From: Marine Group III euryarchaeote CG-Epi1
GTDB taxonomy: Archaea; Thermoplasmatota; Poseidoniia; MGIII; CG-Epi1
DNA: 50,091 nt
Direction of reading: 5' to 3'
Assembly: GCA_001875345.1 (NCBI GenBank)
Contig: MIZA01000002.1
Span: 1-50,091 of the forward strand
Part shown: in pieces, positions 1-50,091 of the stretch
Position numbering within the stretch: the first letter of the stretch is position 1
Layout: each line of letters starts with the position of its first letter
Notes under the pieces: generated by a model
What the model was told of the DNA's origin: nothing
Database searches by the model: none
Seen by the model: only the letters and a program-made list of their open reading frames with translations
Position numbers and translations under genes: made by a program

Positions 1-3000
1 CCCTTTCTCCAGTTTTTCCGGTCTGAAAATAAGCCTTGATATTATTATTTTGTTGAACTTCATCCAAAAATAATTCTATAGCAGTTTCATTCTTGCCTCT
101 GTTAATGTCCAAATAAATCCAAGGAGTAACTGGAGACCAATCACCTAAATCTAAATTTATTTTATCAGGTTCACCAAACTCAGTAGATAATTTTGCAGAG
201 GTCAAAGTTCCTTCTAAATACATTCTAAGGACATCTCCACGATCGTCTTGCCTTAACAAAATACCATGAGTCCAAGTGGTATCCATCTCAGTAGTATTGC
301 CTGATTCAATGCCTAATATTATTCTTGAAGGTGCACTTGACGAACTAAAGTTTGCGTAAATATCATCCCCCAATTCAATATCTAAATCTACTCTTTCAGG
401 AACTTCTGGAATTGAAAGTTCAAGATTAGTTGCTGATTCTTCATCGACAATAGATGCAAATAAAGAACCTAGCTGTTTGTTAGTTAAGAGAGAAACATTG
501 CCCACAATTGGCCCCTCTGAATCTTCTAAATCAGAGAGGAAAATCGAAGCATTAACATCTACTTCCTCAGGTAAATCATCTATTCGAAGTAAAACACTTC
601 TGTTAGCAAAATTTGTGACATCTACTAGAATACTACTCATCGCTGGAGAATCGTTATTAAAATCCTCAAGAACAACATCTACAGTCGTTCCTACGTCTTC
701 AACATCGAGTAAATTAAGAGATACTTTAGGTGAAATCCCTGTGATGTAAACTTTCGCATCCATTCCACCGTCATCTGACATGTTAAGTGAAACGCCTTCA
801 ACCCAATTTGTTACAAGACCTTCAGTTTCACCAAGTTGCAAATCCAATGCTAAGAAATCTATAGGTTGATTTGAGCTAATATCAACTCCAAAATTACTTT
901 CTCGAATATCTAGTGTTAAATTCATATCACTCGGTAATCTAGGAATTAATGCTTCGAGATGATATGGATTCTCATCTTCTTTTTGATCTATAACTAAGTA
1001 AATTGGTCCAACTGGTTGATCCGTTTTAAATTGTATATCTCCAGTTAATGTCAAGTTATCAACAGTTGCATTAAGAACCAAATCTGCATTTAATTCTAAA
1101 TCTAACCCTGTTGGAATTCCTTCTATAAATGCAGTTACCTCTGGACCAATTATTCCTTCCTCTCTAAAAATAATGTAATCTGATCTATCTGCATAATTAA
1201 AATCTGCTAATTCTAATTCCAAATCAATTTTATCTCCTCTGGAGGTATAATTAGCATCTACTGTTTGTGGTAGATCTTTGAAGAGCATACGTGCTCCAAG
1301 AATAGTTTCCTCGCCAATGTCTTTCTGACTAGACCAAAGACCTTCGACCCATACTGGTTCTTCGTCCAACAATGAAATGTTACCTTTGTCAACCCAAGCA
1401 GTAACAGAAACCGTTTCATCAACATCATAAAAGAAACGAGCAACTGTTTCAAATGATTCAACGTTAGTAACTAAATTAATTGATAATCCAGCAACAGTAT
1501 CTACCAGCGCCTTACCTAACTCAGATAAAGCTTCAATAAATTGTGCAACGTCTTCTAAATCATTTACTTCAGAGACATCTCCTCCAAGAATTGCTGTTGA
1601 ATTCAAAAGAGGAACTGCTACTACAATTTCGGCAGGAAGACTGTCGACAAAAACATAAGCGTCGAGGCCCTTATGATCTTCCTCATACTCCGTGTCATCA
1701 ATGGCACCTACTTTGAACTGAACTGGCTGCCTATGAGTGATCTTAAAGTCTGCTAATTCTCCAGAACCATCGCCATCAAGTCGCAAAGATTGTATCCAAT
1801 CTAAATCTCCTGATAAACTAGCTATCTCATTATCCTGACCCATGTTGTCCTGATAAAGCATAACTGAACTCCCATTATAGTTAGAAGTATCCCATACCCA
1901 TCCTGTGGCCTTTCCAGCCTCAGTAACATTAGTTATTAAAAATGAAAAATTAAACCAACTATCCGTAACAAGTCTAAGATCACCTCCAGAACTTACAATT
2001 TCAGCTGAACCTGGAAGATGTTCCAAGCGAATTCTTGAGTATATGTCACCTGCAAAGCTAGTAAAAGTAATATGATCAATTAGTTGATCTGAATTATTTC
2101 CTCCAGCATATTGAAGATTACCATTATCTATGTTTAAATTAATATTTGAAGGAACATTACTCAAGGTTATGTTAGCCCAGTGAGTAGTTTCTTGACTATT
2201 ACTTATGCCTTCAAAATAAACCCTAAATGGCTTATCACGAGAAGGCTTCATATCTAAAGAAACATTAGTGAAACCATCCTTAGAATAAAAACTAATATCT
2301 CCTATTTCAGTAACACGTGCGCTAAAACTATAGTCAAGGTTCTTTTGGGAAATTGAAGAGCGGTTGTTTGGAGCATTGCTGTCTAGGAAAGCTGATTGAT
2401 TGTAAATTGCAAAGAAATCATCACCGCTACCATCATCTAAATCAAGATACTTATCACTAGTAAGGAATACGAAAAGATTTTCTAAATAAGCCAACTCATC
2501 TTCTCTAGTTCTCATAATTACATCTACTTCACCATCACCCTCACCAATAGTTGACTGTAAGACTGCCTGAGGAATTGATCTTAATAAATCACCAACATAT
2601 ACTATTCGACCTGCTAAACCTAATAATAGATCACTAATCAAGCCACCTACTGCAGAATCATCAACCGCAGTTGGATCTGCATCATCAAATGCATTATCAT
2701 TGGAATCATCAAGATTTAAATTTCCTTGCAGTACTAAGCTTTCGGGTAAATTAGTAATTTCTAATCCTGTGAATAATTTATAGTCATGATCGCTCCATGT
2801 AGGTTCTCTGCCATCTTCTGTGTAGTACTCATAATCGCCATAAACAATCGAATCAATAGATTCAGTTGTGTGAAATTCAATAACTGTCCAATTCCTTTCT
2901 GAGGTTGATTCATTTCTTACTTCTAACCACAGGGAAGCTTCCGGCATGTTTAATTCGTTAAGACAAATTTCGTCTCCTCCTAAAATTATCTCACAAACAG

Positions 3001-4528
3001 GCACCCCTTCGACATCTGCTACAATGTGTGATAAGAAAGAATCTGAACCATCTGAAGGTTGAACATTGTATTCATAATACTCAAAACCTAAATTGAATTT
3101 TTTATTAGTTTCATCTAATTCTTTAGTCTCCGTTGAAGGCGCATAAAGCTCAATAGAATCAGTTTCTACACCATCTTCTGTTTTTGAAACTAATCTGATT
3201 CTTAATTCATCAGGAACTTTACCTCTAGGGTTTGAAAGATCTGCTTTAATGAATGTAATCTCTTCAAGAGCATCACCAGGATTAGCGAAAGTACCTTTAC
3301 TCCAATTGTATTTGAGATAACCTATGGCAATATCAAGAGAATCAATTCCATTATTGAATGGATCTCCTGAAATATTATTCATGTTGACTGAGATTTCATA
3401 TGGTGCATTCACAAAATCTGCATCACCTGGATTTATGCCAATTCCACCGCCGTCAGGACCTATTGTAAAAACAAATTCTTCAATTACTACTCCTAAGGAA
3501 TACTCTGCCGGAATTTCACCTGGGCTAAAGTGACTATTAATTCCCCAAACATAGGTCTGATCGTCGTTATTTTCGTCTTGATATGTTAAACCTCTAACAA
3601 TAGCCACATCCAAAGTTTGATTCAAATTATCTCCAATCTCTTGAAATTCAATAGCTATACCTAAATTCGCTTCAATACCAACATCTCCATTAATTGGATT
3701 TAAATCTGTTTGATCATTAATGATATCATTAATCACTGGGACAAGTCTAACTCTAATATCGTTTATACCATCTTCATTTACATCTATTGTTTCCCATGAA
3801 GTATCACTTTGGTCAATTCCGTTAATTAATGCAGATACTAAAGCTGCTGCAACTCCTTCAAAACCAAATTGTTCAAACCATGCAGATAAGATAGCTGTAG
3901 AGGCTCCCCATATTGTTGAAATTAGGTTAGCATTTTCTACACCCTCTTCACAAGGTTCACCAGGTAAAGGTGATTCTCCACATCCGCCTACGTCAATGAC
4001 GCCATTTCCGTTGGCATCATATGCCCAATAAATCAAGTAAGTATCAGTAAACAATGAAGCTGCTGAACCCAAAAATGACTCTTGATAAAAATCAGCTTCA
4101 CCTAGCATTGTTTCGATTATATCAGCTCTGATAGGTTCGGGGTCATTTACCTCAAATGGAACTAACCCTCTATCCGAAAAATCATAATTTACGGTTTCAT
4201 AATCTACTGTGGCATTGACATTATCATTTTCATTTTTGGAATTTAATAAAATTTCTCTATTATCTAACAAAGAGAAATCAAGTTCATTACCCTCGTGAAG
4301 TGAACGAAGAAAATTTAATTCATTTACAACCGTTTCATCAATCTCATCATTTCTCTGATTAACACTTTCAAAAAAAGTGTCAAGTTCTTTTGCAGTTCCG
4401 TAGTCGGCTTGTATAACTGCAGGACCTGTAGCAGTAGGAACTAAAACTACTTGAAGAAAAAGGACTGAAAATACTAAGAAAGTAATCACTCGTTTTTTGC
4501 GAAATGCGCTAAAGAGCGATACGTTCAT
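1..4528 (-). CDS. Giant secreted repeat protein, 3' end beyond window (partial)
   Basis: The reading frame is open for 1509 codons from an ATG at 4528 to the window edge, so the C-terminus is missing. The first 35 residues are a basic stretch followed by a hydrophobic segment, i.e. a signal peptide or anchor. The rest is acidic and Asn/Asp/Ser-rich with many N-glycosylation sequons, as expected for an archaeal surface protein. I recognise no catalytic domain. About ten copies of a short motif (Leu/Ile-Pro-x-x-Val/Leu-x-Leu-x-Leu) recur, with roughly 50-65 residue spacing in the part encoded by 380-1270, suggesting tandem beta-rich modules. A TATA box 22-29 bases upstream of the ATG supports this start and a leaderless mRNA. 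It is divergent from ftsZ. Secretion is well supported; function is unknown. Confidence 0.85.
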   Translation of the reverse strand, partial: MNVSLFSAFRKKRVITFLVFSVLFLQVVLVPTATGPAVIQADYGTAKELDTFFESVNQRNDEIDETVVNELNFLRSLHEGNELDFSLLDNREILLNSKNENDNVNATVDYETVNYDFSDRGLVPFEVNDPEPIRADIIETMLGEADFYQESFLGSAASLFTDTYLIYWAYDANGNGVIDVGGCGESPLPGEPCEEGVENANLISTIWGASTAILSAWFEQFGFEGVAAALVSALINGIDQSDTSWETIDVNEDGINDIRVRLVPVINDIINDQTDLNPINGDVGIEANLGIAIEFQEIGDNLNQTLDVAIVRGLTYQDENNDDQTYVWGINSHFSPGEIPAEYSLGVVIEEFVFTIGPDGGGIGINPGDADFVNAPYEISVNMNNISGDPFNNGIDSLDIAIGYLKYNWSKGTFANPGDALEEITFIKADLSNPRGKVPDELRIRLVSKTEDGVETDSIELYAPSTETKELDETNKKFNLGFEYYEYNVQPSDGSDSFLSHIVADVEGVPVCEIILGGDEICLNELNMPEASLWLEVRNESTSERNWTVIEFHTTESIDSIVYGDYEYYTEDGREPTWSDHDYKLFTGLEITNLPESLVLQGNLNLDDSNDNAFDDADPTAVDDSAVGGLISDLLLGLAGRIVYVGDLLRSIPQAVLQSTIGEGDGEVDVIMRTREDELAYLENLFVFLTSDKYLDLDDGSGDDFFAIYNQSAFLDSNAPNNRSSISQKNLDYSFSARVTEIGDISFYSKDGFTNVSLDMKPSRDKPFRVYFEGISNSQETTHWANITLSNVPSNINLNIDNGNLQYAGGNNSDQLIDHITFTSFAGDIYSRIRLEHLPGSAEIVSSGGDLRLVTDSWFNFSFLITNVTEAGKATGWVWDTSNYNGSSVMLYQDNMGQDNEIASLSGDLDWIQSLRLDGDGSGELADFKITHRQPVQFKVGAIDDTEYEEDHKGLDAYVFVDSLPAEIVVAVPLLNSTAILGGDVSEVNDLEDVAQFIEALSELGKALVDTVAGLSINLVTNVESFETVARFFYDVDETVSVTAWVDKGNISLLDEEPVWVEGLWSSQKDIGEETILGARMLFKDLPQTVDANYTSRGDKIDLELELADFNYADRSDYIIFREEGIIGPEVTAFIEGIPTGLDLELNADLVLNATVDNLTLTGDIQFKTDQPVGPIYLVIDQKEDENPYHLEALIPRLPSDMNLTLDIRESNFGVDISSNQPIDFLALDLQLGETEGLVTNWVEGVSLNMSDDGGMDAKVYITGISPKVSLNLLDVEDVGTTVDVVLEDFNNDSPAMSSILVDVTNFANRSVLLRIDDLPEEVDVNASIFLSDLEDSEGPIVGNVSLLTNKQLGSLFASIVDEESATNLELSIPEVPERVDLDIELGDDIYANFSSSSAPSRIILGIESGNTTEMDTTWTHGILLRQDDRGDVLRMYLEGTLTSAKLSTEFGEPDKINLDLGDWSPVTPWIYLDINRGKNETAIELFLDEVQQNNNIKAYFQTGKTGER

Positions 4529-4549
4529 TGGTTATTTAGAATCCAATGC

Positions 4550-4557
4550 TATAAATA
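4550..4557 (-). promoter_or_regulatory. TATA box of the giant secreted protein gene
   Basis: On the minus strand the site reads TATTTATA, centred about 25 bases upstream of the ATG at 4528. This spacing fits a leaderless archaeal transcript starting at or next to the start codon. Confidence 0.6.
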
Positions 4558-4586
4558 AGGTATTAGTCGTAAAAAAAGATGATTGA

Positions 4587-4595
4587 TTTTATATA
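4587..4595 (+). promoter_or_regulatory. TATA box of the ftsZ-secE-nusG-rpl11 operon
   Basis: TTTTATATA is centred 27 bases before the ftsZ ATG. No Shine-Dalgarno lies between it and the start, so the operon mRNA is probably leaderless. It is divergent from the TATA box at 4550-4557; the two cores are about 30 bases apart. Confidence 0.6.
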
Positions 4596-4617
4596 GTGAA
4601 CTAAACTCGATTAAATA

Positions 4618-5709
4618 ATGAATGATGACCCCCTGCAAGAAGCACTAGCCGACGAAGGTGCTTTTACAGGTGAAACTGATGAAAGTGAATTGCAGGCTTT
4701 GGTATCAAGACTACAAACCAACATTCTTATCATAGGAAGTGGAGGAGCTGGAAACAATACGCTGCTTAGGTTGTACAAGGAAGGAATGACTTCACTAGAA
4801 CTTTTAGCCGTAAATACCGATGCTCAACACCTGTTAAACACAAGTGTTCCTCACAGAATGCTTATCGGAAAAGTTTTGACAAAGGGACTAGGGGCAGGTT
4901 CTGAACCTAATGTTGGTGAGGGAGCTGCTGAAGAAGCACGTCACGAAATTTTAGAAGCTTGTAGAGATGCGGATATTGTCTTTCTCACTGGAGGACTAGG
5001 TGGAGGTACAGGAACAGGGTCTTTGCCCGTAATTGCCAAATTAGCTAAAGAGAGCGGCGCACTGACAATTGCAATTGTTACTTTACCATTTAGCAATGAA
5101 GGTGCAAGAAGATCTCGCAATGCAAGAATCGGACTTGAAAAATTAAGGAAGTGTGCAGATACAGTAATTGTTATACCCAATGATAAACTTCTTACAGATG
5201 ATATTGCACAATTACCTCTAAACTTAGCATTCAGACAAGCTGATGAAATATTAGGTAATGCAATCAAATGTATGACTGAAATTACATCCCACAGCGGACT
5301 TGTAAACATAGATTTTGCAGATATGCGTTCTATTATGTCCAGTGGTGGTGTTGCAATGATAGGAATGGGTGAAGGACAAGGTGCTAATCGTGCATCTGAT
5401 GCTGTAACTGCAGCATTAACATCTCCATTACTTGAATTAGATATAGAAGATTCAAAAGGTGCTCTAGTAAATGTGACAGGTGGTGACGATATGACACTTC
5501 AAGAAGCTCACGAAGTTGTGAGAGAAGTTCATAGTAAGATTAATAAAGATGCTCGAATCATTTGGGGAGCTTCGATAGATTCTACTCTCGAGCATCAAAT
5601 TCGTGTGATGCTTGTAGTTACTGGTGTCAAATCTTCTCAGATATTGGGACCTCCCGACGGAGTAGATGACGGAATGCAAAGTAAATACGGAATAGATTTC
5701 GTACATTAG
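4618..5709 (+). CDS. ftsZ: Cell division GTPase FtsZ
   Basis: A tubulin-like GTPase that polymerises into the division ring. Residues 35-50 carry the nucleotide-binding start (IIGSGGAGNNT), residues about 125-135 the tubulin signature GGLGGGTGTGS, and GLVNIDFADMR near residue 228 is the T7 loop that completes the GTPase site of the next subunit. At 363 residues it has normal length for the core, with an acidic N-terminal extension of about 30 residues and a short C-terminal tail. The order ftsZ-secE-nusG-rpl11 is conserved in many euryarchaea and matches the FtsZ1 group; the FtsZ1/FtsZ2 assignment is inference from context. It leads the operon behind a TATA box. Confidence 0.96.
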   Translation: MNDDPLQEALADEGAFTGETDESELQALVSRLQTNILIIGSGGAGNNTLLRLYKEGMTSLELLAVNTDAQHLLNTSVPHRMLIGKVLTKGLGAGSEPNVGEGAAEEARHEILEACRDADIVFLTGGLGGGTGTGSLPVIAKLAKESGALTIAIVTLPFSNEGARRSRNARIGLEKLRKCADTVIVIPNDKLLTDDIAQLPLNLAFRQADEILGNAIKCMTEITSHSGLVNIDFADMRSIMSSGGVAMIGMGEGQGANRASDAVTAALTSPLLELDIEDSKGALVNVTGGDDMTLQEAHEVVREVHSKINKDARIIWGASIDSTLEHQIRVMLVVTGVKSSQILGPPDGVDDGMQSKYGIDFVH

Positions 5710-5713
5710 CAAA

Positions 5714-5953
5714 ATGAGCTTTATCAACAAAGTATGGAAAACGCAACAGAAACTTGAAGAACGTTTCAAGAGAATCGGAAGAGGTCAATACGGCCGAGTT
5801 TTACGATTAGCACGTAAACCAACTACCGATGAATTTGTGAAAAGTTCATGGGTTGTTGGAATTGGAATAGCAATTGTTGGATTTATTGGATTTGTCGTAT
5901 ATTATGTATGGCTCAAAGCTCCACCTATTGTGGCAGATTTATTAGGAATTTAA
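5714..5953 (+). CDS. secE: Preprotein translocase subunit SecE (Sec61 gamma)
   Basis: A 79-residue protein with a basic amphipathic N-terminal half (residues 1-42, many Arg/Lys) and one membrane span at about 46-70. This is the normal archaeal SecE/Sss1 layout. It clamps the SecY channel in the cytoplasmic membrane. The start lies 4 bases after the ftsZ stop, and nusG starts 2 bases after its own stop, so it is translated from the same mRNA. Small size makes sequence identity weak alone, but length, topology and position before nusG agree. Confidence 0.93.
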   Translation: MSFINKVWKTQQKLEERFKRIGRGQYGRVLRLARKPTTDEFVKSSWVVGIGIAIVGFIGFVVYYVWLKAPPIVADLLGI

Positions 5954-5955
5954 AA

Positions 5956-6510
5956 ATGGCAAAATTCGTTGAAGAAGAAGAAAAAACTGAAGAAGTGGTG
6001 AATGAACCTTCATCCGATACACAGATTTACACTATGAAATCACAAATCGGACATGAAAGAACTGCTAGTGAGAGACTAGCCGATAGGGTACGAAGAAGCG
6101 GAGCGCCAATTTATGCTATTTTAGCACCTTCGAAACTTCGTGGTTTTATTTTTGTAGAAACTGATAGTCCTGAAGCATTACGTGATAATCTAAAAGGATT
6201 AACACACGCTCGTGGAATGGTCATGAACAAAGGAGTTGGTTATGGACGCTCTAAACAACCCGACACTTTTGGTACTGTAACACTTGAAGAATTAACTCCG
6301 CACTTAACACCTCCTCCTGCAGTTACAGGTATAGAAGAGGGAAACATTGTAGAAGTTATTTCTGGTCCTTTCAAAGGAGAAAAAGCAAGAGTACAACGTA
6401 TTGATCAAGCCAAAGAAGAAGTTACTGTGGAATTATTCGAAGCAATGGTTCCTATTCCAATAACTGTTAGAGGAGATCACGTAAGAGTTCTAGAAAAAGA
6501 GGCAAATTAA
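5956..6510 (+). CDS. nusG: Transcription elongation factor NusG/Spt5
   Basis: This 184-residue protein binds RNA polymerase (with Spt4) and promotes processive elongation. An acidic N-terminal tail of about 20 residues is followed by the NGN domain (about 24-115, with the ILAPSKLRGFIFVE strand-helix core) and a KOW domain (about 128-180, EGNIVEVISGPFKGEKA). The frame is open further upstream to 5848, but that part overlaps secE; the ATG at 5956, two bases after the secE stop, gives the expected archaeal length and is chosen. Its stop overlaps the rpl11 start as TAATG. Confidence 0.95.
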   Translation: MAKFVEEEEKTEEVVNEPSSDTQIYTMKSQIGHERTASERLADRVRRSGAPIYAILAPSKLRGFIFVETDSPEALRDNLKGLTHARGMVMNKGVGYGRSKQPDTFGTVTLEELTPHLTPPPAVTGIEEGNIVEVISGPFKGEKARVQRIDQAKEEVTVELFEAMVPIPITVRGDHVRVLEKEAN

Positions 6511-6980
6511 TGGGTGAAACAATAGAAGCACTAGTAGACGCAGGTAAAGCATCCGCAGGACCGCCACTAGGTCCATCGTTAGGACCAACCGGCGTTAACG
6601 TAAAAGATGTAGTAGATGAAATAAATTCAAAAACTAAAGAAATGGCTGGTATGCAAGTTCCAGTTAAAATCAAAATTGATGACAATAAAGGATTCACTAT
6701 AGACATAGGAACACCTCCTGCTTCATCTTTGATAAAACAAGTATTAGGAATAGAGAAAGGATCTGGGGAAGCTGGTTCTGTGGTTGCTGCAGATATGACT
6801 CTTGATCAGGCAATTACTGTCGCTAAACAAAAGGGACCTGGATTAACTGGTGGAGACATCAAAGCAATGACTTCCGAAATTTTGGGTGTTGCAAAATCTA
6901 TGGGACTTAGCTGTGAAGGTAAAGATCCAAAAGAAATTCAAGCATCTATCAAATCAGGAAGTTTAGACGACCGATTTTAA
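6510..6980 (+). CDS. rpl11: Ribosomal protein L11 (uL11)
   Basis: uL11 binds 23S rRNA at the GTPase-associated centre. The N-terminus has the diagnostic Pro/Gly-rich switch (AGPPLGPSLGPTGVNV, residues 16-31), and the C-terminal rRNA-binding domain has the conserved PPASSLIKQ and KAMTSEILGVAKSMG segments. At 156 residues it has normal archaeal length. Its ATG overlaps the nusG stop by one base (TAATG), implying coupled translation. In many archaea L1, L10 and L12 follow; here the next gene is convergent pyrI, sharing the 4 bases TTAA at the stops, so the usual L1-L10-L12 string must be elsewhere. Confidence 0.97.
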   Translation: MGETIEALVDAGKASAGPPLGPSLGPTGVNVKDVVDEINSKTKEMAGMQVPVKIKIDDNKGFTIDIGTPPASSLIKQVLGIEKGSGEAGSVVAADMTLDQAITVAKQKGPGLTGGDIKAMTSEILGVAKSMGLSCEGKDPKEIQASIKSGSLDDRF

Positions 6981-7435
6981 ATAAATATTATATTGTCTTG
7001 AGCAATTTTACGACCACAATAGACGCATTGTATACTTAATGAATTTCCTTTAATTATATTGAATTTTGTTTTTGCTCCACGCTCGTTATTACTAATACAA
7101 TTATCATTGGAGCAAATAGCAACATTTGAGATTGATTCTGGTAATTCAGCAACATTCTTCTCAGCTACAACAAAATTTCTAATAATATTTACATGAGCTC
7201 CAGGAGATAAAAGTGCCAGCTTTTGAGATTCTGATTCACTTAGTTCTCTGTCTTCTATCTTGATTACATCTTTACTTGAATTTTTCTTACTAGGAACGTG
7301 CATTAGAAGCGTTATAGTAGTTCCCTTATCGATTAAATCTAAGGCATCTAAAACTTTCCTGCCTCTACCTGCCTTTATATGATCTAAAACTGTACCATTT
7401 CTAATTGGCTGAACCCTCATCAAGTTATCACTCAT
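6977..7435 (-). CDS. pyrI: Aspartate carbamoyltransferase regulatory chain PyrI
   Basis: The regulatory subunit that binds nucleotide effectors and docks on PyrB through a zinc domain. The N-terminal allosteric domain (about residues 5-95) shows the family start (VQPIRNGTVLDHI) and the KVLDALDL region. The C-terminal zinc ribbon has all four cysteines, as C-x4-C (CSNDNC) and C-x2-C (CVYC). At 152 residues it has normal length. Its ATG overlaps the pyrB stop by 4 bases, so it is the second gene of a pyrBI operon, and its stop is nested with that of rpl11. Confidence 0.96.
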   Translation of the reverse strand: MSDNLMRVQPIRNGTVLDHIKAGRGRKVLDALDLIDKGTTITLLMHVPSKKNSSKDVIKIEDRELSESESQKLALLSPGAHVNIIRNFVVAEKNVAELPESISNVAICSNDNCISNNERGAKTKFNIIKGNSLSIQCVYCGRKIAQDNIIFI

Positions 7436-8340
7436 TTTTCACCTCCGATTAATTGTTCTAGAAGGGCCATTCTAACTGGCACTCCATTGAAAGCTTGACG
7501 GAAATAAGCTGCATGTTTCGTATCATCAACATCTGTTGATATTTCTGTAACTCTAGGAAGAGGGTGTAATATTCTCATACTCGATTTTGCGTTTTTCAAT
7601 AAATCTGAATCAATTATGTAAGCACTTGCCACTTTTTTATATTCTTCTAAATCTGGGAATCTCTCTTTTTGAATTCGAGTAACGTATAATATGTCTAGAT
7701 CGTTTAGAACGTCTTCAATTGAATTGTGTGAAGACCATTCACAAGATAAATCGTCTGTTACGTAACTTGGCATAGAAAGACTATCAGGAGAAATGAAACT
7801 TAATTTATTGTTAAATTTAGCTAGAGCATGCGAAAGGGAGTGTACTGTTCTTCCATATCGTAAATCTCCCAGCATACCTACATTCAATCCTTCCATTTTA
7901 CCCATTTCTTCGTTAATTGTGAATAAGTCAAGCAATGTCTGCGTTGGATGTTGGCCTGCACCATCTCCTCCATTGATTAATGGAACTTCTGAATTTTCAG
8001 AAGCTAAGCGTGCTGAACCTTCCTGAGGATGCCTCAATAATACTGCATCTGCATATCCTGCAACCATTCTAATTCCATCAACTAATGTTTCTCCCTTCAA
8101 ATGAGATGTGGCTGAAGGATCCGCAAAACCAATACAAGTTCCTCCCAACCTTTGCATAGCAGTTTCAAAAGATAACCGAGTTCTAGTAGATGGTTCAAAG
8201 AAACATGTGGCTAAAATTTTACCATCAAGGCTCTTAGATTTCTTTTTACCTTTTGCAACAGGAACCAACTCTTTTGCACGTTTTAAAACTGATAAAATTT
8301 GCTTTTTGCTTAAATCTGAAATAGAAACTACATGCTTCAT
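7432..8340 (-). CDS. pyrB: Aspartate carbamoyltransferase catalytic chain PyrB
   Basis: Condenses carbamoyl phosphate with aspartate, the committed step of pyrimidine synthesis. The carbamoyl-phosphate motif STRTRLSFE is at about residues 51-59, HPTQTLLDL lies near 131, and the aspartate-binding loop HPLPR is near 260. At 302 residues it is full length. A TATA-like AATTTAAAAA at 8361-8370 is 25 bases upstream of the ATG and no Shine-Dalgarno is present, so a leaderless start is likely. Translationally coupled to pyrI. Confidence 0.97.
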   Translation of the reverse strand: MKHVVSISDLSKKQILSVLKRAKELVPVAKGKKKSKSLDGKILATCFFEPSTRTRLSFETAMQRLGGTCIGFADPSATSHLKGETLVDGIRMVAGYADAVLLRHPQEGSARLASENSEVPLINGGDGAGQHPTQTLLDLFTINEEMGKMEGLNVGMLGDLRYGRTVHSLSHALAKFNNKLSFISPDSLSMPSYVTDDLSCEWSSHNSIEDVLNDLDILYVTRIQKERFPDLEEYKKVASAYIIDSDLLKNAKSSMRILHPLPRVTEISTDVDDTKHAAYFRQAFNGVPVRMALLEQLIGGEK

Positions 8341-8360
8341 AAAACTCTAAAGAAGGGGGC

Positions 8361-8370
8361 TTTTTAAATT
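8361..8370 (-). promoter_or_regulatory. TATA box of pyrBI
   Basis: AATTTAAAAA on the minus strand, centred 25 bases before the pyrB ATG at 8340. The intergenic stretch is only about 40 bases long, leaving little room for other sites. Confidence 0.5.
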
Positions 8371-8381
8371 GGTAATAATAC

Positions 8382-9179
8382 TCAAGATTTTTCAAGATCT
8401 TTAAAAAGAGTTAACATAAAAATTATGTAAAACCCTTCAAAAACTCTACCCAATCCTGTAAAAATAGCATTTACTAAAATGTAAGCCACACTACCATCTT
8501 CACCGACTAAAGTCGCGATGTTGTTTGATATAAATCCTATAACGTAATTATTCAAAATGTACATTACCAACCAGATACCAACTACGTTAAGAGAAACACG
8601 AACGAAATTTCCGCTAACTAAATCTTTACTGTAGCTAAGAGCTCCAAATGCACCTTTACCTCTTAAAACATAACTAAACTGCCAAAAGGCAAAATAAATG
8701 AATAAAATAATTCCTGGAATAATCAATAGAGCAAATCCAACCGCTACAATTGAATAATATAAAATTGCCGTAACAACGTACATTGGGAGCATGGAAGATG
8801 CATCCTTAATTGCTTGAATTGGTGGAATCTTTTCACCTTTTATGGACGAAGCTATAACTCTGATTGTGGCAATCCAAGCTATTCCTGCTATTATTGCTCC
8901 AATAAGCGTTACAATTATTAGCCTGAAAATATCACTTAAGATCTCGTCTAAAAATGAATTTGTGAGACCTTCTGCTAGATCTGGAATAAAATTCGAAAAG
9001 AAAGGAACCAAGAATTCAACGACTAAAAAGAATGGAACCACAATAGTTGCAATAGCAGGCAAATGAAGTAGAAAGAACTTGAAAGATTCACCCAACAAAG
9101 AAAAGAAACCCTTGTCACTTGGTTTAAAAATCTCTGTAGATTTTTCTTCAGTTTCAATAACCATGTCTTCTTCTTCCAT
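8382..9179 (-). CDS. Six-span membrane protein, YciC/GPDPase-membrane-domain-like
   Basis: A 265-residue integral membrane protein with an acidic cytosolic tail (1-30) and about six hydrophobic segments (near 35-60, 85-112, two in 130-180, 200-225, 235-258). The centre has the pattern GFALLIIPGIILF, then an aromatic stretch, then ALSYSKDLVSGNF, which resembles the IPG...A-x-x-S-x-x-L-x-G pattern of the YciC and glycerophosphodiesterase-membrane-domain group. No catalytic residues are visible and the role is unknown. The ATG at 9179 gives this length; however TTTATAG at 9186-9192 lies 26 bases upstream of the in-frame ATG at 9164, which may be the true leaderless start. Divergent from mutL. 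Confidence 0.8.
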   Translation of the reverse strand: MEEEDMVIETEEKSTEIFKPSDKGFFSLLGESFKFFLLHLPAIATIVVPFFLVVEFLVPFFSNFIPDLAEGLTNSFLDEILSDIFRLIIVTLIGAIIAGIAWIATIRVIASSIKGEKIPPIQAIKDASSMLPMYVVTAILYYSIVAVGFALLIIPGIILFIYFAFWQFSYVLRGKGAFGALSYSKDLVSGNFVRVSLNVVGIWLVMYILNNYVIGFISNNIATLVGEDGSVAYILVNAIFTGLGRVFEGFYIIFMLTLFKDLEKS

Positions 9180-9273
9180 AAAATACTATAAACATCTGTC
9201 TTAAAAAATTAGACTCTATTCAATAAATGTGAAAAAAGTGTTTTAGAGGGGGGACAATTGGGTATTAACATTG

Positions 9274-10995
9274 ATGCCTGAAATCCAAATTTTAGATGAG
9301 CACACTATCAACCAAATTGCTGCAGGTGAAGTAATTGAAAGGCCTGCATCTGTTGTTAAAGAACTTGTTGAAAATTCCCTAGATGCTGGTGCTAAAAATA
9401 TTTGGATTAGAATTGAGGAAGGCGGTACTTCTTTGATTGTTGTTAGAGATGATGGGAAGGGCATGGATCGAGCAGATGCTGAAAATGCATTCAAAAAACA
9501 CGCTACATCAAAAATAAGAGTATTTGATGATTTACAAAATGTCAATACATCTGGCTTTCGTGGAGAAGCTTTGCCTTCAATAGCCTCAATCTCAAGGCTT
9601 AGAATGTCGACCTGCACAAAAGATGACAACATAGGAACTCGAATAACTATAGAAGGCGAAAATGAAGTAGTTATCGAGGATTTAGCAACGCCTCAAGGAA
9701 CTAAAATTGAAGTTGCTGATTTATTTTTCAATACTCCCGTGAGATCGAAATATCTAAAAAGAGTGTCTACCGAACTCCAACATATTGTAAAGATAGTTAC
9801 TATAGAAGCTATCAGAAGACCGGATGTTTCTTTTACACTTACACACGGAGAGAGAAAGATAGTTGATGCTCCAGAATCTGATTTGAAAACAAGAATTGGT
9901 GTTCTTTTGGGAAATGATGCAGCTAAAGAATTAATTGAATTTAAGGGAGATAGTGAAGATTTCCAATTGAGAGGATTTTTAACAAAGCCTGCAATTTCAC
10001 GTAAGACTACTTCAGGACTATACCTTCACATTAATGGACGGCCTGTACAAGCTCGAAATATATGTTATTCAATTAAGGGTGCTTACGGTAGTTTGTTACA
10101 TGACGGTCATTTTCCACTAGGGGCTCTATTCATAGAAATCCCAAAAAATGATGTGGATGTGAACGTGCATCCCGCTAAAACAATAGTCAGAATAGCTAAA
10201 GAAGAAGTTGTTAGCAAAAAAATTAGAGTTGTAATTAACGAAACATTAGCTGAACATGCATTAATTGCACACGTGGATTTGAGTGATACTAAAACATTCA
10301 CTAGTATTGCAACTGCTAACGATAAGGTAAAACCAAGGCAATTGAATAATGTTGATTCCTTCCAACAAGAATTTGAAGTTGATTTTCACCAAAATGATGT
10401 TCAAGAGACAAATATGCCTACAATGCGCCCACTAGCACTTGTGGAAAATAAATACATAGTTGCCCTAGGTTTAGATGGAGTATTCATTATTGATTTTCAT
10501 GCTGCTCACGAAAGAGTAATGTATGAACGATTAAAAGATCAAATGAGATTTAAGAGAATAGGAAGCCAAAATTTGTTGGCTCCAATCTCTCTAGAATTAT
10601 CTAAAAGTGAAACAAATGCTTTCGAGAAGATGCTACCTGAAATAAATGAAATGGGATTTGAGGCCGAGAAATTTGGTCCTTCTTCGTTTATGATACGTAG
10701 CGTTCCTGCATTATTAGCTGGTTCCGAGCCGGACCGAATAAGAGAAGCTATCGATGATGTTGTTGAAAGTGGTTCAATGAAGTCCGCAGAGGATAGGCAT
10801 CAACATATGATGTACACTGTAGCTTGTCATTCTGCGCTTAGGGCTGGCGACAAGTTGTCAATGGCACAAATGGAATTTGTAATAAGGGAAATGGAATCTA
10901 TTCCAAATCCTTACGCTTGTGTTCACGGAAGACCTACAGTAATGACTATCACGCCCGATGAATTAGATAAAAAATTCAAGCGAAGCGGATTCTAA
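9274..10995 (+). CDS. mutL: DNA mismatch repair protein MutL (endonuclease-type)
   Basis: Couples mismatch recognition by MutS to strand incision. The N-terminal GHKL ATPase (about 1-330) has VVKELVENSLDAGA (motif I), DDGKGM (II) and TSGFRGEALPSIASIS (III). The C-terminal domain has the metal-endonuclease motif as DFHAAHERVMYE (the usual Gln of DQHA is Phe), plus ACHSALRAGD and CVHGRP, so it should be a nicking MutL. At 573 residues it has normal length. ATG at 9274 is preferred over the TTG three bases earlier because it gives the family start (MPEIQILDEHTINQIAAGEV). No mutS is in the window. The 3' end overlaps the next, convergent gene by 4 bases. Confidence 0.96.
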   Translation: MPEIQILDEHTINQIAAGEVIERPASVVKELVENSLDAGAKNIWIRIEEGGTSLIVVRDDGKGMDRADAENAFKKHATSKIRVFDDLQNVNTSGFRGEALPSIASISRLRMSTCTKDDNIGTRITIEGENEVVIEDLATPQGTKIEVADLFFNTPVRSKYLKRVSTELQHIVKIVTIEAIRRPDVSFTLTHGERKIVDAPESDLKTRIGVLLGNDAAKELIEFKGDSEDFQLRGFLTKPAISRKTTSGLYLHINGRPVQARNICYSIKGAYGSLLHDGHFPLGALFIEIPKNDVDVNVHPAKTIVRIAKEEVVSKKIRVVINETLAEHALIAHVDLSDTKTFTSIATANDKVKPRQLNNVDSFQQEFEVDFHQNDVQETNMPTMRPLALVENKYIVALGLDGVFIIDFHAAHERVMYERLKDQMRFKRIGSQNLLAPISLELSKSETNAFEKMLPEINEMGFEAEKFGPSSFMIRSVPALLAGSEPDRIREAIDDVVESGSMKSAEDRHQHMMYTVACHSALRAGDKLSMAQMEFVIREMESIPNPYACVHGRPTVMTITPDELDKKFKRSGF

Positions 10996-13616
10996 TTACT
11001 ACTTGATTCTAAATTACCGAACTGGTATAGTAATGCTGGAAGCATAATTACTGCAGCTACAAATGATAGGAAAATCATTACTGCCATAATTAGTCCGAAG
11101 GTCACAAAGAGAGGCATAATTGATAGTGCAAGAACCATAAAACCAATGAAATCAGTGAACGCTGACATTGCAACATTATTGCCTGTTTCATCTAAACTTT
11201 CCTCCATCCAGTCTTCTTGAGAACCTGATGGGTTCTCAAATCGTGCTTCACGTACTCTTTGCACCATATGAATTGCATAATCTACCCCGAGACCTATTGC
11301 CAAACTAGATATCTGAACAGTGACCAAATTTACTGGAGTATCAGATAATACCATCCCTCCTCTGAGCCACAGTGTTATTGCAATTACAGGAAGAATAGTA
11401 ATCAGACTTAATCTTACATCCCTTAGAACTATAAGTACAATTATGAAAGCTAGAACAATCGCAACTACCAAGCTTTCTTGGAAACTATCTGTAATTTCTA
11501 GCATGTAGACATATCTTTCATAGCTCAAACCTGCAACTGTAACTGATACTCCGTCAATTTCTTCTAAACCAGAAGCTGACTTTTCTAAATCTTCTTTTAA
11601 GTCCATCATAGAACCATAGATATCATCGGGTCTTTCTACCTGGAACCAAGACCTAGCCATAGTTACGTTTCCATCTTCAATAAGATATAATTCTCTAGCT
11701 TCAGACGGTGAAATCCTAAAAGTACCTTCTAGATTAACTGTACCATTTCTGTAAACATCATTTAGAACTTTAGAAATTTCATCGTCGGATGTTGGGAAAC
11801 CAGTTTGAGGATCAACAGTTTCTGGAACATAACCCGTACCAGGAACATTAAGAGCTAAAAGTGATTGAGTACGTACAACATAAGGAATACTACCAAGCCA
11901 AGTTGCACTTGGGCTATATGTGGCAACATCTTGCTCCATATTGTCAATCTGCACTACGGTCTCATAACTGGCGAGATTTTCTCCTTCAATTAGATAGTAC
12001 CCCGGTTCTCCGTTCTCGGTAAAGGTTGCCTGACCTAATGAGACGGTCTGAATGAACCTAGAATCATTGTCTGCATAATCTTTAACGTCAAATCTAGACT
12101 CTGGATTGCCAAGTACTAATGGTGATAAGGCAACACTAATTATCAAGAAGATTACTAACATTGGCATTGATCTGCTCGCCATCAATGAAGATAACTTTTT
12201 GACGCTAAAAAATTGACCCATGGTAGAAGGTTCAGAACTTGATTCTTTAGGAGGAATTATACTTCTAAGAACCGGAACAAAAACACCCATAATGAGATAA
12301 GCTTGAATAATTCCCAATGGACCTAGTATTCCCCATTCGAATAAGTCTGGAATTTCGCTTAGGGTAGCTGTACCAAAAGCAACTACGGTAGTAACTGTAG
12401 CTACACCTAAGGCAGGAAGAAGAGACTTAATTGCTGCAAATGCACCTAGTATACTAGCTTCTCTAGGATGGCTAGAAAATATAGGGTTCTCTAAAGTTAG
12501 TCTACGCCACCTTGTAAGGCTGTGAATAACAAAATCCACGCCTAAAGCGAGCATCAAAATCGGTAGCATTGCGGCTAATTGAGTCTGAGGGAACCCAAGC
12601 CAAAACGAATTGGCTGTCATACATATCATGACAAGAGCTAAACCTAAGCCACTTACAAGAACGTCAAGAACATTTCTAAAGTAGAAAGACAATAATGCAA
12701 CCATAAGGAAAAATGAAAGACCAATAAGTGGAGCTGTTGAATTAATCTGATCTTCAAGTTCTAATCCAAATGCTAGATAGGAATAAAAGTTAACTTCTTC
12801 ATCAGAATCTAAGTCTTCTAGATAAAATGCATCTACCTTTTGTTCCCAATATTCAAAATGCTCATAGTCTCCCCTTTGCCTTGGATAATCTGCATAGAGT
12901 CTTGAAGAATTAGCCTCACCGACCATTGAAAATCCTTTAGATTTCCACTCAGTACCTGACTGAGCAATGAAAGCTGTAGCATTACCGAACTCATCCTTTG
13001 GCTTGACACAGCCATCATCTCCCAAAACACACAAATCTGGAGAAACTATATTTCTGTACGGAAACGACCCATCATCGGCTTGAAAATTAAAAAGTGAATT
13101 TAGGACAATAGTTAGGTGCTCTTGATCTGCGCTTTCAAAGTTAGGGCCTGTGTAACCAATTGCAGATGTTAATGGCGTTTCATTGTTCATTATGGAGCGA
13201 ACCGTGTCTGCAATCCCCCAAATAGATGATAATTCATTTTGTGAAGTTTGCCAGTTAAATTTAATATCAAAATATTGACTAGTTACATTATCTGCTCTGA
13301 GATTATCATTACGCTCTACAGTCTCCCTGAAAACATCCATTTTTAGAGTATTGTGATCTTCTGAGTCTAATGAATTACCCATTACAATCTGGAAAATAAG
13401 CCAGTATTCCTCTGGCATGCTTTCCTCTGCCCTGTCGGATGCTTTCCAAACATCGCTGTCAGGATAAGAGAACTCTTCCCTTTGACTCATTTCTCTTCCT
13501 AAATCTGGAGAGAAACCTGCAAAGATAAAAAGAAAGAAAGCAAAGAAGGCAAACATCGAAAGTTGCCAGCGTTTTAGCGATGAATACGCGCCACTCATGG
13601 GTGATTTCTGATGCAC
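10992..13616 (-). CDS. RND/MMPL-superfamily transporter
   Basis: An 874-residue membrane protein with the duplicated RND layout: one N-terminal span (about 18-34), a large outside loop (about 37-285), five spans, a second outside loop (about 490-670) and five more spans. Each membrane half carries GVD(F/Y)xIH (near residues 358 and 777), the charged helix typical of MMPL/sterol-sensing RND pumps. Probably moves lipids or hydrophobic compounds using the proton gradient; the substrate is unknown. The longest frame starts at a GTG (13616), but a TATA-like site at 13619-13628 places transcription at about 13598, where the seventh codon is ATG; that is the likelier start. Downstream of the cupin-like gene on the same strand. 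Confidence 0.88.
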   Translation of the reverse strand: MHQKSPMSGAYSSLKRWQLSMFAFFAFFLFIFAGFSPDLGREMSQREEFSYPDSDVWKASDRAEESMPEEYWLIFQIVMGNSLDSEDHNTLKMDVFRETVERNDNLRADNVTSQYFDIKFNWQTSQNELSSIWGIADTVRSIMNNETPLTSAIGYTGPNFESADQEHLTIVLNSLFNFQADDGSFPYRNIVSPDLCVLGDDGCVKPKDEFGNATAFIAQSGTEWKSKGFSMVGEANSSRLYADYPRQRGDYEHFEYWEQKVDAFYLEDLDSDEEVNFYSYLAFGLELEDQINSTAPLIGLSFFLMVALLSFYFRNVLDVLVSGLGLALVMICMTANSFWLGFPQTQLAAMLPILMLALGVDFVIHSLTRWRRLTLENPIFSSHPREASILGAFAAIKSLLPALGVATVTTVVAFGTATLSEIPDLFEWGILGPLGIIQAYLIMGVFVPVLRSIIPPKESSSEPSTMGQFFSVKKLSSLMASRSMPMLVIFLIISVALSPLVLGNPESRFDVKDYADNDSRFIQTVSLGQATFTENGEPGYYLIEGENLASYETVVQIDNMEQDVATYSPSATWLGSIPYVVRTQSLLALNVPGTGYVPETVDPQTGFPTSDDEISKVLNDVYRNGTVNLEGTFRISPSEARELYLIEDGNVTMARSWFQVERPDDIYGSMMDLKEDLEKSASGLEEIDGVSVTVAGLSYERYVYMLEITDSFQESLVVAIVLAFIIVLIVLRDVRLSLITILPVIAITLWLRGGMVLSDTPVNLVTVQISSLAIGLGVDYAIHMVQRVREARFENPSGSQEDWMEESLDETGNNVAMSAFTDFIGFMVLALSIMPLFVTFGLIMAVMIFLSFVAAVIMLPALLYQFGNLESSSN

Positions 13617-13618
13617 TG

Positions 13619-13628
13619 TAATTAAAGG
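13619..13628 (-). promoter_or_regulatory. TATA-like box of the RND transporter gene
   Basis: CCTTTAATTA on the minus strand, centred about 25 bases before the in-frame ATG at 13598. It supports that ATG over the upstream GTG at 13616. Confidence 0.4.
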
Positions 13629-13635
13629 TATTTAC

Positions 13636-14133
13636 CTAATGCTCAATAGCTGGAATTAGTTGGGATACAAAATGCTCATACTCATCTCCCAAATGAATGT
13701 AACATCTGACCCAAGGATAAAATCTTCCGTCTTGTGCTTTAATGAATCTCCAAACATGACCTTCGCCTTCTAAGTCCTCTGCAAGTAGAATGTCTCCTCT
13801 ACGAATTACAACCTTGTGCTCAGAATCATCCGAATCAACTCCACAACTTTTGAACTCCAGACAACCGCTCAAAGAAAGTACTAATTGCCTTCTAGGTGCC
13901 GTATGAGCTAATTTGGGGCCTTCACCTTCTACATTTTCTGGAACTGGAGTAACCGCAAATTGTGTTTTGACATCACCTGAATTATCGCCTAAGTTCTTGT
14001 TCACTAATAAAGATGAAAATAAACCTACAGAACCTAAACCTGTCTTCGGTTCTATGGGAATTTGCATCTTGGCAAATCTAGTGTGCCCACTACTGTCAGT
14101 ATACATTCTGACTACTGGTATACCCTCTGTCAT
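13636..14133 (-). CDS. Cupin-fold protein of unknown role
   Basis: A 165-residue soluble protein. The segment from about residue 75 to 135 (APRRQLVLSLSGCLEF, then RRGDILLAEDLEGEGHVWRF) has the cupin spacing: a conserved strand ending in a Gly turn, then GD-x-hydrophobic, then a His-containing strand. It resembles small cupins that follow a substrate mimic or regulate metabolism, but the metal ligands are not clear and no reaction can be named. The start codon sits in the loop of a perfect 9-base inverted repeat (14122-14143) and a TATA-like site lies at 14151-14160. The downstream neighbour is the RND transporter. Confidence 0.75.
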   Translation of the reverse strand: MTEGIPVVRMYTDSSGHTRFAKMQIPIEPKTGLGSVGLFSSLLVNKNLGDNSGDVKTQFAVTPVPENVEGEGPKLAHTAPRRQLVLSLSGCLEFKSCGVDSDDSEHKVVIRRGDILLAEDLEGEGHVWRFIKAQDGRFYPWVRCYIHLGDEYEHFVSQLIPAIEH

Positions 14134-14143
14134 AACAGAGGGT
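14122..14143. promoter_or_regulatory. Perfect 9+9 inverted repeat over the cupin gene start
   Basis: ACCCTCTGT (14122-14130) and ACAGAGGGT (14135-14143) are exact reverse complements separated by CATA. The start codon (14131-14133 on the minus strand) occupies the centre. With a TATA box about 24 bases upstream, the dyad covers the predicted transcription start, the classic position for a repressor operator. The alternative, an mRNA hairpin hiding the start codon, would need transcription to begin upstream of 14143. Confidence 0.6.
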
Positions 14144-14150
14144 TACCAAC

Positions 14151-14160
14151 CAGTTATTTA
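14151..14160 (-). promoter_or_regulatory. TATA-like box of the cupin gene
   Basis: TAAATAACTG on the minus strand, about 24 bases before the ATG at 14133, immediately upstream of the inverted repeat. Confidence 0.4.
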
Positions 14161-14163
14161 GGT

Positions 14164-17100
14164 TTAGTGGATTCTGCGGCGTAGACCAGCTGCGCCAACC
14201 AAAACCAATGAACCGAATACGAAACCAAGGCTTGGTACTTCTTCGTCTTCTATTGCTTGTTGAACTGGATCATCTGTTCCATTACCAACTGTAACTTGAC
14301 CAACCATACCCAATTGCGCATGAGGTGCACATACATAGTAGTGTACTTTGTTATCTTCTGTGAATGTGTGCCTGAAATCAACGGTCATTGCAGGTTCGCC
14401 GCTACTGAATCCAAAGTCAATTGCTGTTAAATTTGAAGTTGAATCGTATTCTCCTTCTAACTCAACTACATTGTGTGCCATTGCTGCATCTTCCCATTGC
14501 CAGCATACAGTTTCACCTACTTTAATTGTTAGCTTAACAGGATCGAAAGCCATACCATCGGCTGATAATCCAACTACGACGTCACAATCTGGTTGTGGTT
14601 CTGCTTTGGCAAAGGTAATATTTACTGGACCTGAACCGGTCATAACTCCTTCGTCATCTACATCACAGTTATCGCAACTAATGAATTCATATCCTTCAAG
14701 CATTTCAATTTTTAATGTCCAAACTTGTTCATCTTCGAATGGAATGTGTGCCTCATGAGTATCCAATGAATTATCTACACCATCGAAAGAAATCTTGAAC
14801 TCAAAAGTACAAGTCAAAGGTTGACCTGCGTTGTCGTCGATATTTCCTAACAAGTGAGGATCATCTGCTGAAGGTCTGCAGTCATCTCCTGCATCTTGTG
14901 GATCTTGAATTCCAATGATTCCGTCAAGAAGTGCTGGATTGTCATCGTTGTCATTATCATCGTGGTCATCATGGTCTCCATGGTCATCATGGTCTCCGTG
15001 GTCGCCATGGTCATCATGATGATCATTGTGGTCATCGTGGTCTCCATTGTGGCCATCATCAAGCATGGATATTGCTTTATCAAGTACACATTGTGCGACA
15101 TCATTGTCTACATTTTCAGGATCTCCACCACACATTTCTAAGAAATCATCAACAGTCCATTCTTCCTCATTCTCGTCATAGTAATATTCATCATTGAACC
15201 AGTCTACAATTGCCTGAAGGTCATTAGTACTGTCCCAGCTTGAAACATCAAAGTAGTCGAGTGTCATGGAACTGCCATCATGGTGGTCATCATGGTGGTC
15301 ATCATGGTGGTCGAAGAAGCCTTCGTCAGCCATTGCATATAGTATATCTGCTATGTTATCTGCTGCCATTGTTGCGTTCATGTCACCATCTTCGTAGGCT
15401 GTCATATTTTCCATAAGTGCAATAAGAAGCACCATTCCATCGAACATGTCATCACAGTCCATTTCGTTACCATCGTCATCGTAACAACTATATTCATATT
15501 CTGGATAAGGCATGTGTATTCTATCATTACCTTCGACTAATGTCTCGGTCCCATTATCATAGCTAAAGTAAGCATTGTGAACTTTGCCATCCCACTCTGA
15601 TACAGTTGTACCATCGGAAGTCTGGACCATATTCATGAATAAGACGTCATGATATCCATCAAATGCTGTAACTAATGTGTAATTTCCTGGAGTCAAGTCA
15701 ACATCCATAATAGCTCTGTTACAGTCTTCCATGCTGTCTGGACATTCTGGGTCATTATTGTAGTCTGCTGATGCTGAACCAACTAATCCAGATTCTGTAT
15801 CTGAAGAATCGAAGTTCTCATACAAGTAGATAGAGGGAGAAGAGCCATAACAGTAGTCGTATTCTCCGTCTCTATCATAATCATGACAACCTGTAGAATA
15901 AGACACAAATGTTCCTTCGAATCCGTCTTCGCCTACGGCAAATGCACGTTCGTCATAGAGTACAAAATTACCTAGTATATTGCCATCATCTAGACTCATC
16001 ACTTCTGAAAAGTCTGCCATTGGGTGATCGTCAGTAACATTTCCTGACATGTTCATTGATGTACCATCTTGCATGTGCATAGTATGCATGTAGTTACCAG
16101 TTTCACAGTCCATTTCCTCATCACCATGTGAGTAGCATTCTCCTACTGTTACCAAGGTGTAAGTATTTCCTGCCACTAAATTAACAGGTATGAAATTGCT
16201 ACAATCGGTGAAAGTTTTGTTATCGTCTCCCCAGTAACAATTGTAAACTTCAGCACCCACGAAAGCTTCGTGATCTGGAGTTAACTCAGTTCCAAGAGAA
16301 TCTCCTGTAAATTCGCCTGACAACAGGTAGATGCTTCCGTGCCAATAATCCGAGCCAGAGTAATATTCATCTTCTCCGTCTTCACAATCATAATACCCAT
16401 CATTAACTTGGTAAATCCAGATTACGTCTCCATCATGACAATCAAACCAATTAACAGGTTCACCTTCACAATCTTCATCATCTGCTTCCTGACAATCATC
16501 TGAAGTGTCATCTGGTGTATTACTGTCATACCATTGCTCGTCTGCACCATCTTCACAGTCAGCCCCTCCATCATTTACAAAATAAAATGAAATTTCATCT
16601 CCATTACCGCAGATGAAACTTGGTGATTCATGGTACTCCTCAACAAATTCTGAATAAATTTTTGCAATACCGTCCATTTCTGAGGTAAAAGTATAGAAAT
16701 CATATTTTCCTTGACCCCAATCGTTTGATGGTCCTCCATCGGTTCCATCGTCATCATCATTAAACATACTTTGGATGGCGTCGTTTGCTATGAATTCTTC
16801 AGCTGAGATATCTCCATCTTCATATGCGAACATTACAAAGAAGAAATTATTATCATCGTCATCGAAATCACATGCGCCTGGATTATCATTACAGAAATCA
16901 TACATCATTCTTTGGCATGACATTCCTGCCATATTATTGTCTTGACAATCTTCCATCATATCACATTCGTCATCGGTAAGACCTGGTGGACAGCTCCATC
17001 CATCATGACCGTTATGATCGCCGTGGCCGTCGTGGTCATCATGATCATCGTCATCTCCCATCATCAAGAAGTGTTCATAACAGTCTTCTGTGATTTCACC

Positions 17101-17757
17101 TGGATTGCCACCCATCATATCTTCGCACATTTCTGCTAAATCTTCTCTAAAGTCGTTAGACTCATCTACAGGATAATCGCCTTCTATAGTTACTAACCAA
17201 TCTCCTAAACTTTCCATTTTAATGTGTACACGGAAGTTTTCAAGATCCCAATTATCATCACCGCGGTCATCTCCATCATTAGGTCCACTATTTGCTGAAA
17301 CCCACATTAATCCTGCTTCATTACAAGCTTCTGGAGTAGTTATTGAAAAATCAACTTCATGGGTGTCAATGTCATAACATACCATCATTGTATCAGGTCC
17401 ATCATCGGGACTTGTAACATCTGAAACAAATCGCTGGTACTCATTTTCGTCTATGACTCCATCTTCGCCGCTGTATTGATCAAAGATACCTCTACATTGC
17501 TCCTCAGATTGGTCTTCTGGACAAATAGCCATCAATTCGTTAAATTCTATAGTTCCGTTACCATTTTCATCTAAATCTGAAAATGATGGAAGACCGTGGT
17601 TATCATGATCTCCATTATCGTCATCATGATCGTGGTCATGTTCTTCATCGTCATGATTTTCGTGGTCTGCACTTGCATTGTAAGCTGGGATAGCTACAAA
17701 TGCACTCAATACCATCATGAAAATTACTGCTAGCGCTGCTAGTCTACTTATGTTCAT
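14164..17757 (-). CDS. Surface protein: EF-hand, Asp/His-rich repeats, C-terminal plastocyanin domain
   Basis: A 1197-residue secreted protein. Residues 1-30 are a signal peptide. An Asp/His-rich stretch (about 31-55) precedes a textbook EF-hand loop at 63-74 (D-N-N-G-I-E at loop positions 1, 3, 5, 6, 8, 12) and a degenerate second one near 95-106. Long acidic regions follow, with repeated His-Asp-Asp clusters. Near residues 1060-1165 is a type-1 copper domain: AHNV supplies a His and YYVCAPHAQLGM the Cys, His and Met. The tail (VPSLGF, hydrophobic span, RRR) looks like a surface-sorting signal. The TATA box at 17779-17786 supports a leaderless start. Likely binds Ca and Cu at the cell surface; electron transfer or metal buffering is inference. 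The copper domain closely resembles that of the next protein upstream. Confidence 0.88.
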   Translation of the reverse strand: MNISRLAALAVIFMMVLSAFVAIPAYNASADHENHDDEEHDHDHDDDNGDHDNHGLPSFSDLDENGNGTIEFNELMAICPEDQSEEQCRGIFDQYSGEDGVIDENEYQRFVSDVTSPDDGPDTMMVCYDIDTHEVDFSITTPEACNEAGLMWVSANSGPNDGDDRGDDNWDLENFRVHIKMESLGDWLVTIEGDYPVDESNDFREDLAEMCEDMMGGNPGEITEDCYEHFLMMGDDDDHDDHDGHGDHNGHDGWSCPPGLTDDECDMMEDCQDNNMAGMSCQRMMYDFCNDNPGACDFDDDDNNFFFVMFAYEDGDISAEEFIANDAIQSMFNDDDDGTDGGPSNDWGQGKYDFYTFTSEMDGIAKIYSEFVEEYHESPSFICGNGDEISFYFVNDGGADCEDGADEQWYDSNTPDDTSDDCQEADDEDCEGEPVNWFDCHDGDVIWIYQVNDGYYDCEDGEDEYYSGSDYWHGSIYLLSGEFTGDSLGTELTPDHEAFVGAEVYNCYWGDDNKTFTDCSNFIPVNLVAGNTYTLVTVGECYSHGDEEMDCETGNYMHTMHMQDGTSMNMSGNVTDDHPMADFSEVMSLDDGNILGNFVLYDERAFAVGEDGFEGTFVSYSTGCHDYDRDGEYDYCYGSSPSIYLYENFDSSDTESGLVGSASADYNNDPECPDSMEDCNRAIMDVDLTPGNYTLVTAFDGYHDVLFMNMVQTSDGTTVSEWDGKVHNAYFSYDNGTETLVEGNDRIHMPYPEYEYSCYDDDGNEMDCDDMFDGMVLLIALMENMTAYEDGDMNATMAADNIADILYAMADEGFFDHHDDHHDDHHDGSSMTLDYFDVSSWDSTNDLQAIVDWFNDEYYYDENEEEWTVDDFLEMCGGDPENVDNDVAQCVLDKAISMLDDGHNGDHDDHNDHHDDHGDHGDHDDHGDHDDHDDNDNDDNPALLDGIIGIQDPQDAGDDCRPSADDPHLLGNIDDNAGQPLTCTFEFKISFDGVDNSLDTHEAHIPFEDEQVWTLKIEMLEGYEFISCDNCDVDDEGVMTGSGPVNITFAKAEPQPDCDVVVGLSADGMAFDPVKLTIKVGETVCWQWEDAAMAHNVVELEGEYDSTSNLTAIDFGFSSGEPAMTVDFRHTFTEDNKVHYYVCAPHAQLGMVGQVTVGNGTDDPVQQAIEDEEVPSLGFVFGSLVLVGAAGLRRRIH
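14940..15058. repeat. Low-complexity Asp/His codon repeat
   Basis: Near-tandem copies of a short unit (plus strand: ggtcatcatggtctccatgg and variants) encode His-Asp-Asp/Gly-Asp-His runs in the surface protein. The triplet periodicity also opens the antisense frames here. Confidence 0.8.
15275..15313. repeat. Second Asp/His codon repeat, 12-base units
   Basis: catcatggtggt repeats about three times, encoding HHDDHHDDHHD. It is a separate His-rich cluster in the same protein. Confidence 0.75.
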
Positions 17758-17778
17758 GACTCTTTCTAGAAATGAGCG

Positions 17779-17786
17779 TATATATA
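17779..17786 (-). promoter_or_regulatory. TATA box of the EF-hand/cupredoxin gene
   Basis: TATATATA, centred 25-26 bases before the ATG at 17757; no Shine-Dalgarno follows, so a leaderless start is expected. Confidence 0.65.
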
Positions 17787-17797
17787 GATTCAGTTTA

Positions 17798-17815
17798 TTT
17801 TAGGCAGGCCTAAAA
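17798..17815. promoter_or_regulatory. Perfect 8+8 dyad upstream of the cupredoxin promoter
   Basis: TTTTAGGC-AG-GCCTAAAA is an exact palindrome with a 2-base centre, 12 bases upstream of the TATA box. Its half-site (TTAGG/CCTAA) resembles operators of DtxR/MntR-type metal-responsive regulators. Binding by such a protein is inference from that resemblance and from the metal-binding product downstream. Confidence 0.55.
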
Positions 17816-17833
17816 ATAACAGAATACACTGTT

Positions 17834-17853
17834 GGGAGCGGGTGAGCGCTCCC
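17834..17853. terminator. GC-rich hairpin after the fasciclin gene
   Basis: GGGAGCG and CGCTCCC form a perfect 7-base stem with a 6-base loop, starting 15 bases after the stop of the minus-strand gene at 17869. No T-run follows on the minus strand, so it is a possible 3' stabiliser or pause hairpin rather than a clear intrinsic terminator. Confidence 0.4.
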
Positions 17854-17868
17854 TTGTGTGTGTTGTCT

Positions 17869-20268
17869 TTACAGACGACGTGATATCAGTGCTATGCCGA
17901 TAACTGCCATCACACCTAGTACTATTCCGAAGCCAGGTGTTTCTTCATCATCTCCAGAGTAAGGAGTAGATGTTTCAGATTCTGTTGAGTCTCCAACTAT
18001 TACTTTTCCAACCATTTGCATTCCAACATGTGGCTCACAGATGTAGTGGAAGGTTGTTGCTTCTGTAAAAGTATGTCTGAAATCAACAGTCTTTGCTGTC
18101 TCTCCACTGTAAATTCCTCCTTCTTTCCTCATTTGATCTCCCTCTGAAGAAATTTCGGCAACATTGTGTAGATCAGCTGAATCTGTCCATTGCCAGCATA
18201 CAGTTTCTCCTACCTTGATAGTTAGAGAAGCTGGGCTGTAAGCATATCCTGTAGAGTCAAGGCCTATGACATGATCGCATGTAGGCATTGAATCTTCTTC
18301 CTTAGGCTCTTCTTCCTTGACCGGCATCAATACCTTGTCAATGACATGAATAACTCCATTGCTAACAGGAACATCTGCAATGATTACGGTTGCATCGTTT
18401 ACTGAGACTGTGTCACCTATCATGAATGAGAGTTTATCGCTGCTAAGAGCTGTAGCTTCCATTCCATCTGTTAAATCTGATGACATGACCTTTCCACTAA
18501 CAACGTGCATTAGCAAAATATCTGCAAGTGCAGCTATTTTTTCATCTGTATCATAATCATCAAGATTAATTCCTGCTGCAGTAAATGCTTCATCAGTTGG
18601 AGCGAATACTGTGAAAGGACCTTCTCCTTTCAATGTGGTAGTCAAATTAGCTTTCTCTAAAGCTGCAACCAACGATGTGTGAATGGTTGTAGCTGCCGCC
18701 GTAGTTGGAATATCAACTGAAGGAATCCAAGACTTATCGCAAGTATCTGCTGTCTTAGTTACATCTACAGTGTGGCTAACCGGATCATAACATATCTCAC
18801 CTGCTGGTGGAATCATTACTTTATCGATAACGTGAATTACTCCATTACTAACTGGAACATTTGCTAGAATAACATTAGCTCCGTTAACTGATACATTGCC
18901 TTCAGATATACTGAAAACTAGAGTACCGCCATTTAGTGCGGTGGCCATCATTCCGTTTGAAAGGTCGGTTGACATTACTTTTCCGCTAACTACGTGATAA
19001 GTTAGAATGTTTGCAAGCGTGTCTGCGTCGAAATCATCTAAGCTAATTCCTGCTGCTGTGAAAGCTGCATCAGAAGGTGCGAATACTGTGAAAGGACCTT
19101 CTCCTTTCAATGCAGTGGTCAAATTAGCTTTCTCTAGAGCTGCAACCAATGATGTGTGAATGGTTGTAGCTGCTGCTGTAGTTGGAATATCAACTGAAGG
19201 AATCCACATTTCATCGCAGGTTTCTTCTGTTTTTGACAAATCTACAGTGTGTGTATCCATGTCATAGCAGATTTCTCCAACCGGAGGCGTTACTGTTGTA
19301 AGTGAAGGAGGCATCAGAACTTTATCAATAATGTGAATAATTCCGTTAGAAGTTTCAACATTTGCACTAGTAACTGTTGCATCACCGTTTAGAACTACAG
19401 TGTCTTCACCGTAAAAATTAACGGTTATAGGTTCTTGAATTAAGGTATTAACTTCCATTCCATCTGAAAGATCACTTGACATTACACTTCCCATTGTAAC
19501 ATGGTAAGATAGAATCATAGCTAGGGTTGCATTTTCTTCATCCGTATCAAAGTCGCTTAAATTCAATCCCATTTCTTCAAAAGCTGAATCTGTAGGTGCA
19601 AATACTGTATATGGTCCGTCACCTGAAAGTACGCCTACTAAGTTTGCATGAGCCAATGCTGCAACCAATGAAGTGTGTTCACCAGTAGAAACTGCAGTTG
19701 CTGGGATGTTAGGTAGTGTAACTGTTTCAGTAAGTGTAAATTCACCTATCATATTTGAGTGTACAGTACAGTAGTAACTCAAAGTATCATCAACTGTGAA
19801 ACCATCTTCAAACGAAATTGTAAAAGTTTCTGAACCAGCTATGCCTGAGTTACTTGACCCGTCTCCAGTCAATGTGATTTTGGCACTAGATTCTTGCTCG
19901 TAACCAGAGTCACTGATGTAGAATGGGTGGCTTGTAGCTCCGTTAAGTCTGTGAAAAGTGTACGTGTTTGTAATGTCTAATTCGCTGATTTCGGTAGTTC
20001 CTTCAGAATCTGCGTAAAATTCAAAGTAAGGTTCAGACATTGAACCTCCGCTAACATAAACATGAGTGACATCGTCACCTTCTTCGGCACTAGCTCCGTA
20101 GCTAGATTGATCTATACCAACGCTCAAAGCCAACATGATTACGAGAGGCGTAAACATGAAAGGAGCGTAATCTTTCATAATTTTCAAAACTGTGAAAACC
20201 GTAAAAACCGCCATAGCGGCAACGGCAGGCACTAGTCTGATAATTTGTTCAACAATTGTTGCATTCAT
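17869..20268 (-). CDS. Surface protein with three fasciclin (FAS1) domains between two cupredoxin domains
   Basis: A 799-residue membrane-anchored or secreted protein. Hydrophobic segments at 8-30 and 36-52 precede a cupredoxin-like domain (about 66-180) with candidate copper ligands His114, Cys167, His170, Met173. FAS1 domains follow at about 188-320, 359-488 and 518-650, each with the TVFAP(T/S)D-x-AF and NGxIHxIDKVxxP motifs. A second cupredoxin (664-758) has His701, Cys744, His747 and Met750. The tail PGFG, span and SRR fits PGF-CTERM. FAS1 domains mediate adhesion in known proteins; the copper domains suggest redox activity. Domains 2 and 3 share near-identical linkers, indicating recent internal duplication. 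A TATA-like site at 20291-20300 supports the start. Confidence 0.92.
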   Translation of the reverse strand: MNATIVEQIIRLVPAVAAMAVFTVFTVLKIMKDYAPFMFTPLVIMLALSVGIDQSSYGASAEEGDDVTHVYVSGGSMSEPYFEFYADSEGTTEISELDITNTYTFHRLNGATSHPFYISDSGYEQESSAKITLTGDGSSNSGIAGSETFTISFEDGFTVDDTLSYYCTVHSNMIGEFTLTETVTLPNIPATAVSTGEHTSLVAALAHANLVGVLSGDGPYTVFAPTDSAFEEMGLNLSDFDTDEENATLAMILSYHVTMGSVMSSDLSDGMEVNTLIQEPITVNFYGEDTVVLNGDATVTSANVETSNGIIHIIDKVLMPPSLTTVTPPVGEICYDMDTHTVDLSKTEETCDEMWIPSVDIPTTAAATTIHTSLVAALEKANLTTALKGEGPFTVFAPSDAAFTAAGISLDDFDADTLANILTYHVVSGKVMSTDLSNGMMATALNGGTLVFSISEGNVSVNGANVILANVPVSNGVIHVIDKVMIPPAGEICYDPVSHTVDVTKTADTCDKSWIPSVDIPTTAAATTIHTSLVAALEKANLTTTLKGEGPFTVFAPTDEAFTAAGINLDDYDTDEKIAALADILLMHVVSGKVMSSDLTDGMEATALSSDKLSFMIGDTVSVNDATVIIADVPVSNGVIHVIDKVLMPVKEEEPKEEDSMPTCDHVIGLDSTGYAYSPASLTIKVGETVCWQWTDSADLHNVAEISSEGDQMRKEGGIYSGETAKTVDFRHTFTEATTFHYICEPHVGMQMVGKVIVGDSTESETSTPYSGDDEETPGFGIVLGVMAVIGIALISRRL
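18600..19210. repeat. Direct repeat inside the fasciclin gene
   Basis: The stretch at about 18600-18732 recurs at about 19078-19210 with few changes (offset 478 bases). It covers the TVFAP core and the linker VDIPTTAAATTIHTSLVAAL of FAS1 domains 2 and 3, so one module was duplicated recently or is homogenised by conversion. Confidence 0.8.
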
Positions 20269-20290
20269 AACCTATTCTGTGCGGGAAGTT

Positions 20291-20300
20291 ATTTAAAAGT
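20291..20300 (-). promoter_or_regulatory. TATA-like box of the fasciclin gene
   Basis: ACTTTTAAAT on the minus strand, about 27 bases before the ATG at 20268. The rest of the roughly 80-base gap down to 20351 shows no other clear signal. Confidence 0.45.
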
Positions 20301-20351
20301 TAATAAACTGGTGACTAACTATTAATTACTAGTGCCAATTATCTGAAAATT

Positions 20352-21776
20352 CTATTTTTGTCGACGATAATCGGCAATACTTTTAACGGCTGCGGACATA
20401 CATTTGGTCACTTTTTTAGCCGTAGGGATGTGTAATTTTTCATCCGGACCGTGGGCGTTACCACCAGGCCCTCCAGCTCCAGTAATAATGAATTTAGAAT
20501 CTCTGTATCTGGCTTGCAACATTGCCATCACAGGAATTGTTCCACCTATGTATAGGTCCATTGAGGAATTTCCATAAAATTCACGACAAGCTTTCTCTAA
20601 ATCATTGGAGACTGAATCTGGTAACTTTGGTGAAAGAAATCCATCTGCTACTTCAGTCATTTCAGCTGTAACATGAGCTCCGTTTGGAGGATTATCTTCT
20701 AATAATTTCTGAACTTTAGAAGCAATTGATGAAGCATCCAAGCCAGGTGGAGTTCTGATCGAAATTTTCAAATCTGTATTAGTTCTTAACACATTTCCAG
20801 CAGAATGTATTGCAGGAATACCGTCAGCGCCTATAACCGAAAGGCTTGGTTTAAGATTCATAGTGATGAAAATATCTAAAGGGTCTTCAACTTGCTTCTT
20901 CACGCCTTCTAGAAGTGGAAAATCTTTCAAATCTTTGCCCTTCATCTTTACTATTTGGGAACAGGTATCTTTCATTTCTGAAGTTACTTCTGTATGCAGC
21001 CATTCAGGCAAAATTTCTCCTGTATTCTCATCTTCTATTCGTGATAATAATTGCCTTGCTAGTCTAAATGAGGAAGGCATAACGCCACTTCCGTGACCTG
21101 AATGAACTCCTACTGATGACACTTTGACAGAGAGAGTACCTGCAACTATTCCCCTAAGACTTTGTGTAACCCAAAGTCGATCATAATCCATTCCACCAGT
21201 ATCTAAAACAATGACTAAATCTGGAATGCCTAACTGAGGTTTGAGCTCGTCCAAGTATAATTCTAGATCTGGAGAACCGCTTTCTTCGCCTGTTTCGATA
21301 AGAAATCGACAAGTAGGGTGAGAAAGCCCTTGTTCTTGCAGCCCTAAAACAGATAAGACACCTGCATATCCTCCGTAGCCATCATCTACACTTCCTCTGC
21401 CATAAAGCCAACTATCTTCTATTACAGGTTTCCATGGTCCTTTACCTTCAGACCAACCTGTAGCTTCAGGTTGCTTATCTAGATGAGAATAAAATAAAAT
21501 CTCACCTTCCGCGTCTCCATCAATTGTAACTAGAAGCACTGGGGACCTACCGCTCAATCTATGAACTGAAACGCTCGTTCTTTCCAAGGGTAAACTTTTG
21601 ACCCATGAGATAAAGGTCTCAATTGCAGCATCCAAATATCCATTTTCCTCCCAATCTGAATCAAATGAAGGCGATAAGGCAGGAATCTCTATGAACTCAC
21701 AAAGGCTTGGCAATGCTGACTCATCCCATTTTTTATCGATGAAATCTGAAAGTCTTGAAAAGTCTAAAGATTTCAT
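20352..21776 (-). CDS. M20 family metallopeptidase (dipeptidase-like)
   Basis: A 474-residue cytosolic zinc peptidase of the ArgE/DapE/CNDP2 type that hydrolyses dipeptides or N-acyl amino acids. The metal ligands are visible in order: His in FYSHLDKQP, bridging Asp in GRGSVDDGYGG, the Glu pair in ETGEESGS, Asp in VLDTGGMD and His in GNAHGPDEKLHIP. A dimerisation domain lies at about 200-320. Length and lack of a signal peptide favour the carnosinase-like branch, so peptide catabolism is the likely role. The start lies 3 bases after the stop of the lectin-domain gene, hence a two-gene operon. Confidence 0.93.
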   Translation of the reverse strand: MKSLDFSRLSDFIDKKWDESALPSLCEFIEIPALSPSFDSDWEENGYLDAAIETFISWVKSLPLERTSVSVHRLSGRSPVLLVTIDGDAEGEILFYSHLDKQPEATGWSEGKGPWKPVIEDSWLYGRGSVDDGYGGYAGVLSVLGLQEQGLSHPTCRFLIETGEESGSPDLELYLDELKPQLGIPDLVIVLDTGGMDYDRLWVTQSLRGIVAGTLSVKVSSVGVHSGHGSGVMPSSFRLARQLLSRIEDENTGEILPEWLHTEVTSEMKDTCSQIVKMKGKDLKDFPLLEGVKKQVEDPLDIFITMNLKPSLSVIGADGIPAIHSAGNVLRTNTDLKISIRTPPGLDASSIASKVQKLLEDNPPNGAHVTAEMTEVADGFLSPKLPDSVSNDLEKACREFYGNSSMDLYIGGTIPVMAMLQARYRDSKFIITGAGGPGGNAHGPDEKLHIPTAKKVTKCMSAAVKSIADYRRQK

Positions 21777-21779
21777 AAA

Positions 21780-23609
21780 TCAATGCCTTTCTTTTCTATT
21801 GTAAGCAATTATTAAAACTGATAACAAAGCCAAAGCGAAATTGAAACCTGGGATATTTCCATCCTCTGTAACTTCTTTAAGAATTTGAGAAGATGAACAA
21901 CCTTCAATATCAACGGACTCTCCTACTGGAGTTCCAGGACATCTATCGCTATCATCATCGATTCCATCGTTATCATCATCCATATCATTTTCATCTAAAA
22001 TTCCATCGTTATCATCGTCCTCATCAAACTGATCTACAATCCCGTCATTATCTGCATCTGGATCTCCCTCTTCCTTCAAAATCTCATTTCTTTCGTCGTC
22101 AGTTAACGGATTTGCTTTAACATAGGTTAAAACATCTGTTCCATTTTTATCATCCCAGACCCATTGAGGTATAAGTGCCTCATAATGATTGGTACCGTTC
22201 ATCTCAAATTCTACTACTATTCCAGTCCAATCGAGATGACATCTATTATCATTCAGAACCTTATCAAAGCCCCAAACTTCTAAACAATCTTCAGGGCCTG
22301 CCTCGTTGGGCTCTCCCTCTGCCCAGAAATCATTACTGAAATTTTCACCTGTTACCCATTCCCAACCACCCTCAGGTTCCTGGTAATTTGGATTATCCAT
22401 ATTGTGAAATCCTCCAAGCCAATAGGATTGACCATCTAGCAATGAGAAAATCAACTCGGCCTCTTCCTTACTGGTTATAGTAGCAAGGTGGCCATTGACT
22501 CCTTCATACGTTAATGTTTCGGCATATTCTACTGCTTCATGCCAATCATATGCAGCATAATTTGGAAATCCTTGCCCAAAAGTTGCCTCCAATTTACCAA
22601 CTGTACCATTCTCAGCTGAAAATCCGATCCAACCATAGGGTGGTTTGTAATAGTTATCAGTTTCATGTGGCCAAACATTTGTACTTTCTGATTCAATATT
22701 TGTAAAAACCTCGCCATAGCCTAATCCAAAGTGAAAGTTAGTTTCCTTGCCCTTGAAGTCTTCATCGGGCCATTCGAATGTCAAAGAATGATTACCAGGA
22801 GTGTGAGAACTATTTGGAAAAGAAACGTGCATCCATTGCCCAATCCATAATCTGTCATCAGAGTTATCAGAAAAACTGCCTATTAGGCTTGAAGTAGGTC
22901 CTACACTCTCAAACTCCCAGTCATCCCACACTGCATTAATGCCATTGATTGCAAGTATAGGCCCATCTGAAACTACTTCCTCAGGCTGATTGTAATGATC
23001 GTTTAACATTTCATGATGAATCGCATCTATTTTCTCGACCGTTGAATCGCTACTTCCAATTGATTCATTTACATTCACAATGCGTTGAGACATTAAACCT
23101 CTAGGAACTCCATCTGTCATAGATTCAATTAGGAAATTGTCACGAACCCAGCTTACCATTTCCAAAGTGATTAAATTGTTGAAAGTGGCATTTTCATTGA
23201 TCAATACTTTAGCTTTACCATCATATGAAGACGTTAAATTAGAAATAGTGGCTATGGCATCATCGGCATCTACTGTGCCATTTGCTACATCGTCCAGTAT
23301 AATGCTAACATCTTTCCTATATTGCTCATCTAAAACAAATAACTGATAATTCTTTACCAACAATTTTCTAAAAGTTTCCGATTCTTCATTGGAATATTCT
23401 CTTCGCATATACACATGACCCGAAAATTCTTCGGTATCATTTTCGTCATAATTTTTAAGATCTAATTCGTGCAAATTAAAGTCATATTGCAAAAATGGTT
23501 GATATTCATAATACTCTTCGTCGTATTCTGCGCTATAATTTGGAGTGAAAAAAAGTACTCCAGAAACAAGTGACGCGACTAAAAACAAAGCTAAAAATAC
23601 TCTTGACAT
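21780..23609 (-). CDS. Secreted C-type-lectin-like protein with TSP3 calcium repeats
   Basis: A 609-residue surface protein. Residues 1-22 are a signal peptide; 30-340 are acidic without a recognised domain. A C-type lectin-like domain spans about 345-470: it starts with HEAVEYAETL, has the WLGG and WEWVTGE core, a DFWAEGEPNEAGPEDCLE stretch with an EPN calcium/sugar-binding motif, and a Cys442/Cys457 pair ending in GIVVEFE. Residues 516-571 are Asp-rich thrombospondin type-3 repeats (DxDNDGIxD). The tail NIPGF, span, NRKERH resembles a CTERM signal. Likely a calcium-dependent adhesin or polysaccharide binder; the ligand is unknown. TATA box at 23631-23639; operon with the M20 peptidase. Confidence 0.88.
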   Translation of the reverse strand: MSRVFLALFLVASLVSGVLFFTPNYSAEYDEEYYEYQPFLQYDFNLHELDLKNYDENDTEEFSGHVYMRREYSNEESETFRKLLVKNYQLFVLDEQYRKDVSIILDDVANGTVDADDAIATISNLTSSYDGKAKVLINENATFNNLITLEMVSWVRDNFLIESMTDGVPRGLMSQRIVNVNESIGSSDSTVEKIDAIHHEMLNDHYNQPEEVVSDGPILAINGINAVWDDWEFESVGPTSSLIGSFSDNSDDRLWIGQWMHVSFPNSSHTPGNHSLTFEWPDEDFKGKETNFHFGLGYGEVFTNIESESTNVWPHETDNYYKPPYGWIGFSAENGTVGKLEATFGQGFPNYAAYDWHEAVEYAETLTYEGVNGHLATITSKEEAELIFSLLDGQSYWLGGFHNMDNPNYQEPEGGWEWVTGENFSNDFWAEGEPNEAGPEDCLEVWGFDKVLNDNRCHLDWTGIVVEFEMNGTNHYEALIPQWVWDDKNGTDVLTYVKANPLTDDERNEILKEEGDPDADNDGIVDQFDEDDDNDGILDENDMDDDNDGIDDDSDRCPGTPVGESVDIEGCSSSQILKEVTEDGNIPGFNFALALLSVLIIAYNRKERH

Positions 23610-23630
23610 AATTATGTGTTAGTCTTACGG

Positions 23631-23639
23631 TATTTATAG
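23631..23639 (-). promoter_or_regulatory. TATA box of the lectin-peptidase operon
   Basis: CTATAAATA, centred 26 bases before the ATG at 23609. It is divergent from the oxidase operon promoter. Confidence 0.65.
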
Positions 23640-23655
23640 AGTATTGCTAAACAAA

Positions 23656-23665
23656 CTATAATAAG
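23656..23665 (+). promoter_or_regulatory. TATA box of the cytochrome oxidase operon
   Basis: CTATAATAAG, centred 26 bases before the ctaA ATG; leaderless start expected. The two divergent TATA boxes are only about 25 bases apart, so the promoters may compete or be co-regulated. Confidence 0.6.
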
Positions 23666-23686
23666 TGGAGCCGACCGTAAAATTCT

Positions 23687-24718
23687 ATGGTACCTTGGTA
23701 TCGCTCATATCTTATTCCTTTCGGACTAGCTTTCATCGCTTTTCTCATTATAACCACAGGAGGGTGGATTCGTATTAATGATGCTGGAGAAAGCTGCCCG
23801 GACTGGCCTACTTGTTTCGGTACTTGGGGTTTTGATGTTTCTGCAGATGAGCAGGAAGAATGGTGGAATGAAAATCCTGATGAAATAGACTCTAGAGGTG
23901 GAACCCATAGATACACAACTTATCAAATTTTTACTGAATGGGCGCACCGAGCATTAGTTGGAGTAATAGGCATTCTTGTTGCTTATAGTCATTACACGGC
24001 TTGGTCACTAAGAGATAGTATCGGTACTAGAGTATACAAAATACATTTTGTATCTAGTATGTTCCTTATTATGCAAGCAGTATTAGGTTACGTAACTGTT
24101 GATCTTGATAATGCGCCTTGGACCGTATCTTTACATCTCTTTATGGCTCTAATTTTTACGACTTCACTAATTACTGTGGGTTTTGTTTGGTGGCAAAATC
24201 AGGTTGGGCTACCAGAGTACTTTAAAATTAGTAAAATCAGTACTAAGTTTAAAAATTATATTTGGTATCTGTGTTTAATTGTACTTATACAATTAATGAT
24301 AGGGGCGTACCTTTCGACTAGTTATCATAGAGCCGCTTGTGATATTGGATTTTACAAAGGATGGCCTCTATGCCAAGGTTCTGCATTGCCCACTCTCGAA
24401 CAATTTGGTATTATTCTAAATTATGGACATAGATTATCTGCAATTGTGGTAGGTTTTTTACTTCTGTATGTATTGAAAGAAATAAAAAGTGAGCTAAAGA
24501 ATTCAAACGTTGAGAAATTTCTGAAAATAGCCAGTTTCTTTTACTTTGGAAACATACTTTTAGGTGGTTTATATGTAGTCACAGCTGTTGATGGGGTGTT
24601 TCTAGGTTGGCTCTCGCTTCTACATTTACTTGTAGGGGCTTGCGTATTCCTATCATTAGCAACAACATATTTACTAATTAATTTAAGCGAATTCAAGGAA
24701 ACAAATGTCTCAAACTAA
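23687..24718 (+). CDS. ctaA: Heme A synthase CtaA/COX15
   Basis: Oxidises the C8 methyl of heme O to a formyl group, making heme A for the oxidase. This is an eight-span membrane protein of 343 residues with the two-half architecture: each half has a Cys pair near a WP-x-C motif (CPDWPTC near residue 37 and the PLCQG region near 225) and heme-ligand histidines (EWAHR, LHLF, YGHRLS, LHLLVG). The extra extracytoplasmic insert after the first Cys pair is acidic. First gene of the ctaA-ctaB-cox operon; its end overlaps ctaB by 14 bases. Confidence 0.96.
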   Translation: MVPWYRSYLIPFGLAFIAFLIITTGGWIRINDAGESCPDWPTCFGTWGFDVSADEQEEWWNENPDEIDSRGGTHRYTTYQIFTEWAHRALVGVIGILVAYSHYTAWSLRDSIGTRVYKIHFVSSMFLIMQAVLGYVTVDLDNAPWTVSLHLFMALIFTTSLITVGFVWWQNQVGLPEYFKISKISTKFKNYIWYLCLIVLIQLMIGAYLSTSYHRAACDIGFYKGWPLCQGSALPTLEQFGIILNYGHRLSAIVVGFLLLYVLKEIKSELKNSNVEKFLKIASFFYFGNILLGGLYVVTAVDGVFLGWLSLLHLLVGACVFLSLATTYLLINLSEFKETNVSN

Positions 24719-25613
24719 ACCATCACTACTGAAAATCTATTGGATTTTAATGAAACCTAGGGTCGTTTTCTTGTTACAGGTGACTGCACTTTGTGGAATT
24801 TTTACCTATGATTTTAGTGAGGGATATGATAATGGAAGAAACTACGTTGATAGCATCTGGACGTCCTTAGTCGTTTTACTTGGAGGGACAATGGCTAGTG
24901 GAGGGTCTATGGCTGTAAATATGTGGTACGAAAGAGATATTGACCCCTTGATGGAGAGGACTGAAAATCGACCAATTCAATCTGGTTTTATATCTGCTGA
25001 GCATGCATTGTTGTTCGGAATAACAATATCATGTGCAGGAGTAGCTCTTGTAACTTTTCTAACTAATATTAATGCTGGAATTTTGACTGCTGCAAGCGCT
25101 TTATTTTACACAGTGGTATACACCATGCTCCTCAAACGAAGAACTCCACAGAACATTGTGATTGGGGGTTTGGCTGGCTCTACTCCTCCTGCAATAGGGT
25201 GGGCTGCTGCTTCCAATAACCTGTTTGAATTACTACCTTGGCTCATGGTATTGACAATCTTTCTTTGGACCCCTGCACATTTTTGGGCGTTAACTCTGTC
25301 TAAAAGACGCGATTATGGAGAAGCTGGAGTACCAATGCTCTCAGTTGTGAGCGGCGAAGACACAACGAGAAAATACATATTTCTATATTGCATATGTTTA
25401 GTGCTAAACTCAATTTCTATAATAGTGAATGGAAATACTGGATTAATATTTTTAATTTCAGGAATTAGTCTTTCTGTATATTTTGCATACCTTGCTCAAA
25501 CCTTAACAAAAACCAAATCTGAAGACGATGCGTGGAATTTATTTAAATTTTCAAATATGTACCTTTTTACATTCTTCATTTTACTTGTTTTAGATACTGC
25601 ATATACTGTATAA
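24705..25613 (+). CDS. ctaB: Protoheme IX farnesyltransferase CtaB (heme O synthase)
   Basis: Adds the farnesyl chain to heme B to give heme O, the substrate of CtaA. This UbiA-family membrane prenyltransferase of 302 residues has the first Asp-rich prenyl-diphosphate motif (NMWYERDIDPLMERTENRP, about residues 80-98) and the conserved WTPAHFWALTL plus DYGEAGVPML region (about 187-212). It overlaps ctaA by 14 bases, consistent with coupled translation, and is followed by a gap of about 60 bases before subunit II. Confidence 0.97.
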   Translation: MSQTKPSLLKIYWILMKPRVVFLLQVTALCGIFTYDFSEGYDNGRNYVDSIWTSLVVLLGGTMASGGSMAVNMWYERDIDPLMERTENRPIQSGFISAEHALLFGITISCAGVALVTFLTNINAGILTAASALFYTVVYTMLLKRRTPQNIVIGGLAGSTPPAIGWAAASNNLFELLPWLMVLTIFLWTPAHFWALTLSKRRDYGEAGVPMLSVVSGEDTTRKYIFLYCICLVLNSISIIVNGNTGLIFLISGISLSVYFAYLAQTLTKTKSEDDAWNLFKFSNMYLFTFFILLVLDTAYTV

Positions 25614-25676
25614 TCGTACTTATCTTTAATAATGCCATTCTATATACAAAGAATACTTTACTTTAAAAGGCAAAAA

Positions 25677-26384
25677 ATGTCCATAATCAGTGACTTAATT
25701 TACTTCGATAACCCAGCGATATGGGATAGTTTCGGAGGCACCAGCTCGGGTATTGGTGGACTGACATGGCAAATGTTCATTTGGTCTGTAATTGTTGGAC
25801 TCTTAGTAATCACTTGGCTGATATACAACTTAATTTTCTTTAGACACAAAGAAGGCGATCCAGAGCCGAAAGATGCTCTGAAAGCTGGAGTTTTTCCACA
25901 TGAAAGGGGAGATGTTAAAATAGAATTAACATGGACAATAGCTCCACTTATTTTAGTAAGTTGGCTTACATTTCTATCTCTGGCTCCATTGGATTACATG
26001 TGGGATATTCCTGATAATGAAGAAGCTGACGTTACTGTAGAAGTTACTGCAGGATCTTGGTATTGGGGATTTGAATATGCTAATGATTACGAGAAACCCG
26101 ACGAATTTACGAAATGCTCTTCTAACATCAATTGTCTAGAAGTTCCAGCAAACAGTATTATTCGTTTTAATGTTACATCGGTTGATAATTTGCACGCTTT
26201 TTACCTTCCTGACATGGGAATTAAACAAGACGCAGTTCCTGGATTGAATACTGCCACTTGGGTTGATACTAGCATTGTATCTGCTAGAGATGAACCTTAC
26301 CGAATTTACTGTACTGAGTATTGTGGAAATAGCCACTCTCAGATGCTAGCTGAAATTTACGTAACTGAGGTTAGCAATGCTTAG
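25677..26384 (+). CDS. coxB: Cytochrome c oxidase subunit II (CuA)
   Basis: Receives electrons at the binuclear CuA site and passes them to subunit I. Two spans (about 30-52 and 80-102) are followed by an outside cupredoxin domain. All CuA ligands are present: His in NLHAFYLPDMGIKQDAVPG and Cys-Cys-His-Met in YCTEYCGNSHSQM. The frame also opens at an ATG at 25632, but AAAGG at 25666-25670 stands 6 bases before the ATG at 25677, so that start (235 residues) is chosen. A TATA-like run at 25640-25646 might give the oxidase subunits a separate promoter. The end overlaps subunit I by 8 bases. Confidence 0.95.
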   Translation: MSIISDLIYFDNPAIWDSFGGTSSGIGGLTWQMFIWSVIVGLLVITWLIYNLIFFRHKEGDPEPKDALKAGVFPHERGDVKIELTWTIAPLILVSWLTFLSLAPLDYMWDIPDNEEADVTVEVTAGSWYWGFEYANDYEKPDEFTKCSSNINCLEVPANSIIRFNVTSVDNLHAFYLPDMGIKQDAVPGLNTATWVDTSIVSARDEPYRIYCTEYCGNSHSQMLAEIYVTEVSNA

Positions 26385-28698
26385 AAGTAAACTGATAGGG
26401 CTAGGAATATTATTAAGCATTATTTTTGCTGTAACTGCAATTCCAACTGGAGAAACGAATCCGGGAGGAATTGATCCAAGTATAAGCACACTAGTAGAAG
26501 CAAATGGATGTAGTTGTCACAACATAGGTGACGGTGACATGAATAATCCGAACTCGGCAGTTATTCTAAATTTAACAATGCCTTCTAATTTTAGTGCAGG
26601 TGAAACTTACACTTTAGTTCTCAATATTTCAGGTGGACCAAATGACATTGCCCCAATGGAAAATGGACCTAATATGGGAGGTTTTATGCTGAAAGTTTCT
26701 ACCGGAACTTTGACTCCTATTGATGATAACGTATGGAAACCAGAAGATAGTAGTTACTTAACTCACACAGGTGGAGAAGAAGGCCAAGGTGGTGACGGAA
26801 ATAACTTAAGAGAATGGAGTTTTAATTGGACTGCTCCAGACAGTGATTCTTTAGTTGCAGAATTTATGGTTTATGGAAATTCTGTTAACGGAAATGCTTA
26901 CGAAGATAGTGGAGGTATGGGAAATAGTGGAGACTATTGGAATTCAGGAACATTCCTTCTAGCTGGTAAAAATGCTCAAATTACAGATGGAAGTGCACAT
27001 GGTGAACTTTCAGGGCCTAAAAAAGTAGTATACGGTTTTGGTATTGTTTTCATCACTTTAGCTGTTGTAGTGGTTGGATATCGAATGGTAGATCAAGATG
27101 AATCATTCGAAGAAGTAATGAAGAGCTACTGGAAATGGATTTATCCTTGGCTTACAACTACAGACCACAAATATATCGGTACCCTTTACATCGTAACTGG
27201 ATTTGCTTGGTTCTTCATTGGAGGAATTCTAGGCCTATTAATTAGATGGCAATTATATGAGCCGCGTGTTGATGGTGACTTCTTAACTTATCAAGAATAT
27301 AATTCTACATTTACAATGCATGGAACTACTATGATTTTCATGGCTGCCATGCCTATTATTTTTGGATTTGCAAATTACTTGATTCCTCTTCAAATTGGTG
27401 CAAGAGATTTAGCATTCCCAAGGCTTAATTCATTCGGTTATTGGCTACTTCCTACTGGCGGTATCGTATTGTACATGGGATACTTCACTGGAGGTGCAGG
27501 AGACGTAGGTTGGACTGGATATGCGCCATATTCTTCAGGTGCATCTGCTACAAGGCCAGGTACTGATTTCTGGGTTGCAGGGCAATTAATGCTGGGAGCA
27601 TCTTCAACACTAACTGCAGTTAATTTCCTAGTTACAATGCTGAGAATGCGCGCTCCAGGAGTTTCTCTAATGAAAATGCCGCTATTTGCTTGGTCTATCC
27701 TTGTAACTGTATTCTTACTTCTATTATCTATTCCTGTATTCACCGTTGCTTTAATTTTACTAATGGCAGACCGTACTTTTGGAAGTTTATACTTCTCAGG
27801 TCCAGACTCTGACCCAATTTTGTGGCAGCACTTATTCTGGTACTTTGGACATCCAGAAGTTTACATTGTTATTTTACCTGCTTTTGGCGTTTTATCTGAA
27901 ATAATATCTACATTTTCAAGAAGACCAATTTTTGGATATACTTCTATGGTTTATGCAATGGCTACAATAGGAATAATTTCATTCGTAGTTTACGGTCACC
28001 ATATGTTCACTACAGGTGCTGACCCATTATTCCGTTTCATTGTAATGCTGACTACAATGTTAGTTGCTGTGCCTACAGGAATTAAAATTTTCAATTGGCT
28101 TGCTACTATGACTGGCGGATCTGTAGTTCTAAATACGCCAATGATGTTCTCATTAGGTACAATAATTACTTTCACTATCGGAGGAATTACTGGAATTATT
28201 TTAGCTTCGATTCCATTGGATATCGCTTTCCACGATACATATTTCGTTGTAGCTCACTTTCACTATGTGCTGATCGGAGGAACTATGTTTTCCTTCATAG
28301 CTGGAGTTTACTATTGGTATCCTAAAATGACTGGGAAGATGATGAATGAAAGATTAGGAATTATACATTTTGCAGCTACATTCATCACTTTCAACGCTGC
28401 ATTTTATCCGATGCATAACGTAGGAATATCAGGTATGCCAAGAAGATATGCTACATATGATGCATCATTGACTGAATTAAATCAGTTCATTAGTATTTTC
28501 GCTATTCTATTCGGATTAGCGCAACTGATTTTTGTTTACAACGTATTTTACTCTTACAGAAACGGTAAAGAAGCTGGTGATAATCCATGGAATGGATGGT
28601 CTTTAGAATGGGCCACATCATCTCCACCTCCAGAAAATAGTTTCATTGAAATTCCTACATTACTCGATGCCGAAGAGGAGGCTAAAAAGAGTGAGTGA
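26377..28698 (+). CDS. coxA: Cytochrome c oxidase subunit I with N-terminal CxCH domain fusion
   Basis: Catalytic subunit reducing O2 at the heme a3-CuB centre. Numbering from the ATG, residues 1-22 are a signal peptide and about 30-205 a non-membrane beta-rich domain beginning with GCSCH (Cys45, Cys47, His48); a span at 215-235 leads into the normal subunit I from about 250. Heme a ligands are His315 and His629, heme a3 His627, CuB His492, His541 and His542, with Tyr496 cross-link and Glu494 (HPEVY), marking an A1-type proton-pumping oxidase. Normal subunit I is about 530 residues; this has about 240 extra. The extension resembles secreted choice-of-anchor-V/reeler-like domains that carry a heme-like Cys-His motif; heme binding is unproven because the spacing is CxCH, not CxxCH. 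Confidence 0.96.
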   Translation: MLRSKLIGLGILLSIIFAVTAIPTGETNPGGIDPSISTLVEANGCSCHNIGDGDMNNPNSAVILNLTMPSNFSAGETYTLVLNISGGPNDIAPMENGPNMGGFMLKVSTGTLTPIDDNVWKPEDSSYLTHTGGEEGQGGDGNNLREWSFNWTAPDSDSLVAEFMVYGNSVNGNAYEDSGGMGNSGDYWNSGTFLLAGKNAQITDGSAHGELSGPKKVVYGFGIVFITLAVVVVGYRMVDQDESFEEVMKSYWKWIYPWLTTTDHKYIGTLYIVTGFAWFFIGGILGLLIRWQLYEPRVDGDFLTYQEYNSTFTMHGTTMIFMAAMPIIFGFANYLIPLQIGARDLAFPRLNSFGYWLLPTGGIVLYMGYFTGGAGDVGWTGYAPYSSGASATRPGTDFWVAGQLMLGASSTLTAVNFLVTMLRMRAPGVSLMKMPLFAWSILVTVFLLLLSIPVFTVALILLMADRTFGSLYFSGPDSDPILWQHLFWYFGHPEVYIVILPAFGVLSEIISTFSRRPIFGYTSMVYAMATIGIISFVVYGHHMFTTGADPLFRFIVMLTTMLVAVPTGIKIFNWLATMTGGSVVLNTPMMFSLGTIITFTIGGITGIILASIPLDIAFHDTYFVVAHFHYVLIGGTMFSFIAGVYYWYPKMTGKMMNERLGIIHFAATFITFNAAFYPMHNVGISGMPRRYATYDASLTELNQFISIFAILFGLAQLIFVYNVFYSYRNGKEAGDNPWNGWSLEWATSSPPPENSFIEIPTLLDAEEEAKKSE
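28675..28681 (+). promoter_or_regulatory. Shine-Dalgarno fixing the coxC GTG start
   Basis: GAGGAGG lies 9 bases before the GTG at 28691, inside the end of coxA. It argues for that start against the in-frame ATG at 28646, which would overlap coxA by 53 bases. Confidence 0.7.
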
Positions 28699-29635
28699 TG
28701 GACACGATGAGCACCATGCTCACATAGAAACTCCTGCGCCTTTCTTGTTCTGTGTAGCCACTGCAATAATGTTTATTGGTTTAGTCATGGCTACTGCTGG
28801 CGGTGAAGATAAAACTGGAGACACTGGTTACTGGTTTGTATTCATCATAGGACTTATTGGTATTTTTACGGCATTTTTCATGTGGGTTCAGGATTATTGG
28901 AACCTAGAGGGCGAAGAAGACGAACACATAGAAACTTATCACAAGTTCTGGGATACTATTTCGACTCGAAAATTTGGAATGTGGATTTTCCTACTAACTG
29001 AAGTCATGGTTTTCAGTACATTACTAAGTGCATATTTGAGATACAGAGCATCAATGCCAGACTATTCTCCAGACATTGATTGTGGATTATACTTTGAAGA
29101 TTGCTGGGTACCTGCTGCCGATGTTATCAGAAGTCACTTAATATTTGGAGTGATTAATACATTTGCTCTTCTTTTAAGCAGTTTGACTGTTGTATTAGCA
29201 TTATATGCTGCTAAAAACAATAACCCAAAAGCTGTTACTAGATATCTGGCTGTTACTTTTGTCCTAGGTGCTATGTTCCTAGCCCTAAAATTATGGGAAT
29301 GGAATGAAATGAGACATTATAATTTCTGGGACGAATCTCACAACGGATGTGACGTTTTAGCAGGACAAAGTATCGCAGACCATTGTATTGCTCCAAAATA
29401 CGCGAATGGATTCTGGCTTGATACTAGTATTGAGGGCAGTACTTTTTACATTACTACAGGCATGCATGGTGCTCACGTCTTTATTGGGCTAATTGCATTA
29501 GGATACTTGATTGCAAAATCAAACAAAGATGGATACAATGAAGAAAACCATGAAACTATTGAGCTATTTGGACTATATTGGCACTACGTTGACTTGGTTT
29601 GGGTATTTGTATTCCCATTTTTCTATTTATATTGA
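28691..29635 (+). CDS. coxC: Cytochrome c oxidase subunit III
   Basis: Structural membrane subunit stabilising the catalytic core. The protein has a His-rich cytosolic start (SDGHDEHHAH), about seven spans, the conserved GMHGAHVFIGLIALG segment and the family C-terminus YWHYVDLVWVFVFPFFYLY. From the GTG at 28691 it is 314 residues. A hydrophilic loop with several Cys (about residues 125-145 and 215-235) is larger than usual. GTG overlaps the coxA stop and follows a strong Shine-Dalgarno. Confidence 0.95.
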   Translation: MSDGHDEHHAHIETPAPFLFCVATAIMFIGLVMATAGGEDKTGDTGYWFVFIIGLIGIFTAFFMWVQDYWNLEGEEDEHIETYHKFWDTISTRKFGMWIFLLTEVMVFSTLLSAYLRYRASMPDYSPDIDCGLYFEDCWVPAADVIRSHLIFGVINTFALLLSSLTVVLALYAAKNNNPKAVTRYLAVTFVLGAMFLALKLWEWNEMRHYNFWDESHNGCDVLAGQSIADHCIAPKYANGFWLDTSIEGSTFYITTGMHGAHVFIGLIALGYLIAKSNKDGYNEENHETIELFGLYWHYVDLVWVFVFPFFYLY

Positions 29636-29643
29636 GGTAAAAA

Positions 29644-30027
29644 ATGAGTGAAGAAACAAAAACTAAAAACAGCCACGATGAACACCATGACCATTCTTTC
29701 CCAAACTGGGTGACTTTTGGGCATACTGATGATCCTGTAGATGGATTCATCAAAATATTTGCGTGGCTAGTTTTTTGGACAATTCTAGAAGTATTGGCAA
29801 TCGTTCAAGAATTTGATTCGTTTGCATTGAATATGCTAATCCTATTCGGAATAGCTCTTATCAAATGCTGGTATATTTGCTCATTCTTTATGCACATGAC
29901 ATGGGATCCGCCGTTAGTCTATCAGACTGCATCTGTACCTTTGTTTTTCTTAGCTGTCTTATTTTTGGCGGTAGGACTAACTACTCCTGGTGCAGTAGAT
30001 GATTTGGCTACTATTTGTGGTTTCTAG
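29644..30027 (+). CDS. Cytochrome c oxidase subunit IV-like protein
   Basis: A 127-residue protein with a charged His-rich start and three spans (about 40-60, 63-85, 98-118). The core KCWYICSFFMHMTWDPP matches prokaryotic oxidase subunit IV/caa3-type small subunits. It is the last gene of the operon, 8 bases after coxC, with GAGGT 5 bases before its ATG. It probably stabilises the CuB site or assembly, as in related oxidases. Its stop is nested with that of the convergent DoxX-like gene (CTAG). Confidence 0.88.
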   Translation: MSEETKTKNSHDEHHDHSFPNWVTFGHTDDPVDGFIKIFAWLVFWTILEVLAIVQEFDSFALNMLILFGIALIKCWYICSFFMHMTWDPPLVYQTASVPLFFLAVLFLAVGLTTPGAVDDLATICGF

Positions 30028-30470
30028 AACTGAGTATATACAAATAAACCAAACATAGTCAGAATGTAGTAAGGAACCAACACTGCTGCTCCTTCATAGT
30101 CTTTTGAGATTCTTTGACCTAACATCAGAATAGCTAGAGATCCTGCTGCTAAAATTAAGCCCATTATTGCATATGAATAATCATCGTAAAATAAGGCCAT
30201 CAGCGAACCAAATATTGACAAAAGACCTGATAATATTTCAAATATTGTAACTTGGATTAAACCAAATGTAGAAAAATTGGCTAGTGGAGTCTTAGCAAAC
30301 TTACCTGTAATGAAATCTAATTCACCTTCCCAATTAAATATTTTATCAAAACCAGATTGTGTCATCACAATACCAAGAAAAACCGAAATACTCGCACCGA
30401 TTATGCTAACGTAGCTAAATTCAAGGTCAAGAAATACTAAATTGTCGTCACCGAATCCTAATAGTGTCAT
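30024..30470 (-). CDS. DoxX-like membrane protein
   Basis: About 148 residues with four spans. The segment QSGFDKIFNWEGELDFITGKF fits the DoxX family pattern (S-G-x-x-K after the first span, then a short amphipathic loop). DoxX proteins are linked to quinol oxidases and to oxidative-stress membrane complexes, so the place next to the oxidase operon fits, but the role is unknown. The frame also opens at a TTG (30488); a TATA box at 30504-30512 puts transcription near 30482, downstream of that TTG, so the ATG at 30470 is chosen. Confidence 0.8.
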   Translation of the reverse strand: MTLLGFGDDNLVFLDLEFSYVSIIGASISVFLGIVMTQSGFDKIFNWEGELDFITGKFAKTPLANFSTFGLIQVTIFEILSGLLSIFGSLMALFYDDYSYAIMGLILAAGSLAILMLGQRISKDYEGAAVLVPYYILTMFGLFVYTQF

Positions 30471-30503
30471 ACAATATAATCTGAACAAGGGTATTTGGGT
30501 TTA

Positions 30504-30512
30504 ACTTATATT
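30504..30512 (-). promoter_or_regulatory. TATA box of the DoxX-like gene
   Basis: AATATAAGT on the minus strand, 34-42 bases before the ATG at 30470, predicting a leader of about 12 bases. It overlaps the last codons and stop of the SCO-family gene upstream. Confidence 0.45.
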
Positions 30513-31986
30513 ACAACATAAGAAGTTGAATGTCGTGGTAAACCGAGGCGTAAGTCCATTCTATTCCTCTCCAAACTACTCTAACATTACCTTCCTTATC
30601 TATAAGGTATAACTTATTAGAATGACTAACTCCATAATTAGCTACCTCTTCAACTGCTTCATTTTCAAACTCATATCCTAATAAGTCTGAAATAATAGAC
30701 AACATATCGGTATCAGAAACGTGGTCTTGTTTCCAGTGCCCAAAATAATCTATAACCTCAGCAAGTTGTTCAGAAACATTAATTGGAGATGAACGATTAT
30801 CAATTCTGTGAACTAAATCATCATAAGACTCTCTGCCTACGAAAGTATCGACAACTTGTGGAAGGCCTGATGATAGATTTCCTTCTAATAAAACCCAACT
30901 TGGATATCTGCTCTCAAGTCCAAACTTAGTCATCATTGTCCCTTCTTCATCGAGGACGTAAGGCCAAGAAACGTTGTGCTCAGATGCGAAGTCTTCAATT
31001 GTAGAAATATCGTCTACGTTGCTACCTAAAGAATATCCACCAATCGATATTACATCAACTTGATCTGAATAATTTGCATGAAATTCTTTAAGATCAGGAA
31101 TTTGTGCGTTACAAACTGAACAATCTGTATGGAAAAACTCGATTAATGTTAGGTTGTTGTTATAGTAATCTCTAGATTTATGTGTTGAATTGTCTATACC
31201 TGGTAATGTCCAACTTGAAGGGAATGTTTGAGATACATATGCATCTATAGCTTGAAGCGCAAAGTCTTCACTTATTATTCCTCCTGCTTCGTTGAATTCT
31301 TCTAATGCTAAAATAATATCATACTCTATGCTTCCTTGCTCAAATGAAACATTTAGATTACTGTAATTAGGATCGGTAATACATACATCTTTACCGAAAT
31401 AGGTATCATTTGAATCCTGCATGAATCCAGGGTTACAATGGCATCCATCGTATCCTTCCATGTAATGCCCATTACCTGAGCAAGCTTCTTCATCGATGTC
31501 GACATATACTCTGTAATCTGCCCAAATAGAAACCATGTCTCCAAACGAATCGTTAGAAACGGATGTTAAAAATCTCCAGTCTGCATTATTATTAGCTGCA
31601 AAAGAGGCTAATCTTTCAGGCGTATCTCGCTCAGGGTCTACGGTTATTGTAATAAATTCTACAGACTCTCCATAATCATCACCCAATTCTTCCGATAGTT
31701 TTCTCAACTGATAAGTTAATGCTGGGCATATATCCGGACAATAAGTATAAACAAACGAAACTACCACTATTTTATCCTCGTACAATGTCAAATTAACAGT
31801 ATCTCCATTTTGATCAACTAATGAAAAATCTGGTGCTTCACCTGAAGGGCAAATTTCCTCAGAAACGTCTTCACAGTCTTCACCCCAAAATTTACCTGAA
31901 TCTCCCGAATTCGTAAGTGCATCTAAACAACCTGTTGATGCTAAGAACATAAAAACAATAAAAATTGTAGGAATACTTTGATTCAT
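30511..31986 (-). CDS. SCO1/SenC copper chaperone with nested EGF-like and thioredoxin-like domains
   Basis: A 491-residue lipoprotein (LASTGC lipobox, Cys20) that should deliver copper to the CuA site of subunit II. The SCO half-domain at about 45-163 has the CPDIC copper motif (Cys83, Cys87) and TVDPERDTPER; the third SCO ligand His455 is in YGVSHSNKLYLIDKEG near the C-terminus. Between them sit about 290 extra residues: a Cys-rich GCHCNPGF segment (about 169-202) like half an EGF domain, then a thioredoxin-like domain (about 270-395) with active site DCSVC. That domain is very like the protein encoded by the next gene upstream. Start: TTTATATAAG at 32008-32017 is about 26 bases from the ATG at 31986, favouring it over the ATG at 32001. 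Confidence 0.9.
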   Translation of the reverse strand: MNQSIPTIFIVFMFLASTGCLDALTNSGDSGKFWGEDCEDVSEEICPSGEAPDFSLVDQNGDTVNLTLYEDKIVVVSFVYTYCPDICPALTYQLRKLSEELGDDYGESVEFITITVDPERDTPERLASFAANNNADWRFLTSVSNDSFGDMVSIWADYRVYVDIDEEACSGNGHYMEGYDGCHCNPGFMQDSNDTYFGKDVCITDPNYSNLNVSFEQGSIEYDIILALEEFNEAGGIISEDFALQAIDAYVSQTFPSSWTLPGIDNSTHKSRDYYNNNLTLIEFFHTDCSVCNAQIPDLKEFHANYSDQVDVISIGGYSLGSNVDDISTIEDFASEHNVSWPYVLDEEGTMMTKFGLESRYPSWVLLEGNLSSGLPQVVDTFVGRESYDDLVHRIDNRSSPINVSEQLAEVIDYFGHWKQDHVSDTDMLSIISDLLGYEFENEAVEEVANYGVSHSNKLYLIDKEGNVRVVWRGIEWTYASVYHDIQLLML

Positions 31987-32007
31987 ATTTTCACTCCACA
32001 TTGAAAC

Positions 32008-32017
32008 TTATATAAAA
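32008..32017 (-). promoter_or_regulatory. TATA box of the SCO-family gene
   Basis: TTTATATAAG, centred about 26 bases before the ATG at 31986; it selects that codon as a leaderless start. It overlaps the space just after the thioredoxin-like gene. Confidence 0.65.
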
Positions 32018-32020
32018 TTT

Positions 32021-32623
32021 TCACTCGAGGTATTTTTCAATTTCTGCAGCCAATCGACTTTCTGATAATATGCCTGAGTGGCTGTAAACAATTTCTCCAT
32101 TTTTGATAAAAGCTAAGGAAGGATAAGATGAAAAACCATAATCTCGCATCAGATCTCCAGAGGGGTCATATAAATGAGGAAATTGCATATTATATTCAAT
32201 TTTGAAGTTTGCAATACTTGAAGCTGAATCTTGCCCATTCCCTAACTTGTAGCCACCTATTGCAAACATATCTACTTGTGAGGAGTAATTTGCATGGACA
32301 TCGTTCAAAATTGGTGCTTGAGTCTGGCAAGCTCCGCATTTAGAGTTAAAAAATTCAACAATTGTTAGGCGGTTATTGTAATAATCTTCTGAAGCATAAA
32401 CTTCACCTGACTGAGGATCTTCAAGCTCCCATTCTTCTGCACGAGGGTCGCCCATCTCATAGAAAAAAGCAAAATATACTCCTAATCCTACCACTAAAAT
32501 AACTGCTAAAGGAAGGCCGTAGGTCCACAATGCATCATTAGCTGAGGCTCTCCTAGCTTGCATTTTATCTTTAAAATCTTTAGATGATTTTTTTTCTAGT
32601 TTACGTTTCCTCTTCGATGCCAT
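32021..32623 (-). CDS. Membrane-anchored thioredoxin-like protein
   Basis: A 200-residue protein with a very basic cytosolic start, one span (about 33-52) and an outside thioredoxin-like domain (about 75-200) of the TlpA/ResA/DsbE type. The active site is KCGAC (CxxC) after IVEFFNS, and the cis-Pro is in SSYPSLAFIKNG. It probably exchanges disulfides outside the membrane with the VKOR protein, whose gene overlaps its start by 23 bases. The sequence YYNNRLTIVEFF and VHANYSSQVD-x-x-x-IGGY-x-LG are nearly shared with the nested domain of the SCO protein, so the two are recent paralogues. Confidence 0.92.
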   Translation of the reverse strand: MASKRKRKLEKKSSKDFKDKMQARRASANDALWTYGLPLAVILVVGLGVYFAFFYEMGDPRAEEWELEDPQSGEVYASEDYYNNRLTIVEFFNSKCGACQTQAPILNDVHANYSSQVDMFAIGGYKLGNGQDSASSIANFKIEYNMQFPHLYDPSGDLMRDYGFSSYPSLAFIKNGEIVYSHSGILSESRLAAEIEKYLE

Positions 32624-33095
32624 TTTTGTTAATTAACTCCTTAATTTCACTACCATATTCAGTTATGCAGAAAAAAGTTGCTGCGATTGTCAAAACAAAA
32701 GCGACTACGCAAAAAGGACACCATTCATGAATTATGAATGCCTCTGCATAAGTTAGATATGAACCGAAAATAACACCAATAACTCCAGTGATTGGTAAAA
32801 GAATTTTATTGTAGTAAGTACGTTCTAAGTCCATGTTCAGATATCTATCTAAGGACAATCCAATTAGCATCAAAAAACCGACAACTCCCAACCAAGCGAC
32901 TGGGATACCGAATAATTTTGCCTGATCGCTTGCGAGAACTACGCCACAATCTAAACCCGGAAGATTTTCTGTTGGACAGCCAGCCCCTTGGGAAATCAAA
33001 TGATGTAAATAAGACAAATATATCGCATCGATAAGGCCAACGAAAGAAATGAACATTATAATTTTCAATGACCTATCTTCCGATTCCATGCTCAT
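32601..33095 (-). CDS. Vitamin K epoxide reductase (VKOR) family disulfide oxidase
   Basis: A 164-residue four-span protein. The loop Cys pair (GCPTENLPGLDC), the VKOR core GIPVAWLGVVGF and the redox CxxC (WCPFC, about residues 126-130) are all present. In prokaryotes VKOR reoxidises a DsbA-like thioredoxin and passes electrons to quinone. The thioredoxin-like partner is encoded immediately downstream, overlapping by 23 bases. A TATA-like TTTATATG at 33115-33122 precedes the ATG at 33095. The pair likely makes disulfides for the Cys-rich oxidase and surface proteins here. Confidence 0.95.
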   Translation of the reverse strand: MSMESEDRSLKIIMFISFVGLIDAIYLSYLHHLISQGAGCPTENLPGLDCGVVLASDQAKLFGIPVAWLGVVGFLMLIGLSLDRYLNMDLERTYYNKILLPITGVIGVIFGSYLTYAEAFIIHEWCPFCVVAFVLTIAATFFCITEYGSEIKELINKNGIEEET

Positions 33096-33205
33096 TAGAC
33101 AACAATATCATTAACATATAAATAAGTAACATTAACATCACTAAGTTCAACTAAAATAAACAAAGACATTTATTAGAGGCTTCATATGGGTATTAGTGAT
33201 ATATT

Positions 33206-34141
33206 ATGCACGGACCATCTGAAGGAGTAAGTGAAGAAACAGATGAAGCGAATTCTGCCGTAAAAATAGTTGGTGGAAACGTTTTCGTAGAACTAGACCC
33301 TGACCATCCAGGATTCAAGGATGAAGGCTATAGATCAAGAAGAAATGAGATTGCTAAGATTGCACTTGAATGGAACGAAATGTCCATGGATGAAAGAAGA
33401 TCAAAAAAGATCCCACATGCTCCATATTCTGAAGATGAAGATGCCGTTTGGGCTGCGATTATGGAAAGAATTACTCCAGTTCATGAAAAATACGCATGTA
33501 AGCAGTATCTTGAAAATGCAAGGAAATTAGGATTACCTAATGATAGAATACCACAATTACAAGAAGTCAGTGAGACACTAGAAGAAATGACTGGATTCAG
33601 ACAAGAACCTGTCGGAGGTTTAGTTCACCCCAAAACATTTCACACTGCTCTAGCAAATAGAGTTTTCCTTTCAACACAATACATTAGACATTCATCAAGG
33701 CCTTTTTACACGCCTGAACCTGATGTTGTGCACGAACTTGTTGGGCACACTGCAATGCTAGGTGTACCTGAATGGGCTGAACTTAATGTTCTATTTGGAG
33801 AGGCTGATATGAGAACTGAAAGTGAAGCTGCAATCAATCGCCTTGGATCTGTTTATTGGTATGTTCTTGAATTTGGAACTTGTCGTGAAGAAGGAAACGT
33901 GAAGTCGGTAGGGCCTGGATTATTATCTTCGTTTGGTGAAATGGAACATGCATGTGCATCTGGTGAGGTTGAATATAGAAAACCTAATTTTGAAGAAATG
34001 GAAACTCTTGCATATGATGTTACGAAATATCAACCAATACTGTATGTCTGGGATTCATTTGAAGAGTTGTACGAAAAAACAAAAGAATTTGTGACAAATT
34101 GGGGAACTGATAACGACCCAAGAAAAGATTTACATCAATAA
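33206..34141 (+). CDS. phhA: Phenylalanine-4-hydroxylase (aromatic amino acid hydroxylase)
   Basis: A pterin-dependent non-heme iron monooxygenase converting phenylalanine to tyrosine. The family signature FYTPEPDVVHELVGH (about residues 170-184) supplies the two iron His, and the Glu ligand is in YWYVLEFG about 45 residues later. The 311 residues match bacterial PhhA, with an acidic N-terminal extension of about 20 residues and no ACT regulatory domain. It is alone on its strand, next to the convergent DUF2237 gene. A pterin-4a-carbinolamine dehydratase homologue, the usual partner, is encoded at 40270. Confidence 0.95.
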   Translation: MHGPSEGVSEETDEANSAVKIVGGNVFVELDPDHPGFKDEGYRSRRNEIAKIALEWNEMSMDERRSKKIPHAPYSEDEDAVWAAIMERITPVHEKYACKQYLENARKLGLPNDRIPQLQEVSETLEEMTGFRQEPVGGLVHPKTFHTALANRVFLSTQYIRHSSRPFYTPEPDVVHELVGHTAMLGVPEWAELNVLFGEADMRTESEAAINRLGSVYWYVLEFGTCREEGNVKSVGPGLLSSFGEMEHACASGEVEYRKPNFEEMETLAYDVTKYQPILYVWDSFEELYEKTKEFVTNWGTDNDPRKDLHQ

Positions 34142-34142
34142 T

Positions 34143-34508
34143 TTACTCTTCTTTGTAAGCATGTTCCTGTAACTTTTCTAAAGGTACCATCTCTAAAGCA
34201 GATTCGTGAGTAGCTTCGAGAACTACGTAAGGCGCCATTCCTGAATCGTAAGCTTCTACCCACCTCGAAAGACAAAGGCACCACCTATCTCCTTCCTTTA
34301 GTCCTGAAAATCCCGGTGCTGGAGAGCTGAGGTCATTTCCTGCTCCTTTTGAAAATGCCAAAAAAACTTCGGTCATAACTGCACATACAACATGCCTACC
34401 ATAATCACGTTTGTCTGTGTTACAACAGCCATCTCTAAACCAACCTGTCATAGGATCTGTTGAGCAAGACTCTAACTTACTTCCTAAGACATTTATTGAT
34501 TCTTCCAT
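34143..34508 (-). CDS. DUF2237 family protein
   Basis: A 121-residue protein matching the family throughout: NVLGSKLESCSTDPMTGWFR, CCNTDKRDYGRHVVCAVMT, FLAFSKGAGNDLSSP and GDRWCLCLSRW. The Cys-rich conserved positions (C16, C28-C29, C42, C78, C80) suggest a metal or redox site, but no biochemical role is known. It is the third gene after the A-type iron-sulfur carrier and a 72-residue protein, separated by 1-2 bases. Confidence 0.93.
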   Translation of the reverse strand: MEESINVLGSKLESCSTDPMTGWFRDGCCNTDKRDYGRHVVCAVMTEVFLAFSKGAGNDLSSPAPGFSGLKEGDRWCLCLSRWVEAYDSGMAPYVVLEATHESALEMVPLEKLQEHAYKEE

Positions 34509-34509
34509 T

Positions 34510-34728
34510 CTACTTATCTCTATTTTCTCTTAAATTATCAATTATTGTGAACGCAAGGGCGGCTCTTTCATTTCTAGAAAAATCTGATTCTAAACTTTTT
34601 ATCATTGATTTAATTTTAATTGATGACTCTGGATCTTCTTCAGCTAACTGCTTAGCTTGATTCATTTGTGCTTCATTAATGCAATAAACCGAATCTCCAC
34701 CAAGTATTGATACTGGACTTAAAACCAT
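34510..34728 (-). CDS. Small protein in the Fe-S carrier operon
   Basis: 72 residues, mostly helical and charged in the second half, with one Cys (VYCINEAQMNQAKQLAEED). I do not recognise it. It sits 1 base after the carrier gene and 1 base before the DUF2237 gene, so translation of the three is tightly linked and the ORF is probably real. Confidence 0.7.
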   Translation of the reverse strand: MVLSPVSILGGDSVYCINEAQMNQAKQLAEEDPESSIKIKSMIKSLESDFSRNERAALAFTIIDNLRENRDK

Positions 34729-34729
34729 T

Positions 34730-35089
34730 TTACACCGTAAAGCTTACGTCAACGTTAGGTGCGGGATCGCCCGTACTAAAGCTTGATCCGCAACCACAAG
34801 ATCCTTTAGCATTGGAATTTGTAAGTCTGAAACCAGGCTCTATCAAATCATTTGAAAAGTCAACAGTCAGTCCGTCTAGAAAAACCGAACTTACTTTATC
34901 TGAAACTATCCTAAGATTACCGTCTGTAAAGTAAACTTCATCCACTTCACTCATATTATCATCAAGTATTGCGTCGTAAGTATTTCCTGAGCAACCACCA
35001 GACTTTACTCCGATTCGTAGAAACGTTTCTTCCGATACGCCCATCTCGTAAAGTTTCGATTTAGCATTCTCTGTAACCTTAATGTCCAT
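34730..35089 (-). CDS. A-type iron-sulfur cluster carrier (IscA/HesB/ErpA)
   Basis: A 119-residue Fe-S cluster carrier. The three conserved cysteines are in SGGCSGNTYD and GSCGCGSSF, and the N-terminal ITENAKSK-like start is typical. It delivers clusters to apo-enzymes in the cytosol. It leads a three-gene operon; ACTATTAAAT at 35111-35120 is 26 bases before the ATG, again a leaderless arrangement. Confidence 0.95.
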   Translation of the reverse strand: MDIKVTENAKSKLYEMGVSEETFLRIGVKSGGCSGNTYDAILDDNMSEVDEVYFTDGNLRIVSDKVSSVFLDGLTVDFSNDLIEPGFRLTNSNAKGSCGCGSSFSTGDPAPNVDVSFTV

Positions 35090-35110
35090 ACATTTCTAGT
35101 TTTCAAGGAG

Positions 35111-35120
35111 ATTTAATAGT
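35111..35120 (-). promoter_or_regulatory. TATA-like box of the Fe-S carrier operon
   Basis: ACTATTAAAT on the minus strand, centred about 26 bases before the ATG at 35089. Confidence 0.45.
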
Positions 35121-35138
35121 TACTGTATACTAAACCGC

Positions 35139-35144
35139 TATAAA
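35139..35144 (+). promoter_or_regulatory. TATA box of the cyclophilin gene
   Basis: TATAAA, centred about 25 bases before the GTG at 35166; supports that GTG as a leaderless start. Confidence 0.55.
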
Positions 35145-35165
35145 CTAGCCAAAAATACGTATATT

Positions 35166-35924
35166 GTGAGAATTGCCGTCTTTCTTTTGATATTGATGCT
35201 TTTTGTTCCAAATGGGAGCTCTGAGGCAAGCCCTATGGAACAATCTTACCAAGGAAATCCTGTAGTTGTTATTAATCTAACATATGATGCAGGAATTGGT
35301 GGTGGTAACGATATTCAGGGAGATATTGTAATAGAATTATTTCATAATTGGGCTCCAGTGACAGTTAACAATTTTGTTAATTTAGTAAATCAATCATTCT
35401 ATGATGGAATTTTCTTTCACCGTGTAATTGATGATTTTGTAATTCAAACAGGCGATCCAACTTGTACTGCAGTTGGGGCTTATCCTGCAAGCGACCCCTC
35501 ATGCGGCAGCAATGGATCAGATGAGAATATTCCATTCGAAGCTAATGCAAATCTTACTCACATAAATGGAGCTGTGGGTATGGCTAGAAGTGTAGATCCT
35601 GACTCGGCTTCTAGTCAATTTTACATTTGTGATGGACCTCAGCATGGGCTAGACAACGGTAATCGTTCACAAGATGACGACCCCGGATATGCTGTATTTG
35701 GAGTTGTAAGAGAAGGTATGGAACTGGTGAAAGCCGCAGCTCAAGTTCCTACATCCAATGACCCTCTCAATAGACCTCTCTACGAAGTTCACGTCAATTC
35801 TATAACTTTACAGGGATTTGTTAGTTCCCCTACAAATGAAAAGGAAAATGAAAATACACCAAGTATTAGTTTTAGCCTTTCCATCATATCAATAGGATTA
35901 TTAACACTACTACGTAGAAATTAA
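35166..35924 (+). CDS. Secreted cyclophilin-type peptidyl-prolyl isomerase
   Basis: A 252-residue protein that speeds proline isomerisation in exported proteins. Signal peptide 1-20; cyclophilin domain about 33-215 with the catalytic Arg in FFHRVIDDFVIQTGDP, SASSQFYICDG and YAVFGVV. An insert with two Cys (TCTAVGAYPASDPSCG) may hold a disulfide. The tail TPSISF, span and RRN resembles the CTERM tails of other surface proteins here. Start is GTG. The next gene begins 2 bases after the stop. Confidence 0.93.
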   Translation: MRIAVFLLILMLFVPNGSSEASPMEQSYQGNPVVVINLTYDAGIGGGNDIQGDIVIELFHNWAPVTVNNFVNLVNQSFYDGIFFHRVIDDFVIQTGDPTCTAVGAYPASDPSCGSNGSDENIPFEANANLTHINGAVGMARSVDPDSASSQFYICDGPQHGLDNGNRSQDDDPGYAVFGVVREGMELVKAAAQVPTSNDPLNRPLYEVHVNSITLQGFVSSPTNEKENENTPSISFSLSIISIGLLTLLRRN

Positions 35925-35926
35925 TT

Positions 35927-36640
35927 ATGGATTCAATAATATTTCAAGGAAATGTAATCGGAATGCTGGCATACATAGTACCTGCCATGCTTTTCTTTTC
36001 TTGGATTATTAAGGAAGTTGAGGAAAACCTAGTAGAGAGAAAATTATACATTGCTTGTGGATTAGGTGTCGTTCTCGGTACAGGTGCAGACATTATTATG
36101 ATTCTTGGAGGAATTAATACTTACAATGAAGACATTGGATATGCATCAAAAGTCTTAGTATCTCCCATTATTATTCTAATTTTCCTATTTATCGGAGTTA
36201 ATAGGAAAACTTTCAAGGAGGAGAGGGGAGCTCCATACTATTCTGCAGGGTTTGGACTTTTTTATGGAGGGGCAATTGAATTTTGGAAATTACTAGTAAC
36301 TGAAGAAGTACATGATTTGTCTGTATTTGATTTCTTTATTCTTGCATCTTTTGGATTCTCAACGGTTCTATTTCTTGGAGGTGCAGCAATGTGGATTTCA
36401 TATGGAATAAAGAGAAGACAAGGTGCCAGAATTGCAAGCAGATTTGCTATTCTCTACTTGGTTTTATCATTCTTGAATACGCTTGCTCTAGAGGAAATAC
36501 ATTATGATATATATGATACAATTATAGTTCCACTTGTTTCACTTTTGGGATTCTTAGTTGTTTCTTTTGCCGTTTTTCATCAAGCTAAATTGAGACTACC
36601 TCGCATGAATCAAACAAAAAAGAAATCGGTAAAAACCTAG
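35927..36640 (+). CDS. Seven-span membrane protein of unknown function
   Basis: A 237-residue protein with about seven hydrophobic segments (near 13-32, 42-65, 78-96, 108-128, 135-162, 173-190, 198-218) and a basic C-terminal tail (KKKSVKT). Several acidic or polar residues lie in spans (GTGADIIM, GAIEFWK). I do not recognise a family. It sits 2 bases after the cyclophilin gene and 17 bases before the CocE-like hydrolase, so the three may be co-transcribed. Confidence 0.8.
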   Translation: MDSIIFQGNVIGMLAYIVPAMLFFSWIIKEVEENLVERKLYIACGLGVVLGTGADIIMILGGINTYNEDIGYASKVLVSPIIILIFLFIGVNRKTFKEERGAPYYSAGFGLFYGGAIEFWKLLVTEEVHDLSVFDFFILASFGFSTVLFLGGAAMWISYGIKRRQGARIASRFAILYLVLSFLNTLALEEIHYDIYDTIIVPLVSLLGFLVVSFAVFHQAKLRLPRMNQTKKKSVKT

Positions 36641-36644
36641 GTTT
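36633..36644. repeat. Perfect 12-base palindrome AAACCTAGGTTT
   Basis: Exact palindrome covering the last codon and stop of the seven-span gene, 13 bases before the next start. It could be an operator or chance in AT-rich DNA. Confidence 0.4.
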
Positions 36645-36657
36645 AATTTGTGTAATA

Positions 36658-38436
36658 ATGGATGAACGAAGTTTTACAATAATTACTGTGGCAATTTTGA
36701 TCATATCGCCAATATTATTATACATGAACAGTGATGAAACCCTAGAGCAAGATTCATCAATAAACGATAGTGGACTTGTTCCTGTTTGGGAAAGAATAAA
36801 TCAAAATTTCAACACAACTGGATCATATAGCTATACATTAGAGTCTGGCCAATACGGTACATTAGGTCCTGAAAGTGTATTTATTGATGTTGATTTGCCA
36901 AGCAGCGAATTAGGATGTACAATAACTGATGACTGCCAAGTTCATCTTGGGCTTTGGCTACCGGACGTCCCCAACGGAACTAAAATTCCTGTAATTGCTG
37001 ACGTCGGGCCTTACTACGATGATGGAGATGTAGATGCGTTAACACCTGCAAACCGCCTTGGTAAATTTTTAATTGAAAATATGGTTCCTCATGGATATGC
37101 CGTTGCCCAGGTTTCTGTTTTTGGAACTGGAATGTCAAACCATTGTATGGACTTTATGGGGCTAAGCGAACAGATGGGAATTGATGCTGCCGTAACTTGG
37201 CTAGGAACCCAGGATTGGAGCAATGGTAACGTAGGAATAGTTGGAAAATCATACGATGGAACAACACCTTGGCAGGCTGCCATGTTTGGAAATCCGCATC
37301 TAAAAACTATAATTCCTATATCTGGATTGATAGGAGTTCACGATTTAATGTGGAGAAATGGATCTATGGAAGCAAGAGGCTTGGCCATGCATAATGGAGT
37401 TTACGGCTCGTTTGGATGGGATGGAGACAGTGAGGATTGGCAAACTGTATGCAGAGGATATGCTGAAGGCTACGCAAATGGCCCTGCTGCATACTTAGCT
37501 GGAGATGAGGTAAACTACGCAGGCAATACTTACTGGACAGACAGACACTTTCTAGAACGAACGATTCAAAATTACAACGGTTCAATTTATTTTATACATG
37601 GAATGCAAGATTGGAATGTTGATCCACATATGGCATTTCCAGCCTATAAGCAATTACAACAAGCTGGATTTGAAATTAAAGGATTATTCGGTCAATGGGG
37701 GCATCACTACCCAGATAGACCTGGAGATCATAATGGAATGTCAGCCGGCAGAGGTGCTGAAGCATACCCTATGTCTGTAAGATATGATTGGGCTCAAGAT
37801 TTGTTAGAATGGTTCAATTATTATTTGTATGAAGGCAATATGAAACCTGCACTTCATGTAGAAATGCAAGATAACTTAGGCGGATGGAGAGTTGAGCAAA
37901 CATGGCCAGCAAATGACAGAGAGTTCCTACAATTACCTATAAGTGAAGGATTGAATGTTGTTTCGGGAAACGGGATAGTTGGACCTACAAACACATTAAC
38001 ACTTGAAACTGAAATTTTTGAAAATGAAACTCGGATATCTGGAATGCCTACTTTCCATGTAGACGTAACAATACCTCCTGGGCAAACTTCAGGACATTTA
38101 TACATTGAATTAGCAATTGCCGGAGGAATTCATTTGGGACACGGAGTAATGGACCTTAGATATCATGAAGGTGGAAGAGAATGTGGACAGCCTTGTACGG
38201 TTACAGGAACTGTAAATGCTAAAATGCAAATGTTTGCAATGGATGTGGTAGTTCCTGCTGGAAACGCACTAGAACTAGTCATAACGCAAACAAATGATGA
38301 TTACATCCCCTCACCTGTAAGTAGTGGCTATGTTACTATAGGAACAAATCAAAATAGTGTTTTATCTTTACCTATTATTGATAGAGTGGCTGATGATTTG
38401 TTTACGCCCCCTATCTGGTTTGAAAATAATGAATAA
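36658..38436 (+). CDS. CocE/NonD-type hydrolase (X-Pro dipeptidyl-peptidase family), membrane-anchored
   Basis: A 592-residue serine hydrolase. An N-terminal span (about 6-23) exports it. The alpha/beta-hydrolase core has nucleophile motif GKSYDG (Ser at about 199), acid in HGMQDWNVDPH, and His in QWGHHYPDRPG. A C-terminal beta jelly-roll (about 400-580) is typical of the X-Pro dipeptidyl-peptidase S15/CocE group. Substrate may be Pro-containing peptides or esters; peptide scavenging would suit a marine heterotroph. Its stop is 1 base from that of the convergent MscS gene. Confidence 0.9.
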   Translation: MDERSFTIITVAILIISPILLYMNSDETLEQDSSINDSGLVPVWERINQNFNTTGSYSYTLESGQYGTLGPESVFIDVDLPSSELGCTITDDCQVHLGLWLPDVPNGTKIPVIADVGPYYDDGDVDALTPANRLGKFLIENMVPHGYAVAQVSVFGTGMSNHCMDFMGLSEQMGIDAAVTWLGTQDWSNGNVGIVGKSYDGTTPWQAAMFGNPHLKTIIPISGLIGVHDLMWRNGSMEARGLAMHNGVYGSFGWDGDSEDWQTVCRGYAEGYANGPAAYLAGDEVNYAGNTYWTDRHFLERTIQNYNGSIYFIHGMQDWNVDPHMAFPAYKQLQQAGFEIKGLFGQWGHHYPDRPGDHNGMSAGRGAEAYPMSVRYDWAQDLLEWFNYYLYEGNMKPALHVEMQDNLGGWRVEQTWPANDREFLQLPISEGLNVVSGNGIVGPTNTLTLETEIFENETRISGMPTFHVDVTIPPGQTSGHLYIELAIAGGIHLGHGVMDLRYHEGGRECGQPCTVTGTVNAKMQMFAMDVVVPAGNALELVITQTNDDYIPSPVSSGYVTIGTNQNSVLSLPIIDRVADDLFTPPIWFENNE

Positions 38437-38437
38437 A

Positions 38438-40195
38438 CTAATCTAGTTTACGAGATTCGATTTCTTCAATTAACCTTTGTGCTTCAGCCAGGTCTTCTTC
38501 ATCTTTTTTTGATTTAATATTTTCGACGTTATCCTCTGGCTTGGTATCTTCACTATCCTTTAAATTTGCCTTTAAAGAATTGATTTCATTCTTTAGTAAA
38601 TTTATCTGTTCGTTATCATTATCTTTGAAATTCTTTTCCATTTGTGATAATTGACTTTTAAGAGACTTAATTTCTTCATTCTCACTATCTTTAAAATTCT
38701 TTTCCATTTGCGATAATTGACTTTTGAGAGACTTAATTTCTTCATTCTCTGATTCCAAATTTTGATCATTTATTGTTTTCATTTCTTGTTTAAGAAGATT
38801 AAGCTCATCCATAAGTGCCGTCATAGCCATATTCTCTTCATCTTTGTCTATGTCTAAATCAACAGTTTCATCTAAAATATCAGGCAAATCCTCGACTAAT
38901 TCAGACACTTCATTAGGTTCATCTGGCATTGAAGCTTTAGCGACTACTTCCTGGCGTTCTTCAGTATTTGTATTTATTTTTTTTTCTACTGAATTGGGCT
39001 GAGAATCTCCTTCGTGAAATAAATGAACATCTCTCTGTGGGAAGGCAATTACTATGTTTTTAGACCTAAGCTTTGCGAATACTTGATGATGGAGATCCGA
39101 ATTTATTTGCCTCATTTTAATAACATTTTTAATCCATGCAACTAATGCAAAGTTCAATGTTGAATCACCAAAGTTTTGGAACCTAACTAGAGGCTTTCTA
39201 GTAGGGTCATCGTGCTCAATACTTGAGTTTTCTTTGGCAACTTCTAACAATGCAGCTTCTACTTCATCGGGATTAGAATCATAAGAAACTCCAACTTCAA
39301 TTCTTAATCTGTAGTATCTGTCTGGCTTTGTAAGATTTAATATGTTCTGATTAGCTAAAGCATTATTTGGAATTATAATGATCACATGGTTTACAATATC
39401 ATAAATTTTTGTTGAACGAAGGCCTATTTCCCTAATTAGGCAATAGGTATCATTAAAATAAATCATATCTCCTGTCTTGAAACCCTGATCAAGCAAAAGA
39501 AGAATTCCTGAGAAGAAATTACTAAGAGTATCTTGAGCTGCTAATGCTATAACTAAACCAACAACACCTACTCCTGCAACCAAAACTCCAAATTCAACGT
39601 TAAATGTTGATAAGAAATTTGTAATACCAAAAACTATTATCAAAATTGAACCAAGGATATCTAACAATGGACCATACTGAGTATCTGATTTACCAACATT
39701 TATCCAATCTGAAATCAATGGAACTAGATAATTACTGTAAGCTCGTAAAACAAAGACTGTCGTAAATACTACAAAAGAGCCATCGGATATTTTTGTTAAA
39801 ACTAAAAATAAAGGTTCAATTGTGGAATTTGTTTCAGCTATTTCCGTGAAGAAAAATGATAAACTCCAAGTAATTATTAACCAGAATACAACTGTGGTAG
39901 GATCCCATTCCCATTTACTTAAACCACGAAAGTAGAGTACTATAGGAATAATGAATGTAAGTGTAAGAAAAATAACAAATGACATTAAAATTAACATCCA
40001 AATAGCATCGTCTGTGAAAATGATATAGTCTTCTCCAGTATTTCTATTTGTTATAGAATAGTAAGGACTTGGAACTATTTTATCGATTGTACTTCGCATT
40101 ACTGTCATTGTAAATATAGACAGAAAAAATCCAAATATTCTGACAAATGGAAAGTCTTGACGAAGTCCAAATGCCTTTGGCGAAGAAGTACTCAC
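38438..40195 (-). CDS. MscS-family mechanosensitive channel with coiled-coil tail
   Basis: 585 residues from the GTG at 40195. About five spans precede the MscS core: the pore helix (VAGVGVVGLVIALAAQDTLSN) and the GILLLLDQGFKTGDMIYF beta entrance, then the alpha/beta vestibule to about residue 365. The C-terminal 200 residues are acidic and then a coiled coil with two nearly identical 22-residue units (ENEEIKSLKSQLSQMEKNFK) and a diverged third. It opens on membrane tension to release osmolytes. The frame extends to a TTG at 40228, but TTTATAAA at 40217-40224 places transcription at 40195. Divergent from the pterin dehydratase homologue. Confidence 0.92.
   Translation of the reverse strand: MSTSSPKAFGLRQDFPFVRIFGFFLSIFTMTVMRSTIDKIVPSPYYSITNRNTGEDYIIFTDDAIWMLILMSFVIFLTLTFIIPIVLYFRGLSKWEWDPTTVVFWLIITWSLSFFFTEIAETNSTIEPLFLVLTKISDGSFVVFTTVFVLRAYSNYLVPLISDWINVGKSDTQYGPLLDILGSILIIVFGITNFLSTFNVEFGVLVAGVGVVGLVIALAAQDTLSNFFSGILLLLDQGFKTGDMIYFNDTYCLIREIGLRSTKIYDIVNHVIIIIPNNALANQNILNLTKPDRYYRLRIEVGVSYDSNPDEVEAALLEVAKENSSIEHDDPTRKPLVRFQNFGDSTLNFALVAWIKNVIKMRQINSDLHHQVFAKLRSKNIVIAFPQRDVHLFHEGDSQPNSVEKKINTNTEERQEVVAKASMPDEPNEVSELVEDLPDILDETVDLDIDKDEENMAMTALMDELNLLKQEMKTINDQNLESENEEIKSLKSQLSQMEKNFKDSENEEIKSLKSQLSQMEKNFKDNDNEQINLLKNEINSLKANLKDSEDTKPEDNVENIKSKKDEEDLAEAQRLIEEIESRKLD
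38620..38750. repeat. Two tandem 66-base units in the MscS coiled coil
   Basis: Two adjacent, almost identical 66-base copies encode a 22-residue coiled-coil unit; a third, diverged unit follows at about 38555-38619. The length can change by unit slippage. Confidence 0.8.
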
Positions 40196-40216
40196 AAATA
40201 TACACTTAAAAATATG

Positions 40217-40224
40217 TTTATAAA
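40217..40224 (-). promoter_or_regulatory. TATA box of the MscS gene
   Basis: TTTATAAA (a palindrome), centred 25 bases before the GTG at 40195, selecting this start. Confidence 0.55.
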
Positions 40225-40240
40225 TCAATTAGGTGAAACC

Positions 40241-40248
40241 GTATATAG
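40241..40248 (+). promoter_or_regulatory. TATA box of the pterin dehydratase homologue gene
   Basis: GTATATAG, centred about 26 bases before the ATG at 40270. It is divergent from the MscS promoter. Confidence 0.6.
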
Positions 40249-40269
40249 CATCGTATTATTAGATGTGAA

Positions 40270-40563
40270 ATGAGTGCAGTATTGAAAGATAATGATGTCG
40301 TTAACGCCATAAACGGTATGGACGGATGGGAGTATGACGATGTCTACCGATGTCTGCGCAAAGAATTTGCTTTCGATAGTTTTGAATCTGCTGCAACATT
40401 CGTTCAACACGTCGCTAAATTAGCTAGCGAAGTTGGTCATTATCCTGAAATTTTAATTTACAAAAAAGGCGCTGTTAGAATCACTGCAACTACTTCTGAT
40501 GAAGGTGGAGTAACAGAAAACGATATCGGACTTATTGAAAGCGTAGAAATCTTAGTTAGCTAA
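40270..40563 (+). CDS. phhB: Pterin-4a-carbinolamine dehydratase homologue
   Basis: 97 residues with the PCD/DCoH fold: FVQHVAKLASEVGHYPEILIY followed by VRITATTSDEGGVTENDI, matching the family's GHHP and TH-x-x-GGLTxxD segments. PCD dehydrates the 4a-hydroxypterin made by phenylalanine hydroxylase, and a hydroxylase gene is 7 kb upstream. Of the three active-site histidines, only the first is kept: the second is Tyr (GHYP) and the third Ser (TTSDEGG). It may thus be weak or serve another role. TATA box 26 bases upstream. Confidence 0.88.
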   Translation: MSAVLKDNDVVNAINGMDGWEYDDVYRCLRKEFAFDSFESAATFVQHVAKLASEVGHYPEILIYKKGAVRITATTSDEGGVTENDIGLIESVEILVS

Positions 40564-40582
40564 TTATTTTATTGTAAAAAAC

Positions 40583-40711
40583 TTAGGAAATTGTTAATTC
40601 TTTTACAAGATACTCATCCGAATGTTTATCAATGTATTCAATTAAATCTGAGACGTGTGGAGATTCTAGCAAAATTTCATTTGACTCATGGTCTATAATT
40701 CGAAATGGCAT
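40583..40711 (-). CDS. 42-residue small protein
   Basis: An intact frame from ATG at 40711 to TAA, encoding 42 residues rich in Glu/Asp and Ile/Leu, starting MPFRIIDHESNEILLESPH and ending VKELTIS. No family recognised. The palindromic TATA element at 40730-40743 is centred 26 bases before the ATG, the exact leaderless spacing seen at other genes here. It lies between phhB and thyA in what would otherwise be a gap of about 225 bases. Confidence 0.6.
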   Translation of the reverse strand: MPFRIIDHESNEILLESPHVSDLIEYIDKHSDEYLVKELTIS

Positions 40712-40729
40712 TCAATACACACTGCACTA

Positions 40730-40743
40730 AATTATATATAATT
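40730..40743. promoter_or_regulatory. Palindromic TATA element shared by two divergent genes
   Basis: AATTATATATAATT is a perfect 14-base palindrome. Toward the minus strand it sits 26 bases from the small-protein ATG. Toward the plus strand it predicts transcription at about 40763, giving thyA a leader of about 26 bases. Confidence 0.55.
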
Positions 40744-40780
40744 TTCTAAAAGAAATAAGCCTTTATTGGGCCACTTTAAT

Positions 40781-40786
40781 GGGAGG
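40781..40786 (+). promoter_or_regulatory. Shine-Dalgarno of thyA
   Basis: GGGAGG stands 2 bases before the GTG at 40789. The spacing is short, but no other in-frame start is available, since an in-frame TAA lies 12 bases upstream. Confidence 0.55.
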
Positions 40787-40788
40787 AT

Positions 40789-41661
40789 GTGAAACAATAT
40801 CTTGACTTAGTTAATGAAGTGTTAAAACGTGGAACTAGAAAGGAAAATCGAACTGGTGTCGACACAATTTCAGCATTTAATATTAACTATTCAATCGACC
40901 TAAATGAAGGATTTCCATTGCTGACAACAAAAGAAATTTCCTGGAAGAATATTGTTGTAGAAAATTTATGGTTTTTGTCTGGAGATTTGCATATTGGGCT
41001 ATTAAAAAAGCATGGTTGTAAGTTTTGGGACCACTGGGCCGATGAAGATGGATTTGTGCCTAGTGCTTATGGCAATTTTTGGAGGAAATTTCCGGTCCAT
41101 GGGAAAGATGAATACAATGATCAAGTTAAGTATGTTTTAGAAACCTTGAAGAAGAATCCAAATAGCAGAAGAATGGTAATAACTGCTTGGGCTCCAGGAA
41201 ATGCTCAAACTAGTGGTTTACCTCCATGTCATTTATTATTCATTTTTAATGTTCAATATGATAAAAATGGAGAACCTAGATTATGCGTTCACTTGACTCA
41301 AAGAAGTTGTGACGTCGCCCTAGGAGTTCCTTACAACATTGCTGGATATTCATTCTTATTACATCTTTTTGCGCACTTATCAGACATGAAAGTTGGAACT
41401 TTTGGACATACTTTAGTTGATGCACACATATATACAAAGAAAGCTGATGGAAGCATGGAAGAATATGACCACATTCCTGGCCTGATAGAACAGACTAAGA
41501 GAAAAATAAAACCTTTACCTGAGCTTAAAATTGATTCAAGTATAAAAACATTAGAAGATGTAATGGATTTATTAGACAAAGATACTGAAACTATAATGTC
41601 AAAATTTGAATTGAAAAATTACAATCCTGAACCGTTTATACCTTTCAAAGTTGCCGTATGA
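40789..41661 (+). CDS. thyA: Thymidylate synthase ThyA
   Basis: Methylates dUMP to dTMP with methylene-tetrahydrofolate, yielding dihydrofolate. 290 residues starting at GTG (KQYLDLVNEVLKRGTRKENRTG is the family start). The catalytic Cys is in LPPCHLLFIF, with RRMVITAWAP before it and QRSCDVALGVPYNIAGYS after it for dUMP binding. C-terminus FKVAV is normal. About 25 residues longer than the E. coli enzyme. Overlaps folA by 4 bases, so the product dihydrofolate is recycled by the next gene's enzyme. Confidence 0.97.
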   Translation: MKQYLDLVNEVLKRGTRKENRTGVDTISAFNINYSIDLNEGFPLLTTKEISWKNIVVENLWFLSGDLHIGLLKKHGCKFWDHWADEDGFVPSAYGNFWRKFPVHGKDEYNDQVKYVLETLKKNPNSRRMVITAWAPGNAQTSGLPPCHLLFIFNVQYDKNGEPRLCVHLTQRSCDVALGVPYNIAGYSFLLHLFAHLSDMKVGTFGHTLVDAHIYTKKADGSMEEYDHIPGLIEQTKRKIKPLPELKIDSSIKTLEDVMDLLDKDTETIMSKFELKNYNPEPFIPFKVAV

Positions 41662-42122
41662 GAGGAATACTAGTAGCAACGTCACCTGAGGGAGTTATTG
41701 GAAAAAATAATACAATTCCTTGGTATTATTCTGAAGATTTAAAGAGATTTAAGAGACTTACTATTGGAAAGACTGTAATTATGGGCAGAAATACTTGGGA
41801 ATCTTTACCAATAAAGCCCCTACCTGAAAGAAGAAATATTGTAATAACAAGGAGTTCACTTGAAGAAGTAGAATGCTTCAGAAGTATAGATGAGGCTGTA
41901 GAGACTTGCGAAGGAGATATTTGGTTTATAGGAGGAGCTGGAATTTACAAAGAGGCTATGGATTTAGCAGATTGTATAGATATGACTCTTGTACCTGATA
42001 GCGTAACCGGAGAGAATTGTATTTACTTCCCAAAGATAGGAAATGAATGGAAAGGAAGCGAAAAAAAACCTCTAGAAAGTGGTTCTAAATTATTGCATAG
42101 AATTTACACCCGTAGGGTGTAA
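41658..42122 (+). CDS. folA: Dihydrofolate reductase
   Basis: Reduces dihydrofolate with NADPH. 154 residues with the catalytic acid Asp27 in IPWYYSEDLKRFK, the NADPH motif GKTVIMGRNTWESLP (about residues 37-51) and WFIGGAGIYKEAMDLAD (about 93-109). Translationally coupled to thyA through ATGA. The 3' end forms half of a perfect hairpin (42104-42122). A folate-type rather than purely methanopterin-type C1 pool is implied. Confidence 0.97.
   Translation: MRGILVATSPEGVIGKNNTIPWYYSEDLKRFKRLTIGKTVIMGRNTWESLPIKPLPERRNIVITRSSLEEVECFRSIDEAVETCEGDIWFIGGAGIYKEAMDLADCIDMTLVPDSVTGENCIYFPKIGNEWKGSEKKPLESGSKLLHRIYTRRV
42104..42122 (+). terminator. Hairpin at the folA stop
   Basis: TTACACCC-GTA-GGGTGTAA is a perfect 8-base stem with a 3-base loop ending at the folA stop. 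A weak pyrimidine run follows. It may terminate or pause the thyA-folA transcript, or be an operator for the next gene, whose TATA box begins 5 bases later. Confidence 0.4.
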
Positions 42123-42127
42123 CACAC

Positions 42128-42136
42128 CTTTATATC
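42128..42136 (+). promoter_or_regulatory. TATA box of the 2200-residue protein gene
   Basis: CTTTATATC, centred 33 bases before the ATG at 42165, giving a leader of about 6-8 bases. An 8-base palindrome GCCTAGGC lies at 42143-42150 between it and the start. Confidence 0.55.
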
Positions 42137-42164
42137 TATACGGCCTAGGCAACTACGGAGAAAT

Positions 42165-45100
42165 ATGTCTCGTAAAATAACTGCTTTCTTGCTAGCCATG
42201 CTGATGCTACCACTTTCAGCTATGAACACATTAGCTGATGAAAATGATCCTGACTTATCAATAAATGAGATAAGTTTTAGTGACGATTCACCTACAGGAG
42301 GTGATGAGATAACTATTACCGCAGAGGTCGCAAATGATGGGGGAACTAGTGGACTAATTACTGTAACTACAAATGTTAGCTTTTACTATGATGGAAACTT
42401 TATTGCTAAAGAAACAATAACAATTCCCGGCGGAAATACTGCAGACGCTGAAACTGAATGGACTGCAGTGGGAGGATCTCACAAAATTAAAGTAATTGTT
42501 GATGAAGAAGAGCAAATTACTGAATCTGACGAAGATAATAATGAGGAAACTGAAAATATTGCCGTTTCATATCCGCCCATATTGCTTTTAGACGATGATA
42601 ACAGCGGAAATAATGGTGGTTCGAGGACTGAAACTGACTCATACTATGCCAATGCTCTTGACAACCTTACTACTCCTATTGCATATGATATAATAAGAGT
42701 CAATAGTAGTGCTGATGCTCCTGCAATAGATGTTTTATCCGAATATCAAATGATTATTTGGGTATGTGGAACTGATTACCAAAGTGGAGACACTGATGTA
42801 ACTTTTACAGATAATGACAAATCAAATGTCGCCGAATATCTAGAGGATGGAGGTGCTATGTGGGTGATAGGAATGGATATTTTGTATGATTTTGATACAT
42901 CAGACGGTGATCGTAGCGCTGGTGACTTTGAACATGATTATCTTGGAGTTAGTTATGCAGATAATGACAGGGCAACACCTGCAGTAGTATACGGCGTAGA
43001 CGATGATCCTATTTCTGACGGTATAGAATACAATGCTGATGCAATAAGCTCAGATTTTGCAGACGATATTAACCCTAGAAGCGGATTTGAAAAAGTCTTA
43101 AGCTCAAATGGAGACTATAATATTTCAACCATTAGAACTGAAGATGAATTCAAATTGGTATTCATGACTATCGATTTTAGTTCTATTACGAGTAGTGATG
43201 ATAGGGACGAATTTATGGAAAACGTTGTTGAATACCTTGTTGAACAACTAGAAAATGATGTAAGTTTAAGCAGATTTAATACGCCTAAAGATGAAGAGAC
43301 TGTTGAACCTAACGTTGAAAACATTGTAAATGTTACAGTAAGAAACAGAGGTACTGAAGACCAGGATAGTATTCAAGTTTCATTAGAAATTACATGTTTA
43401 AATAGTTCATACACATTTACTGATTCTGAAACTATTTCGCTAGATTCAGGCACTGGTGCCTTTGTTGAGTTTGAATGGGACACTCCAGATGATGAAGATT
43501 ATGTTTATCAGATAAAGAGTAAGGCCACAATTTCAAATGATGAAAAAGAAGAAAATAATGAGAAGATTATCAAAGTCAATACATATGTTACATATGATTT
43601 AGAAGTAAAAGACGCACGTGTTACTCCGATGATAGCTGAGAAAGATGAAGAAAGAGAAATGAGCGTAATTGTCACAAATAGTGGAGATGTTACTATGAAT
43701 TCTGAAGTTAGCGGTAAAATTTACGATGGGGCCGGAAACGTTGTTGAAAATTTAGGAAACAAAGATGTCGAAGATTTAGCTCCAGGTGAAAGCTTAACGC
43801 TCACATGGGAATGGGAAACTGATGATTACGGAACTTTTTGGTTTGAAGCTAAAGTCATAGATGATAATGATGAAGTTCCAGAAAATGATATCATTGATTC
43901 GATGATGAGAAGTGTCGATGTTGAGTTTAGTGATGACATGGAAAGCGGAGTAAATGGATGGACTAATTACAAATCATTAAGCAACCCATGGCATTTAATC
44001 GATACTGACGAGGATAGTAACAGAGAAGCTTCTAGTCCAACTCACGCAATGTGGGTTGGAGATGAATCTAAGGGAGATGGAGAATATGACAATAATTGGG
44101 ATTTCTCAGTTTATACAAGTGAAGAAATCTCACTTGGTCAGACTAATCCACAGATGTCCGTTGATATTTGGTATAGCACTGAATTTAGTTGGGACGGAGG
44201 TAATGTTCAAATTACAACTGACGACGGGGAGACTTGGGAAGTAATCAACCCTGATGGTGGATATCCTGATGATGCCGTAGTTGGATTGGATAATGAACCA
44301 GGATACACTGGAACTTCTGGCGAAGGAGACACTGCTGATTGGGAAACTGCATCCTTTAGTCTTGCAAACTATACTAATCAAGATGTGAGGTTCAAGTTCA
44401 GATTTGGAACAGATTCAAGTGTAGAAGCCTACGAAGGATGGTATATTGATAATATTGAGGTTAACAGTGGAACTGAAACTCACTTTGAAGATGATTTTGA
44501 AGATGGCGACGGGGACTGGATGGCCGACATTGTTGAAAGTGAGTGGAATTACTACAGCAACAAATCCTATTCTGGAGATTATTCGTGGTATTTAGGAAAC
44601 CCAAGTACTGAAACTTACAGTGCATCTCTAAATGATTCTCTTGAATCTCCTACATTTGACATCGGCGACGGTGCTGAAAAATATGTGTCTGCTATGATAT
44701 GGTTTGCAATTGACGGTCCAAATGATTTTGTTAACCTAGAAATAAATCAATCTGGCGAATGGGAACTTTTAGAAACTTTCCCCGGAGATGATGGAGATTA
44801 CTCTAGCGAATATGATGGAGCTGACGAAAATGGATGGCTCTATTTTGAAAGCGATGTAAGTGAGTATGAAGACGATGTTTCATTCAGACTCAGATTTGAA
44901 TCTAATACCTTCACTCAACTTGAGGGATTATATGTTGATAATTTTGCAGTTTATAGTCTTCCGCCAATACCTAACGATGTTGGAACTAAAGAACTAGATT
45001 CGCCTAGCACAGCTAAACCAGGAAGATCTGTAACCTTTACTTCTGAAATCTACAATTTTGGAACAAATGATCAAGATGATTTTGAAATAAGAGGTACAGT

Positions 45101-48100
45101 AACGAGAGATGATGGTACTGAAGTTTACAACGAAACCCAAACTATTGATACACTTGAATCAAAAGATAATTCTACATTGGAATGGACTTGGGAAGGTGGA
45201 CCTGAAGGTACCTATACAATAAGAGTAGAAACATTATTATCTGGAGATCAGAGGGCCGGTAATAATCCAAAAGAAGAAAATATAGATATAGCTGAAAGTG
45301 GCTATAATGTTGCTTTAGCAGTACAAGAGCAAGCAAAAGATGTACTATCTGGTGAATCTGTAGCGTTCAATTTTACTGCCACAAATACCGGAGAAAATAG
45401 TGGATATTACGACATAAGCTTAGATTCTGAACAAGAAGATGATTGGAAAATTATTTCTCATGTAAGTTCTATTTATCTAAGTTCAGGCTCAAGTCAAAAC
45501 TTTACCGTAGTTGTAATTGCTCCAACATTGGAGCCTACTGGAAATGAACATTCCTTTACTGTAACTGTGACAAGTAGAGATGATCCTGAAACTGAAGACA
45601 GTAGTGACATCTCCGCAACCCCATTCTATCATTCACAAGAAGGTGGAGATAAAGTTCTGTTAGTCGATGCAAATTTCGGTAAAAATAATGGATATAACAA
45701 CTACTATAATGTAGATAAAATAGATAGCCGCCTAAAATTCGCTCTACAAGAATATTTTACCAATGGTGAAAGCCGAGGATATGATGTTTACACTATGCCT
45801 TATGATAGTGAACTTGGCTCATTTGGTGAACTGGGGCCTTATCCTACACTAGATTTAATGAATAATTATGATGTAGTTATATGGACTCAAGGCGATCATA
45901 ATCAAAGAAATATCACTAACTGGCAAGAATGTATCAGTGAATATCTAGATCAAGGCGGAAGTCTTTGGATTATGGGGCAACAATTTTTAACTGCATTAAA
46001 CGGAAGCGACGGGCCAAGAGAGGCTGGTGATTTTGAATATGATTATTTTAAGATTGATTACATTAGAAACAATGTTGGAACACCTGATCCACTAATCGGA
46101 GTAGATGGAGATGAAATATTTGGCGATGCGGAATATAGTATGGGAGATACGAGCATATATTTCTCTGACTATGCTGATTGGATAAGACCTAACGATGAAG
46201 CCATTGGTGCATTTTATACTGATAGAAGTAATTGGTGGCATATTGTAGATACCGTTAGTGATCCAAATCGAAAAGCGAATAGCCCTACTCATTCGATGTG
46301 GATAGGAGATGAATCTAAAGGTGATGGAGAGTACGGTAATGGATGGGATTACTCTGTTTATACTTCAGATGAATTCACACTTGGAAACAGCCCCCAGCTA
46401 TCATTCCAACACTACTATGATACTGAAAGTGAAAGCTATGCTTATGATGGAGGAAACGTACAAATTACAACTGATGGAGGAGAAACATGGGAAGTTATAC
46501 AACCTAATGGAGGATATCCGGCTCAGTCAGTTAGCGGTTTAGATGGAGAACCTGGTTACTACGGACAATCCGGAGGGTGGGTACAAGCTACATTTGATTT
46601 AACAAATTTCTCAGGTGAAGATGTAAAATTAAAATGGAGATTTGGAGCTGATGGAGTTATTGACACCTACGAAGGTTGGTATTTTGATGATGTTGAATTA
46701 ACTTCTAACGGAGGAACCACAAGTCATTTATCTGACGATATGGAAGATGGAATGGAAAACTGGGATGACGCTGCACAGGTTTTCAACATGTCTTTACATT
46801 ATGATGGAGATTACAGACTAATTGTTTCTCCTTTTACATTTGGTAAGGTTAATACTTCGAACGATCGTGAGGACATGGTAGGAAGGGCTCTTGACTGGTT
46901 ACGAGCCTCTGCAGCTGCAGATGATGTTGGAGTTAAAGTACTCAAATTAGAAACCGACGCAAAAGAAAATTCAACCATTTCGTTTTCAAGCATAATAAAG
47001 AATTATGGCTCAGATACTCAGGCAGCTATTGATGTTAAAGCAACTATTCTAGACTCTCAAGAGAACGAAGTCTGGACTAATAATCAACAGATAACAGGAC
47101 CATTAGAATCTGGTGAAGAAGAAACATTAGAATGGGAATGGGAAAGTAATAATCCTGGTGAATACATAATTATTGTAGAAACTACAAAAGAAGACGAAAA
47201 TCATAGGAATGATGATAAAGAAATTGATTTAGATGTTGAAATGGTTCATCTGCCTGAGATATCTACTTTTAATCAAGATAAAGAAGGCGAACCTGGTGCA
47301 AAATTAGAATTTAATATTGTTATCAAAAACTCAGCTTCCGGAACCGATACATTCTATCTTGATATGGTTGGATCTGCTGAAGATTGGGGATCTATGACAA
47401 ATCAAATGGAAATGAAAAGTAATGAAAGTAAAGACATTGAACTGCAGATAACCATACCAGATGATGCTGAATATGACTTATATGATCTAACTATTATTCT
47501 AACTGCCGGAGACGTTACTGAAACCTTAGACTTAACTATAGATGTGACAGATAATCCTACAAATTATGAAGTGGAAATATCTGTAAGTCCAACAAACACT
47601 GAATCTGTAGCTGGACAAGATGTAGAATTTAGTGTAACAATATACAACAACGGGGATGAAACCGATACATTTGATCTTGAAGTTTTAGGAGATGAAAGTG
47701 AATGGGTCCAATTTGAAGAAAACGGAATTACTATTGGAGCAGATGGTGAAGCTACTGTTAATGGAATAATCTCAATTCCTGACGACCAAGATGATGGAAA
47801 TGTGTATATTGAAGTTGAAGCCACTTCAAGAGGTGACGAAACTGCAAAAGATGATAAAACAATCAGAGTTTCTGTAGAAGAATTAGAAACTGGTGTAACT
47901 CTACGAAGAGAAGGATCTGGCTTAAGAACAGTAGCTCCCGGCGAATCTGATACCATCATGTTTAATATTTTGAGTGACGGAAACGGAAAACAATCTATAG
48001 AAGTAGTTGCTGAAAGCCAAGCTGGAAACTGGGTTGTATTAGAACCTGCAACATTTGATTTAGATGTTGATGAAGCTAAAGCTGTAAGTGCAACCGTAAA

Positions 48101-48767
48101 TGTTCCATTAGGAACATCTGATGCAACATATCGCTTAGAAATATTAATTTTTGATGACAATGGCAATGAATTAGCAAAATCTATATCAAATATAGTTGTT
48201 CAAACTCCAATTGAAGAAATTCAAGATGTTTCTCTTTGCTTCGCTGATTTGAGCAACCTATGTTTAGATTCAGCAAATTTTGAAATCACAATTGAAGCTT
48301 CTAAAATACAAACTGCATCTGCTGGATTTATCATTGAGAACAAGGGAACTGTTGATGTAGACGTTGCACTTGAATTGATTATGCCAGATGGATCTAAAGA
48401 TACTGATCTTTACTTTGATGAAAATAGTAAAGAATGGAGACTAGCTATTTCTCCATCCGACACTAAATTATATCCATTAAAAGTTCAAGCTGGTGAAACG
48501 CTAGATTGGGGAGCTTTAGCTGTAATTGCGAGAGAAGTTCTACCTGGAACATACACATACACACTGAATATTTTATCTGCAAGTGAATCTTCAAGTGGAG
48601 GATATGTCTTTGAAATATTAGATCAGGTAACCTTAACAGTTACAGTTGAAGGCGACATCATATCTGAAGAAACTGCGTCTGAAGGAGAAGACTCTTTACT
48701 TCCTGGACCTTCATTCTTATCTGTTGTAGGTCTCTTAGCACTAATTGTCCTCAGAAGAAAAAATTAA
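42165..48767 (+). CDS. Giant CARDB-rich secreted protein (2200 residues)
   Basis: A signal peptide (1-24) is followed by a mosaic. CARDB-like Ig folds, recognised by NDGGTSGLI, DVTMNSEVSG and ETLEWEWE patterns, occur at about 28-130, 365-470, 475-585, 940-1050 and 1590-1700. Two ThuA-like Rossmann segments begin LLLDDDNSGNNGG (about 140) and VLLVDANFGKNNGY (about 1165), each ending in an IWVxG/IWTQG and GGSLWIMG stretch. Two MAM/jelly-roll-like domains share SPTH(A/S)MW(V/I)GDESKGDGEY (about 625 and 1372). Four NPCBM/alpha-mannosidase-like beta domains (ENTVxFxVxxxNxGxxxD) fill 1700-2100. Tail LPGPSF, span, LRRKN looks like CTERM. Acidic throughout, with many sequons. Probably an adhesin or surface-layer-associated protein; no catalytic residues are evident. 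Domain names are by eye. Confidence 0.9.
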   Translation: MSRKITAFLLAMLMLPLSAMNTLADENDPDLSINEISFSDDSPTGGDEITITAEVANDGGTSGLITVTTNVSFYYDGNFIAKETITIPGGNTADAETEWTAVGGSHKIKVIVDEEEQITESDEDNNEETENIAVSYPPILLLDDDNSGNNGGSRTETDSYYANALDNLTTPIAYDIIRVNSSADAPAIDVLSEYQMIIWVCGTDYQSGDTDVTFTDNDKSNVAEYLEDGGAMWVIGMDILYDFDTSDGDRSAGDFEHDYLGVSYADNDRATPAVVYGVDDDPISDGIEYNADAISSDFADDINPRSGFEKVLSSNGDYNISTIRTEDEFKLVFMTIDFSSITSSDDRDEFMENVVEYLVEQLENDVSLSRFNTPKDEETVEPNVENIVNVTVRNRGTEDQDSIQVSLEITCLNSSYTFTDSETISLDSGTGAFVEFEWDTPDDEDYVYQIKSKATISNDEKEENNEKIIKVNTYVTYDLEVKDARVTPMIAEKDEEREMSVIVTNSGDVTMNSEVSGKIYDGAGNVVENLGNKDVEDLAPGESLTLTWEWETDDYGTFWFEAKVIDDNDEVPENDIIDSMMRSVDVEFSDDMESGVNGWTNYKSLSNPWHLIDTDEDSNREASSPTHAMWVGDESKGDGEYDNNWDFSVYTSEEISLGQTNPQMSVDIWYSTEFSWDGGNVQITTDDGETWEVINPDGGYPDDAVVGLDNEPGYTGTSGEGDTADWETASFSLANYTNQDVRFKFRFGTDSSVEAYEGWYIDNIEVNSGTETHFEDDFEDGDGDWMADIVESEWNYYSNKSYSGDYSWYLGNPSTETYSASLNDSLESPTFDIGDGAEKYVSAMIWFAIDGPNDFVNLEINQSGEWELLETFPGDDGDYSSEYDGADENGWLYFESDVSEYEDDVSFRLRFESNTFTQLEGLYVDNFAVYSLPPIPNDVGTKELDSPSTAKPGRSVTFTSEIYNFGTNDQDDFEIRGTVTRDDGTEVYNETQTIDTLESKDNSTLEWTWEGGPEGTYTIRVETLLSGDQRAGNNPKEENIDIAESGYNVALAVQEQAKDVLSGESVAFNFTATNTGENSGYYDISLDSEQEDDWKIISHVSSIYLSSGSSQNFTVVVIAPTLEPTGNEHSFTVTVTSRDDPETEDSSDISATPFYHSQEGGDKVLLVDANFGKNNGYNNYYNVDKIDSRLKFALQEYFTNGESRGYDVYTMPYDSELGSFGELGPYPTLDLMNNYDVVIWTQGDHNQRNITNWQECISEYLDQGGSLWIMGQQFLTALNGSDGPREAGDFEYDYFKIDYIRNNVGTPDPLIGVDGDEIFGDAEYSMGDTSIYFSDYADWIRPNDEAIGAFYTDRSNWWHIVDTVSDPNRKANSPTHSMWIGDESKGDGEYGNGWDYSVYTSDEFTLGNSPQLSFQHYYDTESESYAYDGGNVQITTDGGETWEVIQPNGGYPAQSVSGLDGEPGYYGQSGGWVQATFDLTNFSGEDVKLKWRFGADGVIDTYEGWYFDDVELTSNGGTTSHLSDDMEDGMENWDDAAQVFNMSLHYDGDYRLIVSPFTFGKVNTSNDREDMVGRALDWLRASAAADDVGVKVLKLETDAKENSTISFSSIIKNYGSDTQAAIDVKATILDSQENEVWTNNQQITGPLESGEEETLEWEWESNNPGEYIIIVETTKEDENHRNDDKEIDLDVEMVHLPEISTFNQDKEGEPGAKLEFNIVIKNSASGTDTFYLDMVGSAEDWGSMTNQMEMKSNESKDIELQITIPDDAEYDLYDLTIILTAGDVTETLDLTIDVTDNPTNYEVEISVSPTNTESVAGQDVEFSVTIYNNGDETDTFDLEVLGDESEWVQFEENGITIGADGEATVNGIISIPDDQDDGNVYIEVEATSRGDETAKDDKTIRVSVEELETGVTLRREGSGLRTVAPGESDTIMFNILSDGNGKQSIEVVAESQAGNWVVLEPATFDLDVDEAKAVSATVNVPLGTSDATYRLEILIFDDNGNELAKSISNIVVQTPIEEIQDVSLCFADLSNLCLDSANFEITIEASKIQTASAGFIIENKGTVDVDVALELIMPDGSKDTDLYFDENSKEWRLAISPSDTKLYPLKVQAGETLDWGALAVIAREVLPGTYTYTLNILSASESSSGGYVFEILDQVTLTVTVEGDIISEETASEGEDSLLPGPSFLSVVGLLALIVLRRKN
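44000..46720. repeat. Duplicated module within the giant CARDB gene
   Basis: The region at about 44000-44460 recurs at about 46240-46690 with around two-thirds or more base agreement in the best parts: tggagatgaatctaagggag against tggagatgaatctaaaggtg at 44058 and 46303, and DDGETWEVINPDGGYP against DGGETWEVIQPNGGYP. The two ThuA-like segments lie before each copy, so a multi-domain block of about 2.3 kb was duplicated. Confidence 0.75.
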
Positions 48768-49555
48768 TCAAAATATTTGTTTAAAATTAGCACTGGTAAA
48801 AGCAAGAAGTAGACTAAGTACAAAAGTAATGCTAAAGGCCACATTGTAAGCCAAAATACTTGTTCTAAATATCTAAGAACTATTGTTATTATTAGTACAA
48901 TTAATCCAAAAAGTATAGGAAATTTAAATTGTTTTCTAGCTTTAGCATAAGGTATGGTTGATGCAGTTAGTAATGAAACCAAACCAATAGATAAGGGAAT
49001 TAGTATATTATTATAATCATTAATTTGTGAATACTTAATTGAAATTACTACTATAAACATAGTTAATCCAGGGGAAGGTAACCCAGAAAAATATTCATTA
49101 CTACCTTGGTCTCCTATAGTGAAATTAGCTAATCTGATTATACTTAAAATTGCAATTAATAAGGCTGAAGAAATTGCAACTATATTATCTATGTTATATC
49201 TGAAATTTACGTCAAAGTTATCATCAAAAATATCTATTGCTGGGCCCTTGTCTAAATCATAGTACAATGAATAAACCAAAATAGAAGGAGCAATTCCAAA
49301 ACATATTGAATCTGAAATTGAGTCAAGATATTTTCCATAATGATGTTTGGTACCAAATTTTCTAGCCAATGCGCCATCCATTCCATCAATGATTGCACAA
49401 AAAGGCAATATTAACATGGCTACAATGTAACTTTTCTCATTACCATCAATCATGTATGTTATTGCTAAAAAACCCAAAGAAGCGCTTAGTAAAGTTGCCA
49501 TATCGGCGTAAGAAATCAGAGACAAAGGTCTAAACCATTTGAGGATTAAACTCAT
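48764..49555 (-). CDS. pssA: CDP-archaeol/CDP-diacylglycerol serine phosphatidyltransferase
   Basis: Transfers serine to a CDP-activated lipid; in archaea the product is archaetidylserine. This 263-residue, eight-span membrane protein has the full CDP-alcohol phosphotransferase motif DG-x2-AR-x8-G-x3-D-x3-D, seen as DGALAR, then HHYGKYLDS and SISD, at about residues 60-82. Its ATG overlaps the decarboxylase stop by 4 bases (two-gene operon). The 3' end shares TTAA with the giant CARDB gene. Confidence 0.94.
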   Translation of the reverse strand: MSLILKWFRPLSLISYADMATLLSASLGFLAITYMIDGNEKSYIVAMLILPFCAIIDGMDGALARKFGTKHHYGKYLDSISDSICFGIAPSILVYSLYYDLDKGPAIDIFDDNFDVNFRYNIDNIVAISSALLIAILSIIRLANFTIGDQGSNEYFSGLPSPGLTMFIVVISIKYSQINDYNNILIPLSIGLVSLLTASTIPYAKARKQFKFPILFGLIVLIITIVLRYLEQVFWLTMWPLALLLYLVYFLLLPVLILNKYFD

Positions 49556-50091
49556 TTTTCTTTCTTCCTTTTTGTTGCTAACGTACTCCTATTTATGACA
49601 CTATCGTGGATATTGTAAATGATATTGGTAACATTTTTAGCCTCCTCACTTGCAGTTGCCTTCATTTTTGAAAGCAGCCTTTTCGGAGCTTCAACTATTT
49701 TTTCTGTAGTAGATAAATCTGATAATGGTGTAAACATAGCTAAAGATTGTCCAGCTAATACTTTATCGCCTTCCTTAACCAAAAGATTAATTCCTGCAGA
49801 TTCAAATGATAGATCAACTCTAGAACCGAAATGGATTAAGCCTATTCTTTCACCCTTGGTAACTTCTGTATCTGGTTTAACGTAACTAACAATTCGTCTA
49901 ACTAAAACTCCTGCTATCTGAATTACCTTCATTACACCAATTGAGGTTTCTATCTTAGTCATCAGACGTTCGTTCCTATCTGAATCCTTGTGAAAAGCTG
50001 GAAGGTAACCTCCAGATTTATGTTTAATAGACAAAACTTTCCCATCAAAAGGAGACCTGTTTACATGAACATTATGGACATTCATAAATAT
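49552..50091 (-). CDS. psd: Phosphatidylserine (archaetidylserine) decarboxylase, start beyond window (partial)
   Basis: Decarboxylates the serine head group to ethanolamine. The visible 179 codons begin in IFMNVHNVHVNRSPFDGKV, which in the family lies about 50-80 residues from the start, so the gene continues past 50091. The frame has an internal ATG at 50085, but it is not the start. The self-cleavage site that makes the pyruvoyl cofactor is visible as HFGSRVDL (Gly-Ser), as in the short archaeal/proteobacterial PSD type. Upstream in the operon with pssA, so the pair gives archaetidylethanolamine. The C-terminal tail is basic (ATKRKKEK). Confidence 0.92.
   Translation of the reverse strand: MFMNVHNVHVNRSPFDGKVLSIKHKSGGYLPAFHKDSDRNERLMTKIETSIGVMKVIQIAGVLVRRIVSYVKPDTEVTKGERIGLIHFGSRVDLSFESAGINLLVKEGDKVLAGQSLAMFTPLSDLSTTEKIVEAPKRLLSKMKATASEEAKNVTNIIYNIHDSVINRSTLATKRKKEK

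Follow-up and report, generated by a model that had tools for sequence, protein, structure and literature searches.

Copper chaperones of the SCO1/SenC family (ScoI, YpmQ of B. subtilis and human SCO1) share a CxxxC motif and a distal histidine, and the copper histidine of the family sits in the Sco loop (PMC6696091). Among proteins with which thiol-disulfide exchange is associated, ResA (CEPC) and TlpA (CVPC) are both reducing, -256 mV (PMC5909903), the motif of DsbA is CPHC (PMC4460558), and during oxidative folding thioredoxin-like proteins pass electrons to VKOR enzymes (PMC4555120). HP0377, which has a CSYC site, acts as a reductase and as an isomerase (PMC5909903), an exception which makes redox direction guessed from such motifs a weak guide.

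The protein described here is encoded in a window of 50,091 nucleotides (the whole stretch of DNA that was analysed) from the Marine Group III euryarchaeote CG-Epi1 (Table 1). It resembles the SCO1/SenC proteins in its CxxxC and distal histidine, its core profile and its cytochrome oxidase neighbours, but differs from them in carrying a second redox domain inside the Sco loop. No SCO protein with a domain in this loop was found in the open-access literature. A profile search recovered one SCO only in the CG-Epi1 genome bin. The gene could instead start five codons further upstream, at an in-frame ATG. Towards the N-terminus, G19, C20 and D22 are invariant across nine relatives, as is the cysteine pair C38/C46, which is missing from the SCO proteins of the sister genus (g2) and may be a further substrate of the nested thioredoxin domain.

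Table 1. Features of the SCO gene and of its surroundings in the window.
Feature	Position	Strand	Evidence or remark
ctaA-ctaB-coxB-coxA-coxC-coxD cluster	23687..30027	+	ORFs, synteny
Cytochrome oxidase subunit II with CuA motif CTEYCGNSHSQM, presumed client	25632..26384	+	Pfam COX2 E 5e-13
DoxX/MauE-like membrane protein	30024..30488	-	Pfam DoxX E 2e-4, just under cut-off; position conserved
SCO protein with nested thioredoxin domain	30511..31986	-	491 aa + stop; ORF, Pfam, 11 full-length relatives
SCO core, C-terminal part, residues 447-491 (two strands and final helix)	30514..30648	-	excised-core profile match
His455, predicted third copper ligand	30622..30624	-	aligned with SCO histidine
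Helical hairpin following thioredoxin domain, residues 404-437	30676..30777	-	predicted helices 406-419, 425-435
Nested thioredoxin domain, residues 256-400	30787..31221	-	Pfam AhpC-TSA/Redoxin; model pLDDT ~90
Tyr361-cisPro362 of nested thioredoxin	30901..30906	-	YPS in 12/12
CSVC active site of nested thioredoxin (C289, C292)	31111..31122	-	CxxC in 12/12 nested domains
Helical hairpin preceding thioredoxin domain, residues 214-254	31225..31347	-	predicted helices 220-233, 240-251
Four-cysteine EGF-like piece (C169, C182, C184, C202)	31381..31482	-	weak Pfam EGF, E 0.017
SCO core, N-terminal part, residues 52-164	31495..31833	-	Pfam SCO1-SenC E 2.9e-30; solved SCO structures
CPDIC, predicted copper-binding cysteines C83, C87 (residues 83-87)	31726..31740	-	sequence; invariant
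Extra cysteine pair C38/C46	31849..31875	-	genus g1 only
Signal peptide with lipobox-like TGC (C20)	31927..31986	-	sequence
Membrane-anchored thioredoxin-like protein, relative of nested domain	32021..32623	-	45% identity, E 6e-30
VKOR homologue, partner gene of thioredoxin	32601..33095	-	Pfam VKOR E 1.7e-23

Three further observations were made on genes of the window. The coxA product (26377-28698) has about 230 additional N-terminal residues with a GCSCHN motif ahead of the oxidase part. A phenylalanine hydroxylase-like gene (33206-34141), recognized by sequence, adjoins the VKOR gene in both genera, and a long protein (17869-20268) resembles fasciclin repeats and plastocyanin-like parts by the appearance of its sequence.

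The earlier note on this DNA had put the CPDIC cysteines and His455 about 370 residues apart; 372 were measured from C83 to His455, 284 more than the 88 of ScoI (4wbj). The intact protein matched Pfam SCO1-SenC at residues 52-164 with 105.4 bits (cut-off 22.8). When the insert (residues 165-445) was excised and the protein rescored, the remaining core covered positions 2-134 of the 134 in this profile as a single stretch, and the score rose against every solved SCO compared, from 54.5 to 66.3 bits for B. japonicum ScoI (4wbj), from 47.0 to 57.6 bits for 4hde and from 27.7 to 36.1 bits for human SCO1 (2ggt). An alignment of 17 Poseidoniia SCO proteins shows nine invariant residues (C83, D85, C87, Y451, H455, D463, R469, W477 and D485), His455 aligns with the copper-ligand histidine of ScoI (4wbj), and the C-terminal part is 43-48% identical to the SCO C-termini of the sister genus. 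Two scans of viral contigs for extra SCO sequences yielded a single bacterial SCO, which was excluded because its C-terminus was misaligned. The completed profile, the rise in scores and the invariant residues together identify the last 45 residues as the missing end of the SCO core, and the same evidence places the insert in the Sco loop, between helix 151-157 and the last two SCO strands. The proposal that a thioredoxin-like domain with its own CSVC site interrupts the SCO core is thus borne out, at the Sco loop, by the Pfam matches and the excised-core profile.

A structure model built from nine full-length relatives alone reached a pLDDT of 45. Adding six stand-alone thioredoxin sequences brought the mean to 65.6, with the gain mostly in the thioredoxin domain. 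In this second model (pTM 0.41) the thioredoxin domain reached a pLDDT of about 90 and much of the N-terminal SCO part 72-80, with values below 50 at residues 440-457, around His455, and 470-478. Predicted elements at residues 459-462, 468-471 and 479-490 correspond to the strand-strand-helix end absent from the N-terminal SCO part, in a C-terminal part modelled at low confidence, and the predicted order of elements fits a thioredoxin-like fold interrupted before its final strand-strand-helix unit. The Foldseek matches listed are those of the thioredoxin domain.

Read from N to C, the insert has first an EGF-like piece (169-202) and a helical hairpin (220-251); the thioredoxin domain (256-400) follows, and a second hairpin (406-435) comes last. 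The Cys-rich EGF-like piece that had been reported earlier does contain its four cysteines, but since it matches Pfam EGF only weakly (E 0.017), 'EGF-like' is used here as a label for the cysteine pattern only. Comparison of this piece with the EGF-like pieces of other Poseidoniia SCO inserts was not significant (E at least 0.14), and homology between the two hairpins was unsupported (hhalign 12% probability; shuffles not significant).

The model, Foldseek and an alignment of 12 nested domains all indicate a thioredoxin-like fold with CxxC and cis-proline, and Pfam AhpC-TSA/Redoxin matches residues 258-367 (E 4.2e-22). Foldseek groups the domain with ResA, StoA and DsbE-type proteins, ResA and StoA being the best PDB folds among the entries listed (target-normalised TM 0.77-0.86). 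It falls below the cut-off of the curated ResA family (NCBIfam ResA, 50.1 bits vs 170). The CxxC dipeptide varies among nested domains, and the window's own site, CSVC, has no histidine; CxxC and Tyr-cisPro are kept in 12 out of 12. The domain thus shares its fold with TlpA, ResA and CcmG, with ResA as the best PDB match, but differs from them in being nested in an SCO protein, in never having CxPC and in its kinship to a VKOR-linked family.

This kinship is seen first in the neighbouring thioredoxin-like gene. The long near-identical segments said earlier to be shared by the two hold for the short runs HANYSxQVD, IGGYxLG and YYNNxLTxxEFF, but across the 101 aa aligned the identity is only 45% (E 6e-30). 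The stand-alone gene adjoins VKOR in both genera, and a relative does so in a distant Thermoplasmatota genome (L122); the order doxX-SCO-TRX-VKOR beside the cox genes is conserved. In trees the nested domain clusters with the VKOR-adjacent stand-alone genes. Among 28 nested and stand-alone domains, none has CxPC, 18 have CxHC and all have Tyr-cisPro, as against CxPC with Thr-cisPro in all 12 distinct CcdA-fused TlpA sequences read. Judged by these sequence characters, the donor is the VKOR-linked thioredoxin family (CxHC-type, Tyr-cisPro) and not the CcdA-fused TlpA type. Stand-alone members resemble DsbA-type oxidases and other VKOR-linked thioredoxins in adjoining VKOR and in the common occurrence of CxHC, whereas the nested copy, built into a copper chaperone, has no membrane anchor of its own.

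Genomes of the window's genus (g1) also encode a separate fusion protein of TlpA and a CcdA-like membrane part, although no full match to this fusion was found in the CG-Epi1 bin (87% complete). Within the family such fusions were noted at loci L056-L059 and L126-L139. Pfam DsbD_TM matched nothing in 21 family genomes; this negative was discarded because the fusions are present in those genomes by sequence.

Searching Poseidoniia genomes for the same architecture, as the earlier note had advised, gave full-length matches in 11 further genomes (52-96% identity), ten of them from genus g1, and all features of the 491-residue protein are conserved in them. The eleventh genome (G059) is assigned to another family; the matching 13.5-kb contig (L033, PAOK01000027.1) shows 94% identity in this protein and is probably misbinned. 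With the nested domain as query against 293 Poseidoniia genomes, matches at E <= 1e-9 were found only in family f1 and in G059. Three g1 members without the gene are incomplete bins, one of which (G009) has a contig that stops just after coxD. As judged from these searches, the nested architecture is confined to one Poseidoniia genus. All parts of the protein are under purifying selection, the nested domain giving dN/dS values of 0.036, 0.055 and 0.057 when the three closest pairs are compared; saturation of dS makes the figures from more distant pairs unreliable. The recurrence in 11 genomes together with purifying selection indicates that the architecture is not an artefact.

In five g2 genomes the locus reads coxC-coxD-doxX-TRX-VKOR-PAH with no SCO gene there, and the g1 SCO gene is positioned exactly between doxX and TRX. 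The SCO cores of the two genera are sisters (support 99/96), so the SCO gene itself was inherited and relocated. The nested thioredoxins form a single clade (100/100) on a long stem, which the best trees place with the g2 stand-alone genes (89/96 to 98/95). A copy made after the genus split and one made before it were neither rejected by the AU test (p 0.08-0.14), and rooting with three outgroup sets left the event undated. The suggestion that the neighbour was copied into the SCO gene is therefore upheld as to homology, restriction to the family and the g2 locus with TRX but no SCO, and the proposed tree delivered the clade; the trees leave unplaced whether copying came before or after the split. 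By sequence, the nested domain and the neighbouring thioredoxin share ancestry and the copy is old; the phylogeny shows a single capture, no later than the base of g1, with vertical inheritance thereafter.

Long inserts are not peculiar to this genus. Other Poseidoniia SCO proteins carry them at the same Sco-loop position, the Cys-His spacing ranging from 105 to 380 residues among those read, but no CxxC or thioredoxin domain was found in the inserts of the proteins read. They contain instead a Trp-rich domain of about 110 residues, present once or twice and matching no Pfam family, often a four-Cys EGF-like piece, an Asp-rich stretch resembling thrombospondin type 3 (E 5e-4, which does not reach the cut-off) or His/Asp-rich low-complexity sequence. 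Since long inserts occur class-wide, the 372-residue spacing, which the earlier note had contrasted with a usual 80-90 residues, is ordinary in Poseidoniia, and the thioredoxin content is the unusual part. The Poseidoniia Sco loop appears to be a hot spot for insertions. Inserts of widely differing content were observed at L019, L020, L022, L029, L103, L105 and L109, among others. Two SCO genes stand in tandem in L022, L023, L027, L028, L029 and L031, and in one of the two an Asp-rich, thrombospondin type 3-like stretch precedes the histidine.

The reading favoured here, with a probability of roughly 0.55, is that the protein is an SCO chaperone for CuA with a disulfide-exchange domain of VKOR lineage in its Sco loop. 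As an SCO-type copper chaperone it would deliver copper to CuA in the cytochrome oxidase encoded next to it; its two SCO halves, to go by the sequence profiles, would fold together and bring His455 to CPDIC at the copper site. The nested CxxC domain, tethered near this site, may then exchange disulfides with the SCO CxxxC, the CuA cysteines or both. Because the domain derives from the VKOR-linked CxHC/Tyr-cisPro lineage and not from CcdA-linked TlpA, an oxidising or isomerising role, perhaps with VKOR feeding it, is tentatively favoured over reduction of the TlpA type. A more elaborate version, in which a VKOR-fed nested domain toggles the SCO cysteines between a copper-holding dithiol and a copper-releasing disulfide and so couples quinone redox to copper delivery, is speculative and rather improbable.

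The earlier note had suggested that one molecule could both reduce the CuA cysteines and load copper; on this reading the nested domain would be a built-in TlpA-like reductase which keeps the SCO and CuA cysteines reduced. Three observations agree with such a role: in Bradyrhizobium, ScoI and CoxB are both reduced by TlpA (PMC6696091), the fold of the nested domain is of the ResA/TlpA type, and a search of 21 family genomes found no PCuAC, which is another CuA factor of bacteria. Its VKOR-linked ancestry, however, and the lack of the CxPC/Thr-cisPro pair seen in CcdA-linked TlpA of the same genus leave the reductase unlikely, if deserving of consideration, and no electron donor could be linked to the domain; that one molecule also does the job of TlpA on CuA is unsupported for a domain that is VKOR-linked and never CxPC.

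The insert could also be a docking module only, given that other Poseidoniia clades fill the same loop with non-redox material over spacings of 105-380 residues, and loop recognition matters for SCO-CuA transfer (PMC6696091). A recognition or spacer module, whose thioredoxin fold binds an oxidase subunit without redox catalysis, would scarcely be expected to retain CxxC and cis-proline in 12 out of 12 nested domains despite variation in the dipeptide, nor does it sit well with the low dN/dS of the domain, and it is considered improbable. An assembly error joining two independent proteins, or a decaying fusion, is refuted by conservation, the architecture and gene order being repeated in many genome bins with intact frames under purifying selection.

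The redox control of SCO and CuA cysteines differs between organisms and is unsettled. If the SCO chaperone with a VKOR-lineage exchange domain is correctly read, this natural fusion joins thioredoxin and copper-loop activities, so that the direction of exchange would be measurable in one protein. The class-wide filling of the loop further shows that in Poseidoniia the Sco loop can take up whole domains while the copper ligands persist.
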